Counted from the first letter of the stretch, positions 1-34,367 are shown. The stretch is DNA of 34,367 bases from Deltaproteobacteria bacterium (GCA_031279155.1 JAITJB010000120.1:1-34367); one strand, 5' to 3'. Program-made: numbers and translations. Notes: generated from the sequence alone by a model not told the origin.

Positions 1-105
1 TAAATTGTCAATTTTCAATTGGGCAATTGGTTACCTGGTTACCTAGGTCAATTGGCGTTACTTGGTTACCTGGTTACCTAGTTAATTGGTCAATTGGTTT
101 TGGTC
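1..105. repeat. short interspersed repeats at window start
   Basis: A 17-bp unit (GGTTACCTGGTTACCTA) occurs at 29-45 and 64-80. Several copies of CAATTGG lie between and around the units. No open reading frame explains it. It resembles in style, but not in sequence, the other intergenic repeats of this window. Confidence 0.75.
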
Positions 106-146
106 TAGCAGGCCAAAACTTGGGATTGAAGGCCTAAACTCTATTT

Positions 147-192
147 ACTGGACTTTAACCCCACTAGGTATGTAAAATAGTCCAGTTTTATT
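147..192 (+). terminator. possible terminator or hairpin upstream of recR
   Basis: ACTGGACT (147-154) pairs perfectly with AGTCCAGT (179-186) across a 24-nt loop and is followed by a T-rich stretch. It could end a transcript entering from the left of the window. The long loop makes this weak. The rest of 1-294 holds only the repeats listed at 1-105. Confidence 0.3.
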
Positions 193-294
193 TAGTGGCA
201 ACTGGCCCTGGTAAGATTGTTGGTTTATTTCTTGACCGCCTTTGGCCATAAGATTAGCCAACCCGCAAGATTTGAAGTATTTTGAGGTTTAAGT

Positions 295-909
295 TTGTCC
301 AAGCATCCACCGCAGATTATTGAGTTAATTGATCGCCTAGCCCGGCTCCCCGGACTAGGTCCCAAGAGCGCTACCAGGCTTGCTCTTTATTTTCTAAACC
401 GCGACATTGAAGAAGTTAGGAGCCTAGCTACGGCCTTGGTGGCCGTTAAGACCGAAATAGGCTTTTGCTCGGTCTGTCACAACTACACCCAACACGATCC
501 CTGTCCAATATGTTCGGATCCCAAGCGCGATAAGACAAAGATCTGCGTGGTCGAAACCCCAACCGACCTTTTGGCTATCGAGTCTAGCGGCTTGTACCAC
601 GGTTTGTATCACATCTTAGGCGGGGTTCTGAGCCCCTTAAATGGTATCGGGCCAGGGGATCTCAATATCTCGGATCTGTTAGCTAGGGTTAACGAGGCTT
701 CCTCGACTGAACTACCTATCGAGGAAATAGTTTTAGCTACCGGGAGCTCCCAGGAAGCTGAGTCTACTTGCGTCTACTTAAGCAAAAAAATTAAGGACCT
801 AAACGTCCCCGTAACCCGCCTAGCTCGAGGGCTGCCCTTGGGAGTGGATCTGGAATACGTAGACGGCGGCACCTTAAAACAGGCCTTGGAATTTCGGAGG
901 CAGGCTTGA
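295..909 (+). CDS. recR: recombination mediator protein RecR
   Basis: RecR acts with RecO (and RecF) to load RecA on gapped DNA. The 204-residue length is normal. In order it shows an N-terminal helix-hairpin-helix (LARLPGLGPKSATRLALYFL, about residues 15-34), a four-cysteine zinc motif (CSVC...CPIC, about 58-73) and a Toprim domain beginning ICVVETPTDL. The start is TTG at 295, with GAGG seven bases upstream; no ATG or GTG fits as well. Stop is TGA. The gene is often linked to dnaX and ybaB, which would lie to the left of the window. Family assignment is secure. Confidence 0.96.
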   Translation: MSKHPPQIIELIDRLARLPGLGPKSATRLALYFLNRDIEEVRSLATALVAVKTEIGFCSVCHNYTQHDPCPICSDPKRDKTKICVVETPTDLLAIESSGLYHGLYHILGGVLSPLNGIGPGDLNISDLLARVNEASSTELPIEEIVLATGSSQEAESTCVYLSKKIKDLNVPVTRLARGLPLGVDLEYVDGGTLKQALEFRRQA

Positions 910-950
910 GATAGACCAGTAGAATTTTTTTTAACGTTTAACGCTACCGG

Positions 951-956
951 CATAAT
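951..956 (+). promoter_or_regulatory. candidate -10 element for the ilv-his operon
   Basis: CATAAT (951-956) is a 5/6 match to the sigma70 -10. Only a T-rich stretch with TTTAAC (930-935) stands in the -35 region, with imperfect 15-bp spacing. The site would place the start of transcription just before the hairpin region at 958-996. Weak call. Confidence 0.3.
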
Positions 957-957
957 G

Positions 958-996
958 GCTTAAAGCCTAACAGTTTAAAGCCTAACGGCTTTAAGC
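958..996 (+). promoter_or_regulatory. competing hairpins in the ilv leader
   Basis: GCTTAAAGCC (958-967) is perfectly complementary to GGCTTTAAGC (987-996). A second copy of the left arm, TTAAAGCC in 975-982, can pair with the same right arm through a 4-nt loop. The two helices exclude each other. No T-run follows, so this is not a classical terminator. It lies just upstream of the leader-peptide ribosome site. A switching role is inference. Confidence 0.5.
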
Positions 997-1019
997 TATA
1001 GCCAGATAAGGAGGGTCAG

Positions 1020-1046
1020 ATGATTATTCCAATTAAAGTAGGCTAG
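1020..1046 (+). CDS. candidate ilv operon leader peptide (MIIPIKVG)
   Basis: This is an eight-codon frame, ATG ATT ATT CCA ATT AAA GTA GGC, ending in TAG. An almost perfect ribosome site (AAGGAGGG, 1008-1015) sits four bases upstream. Four of its eight residues are Ile or Val, the end products of the pathway whose first enzyme is encoded 38 bases further on. Branched-chain leader peptides of attenuators have this composition. No terminator is visible between it and ilvB, so any control would act on translation of ilvB or on the upstream hairpins. The TAG stop is notable in a pyrrolysine-encoding organism. Read-through would run to TAA at 1104, overlapping the ilvB start out of frame. Not proven to be translated. 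Confidence 0.4.
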   Translation: MIIPIKVG

Positions 1047-1083
1047 AACCCTTGGCATTATCCCGCCACCAATCGAGGCAGAA

Positions 1084-2820
1084 GTGAAAGAAAAGTCCAA
1101 AAGTAAAGTTGCTCGGACCAAAGAGGCCGGGCCAAAAGACACCCCCCGCAATGGGGCTCAAGTTATCACAGATTTTTTAAACTCCGTCGGTACAGAAGTT
1201 ATCTTCGGTTATCCCGGCGGGGCGGTTATCCCCCTCTACGACGCCCTCTATGATTCCGGTCTTCGCCATATCTTAACCCGGCATGAGCAGGGCGCCATCC
1301 ACGCTGCCGACGGCTACGCCCGCGCGTCAGGTAAGGTCGGGGTGGTCTTCGCCACCAGCGGTCCCGGGGCCACCAACTTGGTGACCGGCCTAGCCACAGC
1401 CCACATGGATAGCGTGCCCATCTTAGCCATCACCGGCCAGGTGCCCACCACCTCCTTAGGTAGCGATAGCTTCCAAGAGGCCGACATCTACGGCATATCC
1501 ATCCCCATCACCAAGTACAATTACCTGGTTAAAGATCCCAACCAATTGCCGACCATCTTAGCCGAAGCCCACTATCTGGCTAGAAGCGGTCGTCCTGGGC
1601 CGATATTGGTAGACGTCCCCAAAGACATTCAGACCACTTTAATCACGGCCAAGGCCGGGCCTCTGGACATTCCTGGCCAGAACAATCACTGCGGCTCCGA
1701 CCCCCATCAGTTGGAGGCTATGATCGAGGCTTTAACCTTAAGTCAGCGTCCGGTCATGTACTTGGGCGGCGGGGCGACCATCACCGGGGCAGGCCCGGAG
1801 ATCCTAACCCTAGCTGAGCGCTTGGATATGGCCGTGGTGACCACTCTTCAGGCTAAGGGCGTTTTTTCCGATCGCCATCCTCTGTCTTTGGGGCTGCCAG
1901 GCATGCACGGCAGTAAATACGCAAATCTGGCCATTAACGAAAGCGATCTCATTGTCGGCTTAGGCGTAAGATTTGACGACCGGGTGGTCGGAAACGTCCG
2001 GCGCTTCGCCCCCATGGCCCGCATCTTACACGTTGATATCGATCCCGCCGAGATAGGCAAAAGGCTTCCCGTAGATATCGCGGTTATCGGCGATTTAAAA
2101 GATGTCCTAACTAAAATCTTAGCTAAGATCAAAAAGAGCAGCCGGCCTCAATGGCGCCACCGCATTAACGAGCTCAGGCAGCTCTACCCCATGGAAATCC
2201 CCGTAGCCAACGGGACCCTCAAACCCCAGGGGGTCATCAGAGCCCTATCAGATCACCTAAAGGGCCAGGCCGTGGTCGTAACAGACGTAGGTCAGCACCA
2301 GATGTGGGCGGCTCAGTACTTTCAGTGCGAACAGCCGCGCCATTTTCTGTCCTCAGGCGGCCTAGGCACCATGGGTTATGGTTTACCGGCGGCCATCGGC
2401 GCCCAGTTAGCTAGACCCGATAGGACAGTAGTCTTAATCGTCGGAGACGGCGGCTTTCAGATGAACATCCAGGAGCTGGCTACCGTCATGGAAAACCAGC
2501 TGCCGATTAAAATCCTCCTCATCAATAACGGCTGCCTAGGCATGGTTAGACAGTGGCAGCAGTTTTTCTTTAACCGCAGGTATTCTTCGACCGTCTTTAA
2601 CTACAATCCCGATTTTGTAGCCCTAGCTAAGGTCTACGGCTTATGGGCCAAAAAGATCTCTAAACCTAACGAGGTCGACCGGGCTGTAAAAGATCTGATG
2701 AAGACTACGGGGCCGGCCCTACTTGAGGTTGAAGTGGCCTTAGAGGAAAACGTCTTACCAATGATCCCCGCCGGACAAGGTCAGACGGATTTCTTTGAGG
2801 GTGAGGAGGGCGCTCAATGA
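1084..2820 (+). CDS. ilvB: acetolactate synthase, large catalytic subunit
   Basis: Thiamine-diphosphate enzyme condensing two pyruvates (or pyruvate plus 2-oxobutyrate) in Val/Leu/Ile synthesis. At 578 residues it has the family length. The N-terminal domain carries GYPGGAVIPLYDAL and the conserved RHEQGAIHAADGYARASG containing the catalytic glutamate. The C-terminal TPP/Mg motif is GDGGFQMNIQELATVMENQ ending NNG. Start is GTG at 1084, with GAGG five bases upstream. The first 20 or so residues are lysine/basic-rich and extra to the core. Its TGA stop overlaps the ilvN ATG by four bases (ATGA), so translation is probably coupled. The upstream leader may regulate it. Confidence 0.96.
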   Translation: MKEKSKSKVARTKEAGPKDTPRNGAQVITDFLNSVGTEVIFGYPGGAVIPLYDALYDSGLRHILTRHEQGAIHAADGYARASGKVGVVFATSGPGATNLVTGLATAHMDSVPILAITGQVPTTSLGSDSFQEADIYGISIPITKYNYLVKDPNQLPTILAEAHYLARSGRPGPILVDVPKDIQTTLITAKAGPLDIPGQNNHCGSDPHQLEAMIEALTLSQRPVMYLGGGATITGAGPEILTLAERLDMAVVTTLQAKGVFSDRHPLSLGLPGMHGSKYANLAINESDLIVGLGVRFDDRVVGNVRRFAPMARILHVDIDPAEIGKRLPVDIAVIGDLKDVLTKILAKIKKSSRPQWRHRINELRQLYPMEIPVANGTLKPQGVIRALSDHLKGQAVVVTDVGQHQMWAAQYFQCEQPRHFLSSGGLGTMGYGLPAAIGAQLARPDRTVVLIVGDGGFQMNIQELATVMENQLPIKILLINNGCLGMVRQWQQFFFNRRYSSTVFNYNPDFVALAKVYGLWAKKISKPNEVDRAVKDLMKTTGPALLEVEVALEENVLPMIPAGQGQTDFFEGEEGAQ

Positions 2821-3323
2821 AAAAGATACTCTCCATCTTAGTGCGCAATCGCCCGGGCGTTTTGTCTCATGTAGCCGGACTCGTCACTCGCCGCGGCTAT
2901 AACGTGGAATCCATCGCCGCCGGCCCTACGGAAAATAGGGCTATCACCCGCATCACCTTGGTGGTGGCTGGCGATGAGCCCATCTTAGAGCAGGTGGCCA
3001 AACAGGTCGGTAAACTGGTAGACGTCATCTCCCTTGAGGATTTGCCTTTAGAAGAAGCTATGACCGGGGAACTGGCCATCATCACCGTCAACGCCGACAG
3101 GGCTCGGCGGGCGGAGATGCTAAACCTCATTAACCTTTTGGGCTTAACTCTGACCGACATCCGCGATGACAGCTTAAGCGTCATGGCCGCCGGGACAGCC
3201 AAATCGGTTCAAATGGCCATCTCTGGCCTGATGCCCTTTGGCATCAGGGCCATGGCTAGGACCGGTCTTGTGGCTTTATCGAGGCCTTTGGATCCTAAGT
3301 CGGCCAATGAGGAGGACGAATAA
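2817..3323 (+). CDS. ilvN: acetolactate synthase, small regulatory subunit
   Basis: Regulatory partner of IlvB that activates it and usually confers valine feedback inhibition. The 168 residues hold an N-terminal ACT domain (ILSILVRNRPGVLSHVAGLVTRRGYNVESI) and the typical C-terminal half of the IlvN/IlvH family (TGELAIITVNADRARRAEML). The ATG overlaps the ilvB stop. It ends in TAA, directly abutting the GTG of hisB, and its last codons contain GAGGAGGA, the likely ribosome site for hisB. The symbol could equally be ilvH; the two are not distinguishable here. Confidence 0.95.
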   Translation: MKKILSILVRNRPGVLSHVAGLVTRRGYNVESIAAGPTENRAITRITLVVAGDEPILEQVAKQVGKLVDVISLEDLPLEEAMTGELAIITVNADRARRAEMLNLINLLGLTLTDIRDDSLSVMAAGTAKSVQMAISGLMPFGIRAMARTGLVALSRPLDPKSANEEDE

Positions 3324-3935
3324 GTGTCCGATAACCCACTAAGCCCGCCGGGGCCTCCCCGGCGGGCCGAAGTCTCCCGTAAGACTAAGGAGACAGATCT
3401 ATCGGTAAAGATAGATCTCGATGGCGGGGCGATAGAACTTAGCTTAAACGCCCCGGGTTTTTTTCTCCACATGCTAAACACCTTAGCTGTCTACGCCGGG
3501 TGGGGGCTGACTCTTACCGGCACGGGCGATACTAACGTTGACGATCATCACACCGTAGAAGACGTAGGCTTAGTTTTGGGAGAGGCTTTAGCCATCTGTT
3601 TAGGCGATTTTTCTGGCCACGCCCGCTTTGGATCTGCTTTGGTCCCCATGGATGAAGCCTTAGGGGAAGCGGCTTTGGACGCGGGCCGCAGGCCATACTT
3701 AAATTTAGAAGTCAACTGGCCTCAGCCCATAAGCGGGCAATTTGAGATGTGTTTGGTCCAAGAGTTTTTCCAAGCTCTCGTCCAAAAGGCCGGCTGGACT
3801 CTGCACTTAACAGGCCGGCATGGCGCCAATAGCCATCACTTATGTGAGGCCATATTTAAGGCTACGGGATTAGCGGCAAAAGCCGCTCTGGCCAAAAAAC
3901 CCGGTCAAGTTTTTTCAACTAAGGGAATGCTTTAG
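3324..3935 (+). CDS. hisB: imidazoleglycerol-phosphate dehydratase
   Basis: Mn-dependent dehydratase of histidine synthesis; monofunctional (203 residues). The metal-binding signatures DDHHTVEDVGL and NSHHLCEAIFKA, the His of HML and the phosphate-binding tail STKGML are all present. The usual FFDHML motif reads FFLHML, and the downstream Gln and His-Gly of the family are replaced (NTLAVYAG), so the substrate side of the pocket looks altered. GTG start abuts the ilvN stop. Stop is TAG, and its G is the first base of the hisA GTG (TAGTG). If TAG were read as pyrrolysine the protein would gain only Pyl-Cys-Ser before TAA. Confidence 0.93.
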   Translation: MSDNPLSPPGPPRRAEVSRKTKETDLSVKIDLDGGAIELSLNAPGFFLHMLNTLAVYAGWGLTLTGTGDTNVDDHHTVEDVGLVLGEALAICLGDFSGHARFGSALVPMDEALGEAALDAGRRPYLNLEVNWPQPISGQFEMCLVQEFFQALVQKAGWTLHLTGRHGANSHHLCEAIFKATGLAAKAALAKKPGQVFSTKGML

Positions 3936-4669
3936 TGCTCTTAATTCCGGCTATCGATCTTAAAGACGGCTTGTGCGTCCGCCTGTTTAAGGGCCGCTTC
4001 AACGAGCAGACCGTCTACGGCTCTGACCCGGCGGCCATGGCTATTAGGTGGGCGGAGAGCGGGGCCAGCTTTATCCATTTAGTCGATCTTGACGGCTCGG
4101 TCGGCCAGAACCAGGCTAATTTTGCGGCCATTAAATCTATTCGGAAGAGCGTAGACGTTAAGTTAGAATTAGGCGGCGGCCTTAAAACCATGGAGAGCTT
4201 GGAGAGGTGGTTTGACGCCGGTCTCGATCGCCTGGTCTTGGGTACAGCTGTCTGCCGAGATCCCAAAATGGTTGAAAGGGCCGCAGCCCGCTGGCCCGGC
4301 AAAATCTACGCCGCCTTGGACGCTATTGGCCGTAAGGTTAAGGTTAGGGGCTGGCTGGAAGACGGCGGGGTCGATCTGTTGGAAGCGGCGGCTAATCTTT
4401 CCCAAATGGGGATTTCTCTGATAATCTATACTGACGTGGACCGCGACGGCACCCAGAGCGGTCCCAACTTGGAGATGGCCGAGCAGGTAGCTAGAGTATC
4501 AAAACTCCCGACGGTCATATCCGGCGGTATTTCTGGCCCCCAAGATCTGCAAAAGGTGCGCCTTAAAGCTGAGCAAGACCCCTCTCTCTTCTATGGGGTC
4601 ATCTCCGGTAAAGCCCTCTACGAGGGGACGCTCGATTTTAAAGAAGGGCAAGATATCTTGTCGGCTTAA
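3935..4669 (+). CDS. hisA: ProFAR isomerase (phosphoribosylformimino-AICAR-phosphate isomerase)
   Basis: TIM-barrel isomerase of histidine synthesis, step four. 244 residues, normal length. It starts MLLIPAIDLKDGLCVRL, with the catalytic Asp in AIDL. Further motifs are HLVDLDGS, LELGGGLKT, a second catalytic Asp region YTDVDRDGTQSGPN, and the phosphate-binding ISGGIS. The GTG start overlaps the hisB stop by one base. It is the last biosynthetic gene of the ilv-his operon; mutS2 follows after 29 bases. HisA rather than HisF is shown by the LKDGLCVRLFKGRF start. Confidence 0.95.
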   Translation: MLLIPAIDLKDGLCVRLFKGRFNEQTVYGSDPAAMAIRWAESGASFIHLVDLDGSVGQNQANFAAIKSIRKSVDVKLELGGGLKTMESLERWFDAGLDRLVLGTAVCRDPKMVERAAARWPGKIYAALDAIGRKVKVRGWLEDGGVDLLEAAANLSQMGISLIIYTDVDRDGTQSGPNLEMAEQVARVSKLPTVISGGISGPQDLQKVRLKAEQDPSLFYGVISGKALYEGTLDFKEGQDILSA

Positions 4670-4698
4670 ACTTAACTAGGAGCCTATTTGGAAGATTG

Positions 4699-7062
4699 AT
4701 GGAACAATCGACCCTGGAAATGTTAGAGTTTGAGGGGGTCTTAAGGTGGTTAGCCGAGGAGACTCACTCAAACCCTGGCGCCGATTTAGCTATGAGCCTT
4801 AGGCCCAACTTAGACGCCGAAGGCGTTAAAGAATCCTGGGCCAAAATTAATGAAGCTAGAGACCTTTTGGCGACCTTAGAGAGCCCGGATCTGCGCGATC
4901 ATGTCGATCTAACTACTCTCTTATCAAAGGCTGCGCCTGAATCGGCCCGCTTAGATCCCGACGAACTGCGCGTTTTTGGCTTAGAGGCTCAGACCTCAAC
5001 CATGGTTTTGGCCTGGTTTAGAGGGGTCAAGTCAGATTTACCGTTATTGCAAGCAATTGTAGGCGATCTTTTTGATTTTTCCGAATTGACCGGAGTCTTA
5101 GCTAGGACCTTTGGCCCTGACGGGGAAATTTTAGATAGCGCCAGCCCTAGGCTAGCTCAGCTGCGCTTGGAACTGACCAATGCCCGCTCGGCTTTGACCT
5201 TAAAGCTAGGCGATCTAATGCGATCTGAAGAATATAAGCCTGTCTTGATGGATGAACTTATTACCACCCGAAACGATCGCTTTGTCGTGCCCGTTAGGGC
5301 CTCAGCTGCTGGTCGGCGCCGGGGTATGGTCCACGATTGGTCAAAGAGCGGGCAGACGGCCTATTTAGAGCCCTTAGAGACGGTTGAGGACAATAACCGT
5401 TTAGCTAAGATTAAGCTTGAAGAGCGCCGGGAGATCGAAAGAATTTTACTTAAAATTTCCCAAATGTGCCGAGAACTCGCCCCGTTCTTTGTTAAAGCCG
5501 GACGCGCCTTAACTATTATTGACGTCATCATGGCTCAGGCCCGGCTGGCCATAATTTGGCGCTTTAGTTTTGTCGAGCATATTATTGGCGCAGGTCTAAA
5601 ATTTGTTCAGGCCCGTCATCCTCTCTTAGAGCGGCGCTTAAAAGCTACTGGCCGCTCGATGGTTCCCCTAGATTTAGTAGTTACTCCCAAGAGCCCGGTT
5701 ACGATTGTCTCAGGAACTAACACTGGCGGAAAGACAGTTGCCTTAAAGACCCTAGGCCTCATTACGGTCATGGCCTTGGCCGGACTACCTTTACCTGTGG
5801 CTGACGGCAGTCATATGGATTTTCCGATAGACGTCATTGCCGTTATGGGCGATCGCCAGGATATGGATAGCGATCTCTCAACCTTTTCCGGTCACGTCAA
5901 AGCCTTAGGAAGCGTTCTTGACATAGCTAAAGAAGGGGTATTGGTGATTATCGATGAGCTGGGCTCAGGCACTGACCCGGCCGAAGGGGCGGCCTTGGGC
6001 TTGGCCGTTTTGGAGCGCTTAGTTATAAGCCGGGCGCAGGTATTTGCCGCCACTCACTTTCATCTGATAAAGAGCTGGGCCGCCGTAACCGATGGCGTGG
6101 TCAGCGTTTCAGTTAATACCTCCCCAACTGGTCAGCCGGTCTTCGGCTTAAGCTACGGGGCGCCCGGGTTTTCCGGCGGCCTTATGATGGCTAGAAGGCT
6201 AGGCATAGCCCCAGAAATTATCGATAGGGCTGAAAGCTTTTTAGATGATGGTCACAAGCGGGCCATTGAGATCCTAAGCCGCCTAGATGAAGAGCGCGGG
6301 GCTTTGGCTGCCGAGCGCGAGGCTATGGCCCTAACCCGTCAAAAGGCCCAAGAGAGCGAAGAAGAAAGAAGAGAAATTTTTAGGCGGGAGCGGGAGGCCA
6401 TAAATAGGGAAGCTAGAGAGCAGGCGGCCTTAATAAAAAGCCAATTGGCCAGAAACCGCCGGGAGTTTGAGGCCCTCAAAGAAGAGCTAAAGGCGGCTGT
6501 TAAGGCCGGTAGAGATAGCGATATCGTCCGCTTAAATCTAAAGCGATCGGATCAAGAAAAAGAGCTGGAAACCGTAAAGCCTAAGATTTTGGACCAGAGA
6601 GCAGGCAGGCCCGCTAAAGTTATCAGCGAGGGGGCTCAGGTCTTTGTCGAGAGCCTAGGCCATAACGGGATCATTAAGCACATAAACCCGGAAAAAGACG
6701 AGTACACGGTAGAGACCTGCGGCTTAACGGTTAAGGTCCGGCGTAAAGATCTATCTGAGCCCTCAGCTAGCGACAAGCGGCGTTCGGTGGTTAACGTATC
6801 CTTAGGCCCTGATGAGCCGGCCCTCTCGCTAAACCTCTTAGGCCGGACCGTTGATGAGGCCGAAGACATAATCGATCGGGAGATAGACCGGGCCATCGTG
6901 GTTGGCCGCGATAGGCTGACCATCATCCATGGGCTAGGAACAGGGCGGCTCAAACAGGGTATTATCAGTCACCTCAGAAGACACCCGCGAGTGCGGGCCT
7001 TCTCAAGTCCCTTCAACGTCCCAGGGGGTTCGGGGATTACCGAAGTTGAGCTGAGTTCTTAA
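4699..7062 (+). CDS. mutS2: MutS2-family ATPase with C-terminal Smr domain
   Basis: MutS2 proteins act on branched DNA or on stalled, collided ribosomes rather than in mismatch repair. This one is 787 residues. It has the coiled core and lever region, Walker A GTNTGGKT (about 339-346), Walker B VLVIIDELGSGTDP (about 414-427), a long charged coiled coil (about 515-630), a KOW-like segment, and a C-terminal Smr domain ending HGLGTGRLKQGI. The Smr LDLR/LDLH-type motif reads LNLLG (about 709-713), losing the Asp. I prefer the ATG at 4699 over the TTG one codon earlier because GGAAG lies four bases before the ATG. It sits 29 bases after hisA, possibly in the same transcript. Confidence 0.94.
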   Translation: MEQSTLEMLEFEGVLRWLAEETHSNPGADLAMSLRPNLDAEGVKESWAKINEARDLLATLESPDLRDHVDLTTLLSKAAPESARLDPDELRVFGLEAQTSTMVLAWFRGVKSDLPLLQAIVGDLFDFSELTGVLARTFGPDGEILDSASPRLAQLRLELTNARSALTLKLGDLMRSEEYKPVLMDELITTRNDRFVVPVRASAAGRRRGMVHDWSKSGQTAYLEPLETVEDNNRLAKIKLEERREIERILLKISQMCRELAPFFVKAGRALTIIDVIMAQARLAIIWRFSFVEHIIGAGLKFVQARHPLLERRLKATGRSMVPLDLVVTPKSPVTIVSGTNTGGKTVALKTLGLITVMALAGLPLPVADGSHMDFPIDVIAVMGDRQDMDSDLSTFSGHVKALGSVLDIAKEGVLVIIDELGSGTDPAEGAALGLAVLERLVISRAQVFAATHFHLIKSWAAVTDGVVSVSVNTSPTGQPVFGLSYGAPGFSGGLMMARRLGIAPEIIDRAESFLDDGHKRAIEILSRLDEERGALAAEREAMALTRQKAQESEEERREIFRREREAINREAREQAALIKSQLARNRREFEALKEELKAAVKAGRDSDIVRLNLKRSDQEKELETVKPKILDQRAGRPAKVISEGAQVFVESLGHNGIIKHINPEKDEYTVETCGLTVKVRRKDLSEPSASDKRRSVVNVSLGPDEPALSLNLLGRTVDEAEDIIDREIDRAIVVGRDRLTIIHGLGTGRLKQGIISHLRRHPRVRAFSSPFNVPGGSGITEVELSS

Positions 7063-7070
7063 GAAATTGG

Positions 7071-7234
7071 GAGAAAGCGCAAGAAAGCGCAAGAAAGCGC
7101 AAGAAAGCGTTGGAAAGCGAAAGCCAGCCAAAGCCAGCGCGAGAAAGCGTTGGAAAGAGAAAGCCAGCCAAGGCCAGCGCAAGAGAGCGTAGGAAAGCTA
7201 TAGACAGCGTAAGCCAGCGGAAGAAAGAGAAGGC
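7071..7234. repeat. 10-bp periodic repeat with 40-bp higher-order unit
   Basis: From 7071 the sequence falls into decamers. Early copies are near-identical AAGAAAGCGC (7081-7110). From 7111 there are three 40-bp units of four decamers (7111-7150, 7151-7190, 7191-7230); the first two differ at only a few positions. The array fills the gap between the ends of the convergent genes mutS2 and the small exported protein. No terminator-like hairpin is seen. Codons read through it are only low-complexity lysine/arginine-rich. Confidence 0.85.
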
Positions 7235-7666
7235 TCAGGACTCTTTAAAAACGTCCATAATGGGGTTTAATTGGTCGAGGTGTTTTTCAATCAAGGCCTT
7301 TTCCTGATCGTCAGGCAAGACGCCTAAGCCCAGTTCCCTGACAATGGCTTCGCGGCTAGAATTAGGAATAAAATTAAAAGTGATTTTAACCGTGATATAA
7401 TTTAGGCGAAGCATGTCGACGCCCCGGGTCCGGGAAAACATATTTATATCAGCTAGTTGACCGCCTATGGCTAAAATATGGGTAAATAAATCGACAAATA
7501 ATGTTATATCTTGCTCTGAGAGCCGGGGCTGGCTGGCCATGATCTCCGGGGTGAGCATGTCTTGGCCAGGCTGACCATTTAAAAATTGGGCCTTGGCCGG
7601 CGAAGCTAAAAACAAAAAAGCCGTAAGCGTCACTATTAATATCAAGACCCTGGGGATTTTGAACAT
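7235..7666 (-). CDS. small exported protein of unknown function (paralogue 1)
   Basis: I do not recognise a named family. The 143-residue protein starts MFKIPRVLILIVTLTAFLFL and has a clear Sec signal peptide, with a predicted cut after AKA, just before QFLNG. I choose the ATG at 7666 because GAGG lies about six bases upstream; a longer frame would place 16 residues before the signal. The mature part contains LSEQDITLFV near its start and PDDQEKALIEKHLD near its end. Both blocks recur, 69-70 residues apart, in the protein at 15826-16206, so the two are paralogues. Mature protein has no cysteines and is predicted helical, probably periplasmic. Stop TGA. Confidence 0.75.
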   Translation of the reverse strand: MFKIPRVLILIVTLTAFLFLASPAKAQFLNGQPGQDMLTPEIMASQPRLSEQDITLFVDLFTHILAIGGQLADINMFSRTRGVDMLRLNYITVKITFNFIPNSSREAIVRELGLGVLPDDQEKALIEKHLDQLNPIMDVFKES

Positions 7667-7998
7667 CTTTTCCTCAAAAATTAGCTCTATTGCCTGAGCC
7701 AATCTAGCTGGCATTAGGCGTATTTTGTAATTTAGGCTAAAAGAGCGATTGTTAGGCCAGGCTGATTTTAGGCTAAGTGGCCCGAAATCTAGCGACCATA
7801 TTAAGATACTCTGGCCAGGCCCTGTAAGTCAAGTTCCCTTAAAGCTGTAAGATAAGCTCTTTGGCAGCCATAAGTTGAGCTCACTGAAAGCCGTAAGGCA
7901 AGCTCTTTGTCTTACCAGGTTAAGCTGTCCGGGGCTAAGCTTGGCCCGGACTTTCCCGGGTTTAGCTTTTCCCGGTCTTTCTCAGGCTAAGCTCAAGA
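7667..7998. other. gene-free stretch with loose repeats
   Basis: 332 bases between two minus-strand genes. It holds the ribosome site and presumably the promoter of the small exported protein. At 7825-7990 there are loose repeats around AAGCTCTTTG and AAGCTGTAAG, and then CCCGG-containing short inverted repeats (7935-7975). No gene or RNA is recognisable. Confidence 0.5.
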
Positions 7999-8214
7999 TC
8001 ACTCTTCGCTTGGGAATAAGATGTTAAAGCCAAAGACAATACATATTAATATTCCGACTGTTTTATAGAAAAGTGAAACTGGAATATCGTTAGTTGAAGT
8101 TATAAATTTGAATATTCCAAATCCCCAGATATCTGTCCATATTAAGATAGATATAACCAGGAAGGTAATTATTATTGCCGATACTGTAATGATAGCATGC
8201 CGTATTAATCGCAT
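7999..8214 (-). CDS. small two-helix membrane protein, hypothetical
   Basis: 71 residues with two hydrophobic segments: residues about 8-30 (IITVSAIIITFLVISILIW) and about 50-66 (VGILICIVFGFNILF), joined by a short loop. It ends FPSEE and stops at TGA. The region is noticeably more A/T-rich than its neighbours. Only a weak GAG ribosome site precedes the ATG. It stands alone between intergenic stretches. No family recognised; it might be a small stress or accessory membrane peptide, or a chance frame. Confidence 0.45.
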   Translation of the reverse strand: MRLIRHAIITVSAIIITFLVISILIWTDIWGFGIFKFITSTNDIPVSLFYKTVGILICIVFGFNILFPSEE

Positions 8215-8680
8215 ATTTACTCGATCTATAATGTTATGATGAAAAGGAACTGGAAAAAATGTAGAAGGCTTGACAGGAAAAATGTAATGATTATTATACT
8301 TGTGGGTTTAAAAAAGTCAAGACAGCCGATAGCGGGCTCTTAGAGTGAGCAACCAGGTTTGGTAATTTAGTATAATATTGTATAAATATAAGCTGTTAGT
8401 ATTACTTAAAATAGCGTTTTGGGCTATTAGTTTTAATCGCCCAGACTAGTCTTGGCTTTAATAAGCCCGTGCTTAGGCCCTGTGAGGTCTAAGGTGAGCT
8501 GACTGAAACTAGAATAGTGAGTTGGAGTTTTGGCACTTTTGGACTGGAAAACCTAAAATTGTAACTTGACCAATTAGTATTGGTGGATTAAAATGAATAA
8601 GATTAGAGCCGCCTTTTTGGGGCGACCGCTAACATTATCCCGCAAATGTTGAAGTTGGACAGTCCCGACAAGGAGGAACA
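8215..8680. other. gene-free stretch upstream of infA
   Basis: 466 bases. It contains A/T-rich sequence at 8360-8395 with several TATAAT-like hexamers usable on either strand, and the infA promoter at 8566-8594. The leader from about 8601 to 8680 has a possible hairpin around GCCGCC/GGGGCG. No other gene is visible. Confidence 0.5.
8566..8594 (+). promoter_or_regulatory. sigma70-type promoter for infA
   Basis: TTGACC (8566-8571), a 17-bp spacer and TAAAAT (8589-8594) match the consensus at 10 of 12 positions with ideal spacing. Predicted transcription start is near 8601, giving a leader of about 80 nt. Confidence 0.7.
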
Positions 8681-8902
8681 TTGACCCGCGAAGATTTGAT
8701 AAAGCTTGAAGGCTACGTGACCAAGACTTTGGGCGATGGCCACATGGAAGTCGAAACCAACGAGGGAGTCAAGATCCGGGCTATGCTGTCCGGTCGACTT
8801 AAGCGGTTTAAAATCCGCGTCTTGATGGGTGACCGGGTGGAAGTGGCTGTTTCTCCTTATGATCCTACCCACGGACTTATTACCTACCGCTTGAAAAGTT
8901 AG
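8681..8902 (+). CDS. infA: translation initiation factor IF-1
   Basis: S1/OB-fold factor that binds the ribosomal A site during initiation. 73 residues, normal length. The family pattern is clear: REDLIKLEGYVTKTLGDGHMEVETNEG, then LSGRLKRFKIRVLMGDRVEVAVSPYDPTHGLITYRLK. Start is TTG at 8681 with AGGAGG five bases upstream. Stop is TAG. In a cell with tRNA-Pyl, read-through would add Pyl and 34 codons to a second TAG, through the terminator hairpin. It is transcribed from its own promoter and closed by the terminator at 8972-8998. Confidence 0.96.
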   Translation: MTREDLIKLEGYVTKTLGDGHMEVETNEGVKIRAMLSGRLKRFKIRVLMGDRVEVAVSPYDPTHGLITYRLKS

Positions 8903-8944
8903 CTTTTGTCTCACCCCCCGGAGCGCTCCCGGTCAGTCCGGTAT

Positions 8945-8965
8945 GGGGCGGCGAGAGTTCGCCGT
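8945..8965 (+). other. hairpin downstream of infA
   Basis: CGGCGA and TCGCCG form a perfect 6-bp stem around a GAGT loop. The flanking GGGGCG can alternatively pair with CGCCCC near 8998-9003. It lies in the transcript tail of infA just before the terminator; it may be part of the terminator fold. Confidence 0.4.
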
Positions 8966-8971
8966 CCTTCC

Positions 8972-8998
8972 GAATCGAACCGGGGTCGATTTTTTTAC
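8972..8998 (+). terminator. intrinsic terminator after infA
   Basis: AATCGA and TCGATT form a perfect 6-bp stem around ACCGGGG, followed at once by a run of T. It would separate infA from the ftsH block. Confidence 0.65.
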
Positions 8999-9039
8999 GC
9001 CCCGCCTTAGCCGGTGGATACCGTAATGTCGGTCTTTTT

Positions 9040-9059
9040 GAGACTTATTTGAAAGTCTC
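9040..9059 (+). other. hairpin in the ftsH upstream region
   Basis: GAGACTT (9040-9046) pairs with AAGTCTC (9053-9059) around a 6-nt loop. It is not a CIRCE element and no T-run follows. It lies about 105 bases before the ftsH start; role unknown. Confidence 0.4.
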
Positions 9060-9163
9060 TTAAAGCTACGCCGGGCTAGTTTGCTGGTCAAATATTCCCA
9101 TATAGGCTTTGGGAAGGCGGATGCAGGCCGGGCGTATTGGTTATTGAAACTTGGGAGCTAAAA

Positions 9164-11071
9164 TTGACATCATTTTCCCGTAATCTTCTTATATACGCTA
9201 TTATCCTTGTGATTGTGGTGGGCCTGTACAACATGTATAAGCCCAATGAAGCCCGCAACTACAAGAGTTATTCCGACATCTGGCAAGCCATCCAAAACAA
9301 AGAAGTCAAAGAAGTTCTACTAAATGAGCATGAGATCATTGTAAATACCACTAGCGGTCGGTGGAAGGCTATTGCCCCGCCATATGATCAGGAACTCTTG
9401 CCCCTCCTGCGTTCCATGGGCGTCAAAGTTGAGATAGCCCCGCCGCCATCGTCTTTTTGGTATGCCTTCTTAGGTAACCTGGTCCAGGTAGTGGTCTTAG
9501 TAGCCGTTTGGCTTTTGATAATGCGTCAGATGCAGGGAGGCGGCAAAGCCATTAGTTTTGCTAAAAGTCGGGCTCGCATGCTTAGCGAAGACCAGAAAAA
9601 AGTTACCTTCGAGGATGTGGCCGGTATTGAGGAAGCCAAGGGCGAGCTTGAGGAGATAATTGATTTTCTAAGGTACCCCAATAAATTTGTTAAATTGGGG
9701 GGCCGCATTCCCAAAGGCGTCCTTTTGATGGGCGCCCCTGGCACGGGGAAGACTCTTTTAGCTAGGGCCATCGCTGGCGAGGCCGGGGTACCATTTTTTT
9801 CCATCAGCGGCTCGGATTTCGTGGAAATGTTTGTCGGCGTCGGAGCTTCAAGGGTTAGGGACATGTTTGCCCAAGCTAAGAAGAACTCCCCATGTATCTT
9901 GTTTATCGATGAGATCGACGCTGTGGGCCGTCACCGCGGCGCCGGCTTAGGCGGTGGGCACGACGAGCGCGAGCAGACCTTAAACCAGCTTTTGGTCGAG
10001 TTAGACGGCTTTGAGCCCAACGAGGCCTTGATCGTCATCGCGGCCACCAACCGCCCGGACGTCTTAGATCCAGCCCTCCTAAGGCCTGGACGCTTCGACC
10101 GCCAAGTCATGGTCCCGGTCCCCGACGTGCGGGGGCGGGTGCAGATTTTAAAAGTTCACAGTAAAAAGGTGCCTCTCTCTTCGGAGGTCAGCCTTGAGGT
10201 GGTGGCCAGGGGAACGCCTGGTTTTTCCGGAGCCGATCTGGAAAATTTAATCAACGAAGCCGCCTTGATGGCGGCCAGAAGCAACAAAGATCATGTCGGC
10301 AATGACGATCTTCAAGCCGCTCGCGATAAGATCATGATGGGAGCCGAGCGCAAGAGCATGATCATGAGCGAGAAGGAGAAAAATACCACCGCTTGGCATG
10401 AGGCCGGTCACACCCTAGTATCATTACTTTGCCAGGGATCAGATCCCATCCACAAGGTCTCCATCATCCCTCGCGGCAATGCCTTAGGCGTCACCCAACA
10501 CCTGCCGGTCGAAGATAAGTACACTTACAGCCGGGAGTATTTTACCGTTCGCATAGCCGTCCTCATGGCCGGACGGGCAGCCGAAGAGCTGGCCCTCAAT
10601 CAGATGACCACCGGCGCCGCTAACGACATAGAGCGGGCCACCCTCTTAGCTCGCAATATGGTCTGCCGCTACGGCATGAGCGAGACCTTAGGGCCGCTGA
10701 CCTTTGGTAAGCAGGAAAATCAAATTTTCTTGGGCCGGGAATTTGCTCAGCACCGCGATTATTCTGAGGAAACAGCTCAGCAAATCGATAGCGAGGTCAA
10801 CCGCCTGGTGACCTCTGGCCACGCTAAGGCCAAAGAACTATTGGCCGCCCACATGGATACTTTGAAAGCCTTAACCGATATGCTTCTGGAAAAAGAGACC
10901 TTGGATGCCGTCCAAGTCATTGAGATCTGCCGGGACGCTATTATCGCTGAAGGCCTAGAAGTGCCGGAACCGGGTGCGGAGTCTAGATTTTCGGCCGGGG
11001 CCAATAAGCCGGAGACTGGCGGCCCGCCTCCAAGTCCGCCTCCGACTCAACCGGACTCTCCAACCCCGTAA
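9164..11071 (+). CDS. ftsH: ATP-dependent membrane zinc protease FtsH
   Basis: Hexameric AAA+ metalloprotease of the inner membrane that degrades misfolded membrane proteins and regulators. Transmembrane helices lie at about residues 8-25 and 100-120. Walker A is GAPGTGKT (about 190-197), Walker [10 protein letters not shown] (about 244-252), and the second region of homology [20 protein letters not shown]. Zinc motif HEAGH is at about 412-416, with a third ligand in [11 protein letters not shown] Pro-rich tail ([17 protein letters not shown]) is extra. I choose the TTG at 9164 because GGGAG lies six bases upstream and the protein then begins as in other FtsH; a TTG at 9137 would add nine residues. 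It heads the ftsH-folP-cdaA-ybbR-glmM block. Confidence 0.95.
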
Positions 11072-11088
11072 AAAATATTATAAAATGG

Positions 11089-11112
11089 CTAGCCCGCTTC
11101 TTTAGCGGGCGC
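11089..11112 (+). other. hairpin between ftsH and folP
   Basis: GCCCGC and GCGGGC form a 6-bp stem around TTCTTTA. No T-run follows, so it is more likely an RNA-processing or stability hairpin within the operon than a terminator. Confidence 0.4.
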
Positions 11113-11171
11113 CATCGCGCCTTAGGTCCGAGAAAAGATAACCCTATCAACTAAATAAAAAGGTCATAACC

Positions 11172-12068
11172 ATGGTTTGCGGATCCGACAAGCTACTTTC
11201 TTGGTCTTGCTTGGGCCGAAAATACCAACTTGATTTTAGTCGCACCGTGGTCATGGGGATTATCAACATCACCCCGGATTCTTTTTCTGATGGCGGCTTG
11301 TTTTTCTCCCCTGAGAAAGCCTTAGAGCTGGCCGATCGCCATATAGCCGAGGGCGCGGATCTATTGGATTTAGGCCCTGAAACCACCCGCCCGGGCTCAT
11401 TACCAACTAATTTAGACGAGCAGTGGCGGCGCTTAAATCCAGTGCTCAGTAGCCTTAATAAAAAAGAGGGCTGCCCGCCAATTTCCATTGACGCCAACCT
11501 GAGCCTTATCGCTGAAAAAGCCCTAAATTCTGGGGCCTCCATCATCAACGACATCTACGCTGGTCGAAAAGATCCCAAAATCTTCGAGGTGGCCGCTTCC
11601 TACGGCGTCCCCATCATCCTCATGCATATGTTAGGGGAACCTAGGACGATGCAGATTGAGCCCCACTACGACGATGTGGTTAGTGAAGTCAGAGACTTTT
11701 TAAATGAACGGGCTCAAATAGCTATGGACGCCGGCATCCCCAAAGAGCGCATCATTTTGGATCCTGGTTTGGGTTTTGGCAAAAACGCTGACCACAACCT
11801 AATCCTCTTAAATCGCTTCCCTGAGTGCATACCGGAGGGTTTTCGATCTCTAATGGCCTTATCGCGCAAGGCTTTCTTGGGCCGGATCACCGGTTATACC
11901 GAGGCTAAAAAGCGGGACCAAGCTACGGCGGCAGCCAACGCCATCGCCGTCCTCAAAGGGGCTGATATGATCCGTGTCCACAATGTTGCCCCCAGCCTCG
12001 ACGCCTGCCAGGTGGCCTTGGCAACCAAAATGGAGAGCCTTAATGTCGCTCCCCATGAACCTTTCTAG
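11172..12068 (+). CDS. folP: dihydropteroate synthase
   Basis: Joins para-aminobenzoate to hydroxymethyl-dihydropterin diphosphate in folate synthesis. 298 residues on a TIM barrel. Signatures are VMGIINITPDSFSDGG (about 28-43), DLGPETTRPGS (family DVGGESTRPG), DPGLGFGK, and the C-terminal IRVHN. The ATG at 11172 has AAGG about nine bases upstream. The position after ftsH is the conserved order. Stop is TAG. If read as pyrrolysine, a second TAG follows eight codons later and TAA eight codons after that. The end of the coding region runs into the repeat at 12120-12187. Confidence 0.95.
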   Translation: MVCGSDKLLSWSCLGRKYQLDFSRTVVMGIINITPDSFSDGGLFFSPEKALELADRHIAEGADLLDLGPETTRPGSLPTNLDEQWRRLNPVLSSLNKKEGCPPISIDANLSLIAEKALNSGASIINDIYAGRKDPKIFEVAASYGVPIILMHMLGEPRTMQIEPHYDDVVSEVRDFLNERAQIAMDAGIPKERIILDPGLGFGKNADHNLILLNRFPECIPEGFRSLMALSRKAFLGRITGYTEAKKRDQATAAANAIAVLKGADMIRVHNVAPSLDACQVALATKMESLNVAPHEPF

Positions 12069-12119
12069 GACAGTAAATCCAATCGCTTTAGGTAGACTAA
12101 GCCAGACCCCGGCTAAAAT

Positions 12120-12187
12120 TGCTAGGGAAAAAATGGCTAGAGGAAAAATGGCTAGAGGAAAAAGTAGCGAGGGAAAAAGTAGCTAGT
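12120..12187. repeat. 15-bp tandem repeat between folP and cdaA
   Basis: Units of about 15 bp (GGCTAGAGGAAAAAT and variants ending AGTAGCGAGGGAAAA) repeat roughly four times up to four bases before the cdaA ATG. The array replaces a normal spacer and itself supplies the only purine-rich ribosome-site-like bases. Confidence 0.75.
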
Positions 12188-12191
12188 AAAG

Positions 12192-13004
12192 ATGTTTAGT
12201 TCCATCGTCGACACCGTAGCCATCATGCGCAGGGAAGATTACGCCGACATCATCTTGGTGGCGGTGATAATCTATAACGTCATCATGCTGGTTCGCGGGA
12301 CCAGGAGCGGTCAGGTGCTCTTGGGCTTGGGCCTACTCCTTGTGACCTACTTTTTGGCGGGATACTTCCAGCTTTTAACTTTAAGTTTTTTAATGGCCAA
12401 TTTGATGGCCAACATCTTTACGTTCTTGGTGATTTTATTTGCCGCCGATATCAGGCGGGGGCTAGCCAGGATGGGGCGCTTTTCCTTTTCCAAAACCAAC
12501 CCGGCAGTCTACGACGCCATTAACGAGGTGGTCAGAGCGGCGTTTTTTATGGCTGAAAACCGCGTTGGGGCTCTGATCGCCTTTGAACGCCACGTAAGCT
12601 TAGGCGAGTACATCGAAGCCGGGGCCAAGCTCTTTTCGGTCGTCTCAGATAGGCTTTTACTGGCCATTTTTAACAACCACGCCCCGCTCCACGATGGGGC
12701 CGTCATCATCCAAGACGGCCGCTTAGCTGCGGCCGGCTGCTTTTTGCCGCTTTTGCCTTCAGAGGATAACGTGGCCAAGTTCTTCGGCACCCGCCACCGG
12801 GCGGCCATCGGCTTATCTAGGGAATCTGACGCCCTGATAGTCGTTGTCTCCGAAGAAAGAGGCCTGGTTTCTTTGGTCCGCGACGGCGAGGTCGAGGTCA
12901 TGATGGGCGCGGCCAGCCTGCGCGATCGCTTGCTAAGCGAGATGGGCCTTAAGGTTAAAAAGGATAAGGTCAGCCCGATTAGACCAGTAACCAAAACCCT
13001 TTAA
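12192..13004 (+). CDS. cdaA: diadenylate cyclase CdaA (c-di-AMP synthase)
   Basis: Membrane cyclase making c-di-AMP from two ATP. 270 residues. Three N-terminal transmembrane helices span about residues 15-80, then a DAC domain. The catalytic signature HDGAVIIQDGRLAAAGCFLP and the RHRAA motif (GTRHRAAIGLS) are intact, followed by VVVSEERGLVSLV. It is followed by its usual partner ybbR (cdaR) and by glmM, the same trio as in Firmicutes and many deltaproteobacteria. The ATG at 12192 is preceded by a repeat with only a weak ribosome site (AGTAAAG). Also called dacA or ybbP. Confidence 0.94.
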   Translation: MFSSIVDTVAIMRREDYADIILVAVIIYNVIMLVRGTRSGQVLLGLGLLLVTYFLAGYFQLLTLSFLMANLMANIFTFLVILFAADIRRGLARMGRFSFSKTNPAVYDAINEVVRAAFFMAENRVGALIAFERHVSLGEYIEAGAKLFSVVSDRLLLAIFNNHAPLHDGAVIIQDGRLAAAGCFLPLLPSEDNVAKFFGTRHRAAIGLSRESDALIVVVSEERGLVSLVRDGEVEVMMGAASLRDRLLSEMGLKVKKDKVSPIRPVTKTL

Positions 13005-13069
13005 CTAAAACCCAATAACCAAAACTCAAAACCCAATAACCATATCCCTTTAGCCAAAACCCTTTAAAC
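12989..13069. repeat. A/C-rich repeats after cdaA
   Basis: CCAAAACCCTTTAA and AAAACCCAATAACC variants alternate between the end of cdaA and about 13069. The first copy overlaps the last codons of cdaA. A T-run follows at 13075-13082 but no stable stem precedes it. Confidence 0.6.
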
Positions 13070-13167
13070 AAGTCTTTTTTTTGATTCATTTTTTCCACCC
13101 TAAATGGCCCAGATTGCCAACACCCTGACCGAAGGTATGTTTGGGAGCTTAAAGCTTTGATGCATCC

Positions 13168-14154
13168 ATGACCAATTTTCTGAAAACCAAATTTCCCGTC
13201 ATAGTGCTGTCGCTAGTCTTGAGCTTTTTGTTCTGGTTGCGCGTCTCTGGCCAGAATATGACCACCCACGATCTAGTCTTCTCGCTAGTCTTAAACGATA
13301 TCCCCACCAACATAGCCTTAGGCGATAATACCCCTGAAACCTTTAACATTAGGGTTGAGGCCAATACCGCCCAGGCCAGGTTGTTTACCGACCGTAGGCA
13401 GGTGCTAAGGCTAGACATGTCTGACATCAGGCCAGGTAAAAATACCAAGGCTATCGATCGCGAGGCCATAACTAGTCTGTTACCCCGTGGAGTCAGGATT
13501 ACCAGGGTGACCCCGGAGGAGTTGGTCTTTGAGGCCTACGCCTACGTCGATAAAACTGTTCCGGTAAGAGTACCCGAGATAGGTTCGCTGTGGGAGGCGC
13601 TTGAAAAGAAAGGCGATTTAAAGATCGTACCCCTTGAGGCCGTTCTTTACGGTCCCTCTAATCGCTTAGAAGATATTATCGATGTTCCAACCAACCCCTT
13701 TAATTGGGATTTAGTCAGAAACATTGGCGCAACTCAAATCTTAAAGCCTCAGCTCTCTGGCTTAGACAGTTGGCTTAAAATCAGCCCCAATGAGTTTCGG
13801 GCGACGGCTGACGTCTCCGTTAAGTACAAAAACCTAGCCTTCGATGTCCCGGTAAAGCTTAAGGATCTGGCCGCTTTTGGTGAAAAGGCTAAAAACGTCA
13901 ACTTCCGGCCACAAGAGGTGGCCGTAACCGTGTCCTGGCCCATGAACCTGCCTGACCCGGCCCCAAGTTCTGATGGGGGGGTAATCATAACCGTGACAAT
14001 TGACCCGGCGACCTTGGAGCGCCGCAAGAGCCTGAGAGTCGATTTAGAGGTCGAGCATCCCAATCCCGACGTCAGGATTATCACGGCTTATCCCCAAAGA
14101 ATTTTAGCCACCTGGGAGGAAGTAGACAAAACCTCCAATCAAGGTGAGGAGTGA
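13168..14154 (+). CDS. ybbR: YbbR/CdaR-like regulator of CdaA
   Basis: Membrane-anchored protein whose YbbR repeats face outside the cytoplasm and modulate CdaA. 328 residues: a short N-terminal cytoplasmic tip, one transmembrane helix (about 8-25, FPVIVLSLVLSFLFWLRV), then beta-rich YbbR-type repeats, for example KTVPVRVPEIG and LAFDVPVKLKD, each followed by P-x-x-V-x-V/A-style strands. The position between cdaA and glmM supports the call. No good ribosome site precedes the ATG at 13168. The stop TGA is three bases before the glmM ATG. Confidence 0.88.
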   Translation: MTNFLKTKFPVIVLSLVLSFLFWLRVSGQNMTTHDLVFSLVLNDIPTNIALGDNTPETFNIRVEANTAQARLFTDRRQVLRLDMSDIRPGKNTKAIDREAITSLLPRGVRITRVTPEELVFEAYAYVDKTVPVRVPEIGSLWEALEKKGDLKIVPLEAVLYGPSNRLEDIIDVPTNPFNWDLVRNIGATQILKPQLSGLDSWLKISPNEFRATADVSVKYKNLAFDVPVKLKDLAAFGEKAKNVNFRPQEVAVTVSWPMNLPDPAPSSDGGVIITVTIDPATLERRKSLRVDLEVEHPNPDVRIITAYPQRILATWEEVDKTSNQGEE

Positions 14155-14157
14155 GGC

Positions 14158-15603
14158 ATGGACAGCCAAAATACTAGGGTCTTGTTTGGGACCGACGGCA
14201 TAAGAGGGGTCGTCAACCGCGCTCCCATGACGGCGGAAATGGCTCTCTCATTGGGCCGGGCGCTTACCTACCTTCTGCAGACGGATCTCTGTCTAACCAG
14301 GCGCCCTAAGATAGTCGTCGGTCAAGATACCCGCCTTTCGGGCCATATGCTCTCAGACGCCCTTTCAGCCGGCATTATGAGCCAAGGTGGGGATGTCTTT
14401 TCAGCTGACGTTTTGCCTACCCCGGGCCTAGCTAACCTCGCTTCCAGCACCCGCGCCGACGCCGGTGTGGTCATCTCGGCCTCCCACAACCCCTTTCAGG
14501 ACAATGGGCTTAAGATCTTCGACGGTCAAGGCTATAAATTGCCCGATGAGACCGAAGCTAGGCTTGAGAGGCTGATGGAAGATAGAACCCTCTTAGACCA
14601 TCAGAGGGCTAAAAGCGAGGCCGTGGGACGGTCGTGGCGTATTCACGACGCCGTGGGCCGCTACGTGGTCGCCCTTAAGGCCACCTTTCCCAAAGCCTTA
14701 AGCTTAGAGGGTTTGACCTTGGTTTTAGATTGCGCCAATGGAGCGGCTTACCAGTCGGCGCCGGCGGTGTTTGAGGAGCTTGGGGCTCAAGTTCACCTTT
14801 TGGGAGTTAACCCGGACGGCTTCAACATTAATCGCGGCCTAGGGTCCTTGCACCCGGAAGTCTGCGCCGAAAAAGTCTTAGAGGTCCACGCTGACCTAGG
14901 CGTCACCTTAGATGGCGACGCTGATAGGGCTATTTTTATCGATCACCGTGGCGAGGTCGTCGATGGCGATCAGATAATGTATTTGTGCGCCATGCACCTA
15001 AAAGACAAAAATGAGCTTAGCCGCAGTACCATAGCTACCACCGTCATGAGCAACATGGGTTTGGAACTAGCTTTGGAGAGAGAATCTATCAAAATGCTGC
15101 GCACAGCTGTCGGCGACCGCTACGTTGCCGAATGCTTAAGGCGCGAGCGGCTCAATTTTGGCGGCGAAAAGAGCGGACACCTTATCTTTCTAGATCACGC
15201 TACTACCGGGGACGGGACGCTAGCCGCCCTTCAGACCTTGGCTGTAATGAAAACCACTGGCCGCTCCTTACGGGATTTAGCCGGCTTAATCTCCTTGTTG
15301 CCCCAGGTCCTTATAAGCGTCCCGGTGGCTGAGCCGGTAGCCGCCGCCGCCCATCCAAAGGTCACGGCCTTGGTCAAAGAGGTAGCTGAGCGCCTAGGCC
15401 GACGCGGCCGAGTGCTTCTAAGGCCCTCAGGCACCGAACCCGTGGTCCGGGTCATGGTCGAGGGCGAGGACGAGGCTCAAATTAACGAATTAGCCAGAGA
15501 ATGCGCCTTAACGGTGGCCTCTGTCCCGAGCCTTCTGGCCCCTACGCCGTCTAGTCATGTGGCCTCTAGTTCGGTTGAGCAATGTGTCAGTAATGGCAGC
15601 TAG
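14158..15603 (+). CDS. glmM: phosphoglucosamine mutase
   Basis: Interconverts glucosamine-6-P and glucosamine-1-P for peptidoglycan and LPS. The phosphoserine loop VVISASHNPFQDNG (Ser about 103), metal loop DGDADR, sugar-binding GGEKSGH and phosphate-binding RPSGTEPVVRVM are present. At 481 residues it is about 30 longer than usual because of a Ser/Ala-rich tail (SLLAPTPSSHVASSSVEQ). GAGGAG precedes the ATG. Stop is TAG. Read-through as Pyl would add 58 further codons, the first part through a Lys/Ile-rich repeat (15612-15692), to TAA at 15778. That is the longest TAG extension in the window. Confidence 0.95.
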   Translation: MDSQNTRVLFGTDGIRGVVNRAPMTAEMALSLGRALTYLLQTDLCLTRRPKIVVGQDTRLSGHMLSDALSAGIMSQGGDVFSADVLPTPGLANLASSTRADAGVVISASHNPFQDNGLKIFDGQGYKLPDETEARLERLMEDRTLLDHQRAKSEAVGRSWRIHDAVGRYVVALKATFPKALSLEGLTLVLDCANGAAYQSAPAVFEELGAQVHLLGVNPDGFNINRGLGSLHPEVCAEKVLEVHADLGVTLDGDADRAIFIDHRGEVVDGDQIMYLCAMHLKDKNELSRSTIATTVMSNMGLELALERESIKMLRTAVGDRYVAECLRRERLNFGGEKSGHLIFLDHATTGDGTLAALQTLAVMKTTGRSLRDLAGLISLLPQVLISVPVAEPVAAAAHPKVTALVKEVAERLGRRGRVLLRPSGTEPVVRVMVEGEDEAQINELARECALTVASVPSLLAPTPSSHVASSSVEQCVSNGS

Positions 15604-15611
15604 AGTAGAAG

Positions 15612-15692
15612 GTTATTAAAATTTATTAAAAGTTATCAAACTAAATTTATTAAAGTTTATCAACTAAATTTATCAAAGTTTATCAAATTAAA
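15612..15692. repeat. A/T-rich repeats after glmM
   Basis: TTTATTAAA, TTTATCAA and ACTAAATTTATCAAAG variants repeat about five times between the glmM stop and the terminator at 15694-15723. They stay open in the glmM frame beyond its TAG. Confidence 0.7.
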
Positions 15693-15693
15693 A

Positions 15694-15723
15694 AGGCGGG
15701 CTGACCAGAAGTCAGACCCGCCT
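15694..15723 (-). terminator. intrinsic terminator of the minus-strand exported gene
   Basis: AGGCGGG-CTGAC pairs with GTCAG-A-CCCGCCT (12 bp, one bulge) around CAGAA. On the minus strand it is followed by a T-run (A-run at 15688-15693 on the plus strand). It closes the transcript of the gene at 15826-16206. The stem may also stop glmM transcripts, though no T-run follows in that direction. Confidence 0.75.
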
Positions 15724-15825
15724 AAGAACCATCAAAAAAAATTATCGACTAATATACGATCAACTAGTGTGGCCAACTAATGTCAGCCAAAACAAGTCAT
15801 TTTAAGGCAAATCACGAAATACTGC

Positions 15826-16206
15826 TCACTGTTGGTACATTTTCTGGTAGGCCGCGACAATAGTATCTTTGTGGCTTTCGACCAAGGCCTTTTCCTCGGG
15901 GCTGAACTTCATGGTGGGATTGGAGTCCAGTACCATGTTGATCATTTCGGCAGTGGCGCCCGGAGCCGAGTAGGCGGCAGCCGCGTGGGCGAGCTTGGCC
16001 ACGACGATCGGGGCCCTAGTCTGGAGCTCGGGGCTGAGCCCTTCGAGGAAGGCCGCTTGACCGGCCATGCCGGCTTCACCGGATTGAACGAACAGATCAA
16101 TGTCATCAGCCGTCAAGGTGATCTCTGGCAATTGGGCTAAGGCTAGGGACGAGAACAGCACCGTGGCGACGAAAATCGTGAAAAGACTAGTAAGTTTCCT
16201 GAACAT
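15826..16206 (-). CDS. small exported protein of unknown function (paralogue 2)
   Basis: 126 residues. A Sec signal peptide (MFRKLTSLFTIFVATVLFSSLALA) is cut after ALA, just before QLPEI. The mature region is Ala-rich and helical and carries LTADDIDLFV near its start and FSPEEKALVESHKD near its end. These align with LSEQDITLFV and PDDQEKALIEKHLD of the protein at 7235-7666 at almost the same separation, so this is a divergent paralogue. It lacks cysteines. AAGAGG lies about 11 bases before the ATG. Upstream is a nested dyad (16247-16293), downstream a strong terminator, so it is a single-gene unit. Function unknown; a periplasmic location is inferred. Confidence 0.8.
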   Translation of the reverse strand: MFRKLTSLFTIFVATVLFSSLALAQLPEITLTADDIDLFVQSGEAGMAGQAAFLEGLSPELQTRAPIVVAKLAHAAAAYSAPGATAEMINMVLDSNPTMKFSPEEKALVESHKDTIVAAYQKMYQQ

Positions 16207-16225
16207 AATAAACAGAACCTCTTTA

Positions 16226-16239
16226 GCTCAAAAATGAGC
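16226..16239 (-). other. short hairpin in leader of the exported gene
   Basis: GCTCA and TGAGC form a 5-bp stem around AAAA, about 20 bases upstream of the ATG at 16206. It may shape the messenger leader. Confidence 0.35.
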
Positions 16240-16246
16240 GATAATT

Positions 16247-16293
16247 TGCTTGGTAAAAAAAAATACACCAAAAAATATGGTGATAACCAAGCA
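16247..16293. promoter_or_regulatory. nested inverted repeat upstream of exported gene
   Basis: TGCTTGGT (16247-16254) is perfectly repeated inverted as ACCAAGCA (16286-16293). Inside it CACCA (16266-16270) pairs with TGGTG (16278-16282). The symmetric 47-bp element lies 41 bases upstream of the start codon at 16206. It could be an operator or a leader RNA fold. Confidence 0.5.
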
Positions 16294-16476
16294 GGAAATT
16301 AAATTATACCAGTCAAAATCTAGCCAAAATTTTTGACTAGATAAAAATTACAATAGATATTGATAACTATTGGGTAAGACGTGTGCTGTTTTCTCGTTTT
16401 GGCCTTTCTGTTATCTGTGTTGTGTCGCTTTAGCGACTCAAGCACATAAAAGACAATTTACCAAGAAAGTGTCCGG

Positions 16477-16506
16477 TTGTCAAGATTTTTTTTATAACAT
16501 TATTTT
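16477..16506 (+). promoter_or_regulatory. candidate promoter for the riboswitch-cbiZ transcript
   Basis: TTGTCA (16477-16482) is followed 18 bases later by TATTTT (16501-16506). The match is moderate, but position and orientation fit the downstream riboswitch. Confidence 0.35.
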
Positions 16507-16569
16507 GCTAGTTCAAAATCAGTAAACTGAGGTAACATAGGGCTGGAATAATAAAAATCACCTGGAATA

Positions 16570-16735
16570 ATAAAAACCGCCTTTTGGTGGTTTAGGGAAT
16601 CCCGTTAAAATCGGGAGCGGACCCATCACTGTGAGTTGAGCCCTCTAAAAAGGAGGGCTTTTTAGGACCCGGCTAGGAAAACCGAAAAGGATTAGGGGTC
16701 TTAAATCGACGAGCCAGAAACCAACCAGGAGAAGA
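16570..16735 (+). ncRNA. cobalamin riboswitch controlling cbiZ
   Basis: The conserved core is readable: AGGGAATCCCG, AAAATCGGGAGCGG and ACCCATCACTGTGAG (16594-16634) match the B12 element's GGGAA...CGGUG.AA.CCG..GC...CCC..ACUGU pattern. The 3' box GAGCCAGAAACC lies near 16712-16723. A variable arm (CCCTCTAAAAAGGAGGG) lies between. Downstream, ACTTTG occurs twice (16742-16747, 16776-16781) around one complement CAAAGT (16760-16765), then comes a strong terminator, so switching by premature termination is likely. Adenosylcobalamin would turn cbiZ off. Confidence 0.87.
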
Positions 16736-16800
16736 TAGACGACTTTGGCGGGGATCGGTCAAAGTTGCCGGGCTGACTTTGAGCCCGAGGGTGTATGGGG

Positions 16801-16831
16801 CCCGGACATTATGGCGTCCGGGTTTTTTTTT
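16801..16831 (+). terminator. riboswitch terminator upstream of cbiZ
   Basis: CCCGGAC (16801-16807) and GTCCGGG (16816-16822) form a perfect 7-bp stem followed by nine T. It lies 31 bases before the cbiZ ATG. An upstream CGGGCT/AGCCCG hairpin (16769-16787) may be the alternative fold. Confidence 0.85.
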
Positions 16832-16861
16832 GCCTGCTTTTTAAACCTAGGTGGAGGCGTG

Positions 16862-18139
16862 ATGTTGATCGGAAATTATTATGAAGGCTTAGAGTTCTAT
16901 CGGGAAGACAAGATAATTTACGGAAAGTTCTTGGTTCCCCACCAAGTTGTGACCACCTGCCGGTCCGGAGGCGGGCAAAGAGATGATTTACTTTTTTTGG
17001 GCAATCACCAGGGCTGCGAGCCAGCCGGTCACTCCCATTCATTGGTGGCGGCCATCGAGCCCGATGTTTACCATAAAAACATCTGTTTGGCCCACGGGCT
17101 GGACCCACAAAGATGCGCTCTTTTGGGCACAGCCGCCAACATGCGCTTAGCCGCCGTTAAAGACCTAACTTTTAGGGATCTGACGGTCGTGGCCGCCGTG
17201 ACCGGCGGCGTTGAAGGTAACGCTGGCCGGGCCGGCGACCCGGCTTACGGTTGGGAGGGCCAAGATGGCTATGAGGCCTTAAAGAGGCCCCATGAAGAAA
17301 ATAGCCAGGCCCAAGAAAGACAAGCCAGCCAAGAAAGTCAAGAAAGAAAAGATAGCCAAGAAAGAAAAGATAGCCAAGAAAGCCAAGCCTCCGGGCTAAA
17401 TCCCAACCACGGGACCATCAATATCCTCCTTTTTATCAATCGGCCCCTAACGCCCGGCGCCTTGGCTAGGACGCTTATTACCATAACCGAGGCCAAAAGC
17501 GCGGCTCTGGCGGAATTAGCTGTAAATTCCAGGTATTCTAACGGTTTAGCCACTGGGACCGGGACAGACCAAATAGGCGTGGCTTGTAAGATATCTAAAG
17601 ATCAAAGGCCCATAACCAGTTCCGGTAAGCACTCCAAATTGGGTGAGCTCATCGCCCTATGCGTCATCGGGGCCCTTAAGGAGGTCTTAATCAGGCAAAA
17701 TGGCATGACCACGGCTCGCCAGTGCTCGGTTAGAATCCACCTTGAGCGCTTCCATGAGATATCGCCGGGCCGACATGGTTTAGCCAAAGAGACGCTGGTA
17801 AACATGGTGGCCGCCCACTTAGATGACCAGACGGCTTCGCTACTTAGGGAAAATTATCGGGGCTTGTTCCACGATCCCATGAACGTAGCCCAGGTGGCGG
17901 CCATGACGGCGATTAGGGACAAATTTAACTATGGGATACTACCGCCTTCGGTTTATGCCGAAGTCATGGTCCACCAAGCTGCCCTTCTGGCCGTTGAGGC
18001 TGGCGGGCGGACCGGAGAATTTACCAAATATTTAGAGAGGTTGACTGAAAGCCCCCCAGAAAACTCGGATCAAGGCTTTATAGAGTTGGCGGCCTTGGCC
18101 ATGGCCATGGGTTTTAACGATAAATGGCAGGAATTGTAA
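16862..18139 (+). CDS. cbiZ: adenosylcobinamide amidohydrolase, CbiZ family
   Basis: CbiZ cleaves the aminopropanol/nucleotide arm so that imported corrinoids can be rebuilt. 425 residues from ATG 16862; GGAGG lies four bases upstream. A longer frame from 16745 is rejected because it crosses the terminator. Family motifs are LLGTAANM, VVAAVTGGVEGNAGRAGDP, INILLFINRPLTPGALARTLITITEAKSAAL and ATGTGTDQIGV...SGKHSKLGELIA. Residues about 145-180 are a low-complexity insert rich in Gln/Ser/Glu/Lys (QESQERKDSQERKDSQESQ). The C-terminal 150 residues are a helical extension. The B12 riboswitch supports the call. Stop TAA. Confidence 0.9.
   Translation: MLIGNYYEGLEFYREDKIIYGKFLVPHQVVTTCRSGGGQRDDLLFLGNHQGCEPAGHSHSLVAAIEPDVYHKNICLAHGLDPQRCALLGTAANMRLAAVKDLTFRDLTVVAAVTGGVEGNAGRAGDPAYGWEGQDGYEALKRPHEENSQAQERQASQESQERKDSQERKDSQESQASGLNPNHGTINILLFINRPLTPGALARTLITITEAKSAALAELAVNSRYSNGLATGTGTDQIGVACKISKDQRPITSSGKHSKLGELIALCVIGALKEVLIRQNGMTTARQCSVRIHLERFHEISPGRHGLAKETLVNMVAAHLDDQTASLLRENYRGLFHDPMNVAQVAAMTAIRDKFNYGILPPSVYAEVMVHQAALLAVEAGGRTGEFTKYLERLTESPPENSDQGFIELAALAMAMGFNDKWQEL
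17300..17390. repeat. in-frame low-complexity repeat inside cbiZ
   Basis: GCCAAGAAAG-like 9-15 bp units repeat here, with the unit AGAAAAGATAGCCAAGAA occurring twice in a row. All stay in frame and encode a hydrophilic loop between two conserved CbiZ blocks. The base pattern resembles the AAGAAAGCGC array at 7071-7234. Confidence 0.7.
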
Positions 18140-18190
18140 AATCGAGCAATTTTCGATCAGAATAAAGATTTAATTCTCTCCTCATTGTGC

Positions 18191-18196
18191 TATAAT
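18191..18196 (+). promoter_or_regulatory. candidate -10 element for the autotransporter
   Basis: A perfect TATAAT at 18191-18196. The -35 region (ATTTAA at 18168-18173) is poor. It would give a leader of about 135 nt. The rest of 18140-18337 shows no gene. Confidence 0.45.
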
Positions 18197-18337
18197 AAAT
18201 TTGACTGTAGTGGTGTAGGCTGACTAAATTTTTTCCTTTGACTTTTCGGAATGCCCCAAATTCTGGGAATTGGTGGCTTAGCCCTTGATGGTTTTAGCTT
18301 GTTTAGGCAAGAAAACTAGCATTAGTGAGGTCGCATT

Positions 18338-21300
18338 ATGAATAATCACCCCCCTGTCAGGCCAAGAAGCAAGAACATTAATTACCAGGGTTTTAGAATG
18401 CGGCGCCATACAGTCGGCATTATTTTAGCATTTTTTGCTATATTTTTATTTCATTTGCCATTATATGCTGGTCAAGTATCAGAGCCAACTGTTGATAATC
18501 TCCAAAATTTACTGAATAACGCTGACGAAGGTGAGACCATATCATTTAATGGTAATATACCTGGCATTGATTTTAGTATTGATGACTCTATTATTAGCAT
18601 TAAAACCGAATTTTTAGTTATAACGGGCAATATTTCTAGCAATTTCAAAAATATGATAAGTGGAATATCATCAAGTATTTCAAATTTTGCATCTAGTAAC
18701 CTAACATCCTCGAGTAGCCAGTTAACTGATTTTGTTAATACATCGCTAAGTAATTTTATTGCTTCTATACCATCTAATATGACATATATTAAAGGTGATG
18801 GCAAACAAAGATTTAATAGAAATTTAATAACTATTGATAAAGGGAATTATGATAATAAATTAACAATCAAAAATATTAATTTTAATAATTTTAAATTATA
18901 TTATTCTAGATATGTCAACGTAGCTGGAGGTTTTGTCAATACATTTATTGGTAATTCTAAAGACACAACTATTGATATTTATACCTATTCCTTTGAAGAT
19001 AATATAGTGAAAGATATTAGTATAAAATTTTCAGGACTTAGTGATTCTCATTACCTTGCTGGCGGTGGCATTCTTGGTTTAAGAAACACAGGCCTAAATA
19101 TGCATAGTAATGGAATTGCATATTTTGGTAATATTTCAGGAAATTACTTTGATAATTTAGATATTAGCCTAACTAGATATAATGATCCCACTGCAGACAC
19201 GCCTTATCTTATAGGTGGTGGTGTTATCGGTATTGTCGCCGTGGACACGCTGGCCGCAAAATCTGGCTATGGAAGGTTAGACACTCTTTCTAATAATATT
19301 TTTACGACAATATCTGTTAATTCAGAAAATAATATAATTGGTGGCGGAATTGTTGGTATAGACAACAATAGTACCCAAGTAGGTACTATTGTTGCTTCAA
19401 AAATAAATCAAGCCATTGGTAATATCTTTGGCAATGGCCAGGCCGGCAATATCTCGGTTAAAGCCTATTACTCCTTAAATGGCGGCGGGATAATCGGGCT
19501 TAACGGCTTGTCAGCGGCCAGTACGCAGCTAGACTACCTCTCGCAAAATGTTTTTGGCGGCCTAAGCGTCTCCACCGGGACTTATTTGTTCGGCGGCGGC
19601 GTTGTGGGGCTACAAACTAATAATGACCCCCAAAATAGTTCCACCCAAGGACCAAGTTACAAACCGCCTGTAGGTTTTGCGAAAGATGAAGCTCCCAACA
19701 TAACTTCTATCATAAGCACGGCTACTAATAATGTTTTCTACAATGTCGATCTTAAGGTTGGAATCCTATCGACCGGCGGTTTACTGGAAGGTGGCGGCAT
19801 AATCGGGGTTCGGAGTTTTTCCGATCGGGCCCTGATAGATAACCTAGAAAGCAATTATTTTAATAATATCAATGTTGCGACCTATGCCGGTTCCACTCAT
19901 AGCGGTAATTTATTTGGTGGTGGTATAGTAGGCGTCGCATCAAAAGGTTATTCTTCTATTAATTTTGCTAATAATAATTATTTTAAACAGATAACTGTAA
20001 ATATTGCCGGGGACTTATATGGCGGCGGCGTAATGGGTGTTGATGCCCATGAGCCAGGCAATAAAAATAATATTGAAACTGGTGCGACTATAGGTAAGAT
20101 TTATAACAATACATTTACAGATATAAATCTAAATTTTGGTTCAAGCTCAGCACCAAATTCAGGTATGATATATGGTGGCGGCGTCATCGGCTTAAACTCG
20201 CCTAATGGAATAAATACTGCCTTGACAATTAATAACGATTATGATTTAGAAGCAATAAATAATAATAGATTTTATAATATAACTCTTAATGCTCAAAATG
20301 GTCTTTATGGTGGTGGGGTTATCGGATTGGCCAATGAGCTCGGTTACAGCCTAATCGGGCCTGTTGTTGATAATATCTTCAGTAATGTAAATATCAAAGC
20401 TAAATTTATTGAAGGTGGCGGTCTAATTGGTATATACTCAAAAGGTTTGGGTATTTTATATTCAGTAGATAATTCCTTCTTTCAAAATTCTACTATCACC
20501 TCCGATTACTACATCGATGGTGGTGGCATTATCGGGGTGACTGGAGACGCTTCTAGTCCGTCGGCCAATGGAATCTATTCGATAAAAAATAGTTATTTTG
20601 CAAATAATAAAGTTATTGCTAATAATGGTATAATAATGGGCGGGTTGGTTTATACTTACGGCTCAACAGCTGCTGAATTTCTAATTGAAGATTCTATATT
20701 TATGAATAATCAATTTATAACAGGTATAAATTCTAGTAGTTATACTCCAAATGATATGAGCATTTTAGATCCTAATAATTATGGAACTTTCGGTGCTGTT
20801 GTTGTCGATACTGGTATAAATATTTCTAATCAAGATAGTATAAATCTTACTCTATCGGCAACAGCAGGTAGTAGTCTTTTGTTTTATAATAACATCATAA
20901 AAAATTCTGGCCAAGCTGATAGATACAACTCTGTTTATATCGGTGTGATACCAGAATATAATTATGATTTAGCAAGTAATACTTTTAACGTCTCGGGTGA
21001 TACTTCAGAGATTGATGCTATTTTAACGATTAAAACCGAACCTTATTCATCTATTGCTCTTTATGATCCTATAGTCGTTAATCAAGATAGTAACAAAAAT
21101 TTTACCATGGTCGTTGAAGGTAGCGGCGAATTTGCCTGGGCAGGTGATAACATTTTTAATGTCCAAAATCTAAATAGTGATAATATAATAACATTAAAAT
21201 CCGGCTCTCAGACTATTTTTATGAATAGTATTTATGGAACAAAACAGACTGAATATTATAAACCATTTTCCTTAACTGCCCCTAATCATGATTTTGTCTT

Positions 21301-22810
21301 AGAAAGTGGGGCCCAGCTTAATCTGCTTGGCAATAACTATTTAGATGTTCACAAAGCAGATCTTAATGGTACGCTTTATTTTAATCTTACTAATGCGCTT
21401 GTTAACGACTATACCAATCCGATTTTAACGATCAATACGGCTCCTGATGAATTTGTTTCCCTAAAAGGTGCTAAAATCATCGTTAGCAATCTAAATTGGG
21501 GACAAACACCTGTGGTGGGCGATAAATTAGTGCTTATTGATACTGGTGAAAACGATAAAATAATAGATTACCCAGAAGCCATAGTTATTAGTGCTAAATA
21601 TGGGTATATTACGTATTATACAATGGTGGTCGATAGCGGTACGACGACTGATACCGGAACCCCGACTGATACCGGAACGCCGACTACGCCAGGAACGCCG
21701 ACTACGCCAGGAACGCCGACTACGCCAGGAACGCCGACTACGCCAGGAACGCCGACTACGCCAGGAACGCCGGCCGCAAACTCGGATCGTCAATTGGTGA
21801 TTAGAGTGCCGGCGCCAGACGATCCGATCTTAGTAGAATTAGGCCTTGAGCCCATCGCCGTCGTATCAGAGGTCAAATTGCTCTCCGAGGGTCAGGTAGC
21901 CGGCCTTAACCTGATCAGCCACTCGGTAAGTTGGCTAGCCGATCAAGCCTACCGGCAAGCTGATGTGGCCTTTGAACATGGCGGACGTAACTGGGCCCCC
22001 TTTGGAGGCCTAGACGGGGCTCTATTTAGTTCGAGGAGTATACATTCCACGGTGACCGTGGAATCTGGTTCGGCTATTGCCGGAATGGCCTACCGGGTAC
22101 CATTTTCTTCTTCCCGGCTCGTCATCGGCGCCTTCGTTGAGAGCTCCATAGGTGAATATGAAGTTACTGGCGGCTATAACTCCCTCAAAGACAATAATCT
22201 AGAAGCTACCGGTAGGTTAAGATCTATTGGCGGCGGTCTTTTGATTCACCATCGCTTCAATAACGGCATTTCACTGGAAGCTGGTGGCCGGGTTGGTCAA
22301 CTGCGCAATGAATTTAAGAGCTCGGCCTTTGACCATGAATTAGGCAACGTCTTCAATTACGATATCCAAACGCCTTATTTGTCCGCTTATGGCGGCTTGG
22401 GCTTTAAGTGGCAGATTAACGAGCATTCCAGTTTAGATTTTTCAGGTCGCTACTATTGGACTAACTTAAAGGGCCAGTCAGTAAAGTTGGATAGCCAAGA
22501 AGTTGTTGATATCCACGAGGCTACTTCTAAGAAGGTGCGCGGCGGCCTTCGCTATACTTTCTCACCCCAAAATAGTTTTTCTATCTACGCTGGCGGCTAT
22601 TGGGAGCGAGAGCTAGATTCTGACTCGACAATTTCTGTTCACGGTAAGTCAGTTGCCGGCGAGGGTCCCAAAGGCGATTCCGGCTTAGGTGAGGTCGGCG
22701 TGATGCTCCATTCGCCGGGTAGTAATTGGGGGCTTGAGCTCGGGCTTCAAGGCTATACCGGTAAGATCCATGGTTTCTCAGGTGGCTTAAGGCTACGTTA
22801 CCAATTTTAA
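18338..22810 (+). CDS. type Va autotransporter with GGG-hydrophobic-G repeat passenger
   Basis: Outer-membrane autotransporter of 1490 residues. An extended signal region (hydrophobic core about residues 25-43, cut near LYAGQ) is followed by a passenger of Asn/Ile/Ser-rich repeats. Twelve copies of GGG[ILV][ILMV]G (GGGILG, GGGVIG, GGGIVG and so on, DNA 19060-20540) recur every 35-66 residues, most preceded by N-x-F-x-N-I strands, consistent with a beta-helix. Then come a (TTPGTP)5 linker (about 1112-1145) and a roughly 290-residue barrel ending RLRYQF. GTGAGG lies seven bases before the ATG. The passenger is A/T-rich with G/C-rich patches; the barrel is like neighbouring genes. The ligand or target is unknown. 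Confidence 0.9.
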   Translation: MNNHPPVRPRSKNINYQGFRMRRHTVGIILAFFAIFLFHLPLYAGQVSEPTVDNLQNLLNNADEGETISFNGNIPGIDFSIDDSIISIKTEFLVITGNISSNFKNMISGISSSISNFASSNLTSSSSQLTDFVNTSLSNFIASIPSNMTYIKGDGKQRFNRNLITIDKGNYDNKLTIKNINFNNFKLYYSRYVNVAGGFVNTFIGNSKDTTIDIYTYSFEDNIVKDISIKFSGLSDSHYLAGGGILGLRNTGLNMHSNGIAYFGNISGNYFDNLDISLTRYNDPTADTPYLIGGGVIGIVAVDTLAAKSGYGRLDTLSNNIFTTISVNSENNIIGGGIVGIDNNSTQVGTIVASKINQAIGNIFGNGQAGNISVKAYYSLNGGGIIGLNGLSAASTQLDYLSQNVFGGLSVSTGTYLFGGGVVGLQTNNDPQNSSTQGPSYKPPVGFAKDEAPNITSIISTATNNVFYNVDLKVGILSTGGLLEGGGIIGVRSFSDRALIDNLESNYFNNINVATYAGSTHSGNLFGGGIVGVASKGYSSINFANNNYFKQITVNIAGDLYGGGVMGVDAHEPGNKNNIETGATIGKIYNNTFTDINLNFGSSSAPNSGMIYGGGVIGLNSPNGINTALTINNDYDLEAINNNRFYNITLNAQNGLYGGGVIGLANELGYSLIGPVVDNIFSNVNIKAKFIEGGGLIGIYSKGLGILYSVDNSFFQNSTITSDYYIDGGGIIGVTGDASSPSANGIYSIKNSYFANNKVIANNGIIMGGLVYTYGSTAAEFLIEDSIFMNNQFITGINSSSYTPNDMSILDPNNYGTFGAVVVDTGINISNQDSINLTLSATAGSSLLFYNNIIKNSGQADRYNSVYIGVIPEYNYDLASNTFNVSGDTSEIDAILTIKTEPYSSIALYDPIVVNQDSNKNFTMVVEGSGEFAWAGDNIFNVQNLNSDNIITLKSGSQTIFMNSIYGTKQTEYYKPFSLTAPNHDFVLESGAQLNLLGNNYLDVHKADLNGTLYFNLTNALVNDYTNPILTINTAPDEFVSLKGAKIIVSNLNWGQTPVVGDKLVLIDTGENDKIIDYPEAIVISAKYGYITYYTMVVDSGTTTDTGTPTDTGTPTTPGTPTTPGTPTTPGTPTTPGTPTTPGTPAANSDRQLVIRVPAPDDPILVELGLEPIAVVSEVKLLSEGQVAGLNLISHSVSWLADQAYRQADVAFEHGGRNWAPFGGLDGALFSSRSIHSTVTVESGSAIAGMAYRVPFSSSRLVIGAFVESSIGEYEVTGGYNSLKDNNLEATGRLRSIGGGLLIHHRFNNGISLEAGGRVGQLRNEFKSSAFDHELGNVFNYDIQTPYLSAYGGLGFKWQINEHSSLDFSGRYYWTNLKGQSVKLDSQEVVDIHEATSKKVRGGLRYTFSPQNSFSIYAGGYWERELDSDSTISVHGKSVAGEGPKGDSGLGEVGVMLHSPGSNWGLELGLQGYTGKIHGFSGGLRLRYQF
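21682..21771. repeat. 18-bp tandem repeat in the autotransporter linker
   Basis: Five copies of ACTACGCCAGGAACGCCG encode TTPGTP. They are preceded by two diverged copies reading TDTGTP. The unit is a multiple of three, so slippage changes linker length without a frameshift. Confidence 0.9.
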
Positions 22811-22833
22811 TTGATTAGATAGAATTTAAAAAA

Positions 22834-22866
22834 ATAGCCGACCAGTTTTTGGTCGGCTATTTTTTT
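22834..22866. terminator. bidirectional intrinsic terminator
   Basis: ATAGCCGACC (22834-22843) and GGTCGGCTAT (22851-22860) form a perfect 10-bp stem with a T-run after it and an A-run before it. It ends both the autotransporter (plus) and the universal stress protein (minus) transcripts. Confidence 0.92.
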
Positions 22867-22897
22867 GCTCTTTGCTTTGCTCGCTTAGCTTAGCATT

Positions 22898-23812
22898 TTA
22901 TTGTTTCTTATCTTGGTTGGAGCTTTCCGTACGCACGGCTAAGACCGGGAATTGGCCTAGGCGAATTAGCCGATCAGTAGTTGAGCCGACCATGATGTTT
23001 TCAATGAAGCCTCGGCCATGAACGCCCATGACGATAAGGTCGATATGGTTAAGGATGGCGTATTTGTTGAGTTCCTCGTGGGGATGGCCAGCTAGAACCA
23101 CTGTTGAGGCTTTATCTTTGAAGTCTTCGGACAGCTTATTTTGGAGCTTTCCGGCCAACTCATCGACTAAACGGTGGGCTATGGCCCGGTCTTTTTGGGG
23201 ATCGACGGTCAGAATCTGGTTGAGCTGGCCCTGCTCCAGGACGGTAGCCAAGGTCACCTTAGTTGAGAAGGTCCTGGCAAAGGCCAGACCCCATTGGACG
23301 GCGGAATCGGAGTCATCGGAAAAATCACAGGCGATCATAAGTGATTCGATCTGGCGGAGGGCCAATCGTTCAACTGGCAGATCGCCAGGGATTATCAGAA
23401 ATGGCACGGTTACGGTAAACATCAACTTGCGGCTGACCGAGCCTAAAAGGAGCCTCTCTAAGCCGCTCCTCGGGTGAGTGGCGGCTACGAGTAGACCAGC
23501 AGATGTTTCTGAGACGATCTGCTGAATCTCCTTAGCCGGATAGCCTATGGAGATGTGGAGTTCCCATTGAACGCCTTCGATGTTAGTTAGGATATCGGTA
23601 ACTTGGGCTCGGGTGGATTGCTCAACGCGGGCCCTGAGCTCTTGGGGATCGACCATGGTCTCCCCGTAAGGAGTGACGGCTGGTAGATCTATGACGTGGG
23701 CGATAACTAGTTTGGCCTTAAAGCCTTTGGCGATGTAAGCGGCCAAGGGTATGGCCTTGTTGGAGCCCTCCGATAGATCGGTGGCGCAGACTACGGCTGA
23801 AATTGAGAACAT
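22898..23812 (-). CDS. tandem universal stress protein (two UspA domains)
   Basis: 304 residues with two Usp folds. Domain 1 (about 1-143) begins SAVVCATDLSEGSNKAIPLA and ends VTVPFLIIP. Domain 2 (about 150-296) begins LMIACDFSDDSDSAVQWGLAFA. Domain 2 carries the full nucleotide-binding pattern G-2x-G-9x-G-S/T (GVHGRGFIENIMVGST). In domain 1 the first glycines are replaced (THPRSGLERLLLGS), so it may not bind ATP. Stress or energy-state adaptation is the general role. It is last in a minus-strand series MEMO1, kinase, Usp and is closed by the shared terminator at 22834. The ribosome site is weak (GCGAGACG). Confidence 0.88.
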   Translation of the reverse strand: MFSISAVVCATDLSEGSNKAIPLAAYIAKGFKAKLVIAHVIDLPAVTPYGETMVDPQELRARVEQSTRAQVTDILTNIEGVQWELHISIGYPAKEIQQIVSETSAGLLVAATHPRSGLERLLLGSVSRKLMFTVTVPFLIIPGDLPVERLALRQIESLMIACDFSDDSDSAVQWGLAFARTFSTKVTLATVLEQGQLNQILTVDPQKDRAIAHRLVDELAGKLQNKLSEDFKDKASTVVLAGHPHEELNKYAILNHIDLIVMGVHGRGFIENIMVGSTTDRLIRLGQFPVLAVRTESSNQDKKQ

Positions 23813-23908
23813 GGTTTCGTCTCGCTTATCCGGCCGTGGCGCCCATAGCTAGGGGCCGGCCTGTTATATTTAGAACGTATCGACATTATTGAAGCCATTT
23901 TTATCGAG

Positions 23909-25009
23909 TTAAATATTCATAAGTTCAATCTCCCGGTCTAAGAGTTCTTCGGCCAGGTCTAAGTAGAGCCGGCCCCGGGAGAGGTTTTGGGCGTGGAGGG
24001 AAGGGTAGGCCTGTTGGTCCCATTTAAAGTAGACCTCGGCCAGCGAATCGGTTAGGTATCTTCGGGCTAGGTTTAAGGCCAGGCCGCGTATGACAGCAGG
24101 TAATAGATTTAGGTTTTTTAAAACTAAGTCCGGGGCGGTTTGACGATAGCCGTCAACTAAGGCCTTGGCTAGTTGCTCGTCAAAATGAGGCTTAGTTGGG
24201 GAGACGGCAAAGGATCGGCACATCTCGCCTAAATCGAGCATGGGATCCCCAAATCCCACGGTGTCCCAATCGATAATGGCCATGGGGCCTACGGGAGGCG
24301 CCAGAAAGTTTTCGCGTTTAGAGTCGCGGTGAATGACCAGATCCCTGGCCAAAAAGATCCTACAAAATGATGGCCTGGTGGGCAACCAGTCGGCGTTTTT
24401 CATGCCGCGCGTAAGTTCTGGAAGTACGGCCTCAAGGTTGGGATGGCCGCGATAGCGGGCGGCAATGCACTGAAAGTCTTCTCGGGTATTAAGTCTTTGG
24501 TTGGTTACGTCGCCATCGTCTGCTAGGGCGGTGACCAAAATGGGCTTAGGGTTATTTAGGTAATAGTGAGTGCGGCCTAAGGCGGCGGCGGCCTCTCTAG
24601 CTTCATTAATCGATCTAGGTAACGGAGGGCGGCCGTTAACAAAGGTTGAGAGGCGCCAGACATCGCTATTTTGTGGGTCTAGGGCTAAGGGCTGCCCGCT
24701 TTGGGTTAAAACAAGTTTGGGGCAGCCGACTTGGCCTTCTAAGGCCTGATGAACTAACGTTAGATTTAAGCCCAAAGAAGCATCGCTACCAAATCTCGGA
24801 TTTAAGCGCTGGAGGACGTAGGCTATGTCGCCATCTATGGTTACCGAAAAGGTCTGATTGACCCTACCTGAGCCAAAGGGGGCTACATGGGCCTTGGGCA
24901 GATCGTAGAACAGCTCTAAGATGGCCTTGGCCTCATCTGGCGAGCGCTGGGAGTTTAAGTTGCCCAGCAAAGGGGCGATATTTTGACTCTGAAATCGGTG
25001 AGGTTCCAT
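23909..25009 (-). CDS. APH-fold small-molecule kinase
   Basis: 366-residue phosphotransferase of the aminoglycoside/choline kinase fold. The catalytic loop VIHRDSKRENFL and the metal Asp in AIIDWDTVGFGDPMLDLG are intact. The N-lobe shows PFGSGRVNQTF and YVLQRLN, which recall N-acetylhexosamine 1-kinase (NahK)-like members rather than true resistance enzymes. The substrate cannot be named from sequence. ATG at 25009; stop TAA. It lies 96 bases upstream of the Usp gene and may be cotranscribed with it. An antibiotic-resistance role is not supported. Confidence 0.75.
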   Translation of the reverse strand: MEPHRFQSQNIAPLLGNLNSQRSPDEAKAILELFYDLPKAHVAPFGSGRVNQTFSVTIDGDIAYVLQRLNPRFGSDASLGLNLTLVHQALEGQVGCPKLVLTQSGQPLALDPQNSDVWRLSTFVNGRPPLPRSINEAREAAAALGRTHYYLNNPKPILVTALADDGDVTNQRLNTREDFQCIAARYRGHPNLEAVLPELTRGMKNADWLPTRPSFCRIFLARDLVIHRDSKRENFLAPPVGPMAIIDWDTVGFGDPMLDLGEMCRSFAVSPTKPHFDEQLAKALVDGYRQTAPDLVLKNLNLLPAVIRGLALNLARRYLTDSLAEVYFKWDQQAYPSLHAQNLSRGRLYLDLAEELLDREIELMNI

Positions 25010-25071
25010 GGTTTTCCGCGTAGCTCGATGGGATCTTATGGCTCACGCTTACTTTACTTTGTTTTTAGAAA

Positions 25072-25086
25072 AGAGGCCAAGCCTCT
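25072..25086 (-). terminator. weak hairpin between MEMO1 gene and kinase gene
   Basis: AGAGGC and GCCTCT form a 6-bp stem around a 3-nt loop. On the minus strand it is followed by TTTTCT. It could partly terminate the MEMO1 transcript before the kinase gene. Confidence 0.4.
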
Positions 25087-25157
25087 AAAAGATATTTTAG
25101 CATTTTCTTAGTTTTTTTTTCGCCTCGCATTTTATCTTTTTAATTGGCGAGCAAGCC

Positions 25158-26018
25158 TTAGGCTCGCCAGTAGATAAGCCCGGCGTAGCCAACGGCTTGG
25201 TTGCCGGGTTGGATATCGCTACTGGCATAGTGGTCGATAAGTTCAGCTTTGGCCTTATAGATTTTGGCCGCCTCCGCCGCTGCCGCCGCCGCTCCCGCCG
25301 AACAGGCGGCCCGGTTAGATTCCCCGATATCCATCATGGCGTTGGGATCGGGTTTTAAGGCCGCCTCGATAAAAGCCTGATCGTTTTTTTGCCGGAAATC
25401 CTGGCCGGCTTGACCGCCTCCGGCGGGCGCAAATCCGTAGGCCGATCCGTAATGGGTCAGATCGGTTGAGGCGACGATCAAAAGGTTGACGCTTTCGGCC
25501 ATTTCGGCCAAGATCGTCCCCACCCTAAGGGCGCCGGGGCCAGAGGCTAGCCTTAAGGGCCAGAGTTTAGCTTTAGGGCACATAAGTCTCAATAGCGGCA
25601 GTTGGACCTCCACGGTGTTGTCGTCCGAAGGGCCGTACCAGGGGCGGGGGTTTAGGGCGCTAATTTTTTCGTTTAGTTCGGTGGCGATTTCAATATGACC
25701 CAAGGGCGTGGCCCAAGCTTGATCGCTGAAGATGACCGGAGGCGATCCCGGGGTTAAGTGGCCGCCCAAGACGACCACCAGAGCCGGGCCGTCAGGCCCA
25801 AGGCTAGCGGCAGCTTGGTAAATGGTCTTGGCGGCCAAGCGACCACTATAATACCAGCCGGCGTGGGGTACGATGATCGACAAGGCCTGGCCTTGAAACT
25901 TAGGCGGGTTGGATTTTATATAGGGATCCCAATCTTTGACAACGGACTCAACCTCTTTATATTTGGCTGGATACCAGGTGCCGTCTAGTTGGGAGCGTCG
26001 GATTCTGGCCACTGACAT
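25158..26018 (-). CDS. amrB: MEMO1-family protein (AmmeMemoRadiSam system protein B)
   Basis: 286 residues of the MEMO/DUF52 family, structurally related to extradiol dioxygenases. The start RIRRSQLDGTWYPA, the HAGWYYSG motif with its metal-site His, VVLGGHLTPG, and STDLTHYG are present. An Ala-rich helix (SAGAAAAAAEAAK) is near the end. In bacteria it is usually part of an AMMECR1-MEMO-radical SAM set; the other two members are not here. AGGAG precedes the ATG by nine bases. The biochemical role of the family is not established. Confidence 0.88.
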   Translation of the reverse strand: MSVARIRRSQLDGTWYPAKYKEVESVVKDWDPYIKSNPPKFQGQALSIIVPHAGWYYSGRLAAKTIYQAAASLGPDGPALVVVLGGHLTPGSPPVIFSDQAWATPLGHIEIATELNEKISALNPRPWYGPSDDNTVEVQLPLLRLMCPKAKLWPLRLASGPGALRVGTILAEMAESVNLLIVASTDLTHYGSAYGFAPAGGGQAGQDFRQKNDQAFIEAALKPDPNAMMDIGESNRAACSAGAAAAAAEAAKIYKAKAELIDHYASSDIQPGNQAVGYAGLIYWRA

Positions 26019-26127
26019 TGAGTTATTCTCCTAACCTGGCTCGCAGCCATGATGTAATAATTGATGGCATATTGAAGACGTATTAAAGTATAGCATATTT
26101 TAATCTACGATCTCGCATTTGGGCTCT

Positions 26128-26258
26128 TGATAGCTTAGCTGTTAGCTTGGTTGACGGCTTGGCTGATAGCTTAGCTGGCATTTTGGCTGATGGCTTGGCT
26201 AATAGCTTAGCTGGCATTTTGGCTGATGGCTTGGATAATAGCTTAGCTGGCATTTTGG
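26128..26258. repeat. 36-bp tandem repeat
   Basis: Unit boundaries are 26166-26201, 26202-26237 and a partial unit at 26238-26258. The first two differ at only one or two positions (CTA/ATA at the end). A diverged copy of about 38 bp precedes (26128-26165). Each unit is itself built of AGCTTAGCTGGC and GGCTGATGGCTTGGC-like halves. No spacers, so not CRISPR. Confidence 0.85.
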
Positions 26259-26427
26259 GCCAAAGTCGATCAGGTCTTTTCCCAACCCGGAAAGTCGGAA
26301 ACGTTTAGTCGGTTGAGGGTTTTAAGCTAGATAGTTAATTTTTTAGAACTAGGTCTTCTCAGGCTCTAGAAAACTCCTCAAAGATAGCCCACAAAACTAG
26401 CCAAACGAACTTAAGAGATAGAAAGAT

Positions 26428-26457
26428 TTGACAATGCCGTTAAACATGGGTTAGTAT
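26428..26457 (+). promoter_or_regulatory. promoter for the DUF3298-like gene
   Basis: A perfect -35 TTGACA (26428-26433), an 18-bp spacer and TAGTAT (26452-26457). Confidence 0.55.
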
Positions 26458-26544
26458 TGGCTGGCTAAGACTTAGTGACCATTCATTTAAAAATGGTTCG
26501 AATGAAGGCTGGCGCCTTTAATATTATATTTTATGGAGGATTTT

Positions 26545-27399
26545 ATGATTAGGCAATTTTGGGTTTTTGTTTTAATGGCTCTCGTAGTTGGCCTGTTTTT
26601 GGCCAATAGCCCTCAGGCCCAGGCTCAGGCTCAAAACGTCAGAGCAGATGACAATGGCAATAGTTATTCCCTAGAGCTCCCGGAGTTAAAGGCCTTTAAC
26701 GTCACCGAGTCTATAGCTCATTTAAAGTGTCCAAATGTCAAACTGACGGTCAACATAAGTTACCCACAGGGAACCGGTGATGATTTACTCGATCAGATGT
26801 CTATAGTCCAGACCTCCATGGAGGAGAGGGCGGTCTTGGCTAATTTACAAAAAAATATTGGCGATTGCCCGGCCAACGCCAAAGAGAACTATGAAGCCGA
26901 ATACTTCCGTAATTTTGAGGCCCATAGCGCCTCCAAAGATGTCTTATCGGTACTTTTTACCATCTTCGAGTCCACGCCAGGGGCGGCTCACCCGACGACG
27001 ACTTTTGAGAGCTCCAATTACAGCTTTTCTTTGGGCCGTCAAATCACCCTTAACGATATCTTTTCCGATGATAGCTCTAAAATACAAAACGCCTGGCAAT
27101 ACGTGGCCTCGAGCTGGTGCGCCTACAACGACTATCACAGCTTACCTTATTTCTACCGGTACCAAACGGACGCCGATATATGCGCTCAATCTGAAACCCT
27201 AGATCTGCCGCCAGGACTAAAGCTTGAGCCCGGTAGCCTAAAGTATTTGGGTAACGCTTTTCTGACCACCGAAGGGCTGAAACTCATTTTATCCGCCGAC
27301 GACGGCTGGAGCCGCGCTGACGGCCCTTCTACGATTTTGATAGACAAAAATAAGCTTAAGGATTTGGGCGCCGATCTCTCTTTTTGGGGCGGCAAGTAA
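26545..27399 (+). CDS. exported DUF3298/RsiV-like protein
   Basis: 284 residues with a Sec signal peptide (MIRQFWVFVLMALVVGLFLA, cut in the NSPQAQAQAQ region). The mature part resembles the DUF4163/DUF3298 family seen in RsiV and PdaC: SVLFTIFESTPGAAHPTTTFESSNYSFSLGRQITLNDIFSDD carries the AAHP and L-x-D-I-F hallmarks. Four cysteines could form disulphides. I choose the ATG at 26545, which has GGAGG five bases upstream; a frame from 26533 would start inside that ribosome site. A periplasmic binding or cell-wall role is inferred. Single-gene unit with own promoter and terminator. Confidence 0.75.
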   Translation: MIRQFWVFVLMALVVGLFLANSPQAQAQAQNVRADDNGNSYSLELPELKAFNVTESIAHLKCPNVKLTVNISYPQGTGDDLLDQMSIVQTSMEERAVLANLQKNIGDCPANAKENYEAEYFRNFEAHSASKDVLSVLFTIFESTPGAAHPTTTFESSNYSFSLGRQITLNDIFSDDSSKIQNAWQYVASSWCAYNDYHSLPYFYRYQTDADICAQSETLDLPPGLKLEPGSLKYLGNAFLTTEGLKLILSADDGWSRADGPSTILIDKNKLKDLGADLSFWGGK

Positions 27400-27448
27400 G
27401 AGCCCTTTAGTCTCTTAATCCCTTAGCCCTCTTATCTCTTTTTGACCG

Positions 27449-27480
27449 AGCCTTAGCTTTCAGAGCTGAGGCTTTTTTTT
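27449..27480 (+). terminator. intrinsic terminator after the DUF3298-like gene
   Basis: AGCCTTAGCT (27449-27458) pairs with AGCTGAGGCT (27464-27473), ten pairs with one T-G wobble, followed by an eight-T run. Confidence 0.9.
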
Positions 27481-27498
27481 TGGCCAAAGGCTCAAGTT

Positions 27499-27512
27499 TT
27501 GATTTGGATCAA
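27499..27512 (+). promoter_or_regulatory. FNR/CRP-family binding site upstream of hcp
   Basis: TTGATTTGGATCAA is a perfect match to the FNR consensus TTGAT-N4-ATCAA. Its centre (27505.5) is 41.5 bases before a start predicted from the -10-like TATCCT at 27535-27540, the class II activator geometry. Regulators of hcp in anaerobes (FNR, HcpR) use such dyads. Which regulator acts is not visible here. Confidence 0.7.
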
Positions 27513-27666
27513 GGCTTGGATCAAAAGGAGAGGTTATCCTAAATCTACCAACCTAGATCTTCGGCTTTTTTTGTCAATTAAGAAGCAAGATTATAGGAGA
27601 ATTCAAGATTTTAGGTTAACACATCTGCCGGCGGCCAGGCGCCGCTTGAACAAAAGGGAGGGCAAT

Positions 27667-29301
27667 ATGTTTTGTTATCAATGTGAACAAACTCGCGCTG
27701 GCCAAGGCTGCGATCAAGGAGGCGTCTGCGGGAAAACTTCTCAGGTGTCTGACTTAAGCGATCTTCTGACCTATTATCTTAAGACTCTAGCTTTAACCGC
27801 GACCAGAGCCAGGGCGGCGGGCTATAACGATAGGGCCGCCGATCGCTTCTTGGTTCGGGGACTCTACGCTAGCCTAACTAACGTCGATTTTGATCCCAAT
27901 AGCCTTTCTGAGCTTCTCGATAGAGCGGTTCATCACCGGGAGAGGTTACTGAAGGCCTCAGGTATTAGATTGGGCGAAGAGTATTGTCCGAGTTTAGCCG
28001 AAAGTCTTTCTGAGCGCGAGATTCAAGCTCAGGCCTATCCTTTAGGTAGCTTGGGCTCAGAAGAAGCATATCTGGCCAAAGAGGCTATCTCTTTAAGGGA
28101 GACGGCCCTTTACGGCTTAAGGGGCTTGGCGGCTTACGTCTGGCACGCTCAGAATCTAGGATACGAAGACGACGCCTTATACGCCGCCTTGGAAGAAGCT
28201 TTGGCTAAAACTTTAGATAGCTCTCTAGGAGTTGAAGATCTCCTAGCATTAGCATTGGAAGTGGGAAGAATAAATTTAACGGCTATGGAGCTTCTCGATA
28301 AGGCCCACACCGAAAGCTTCGGTCACCCTGAGCCCACTAAAGTTGAATTAGGGTACCATAAGGGGCCGGCCATCTTGATAAGCGGTCACGATCTAGGCGA
28401 TCTTAAAGATCTCTTAAATCAAATCAATGGGCAAGATATTAAGGTCTACACCCACGGGGAAATGCTTCCAGCCCATGGATACCCCGATCTCAAAGGGCCA
28501 GATCTATGTGGTCACTATGGTACCGGCTGGCCAAATCAAGTGAGAGAACTTAATAAATTTCCTGGGCCCATTGTTTTTACTTCCAACTGCTTAACTAAGC
28601 CCGATGACGCCTATATCGACCGGGTCTTTCTAACCGGCCCTGTGGCTTATCCTGGAGTCCGGCGCCTCCATAAAGACGCCTCTGGTAAGATAGATTTTGG
28701 GCCGGTCATTAAGAGCGCCATAAAATGCGCGGGATATAAATACCATAACCAGCAAGATAAGGTCACCGTAGGTTGGGGCCATAAGGCCATCCTAAGTCAG
28801 GCTCAGGCGGTCGTAAACTTGATCAAAATTGGTAAGCTCCAAAAGATCCTCTTAGTGGGCGGCTGCGACGGCGGTAAATCTTCCCGCGATTACTACCGGC
28901 AGCTTGTGGCTAAGACTAAAGCTGACACGTTGGTTTTAACTTTAGGCTGCGGCAAGTTTAGATTTTTCGATCTAAACTTAGGCGACATTGGCGGGGTGCC
29001 TAGGTTACTAGATTTAGGTCAGTGTAATGACGCTTTTACGGCTATTACCGTAGCCGCCGCCTTAGCCGGGGCCTTGGAGATGAGTTTGGGCGATCTTCCG
29101 CTCTATTTGATCTTGTCGTGGTTTGAGCAGAAGGCCTGCGCTATTTTACTGACCCTCTTACATTTGGGCATCAAAAATATCCGCTTAGGCCCAAGTCTTC
29201 CAGCCTTTGTCCATCCCAATATTCTAAGCGTGCTCGTTGATAAATATAACCTAGCTCCGACCACGACGCCGGAGGGCGATCTGGCGGCAATCGGGGCTTA
29301 A
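27667..29301 (+). CDS. hcp: hydroxylamine reductase / hybrid-cluster protein
   Basis: Iron-sulfur-oxygen enzyme that reduces hydroxylamine or NO in anaerobes under nitrosative stress. 544 residues from ATG 27667; GGGAGGG lies four bases upstream. The N-terminal cysteines C3, C6, C15 and C21 (CX2CX8CX5C) are of the Desulfovibrio-type class. The hybrid-cluster ligands are recognisable in SGHDLGD, HGEMLPAHGYP, TSNCL, VGGCDGG, LGCGKFR, LGQCND and WFEQKA. A longer frame from 27499 is rejected: it starts inside the FNR box. Single gene; no hcr reductase follows. Confidence 0.96.
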   Translation: MFCYQCEQTRAGQGCDQGGVCGKTSQVSDLSDLLTYYLKTLALTATRARAAGYNDRAADRFLVRGLYASLTNVDFDPNSLSELLDRAVHHRERLLKASGIRLGEEYCPSLAESLSEREIQAQAYPLGSLGSEEAYLAKEAISLRETALYGLRGLAAYVWHAQNLGYEDDALYAALEEALAKTLDSSLGVEDLLALALEVGRINLTAMELLDKAHTESFGHPEPTKVELGYHKGPAILISGHDLGDLKDLLNQINGQDIKVYTHGEMLPAHGYPDLKGPDLCGHYGTGWPNQVRELNKFPGPIVFTSNCLTKPDDAYIDRVFLTGPVAYPGVRRLHKDASGKIDFGPVIKSAIKCAGYKYHNQQDKVTVGWGHKAILSQAQAVVNLIKIGKLQKILLVGGCDGGKSSRDYYRQLVAKTKADTLVLTLGCGKFRFFDLNLGDIGGVPRLLDLGQCNDAFTAITVAAALAGALEMSLGDLPLYLILSWFEQKACAILLTLLHLGIKNIRLGPSLPAFVHPNILSVLVDKYNLAPTTTPEGDLAAIGA

Positions 29302-29349
29302 ACCGGTATAAATTTGCACCATAAGCCTAAAACCATAATAAGCCTAAAT

Positions 29350-29796
29350 TTAGCTTATAGGGAGCCTCGAATAGGCCAGGCCAAGAAAAAAGCCCACGGT
29401 CGTGGCTAAATTTAGGCTCCTTACCCCGGGGGCCAAGGGGATATTTAAGATCTCGTTGGCCTCTTTAGTTACCTCCTCTGGGAGACCCCTGGTCTCTGGA
29501 CCAAATAAGAGGTTATCAGATTGCTGCGGTTGGTAGGAGGTAAAATGTTTACCTCTCCGAGCTGAAGTGGCTATCAGGCGGCCTATGGGTTTACTTAGGC
29601 AAAAAGAAGGCCAGTCAGGCCAGATCTTAAGTTTCACTAGCGGCCAATAATCTAAACCTGCTCGCTTAAGATAGCGATCTTCTAAGGAAAAACCCAAAGG
29701 CTCAACTAAATGGAGAGTAAGGTTAAAGCCAGCGCAAAGTCTGGCGATGTTCCCGGTATTGGGGGGTATTTCAGGTTGGTATAAAACGATGTTCAT
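29350..29796 (-). CDS. trmL: tRNA (cytidine/uridine-34-2'-O)-methyltransferase TrmL
   Basis: SPOUT-fold methyltransferase that modifies the wobble base of tRNA-Leu isoacceptors in E. coli. 148 residues, typical length. Motifs are NIVLYQPEIPPNTGNIARLCAG at the start, LLFGPETRGLP, and the knot NIPLAPGVRSLNLATTVGFFLG. It lies 75 bases downstream of pylC on the same strand, in the place where pylD stands in the usual operon, so it may be cotranscribed. Whether it acts on tRNA-Pyl is unknown. Stop TAA. Confidence 0.92.
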   Translation of the reverse strand: MNIVLYQPEIPPNTGNIARLCAGFNLTLHLVEPLGFSLEDRYLKRAGLDYWPLVKLKIWPDWPSFCLSKPIGRLIATSARRGKHFTSYQPQQSDNLLFGPETRGLPEEVTKEANEILNIPLAPGVRSLNLATTVGFFLGLAYSRLPIS

Positions 29797-29870
29797 TAGA
29801 CGCGCGGTATGGTTATTGGCCTAAAACTTTAGGTTTTTTTTGGCTTAAAAGATGAATGAATTTAGTATAC

Positions 29871-30944
29871 TCAATTAAACAATCGGATGAGGGTAGCTAC
29901 GTAATTTCCGGTTTCCGGTTTGCCGCCCACCAGGGCCTCTTGGGCTCCCATAAAGCCCGGAACGACCGATAAAGGCCCCATGGTGGTCATAACCCACTCC
30001 CCGGGCGGGCGCCTCTGACCTTCTTGAAAGTGGACATGCTCGAAAATAACATTTTTTGGGGCTTTAGTGGTGACGGCATTATGGCTGCTAACCGGAATAA
30101 AGCAGTTGACCATTTCCACTAACAAGTTTACGCCCGTGGAATAATAGATAGCCGTGGGCGTCTGGCTAGGGAAGCGGGCGTCAATTTCCAGAAGTTTTAA
30201 GACTCCTTGGCTATCGATGGCCTCGAGATCCATGATGCCGGTTAGGCTCAGTTTTTTGGCGATCAATTCGGCCATGCGGCCAAATTTATCCTCGCGCTCA
30301 GGGCTTAGGCCAGAGGGAGCGATAACTTGGTAGCAGTCGTGGGCGCTTTCAAAATTTAAAAGGGTAACCTGAAAGCTTTTGGCTTGGCCATTTCGGGCCG
30401 TGACCTCAACGGAGTACTGAGGCCCGGAGAGGTATTCTTCGATGACTAACCCTTGACGGCTCTTTTCGGTCGGGTAGAGCCTACGAACATCTTGAGCGTC
30501 TAAGATTTTAAGGCCCCGGCTACCGGAGAGGTTGTCGGGCTTAATAATATATTGGCCAAAAGATTCAGTATCGCTAAAAGATGCCGGCATGGGGAGAGAA
30601 AGAGATTTAAAAATCTTTTTGGATTTCTTTTTAGAGGAGGTAATCTTATAGGCTTTAAAATCGATGGTAACTGGTGGAATGATTTGTTCTTGGGCGAGGG
30701 AAGTAAAGCGCTCGATAATTTTCTCATCTTCTAAAGTCGGAATGAGCAAATCAAAGCCGGCGGCCAGATGGATAGTGTTTTTAATATTGAGATCCATAAG
30801 ATTTGCGGTAATGGACCAATCGGCTAGGCCAATGGCCGGGGCCCGGGGGTTTTTGTCGACTACGGCCATAGTCCAACCGGCTTTCTTCCCGAGATAAACG
30901 GCCTCAATTCCTTGTAAGCCGCCGCCTAAGCAAAGTGCTCTCAT
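29871..30944 (-). CDS. pylC: 3-methylornithine--L-lysine ligase PylC
   Basis: ATP-grasp ligase that joins 3-methyl-D-ornithine to the epsilon-amine of lysine, the second step of pyrrolysine synthesis. 357 residues. An N-terminal Rossmann-like region (MRALCLGGGLQGIEAVYLGKKAGW) is followed by the ATP-grasp core: YIIKPDNLSGSRGL, the EEYLSGPQYSVEV strand and the metal site LLEIDARFPSQTPTAIYYSTG. The ATG overlaps the pylB TGA by four bases. No pylD follows; trmL does. Stop TGA. Confidence 0.93.
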   Translation of the reverse strand: MRALCLGGGLQGIEAVYLGKKAGWTMAVVDKNPRAPAIGLADWSITANLMDLNIKNTIHLAAGFDLLIPTLEDEKIIERFTSLAQEQIIPPVTIDFKAYKITSSKKKSKKIFKSLSLPMPASFSDTESFGQYIIKPDNLSGSRGLKILDAQDVRRLYPTEKSRQGLVIEEYLSGPQYSVEVTARNGQAKSFQVTLLNFESAHDCYQVIAPSGLSPEREDKFGRMAELIAKKLSLTGIMDLEAIDSQGVLKLLEIDARFPSQTPTAIYYSTGVNLLVEMVNCFIPVSSHNAVTTKAPKNVIFEHVHFQEGQRRPPGEWVMTTMGPLSVVPGFMGAQEALVGGKPETGNYVATLIRLFN

Positions 30945-32041
30945 AAATGATTGTTCCGTTTCATTTGCCTTAGGAGCTCTTGGTACTCCTGAGGTTGGCC
31001 GACCGATAAGTCGTTAGAAGTAAGGATCTCGCTGACCTTTTCAACGCCGCGATTATGGTTTTCTATGTCTAGAGCTTGATGAGCCACCCCGGCTAAGCCT
31101 AAGTAAGCCGGCACCAATGAGGTGACAACGTTGGCGCCGGCTGAAAGTCTGGGAGCTAAGCCTTGTAAGCCTTCGACATCGAGTGAGGCTGGTATTAAGG
31201 CCCGGGGGTAAGATAACCTTAGGACGGCTATCATTAAAAGTTCTTGGTTTGAAGCCTTGACCCGGTAGTCAGGCGGGAGTCCCCCCGGGGAAGGGACGTA
31301 GGCCATGGCCCGCAGTTGGGTGGCCCCAAGTTTACCCATGGCTACGATCGAGTCAGCTAAATCCTCAGGCGTGGCGCCGGCGCCCAAGAGGACGCCTTCT
31401 TCGACTAAAAAACCCATGGCCGCAGCTTTTTTCTTACTTTTCATCCTTTTTTCAAAGTCTTGACCGCGCCGCCAAGCCTTAAACAAATTTCTATTGTGGG
31501 TCTCTTGATACAGGGCGTACCAGGTGACCCCGGCCCGCCTAGCCATTGACAGTTGAGTCTGGCTTAGGACGCCAGGGGAGAGCATGATGGGTAGTTGGGT
31601 CTGTTGACCAATTTTGGCCGCCGTTTGACACAATAGCTCAAAGCCATCCGGGGTAAGTAATTGAGGATCCTCACCCATAGTCAGATCGATTAGGCTGACG
31701 CCGGCTGCGGCTAGCTCAATGGCCGCCCCGTAGATCTCATCGGCGGTCTTGCGGTAGCGGCTAAGAGTGGTTAATTCCGTTCGCCAGTGGCAGAAGGCGC
31801 AATTGTTGCGGCAGTAGGTCGATAGGTAGATAAAACCATAGAGGAAAACGCGGTTGCCAAAATAGATCTCTCTTAGCTTTCTTGCCCCCTCAAAGAGGGC
31901 TTCGGTCGCGGCCTTACTGGTAAGCCTTAAGAGAGCGGCTATCTCGGTTAAGGTTGGTGGCGAGCCGTTTGACGAGCGTTCGACGATGAGACTAACTTGG
32001 TCAGCGGTCAGAGATTTTTTCACAAGACAGTTCCAGATCAA
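30941..32041 (-). CDS. pylB: methylornithine synthase PylB (radical SAM)
   Basis: Radical SAM mutase converting L-lysine to 3-methyl-D-ornithine, the first step of pyrrolysine synthesis. 366 residues. The cluster motif is C77-x3-C81-x2-C84 (CRNNCAFCHW), preceded by VFLYGFIYLSTY. Family motifs DLTMGEDPQ, MLSPGVL and VPSPGGLPP follow. The start given is a TTG that overlaps the pylSc stop as TTGA; a GTG six codons inside (32023) is an alternative. Coupled to pylSc and pylC by four-base overlaps, so the three form one translational unit. Stop TGA. Confidence 0.94.
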   Translation of the reverse strand: MIWNCLVKKSLTADQVSLIVERSSNGSPPTLTEIAALLRLTSKAATEALFEGARKLREIYFGNRVFLYGFIYLSTYCRNNCAFCHWRTELTTLSRYRKTADEIYGAAIELAAAGVSLIDLTMGEDPQLLTPDGFELLCQTAAKIGQQTQLPIMLSPGVLSQTQLSMARRAGVTWYALYQETHNRNLFKAWRRGQDFEKRMKSKKKAAAMGFLVEEGVLLGAGATPEDLADSIVAMGKLGATQLRAMAYVPSPGGLPPDYRVKASNQELLMIAVLRLSYPRALIPASLDVEGLQGLAPRLSAGANVVTSLVPAYLGLAGVAHQALDIENHNRGVEKVSEILTSNDLSVGQPQEYQELLRQMKRNNHL

Positions 32042-32898
32042 ATTTTAAGCGGTATACCCTTAATTCGCCCTAGAGTTCGGCTCACCAAAGACACCCGGTC
32101 CAGATTTGCGGCAGCCATGGCCAGGCGCTCAAGCCCGAAGCCTAAGCCCAACCATGTGCCGTCAAAACCCCAAGCCTCGTCAAGAGGGTGAGGACCCATG
32201 GAGCACGAGGCTAGCTCCAAGCCATCACAGCTTACAATATCGATGGTTTTTTCGTAGACCGTGGAACCTACCTCCTCGTGTCGCCAGTCCTTAAGCCCGA
32301 GGCGGCCCAGTATGGCTTCCACAAGTTCTGAGAGTCTATCTAAGCGCTTATCTAGGGGCAAGCCCACCTCCACTAAGTTTAACATAGTAAACTCGCTGGC
32401 GTGACGTGAACCCTTTGATTCTTTGCGAAAGCAAGGCCCGACCTCGAAGATGCCAAAAGGCCGTCCCTCGGCTAATTTTAAAAGATCTAGCATGTACTCG
32501 TAGAGATGAGGGGCTAGCATCGGCCTTAAGCAGCGCTTGGCGTCGAGCCAGAAAACCTGAGAATAAAAAAGTGGATCGCTCTCTAACACCATGCGAGAGA
32601 GTCGGGCCCTGCTCATGATAATGGGGGTGGAAACCTGAATTAACCCGCGAGAAACTAAGAGCTCACACAAAGTTTCCGATATGACCTCAACCAAAGGCCT
32701 GCCGCCAGTAGATAACATCTCCTTAATCGCGCTTCTAGCCGCCGTTACTAAGGCTTGCTCAGTCTGACGGTAGTTAGCGTCTCTCATTAGGGGACCAGAA
32801 AATTGGGCTTCTAAAGTCTCAGCCTTAGCCCCTAAGTCCCTGAGGCGGGATAGCTGCTCAGATGTAAAGCCGAAAGTTTTGCCATTATATTCGGTCAC
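32038..32898 (-). CDS. pylSc: pyrrolysyl-tRNA synthetase catalytic subunit PylSc
   Basis: Class II aminoacyl-tRNA synthetase core that charges tRNA-Pyl. 286 residues. Motif 2 is GPCFRKESKGSRHASEFTMLN (about 154-174, with Asn174 matching the amide-sensing Asn of Methanosarcina PylS). RPMLAPHLYEYM is at about 125-136, and motif 3 is GLGFGLER (251-258). It lacks the N-terminal tRNA-binding domain, which is the separate pylSn just upstream. GTG start overlaps the pylSn stop by four bases (GTGA). The tail RIKGIPLKI is typical. Stop TGA. Confidence 0.95.
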   Translation of the reverse strand: MTEYNGKTFGFTSEQLSRLRDLGAKAETLEAQFSGPLMRDANYRQTEQALVTAARSAIKEMLSTGGRPLVEVISETLCELLVSRGLIQVSTPIIMSRARLSRMVLESDPLFYSQVFWLDAKRCLRPMLAPHLYEYMLDLLKLAEGRPFGIFEVGPCFRKESKGSRHASEFTMLNLVEVGLPLDKRLDRLSELVEAILGRLGLKDWRHEEVGSTVYEKTIDIVSCDGLELASCSMGPHPLDEAWGFDGTWLGLGFGLERLAMAAANLDRVSLVSRTLGRIKGIPLKI

Positions 32899-33257
32899 GA
32901 TTTGATCTTTTCTCCATCATCAGGGGCTACGTTTAGGGGTAAGGAAGGCAAAACCGCTCCCCGTCGTTTGGAAAATACAGTGGATCCGTATTTTTCAAGC
33001 TTCCAAGCCGGAATCTGGCAGCTTGGGCAGGGCGAGGTATACTGCTTGGCCCTGAGCCAGCGGGCCGCCCTGGACTTAGACGAATCGCGGGCTGTAAAAA
33101 CCAAGCCGCAATGGGTTGTCACCCGAAGGCCAGCCGGCGTATGGTCGAGGCTTTTGATCCCATGGAGAATGCCGTTTCGCGAGGGCCAAAGCTTGATCTT
33201 AGAGACCAAGGCTACTAGGCGCTGGCGTTTGCGGTAAAATCTTTTGGTCTCAGCCAT
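32895..33257 (-). CDS. pylSn: pyrrolysyl-tRNA synthetase N-terminal subunit PylSn
   Basis: Small tRNA-Pyl-binding protein that corresponds to the N-terminal domain of archaeal PylS. 120 residues. KLWPSRNGILHGI (about 22-34) and VTTHCGLVFTARDSSKSRAARWLRAK (about 46-71) are the family signatures. H32, C50, C77 and C80 (CPSC) are candidate zinc ligands. ATG at 33257 has only a weak ribosome site. It lies 40 bases after pylT and directly before pylSc. In the Desulfitobacterium-type operon pylSn is instead the last gene, after pylD. Confidence 0.93.
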   Translation of the reverse strand: MAETKRFYRKRQRLVALVSKIKLWPSRNGILHGIKSLDHTPAGLRVTTHCGLVFTARDSSKSRAARWLRAKQYTSPCPSCQIPAWKLEKYGSTVFSKRRGAVLPSLPLNVAPDDGEKIKS

Positions 33258-33297
33258 GATTAAGATCCGGGGCTGTTATTGGAACAGGCGATGTTAT

Positions 33298-33370
33298 TGG
33301 CGGGGAGTCCGGGAGTCCCACCCGGCTGTACGGGTTTAGAGCCCGTATGATCAGTTGCGATCCACCCCCC
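33298..33370 (-). tRNA. pylT: tRNA-Pyl (anticodon CUA)
   Basis: Read on the minus strand, the 73-nt gene folds fully. The acceptor is GGGGGGT/ACTCCCC with one G-U pair, discriminator G and encoded CCA. A single base links acceptor and D stem. The D stem is GATC/GATC with a 6-nt loop lacking the usual GG. The 6-bp anticodon stem TACGGG/CCCGTA has loop CTCTAAA, anticodon CTA. The variable loop is three bases (CAG) and the T stem CCGGG/CCCGG. The short variable loop, small D loop and six-pair anticodon stem are hallmarks of tRNA-Pyl and exclude an amber suppressor of another tRNA. It heads the pyl operon. Confidence 0.96.
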
Positions 33371-33381
33371 AGACCGCGAAA

Positions 33382-33387
33382 ATTATA
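33382..33387 (-). promoter_or_regulatory. -10 element of the pylT operon
   Basis: Minus-strand TATAAT (as TTATAATTT) ends 12 bases before the tRNA 5' end, so transcription would begin a few bases before pylT. The -35 (TGTCTT region) is poor, so an activator may be needed. Confidence 0.55.
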
Positions 33388-33675
33388 ACCCAATTTCCCT
33401 AAAAAGACACCCCTAAAGCCTCAAAATTTACCAAAAAAAATCTGCCCTAGATTTTTGTGGCCCTGATTTAGGTCGGATGGTAACGTATACAATTCGCCCT
33501 TTAGGGCTAACTATCAATGGGGCGATTGGCTAGCCATTGGTGTTCGGAGTCTTAAAAAATAATCCGTTTTGGGCCTAAAAAAGTTTGGGGTCGGATGCCC
33601 ATTGGGGAAAGTGTAAGCCTTAACATGCCTAAAGGACTAATTTTTTAAAGGCGGCATAAAACGTCAAAAAAAGTC

Positions 33676-33704
33676 TTGACAAAACGGAAAAACCTCTCTA
33701 GGAT
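33676..33704 (+). promoter_or_regulatory. sigma70-type promoter upstream of second riboswitch
   Basis: A perfect TTGACA (33676-33681), a 17-bp spacer and TAGGAT (33699-33704). It directs transcription to the right, through the riboswitch. Confidence 0.7.
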
Positions 33705-33759
33705 AAAAACGTCTTAAAAAAATACGATTTAACTTTTACTTTGCATTACCGCTGTTTGT

Positions 33760-33920
33760 TTTACGCCTTCGGTAAGGCCGAAGAACATAGGGAATCCCGT
33801 GGAAATCGGGAGCGAACCCATCGCTGTAAAGTCTTTATACCGGAAACGGTGTCCGAAATAATACGCCCCTTGGATATTTCCTGGCAAGGCATTTCGGGTA
33901 AGACAAGTCAGAAAACCTAA
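33760..33920 (+). ncRNA. second cobalamin riboswitch
   Basis: The core AGGGAATCCCGTGG, AAATCGGGAGCGAA and CCCATCGCTGTAAAG (33789-33831) matches the B12 element and the copy upstream of cbiZ almost base for base. The 3' box AAGTCAGAAAACC is at 33905-33917. The variable arm (TACCGGAAACGGTGTCC and following) differs from the first copy. It has a good promoter before it and a strong terminator after it, but no gene in the remaining sequence. Confidence 0.87.
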
Positions 33921-34063
33921 AAACAGACAGCCATAATATATCGTACCACTTGGGGAAAATAAGTTGTACCTATTAGGGACATCTAGGCCTGTTTAGGCTA
34001 TGAATTATCTAAAATAAAAATATTATAGGATAATTGTCCCGCAACTTGCTAGGTTTTTACGGA

Positions 34064-34101
34064 AACTCGGCTTCCTCATTTGGTGGAAGTCGAGTTTTTT
34101 T
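34064..34101 (+). terminator. intrinsic terminator, likely riboswitch expression platform
   Basis: AACTCGGCTTCC (34064-34075) pairs with GGAAGTCGAGTT (34085-34096), 12 bp with one G-T wobble and a 9-nt loop, followed by seven T. It lies about 145 bases after the riboswitch. Confidence 0.88.
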
Positions 34102-34270
34102 ATTACCAAAAATTCTTTTTTAGAATAAATGATGACAATTTTTTGATAAGCGGAATATCCAGGATGCACTGTCTAGAAACCTTGCCATATCCCTTCTATA
34201 CCGGACCAAGACATAATTTGAGGTCACTTTATGCATATATATGTAAAAAGATGGACTTAAATTATGTAGT

Positions 34271-34333
<63 letters not shown>

Positions 34334-34367
34334 CTGTCTGGGGGTGTGTGTATGTGTATGAATGTGA

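What the first reader, a model, noticed from the sequence alone, without database searches (positions are those of the whole stretch)
18338..22810. Autotransporter with unusual GGG-hydrophobic-G repeat passenger and mosaic base composition
Twelve GGG[ILV][ILMV]G motifs and one degenerate GGLV mark repeats of uneven length, an arrangement I do not recognise from characterised adhesins. A/T-rich stretches alternate with G/C-rich patches (for example about 19220-19270 and 19430-19640), while the barrel domain resembles local genes. This suggests passenger exchange by recombination.
Basis: partly seen in the sequence, partly recalled or inferred. Interest (0 to 1): 0.5.

Follow-up and report, generated by a model that had tools for sequence, protein, structure and literature searches.

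The report
Termite-gut autotransporter with portable β-helix passenger
This is a cell-surface autotransporter, probably an adhesin, whose repeat-built stalk belongs to a family with no curated model that recurs across several bacterial phyla in what appear to be termite-gut genomes, and which in relatives has been swapped between different membrane anchors.

Summary
In detail: one 1,490-aa ORF carries 12 GGG[ILV][ILMV]G motifs plus one GGLV, uneven in spacing (35-66 aa), and base composition is patchy. It is a type Va autotransporter: the barrel model matches EspP/EstA/NalP (E about 1e-15). The passenger is predicted with high confidence (pLDDT 89) as an all-β solenoid, with no close solved structure (best E 4e-3, antigen 43) and no Pfam or NCBIfam family. 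The repeats are collinear in at least 21 other genomes of the own GTDB family, and in Zoogloeaceae, Desulfovibrio, Planctomycetaceae and Methylobacteriaceae MAGs that appear to be termite-gut. The passenger-exchange reading is not supported for this gene: the same nearest relative is sister in both passenger and barrel trees, and no donor exists in its genome. It is supported for the family: in one relative, two paralogues share about 93% identical ends around passengers of about 50% identity, and another relative carries this passenger on an unrelated barrel. The AT-rich passenger is a family trait (third-position GC lower than the barrel in 23 of 25). The G/C patch is the part with genome-typical codon use; a short recombination tract is possible but unproven. 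Function (adhesion) is inferred.

The parts
18338..18472 (+). N-terminal export signal (aa 1-45: basic stretch FRMRRH, hydrophobic core, likely cleavage near LYAG|QVSE); a second in-frame Met at aa 21 could be the real start
   Evidence: sequence read directly; homologues have the same layout
18473..19060 (+). N-terminal part of the passenger (aa 46-241), AT-rich, with two helices in the model, before the first GGG motif
   Evidence: AF2 model mf34d51d43744; GC3 0.17
19061..20677 (+). Repeat region: 12 GGG-ΦΦ-G units and the final GGLV unit (aa 242-780); consensus [IL]xGGG[IV][IV]G...NxFxxIxV...[IL]xGGG; predicted stacked β-strands
19418..19657 (+). G/C-rich patch (aa 361-440) inside the AT-rich passenger; GC3 0.63 over aa 361-420, like local genes (0.59); covers conserved units and the start of a disordered loop
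20678..21637 (+). C-terminal passenger (aa 781-1100); with the unit just before it (aa 727-780) holds many of the near-invariant residues of the family (YGTVTVDTG, NSLYFG, DPIxVxQ, GxGxFxWGGxN); possible autochaperone-like folding nucleus (inferred)
21638..21796 (+). Low-complexity Thr/Pro/Gly linker (GTPTTP)n; in-frame 18-nt tandem repeat at 21645-21772
21797..22810 (+). Autotransporter β-barrel translocator (aa 1154-1490, ends LRYQF) preceded by α-helix as in type Va translocators, plus stop codon
   Evidence: AF2 pLDDT 86; Foldseek EspP 3slj 3.7e-15, EstA 3kvn 5.1e-15, NalP 1uyn 4.8e-12
22832..22868 (.). Inverted repeat with T-run (AATAGCCGACCAGTTTTTGGTCGGCTATTTTTTT), probable intrinsic terminator, possibly shared with the convergent Usp gene
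   Evidence: sequence read directly; not tested with the scanner

Best explanation
It is a classical (type Va) autotransporter, most likely a surface adhesin of a gut symbiont. A Sec signal exports the chain, the C-terminal barrel inserts in the outer membrane with BAM, and the roughly 1,055-aa passenger is threaded out and folds outside as an elongated β-solenoid in which each GGG-ΦΦ-G...NxF unit forms one coil. The GGG turn and the NxF position are structural stacking elements; uneven spacing comes from loops of different length between fixed coil positions. Length and loop variation, AT-rich codon use and, in relatives, recombination between copies at the conserved signal and barrel ends diversify the displayed stalk. 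Shown: architecture, fold class by prediction, family distribution, exchange in relatives. Inferred: export, coil assignment, adhesion as function, and what it binds.
For: Barrel: AF2 pLDDT 86, top PDB matches EspP, EstA, NalP, AIDA-I, BrkA, Hbp; PF03797 in 3 of 21 homologues, best E 2e-12, TIGR01414 in 1. Passenger: AF2 pLDDT 88.8, pTM 0.90, almost all β with a regular strand pattern; the weak best PDB matches are β-helix autotransporter passengers (antigen 43, TibA) and other β-helices. Repeats collinear in full-length homologues with 11-18 GGG motifs. Same passenger in at least 22 of 37 genomes of the GTDB family and in MAGs of four other lineages. No enzyme domain detected. Exchange in relatives: L044/L045; L136 carries the passenger (A2 profile E 1e-97) on a different PF03797 barrel.
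Against: Pfam finds no barrel domain in the window protein itself; the barrel call rests on fold and relatives. Foldseek for the passenger never reaches E 0.001, so 'right-handed β-helix' is a class-level inference, and model coordinates could not be inspected. No experiment, expression or ligand data. A released or enzymatic role cannot be excluded.
Confidence: 0.8

Rival explanations
1. The window gene's passenger was recently swapped in by recombination from a donor of different base composition.
For: Passenger GC3 0.17-0.32 against barrel 0.51 and local 0.59; such swaps exist in relatives: L044/L045, L136 barrel change.
Against: Passenger and barrel share the same nearest relative and the same seven-row clade; passenger identity to that relative exceeds barrel identity; no near-identical barrel or passenger in the own genome; low passenger GC3 is a family trait.
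Confidence: 0.1
2. Only the G/C patch (about 19418-19657) is a short gene-conversion tract from a genome-typical copy into an otherwise AT-rich passenger.
For: GC3 0.63 equals local genes (0.59) while the repeats just before it are 0.23; 0 of 300 shuffles reach it; it covers well conserved units, where homologous pairing is easiest; relatives do recombine copies.
Against: No DNA-level donor among all fetched loci (best 72-75% over 68-92 bp); the sister L067 is cut off before the patch, so its state there is unknown; other AT-rich members also have uneven GC3.
Confidence: 0.3
3. The patchiness is partly an assembly artefact: strain variants of a repetitive gene merged in a fragmented MAG.
For: The genome is a 339-contig MAG and other contigs of it end inside autotransporter genes.
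Against: The frame is open over 1,490 codons and collinear with homologues from independent assemblies, patch included.
Confidence: 0.07
4. A chlamydial Pmp-type or GLUG-type adhesin with a divergent motif, i.e. a true member of a described repeat family.
For: Same logic: a short Gly-rich motif plus an F/N motif per β-helix coil (PMC11166332).
Against: No PF02415 or GLUG match in any of 21 members at E up to 0.1; third motif residue is Gly in 392 of 402, Ala in 2; only 8 Pmp core patterns among 35 proteins against 351 GGG units; unit 35 aa or more.
Confidence: 0.06

Closest known systems
Type Va (classical) autotransporters: EspP, EstA, NalP, AIDA-I, antigen 43
   Same: Barrel fold with preceding helix; signal, solenoid passenger, linker, C-terminal barrel ending in Phe
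   Different: Passenger has no close solved counterpart (best E 4e-3 to antigen 43, TM 0.10) and no curated family
Chlamydial polymorphic membrane proteins (Pmp; GGA(I,L,V) and FxxN motifs, PF02415)
   Same: Autotransporter whose passenger coils each carry a glycine motif and an F/N motif; in Pmps these are predicted structural and face the core (PMC11166332)
   Different: GGG-ΦΦ-G instead of GGA-Φ; F-to-GGG distance mostly 13-18; unit 35 aa or more; no PF02415 match
Antigen 43 domain shuffling (PMC10058404)
   Same: Passenger modules exchanged against a conserved translocator
   Different: Here shown only in relatives: one pair with sharp boundaries at signal and barrel, and one change of barrel type

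Membership tests
Type Va autotransporter | C-terminal β-barrel translocator with a preceding/lumenal helix | tested here: met
   AF2 model pLDDT 86; 223 PDB matches at E below 0.001 led by EspP, EstA, NalP
Type Va autotransporter | Match to Pfam PF03797 / TIGR01414 | tested here: inconclusive
   Not in the window protein; 3 of 21 homologues match PF03797 (best 2.2e-12) and 1 TIGR01414
Type Va autotransporter | N-terminal Sec signal | tested here: inconclusive
   Read by eye at aa 21-45; no signal-peptide predictor available
Type Va autotransporter | β-helical passenger | tested here: inconclusive
   High-confidence, almost all-β model with regular strands, but best PDB match only E 4e-3
Chlamydial Pmp | GGA[ILV]-x(14,18)-FxxN repeats / PF02415 | tested here: not met
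   8 such patterns in 35 proteins against 351 GGG units; no PF02415 hit
GLUG-motif proteins (PF07581) | GLUG profile match | tested here: not met
   no hit in 21 members at E up to 0.1
Self-associating autotransporters (Ag43/AIDA-I/TibA) | Self-association through the passenger | not testable with these tools
   needs an aggregation assay
PATR / AC_1 autochaperone passengers | PF12951 or PF18883 match | tested here: not met
   absent from the window protein and its 20 aligned homologues; present only in the distant L135

The most novel reading that the evidence does not exclude
A portable solenoid passenger with a GGG-ΦΦ-G coil of at least 35 residues circulates among unrelated diderm lineages of the termite gut (Adiutricaceae-like Desulfobacterota, Zoogloeaceae, Desulfovibrio, Planctomycetaceae), held together as one unit, changed between barrels, and used as a common habitat-specific adhesin.
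Probability: 0.4. Interest if true: 0.6.

Novelty: new variant of a known kind. Interest (0 to 1): 0.42.

Why it matters
If right, one surface-protein module is shared by several phyla that live in the same gut, with family members available to test what it binds (wood fibre, gut wall, protists or other bacteria). It also gives natural examples of cassette exchange in autotransporters with boundaries at the signal peptide and at the barrel, and a repeat family not represented in Pfam or NCBIfam with a confident but unmatched predicted solenoid.

Tried and rejected
Single-protein scan of genome contigs found nothing; the alignment query worked. PDB sequence searches: only weak chance-like hits, none with the profile. 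Plasmids, phages and viral contigs: no relatives, so no evidence of a mobile carrier there. Desulfovibrio passenger-barrel incongruence looked like a swap, but the AU test did not reject joint grouping in the barrel tree (p 0.41): rejected. The g7 syntenic loci showed no sharp passenger junction: the passenger diverges faster than the upstream neighbour, with silent sites near saturation. A DNA donor for the G/C patch was not found. Papers: no termite-gut autotransporter study found; the termite origin of the sample codes could not be confirmed in text.

Full report
Observation. ORF 18338-22810 encodes 1,490 aa. It has 12 GGG[ILV][ILMV]G motifs from aa 242 to 728 and one GGLV at 768, with spacings 35-66. 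GC in 200-base windows runs from about 0.22 to 0.59 along the gene. GC3 is 0.17 in aa 46-240, 0.32 in the repeats, 0.23 in aa 781-1100 and 0.51 in the barrel, against 0.59 in 17 local genes. The patch at aa 361-420 has GC3 0.63, that is, genome-typical. In a 60-codon scan the maximum (0.67, from codon 365) was reached in 0 of 300 synonymous shuffles. So both parts of the observation are real.

What the barrel is. The window protein matches no Pfam model, but 3 of 21 homologues match PF03797 (best 2.2e-12) and one TIGR01414. The AF2 model of aa 1150-1490 (31 sequences, pLDDT 86, pTM 0.84) has helices followed by long strands. Its best PDB matches are EspP (3.7e-15), EstA, NalP, AIDA-I, BrkA and Hbp. 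It is a type Va translocator.

What the passenger is. The AF2 model of aa 45-1105 (35 sequences) has pLDDT 88.8 and pTM 0.90 and is almost all strand, with about four strand segments per repeat. Foldseek finds only weak matches, best antigen 43 at E 3.8e-3 and TM 0.10, and nothing convincing in viral models. From 351 units in 35 proteins the unit is at least 35 aa (median 42), with GGG to F usually 23-29 residues and F to GGG 13-18; the third residue is Gly in 392 of 402 motifs. Chlamydial Pmps use GGA(I,L,V) and FxxN at fixed places in each coil, facing the core (PMC11166332); by analogy the GGG and NxF positions are structural and the uneven spacing is loop length. Membership in Pmp or GLUG families was tested and not met. 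Many of the invariant residues lie in aa 727-944, which may include the folding nucleus.

Who has it. The own genome is a 2.9-Mb MAG in 339 contigs. Within the class, the full gene was seen only in the own GTDB family: at least 22 of its 37 genomes match within the passenger, while the two other families of the order have none. The one congener shows barrel matches only. In a 395-genome phylum sample the passenger profile hits five family members and one distant genome. A scan of about 85,000 species finds 34 loci, labelled Deltaproteobacteria, Azoarcus/Zoogloeaceae, Desulfovibrio, Planctomycetaceae and Methylobacteriaceae. rpoB sequences of the Deltaproteobacteria, Zoogloeaceae/Azoarcus, Desulfovibrio and Planctomycetaceae bins are 43-62% identical between lineages (for the Methylobacteriaceae bin and one Zoogloeaceae bin the script picked a different gene, so they are not tested). 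The genes have roughly the composition of their own contigs, and two Azoarcus bins from different samples share a 97% identical upstream neighbour. Nine Zoogloeaceae copies are not one clade in the passenger tree (AU p 5e-10). Transfer between lineages is therefore likely, with mis-binning not fully excluded. The record names look like termite-gut MAG sets (own knowledge; studies such as PMC9137090 and PMC10281810), and the family is probably Adiutricaceae; both are inferences.

Was the passenger exchanged here? Window and L067 are sisters in the passenger tree (support 100) and the barrel tree (98), inside the same seven-row clade (97 and 99). Passenger identity (54%) exceeds barrel identity (46%). 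Other copies in the own genome are remote fragments (barrel 41%, passenger 34%). GC3 is lower in the passenger than in the barrel in 23 of 25 members (mean difference 0.15, Wilcoxon p 4e-7; related sequences, so p is optimistic). So the AT-rich passenger is a family trait. The patch has no detectable donor, and the sister sequence starts after it.

Exchange in relatives. In genome G005, L044 and L045 share 679 bp (93.5%) covering 5' flank and signal peptide, and 1,145 bp (92.8%) covering barrel and 3' flank, while the passengers between are about 50-60% identical in DNA, with silent sites near saturation. Four more G005 autotransporter loci share long stretches of 77-93% identity that include the barrel. 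In the near-closed genome G026 the same passenger (E 1e-97) sits on a barrel that matches PF03797 (4e-29) but not the window-type barrel (E 0.03). At a syntenic locus in four genomes of one genus the passenger simply diverges, without a sharp junction. So the module is exchangeable, but ordinary divergence is also at work.

Function. No enzyme domain, a long exported solenoid and a membrane anchor point to an adhesin or aggregation factor. Binding target unknown. This step is inference.

Noticed in passing
L044:3965-8362 and L045:4941-9356: Two paralogues in one genome with near-identical 5' flank, signal peptide, barrel and 3' flank but strongly diverged passengers: a clean natural cassette exchange.
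   Followed up: yes
L116, L117, L118, L120 (genome G005): Four further autotransporter loci sharing long stretches of 77-93% identity that include the barrel.
   Followed up: partly
L136:2865-6626 (minus strand): GGG passenger (8 motifs) on a different PF03797 barrel, in a near-closed genome.
   Followed up: yes
L135:314-5905: Distant relative of the passenger with GGAV-like motifs, plus PATR repeats and an AC_1 autochaperone domain; suggests a wider superfamily.
   Followed up: partly
L039:7600-12729 and L040:5262-10493: Linker between passenger and barrel expanded by several hundred residues of VGEPLxVxxKxA-type repeats; other members have Pro-rich, (GTPTTP)n or poly-Gly (L035) linkers.
   Followed up: no
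window 16745-18139: CbiZ-domain ORF (E 2e-52) contains a low-complexity in-frame stretch QERQASQESQERKDSQERKDSQESQ within the domain match.
   Followed up: no
window 13168-14154: 328-aa ORF between the DisA/CdaA-like gene and phosphoglucomutase with no Pfam match.
   Followed up: no
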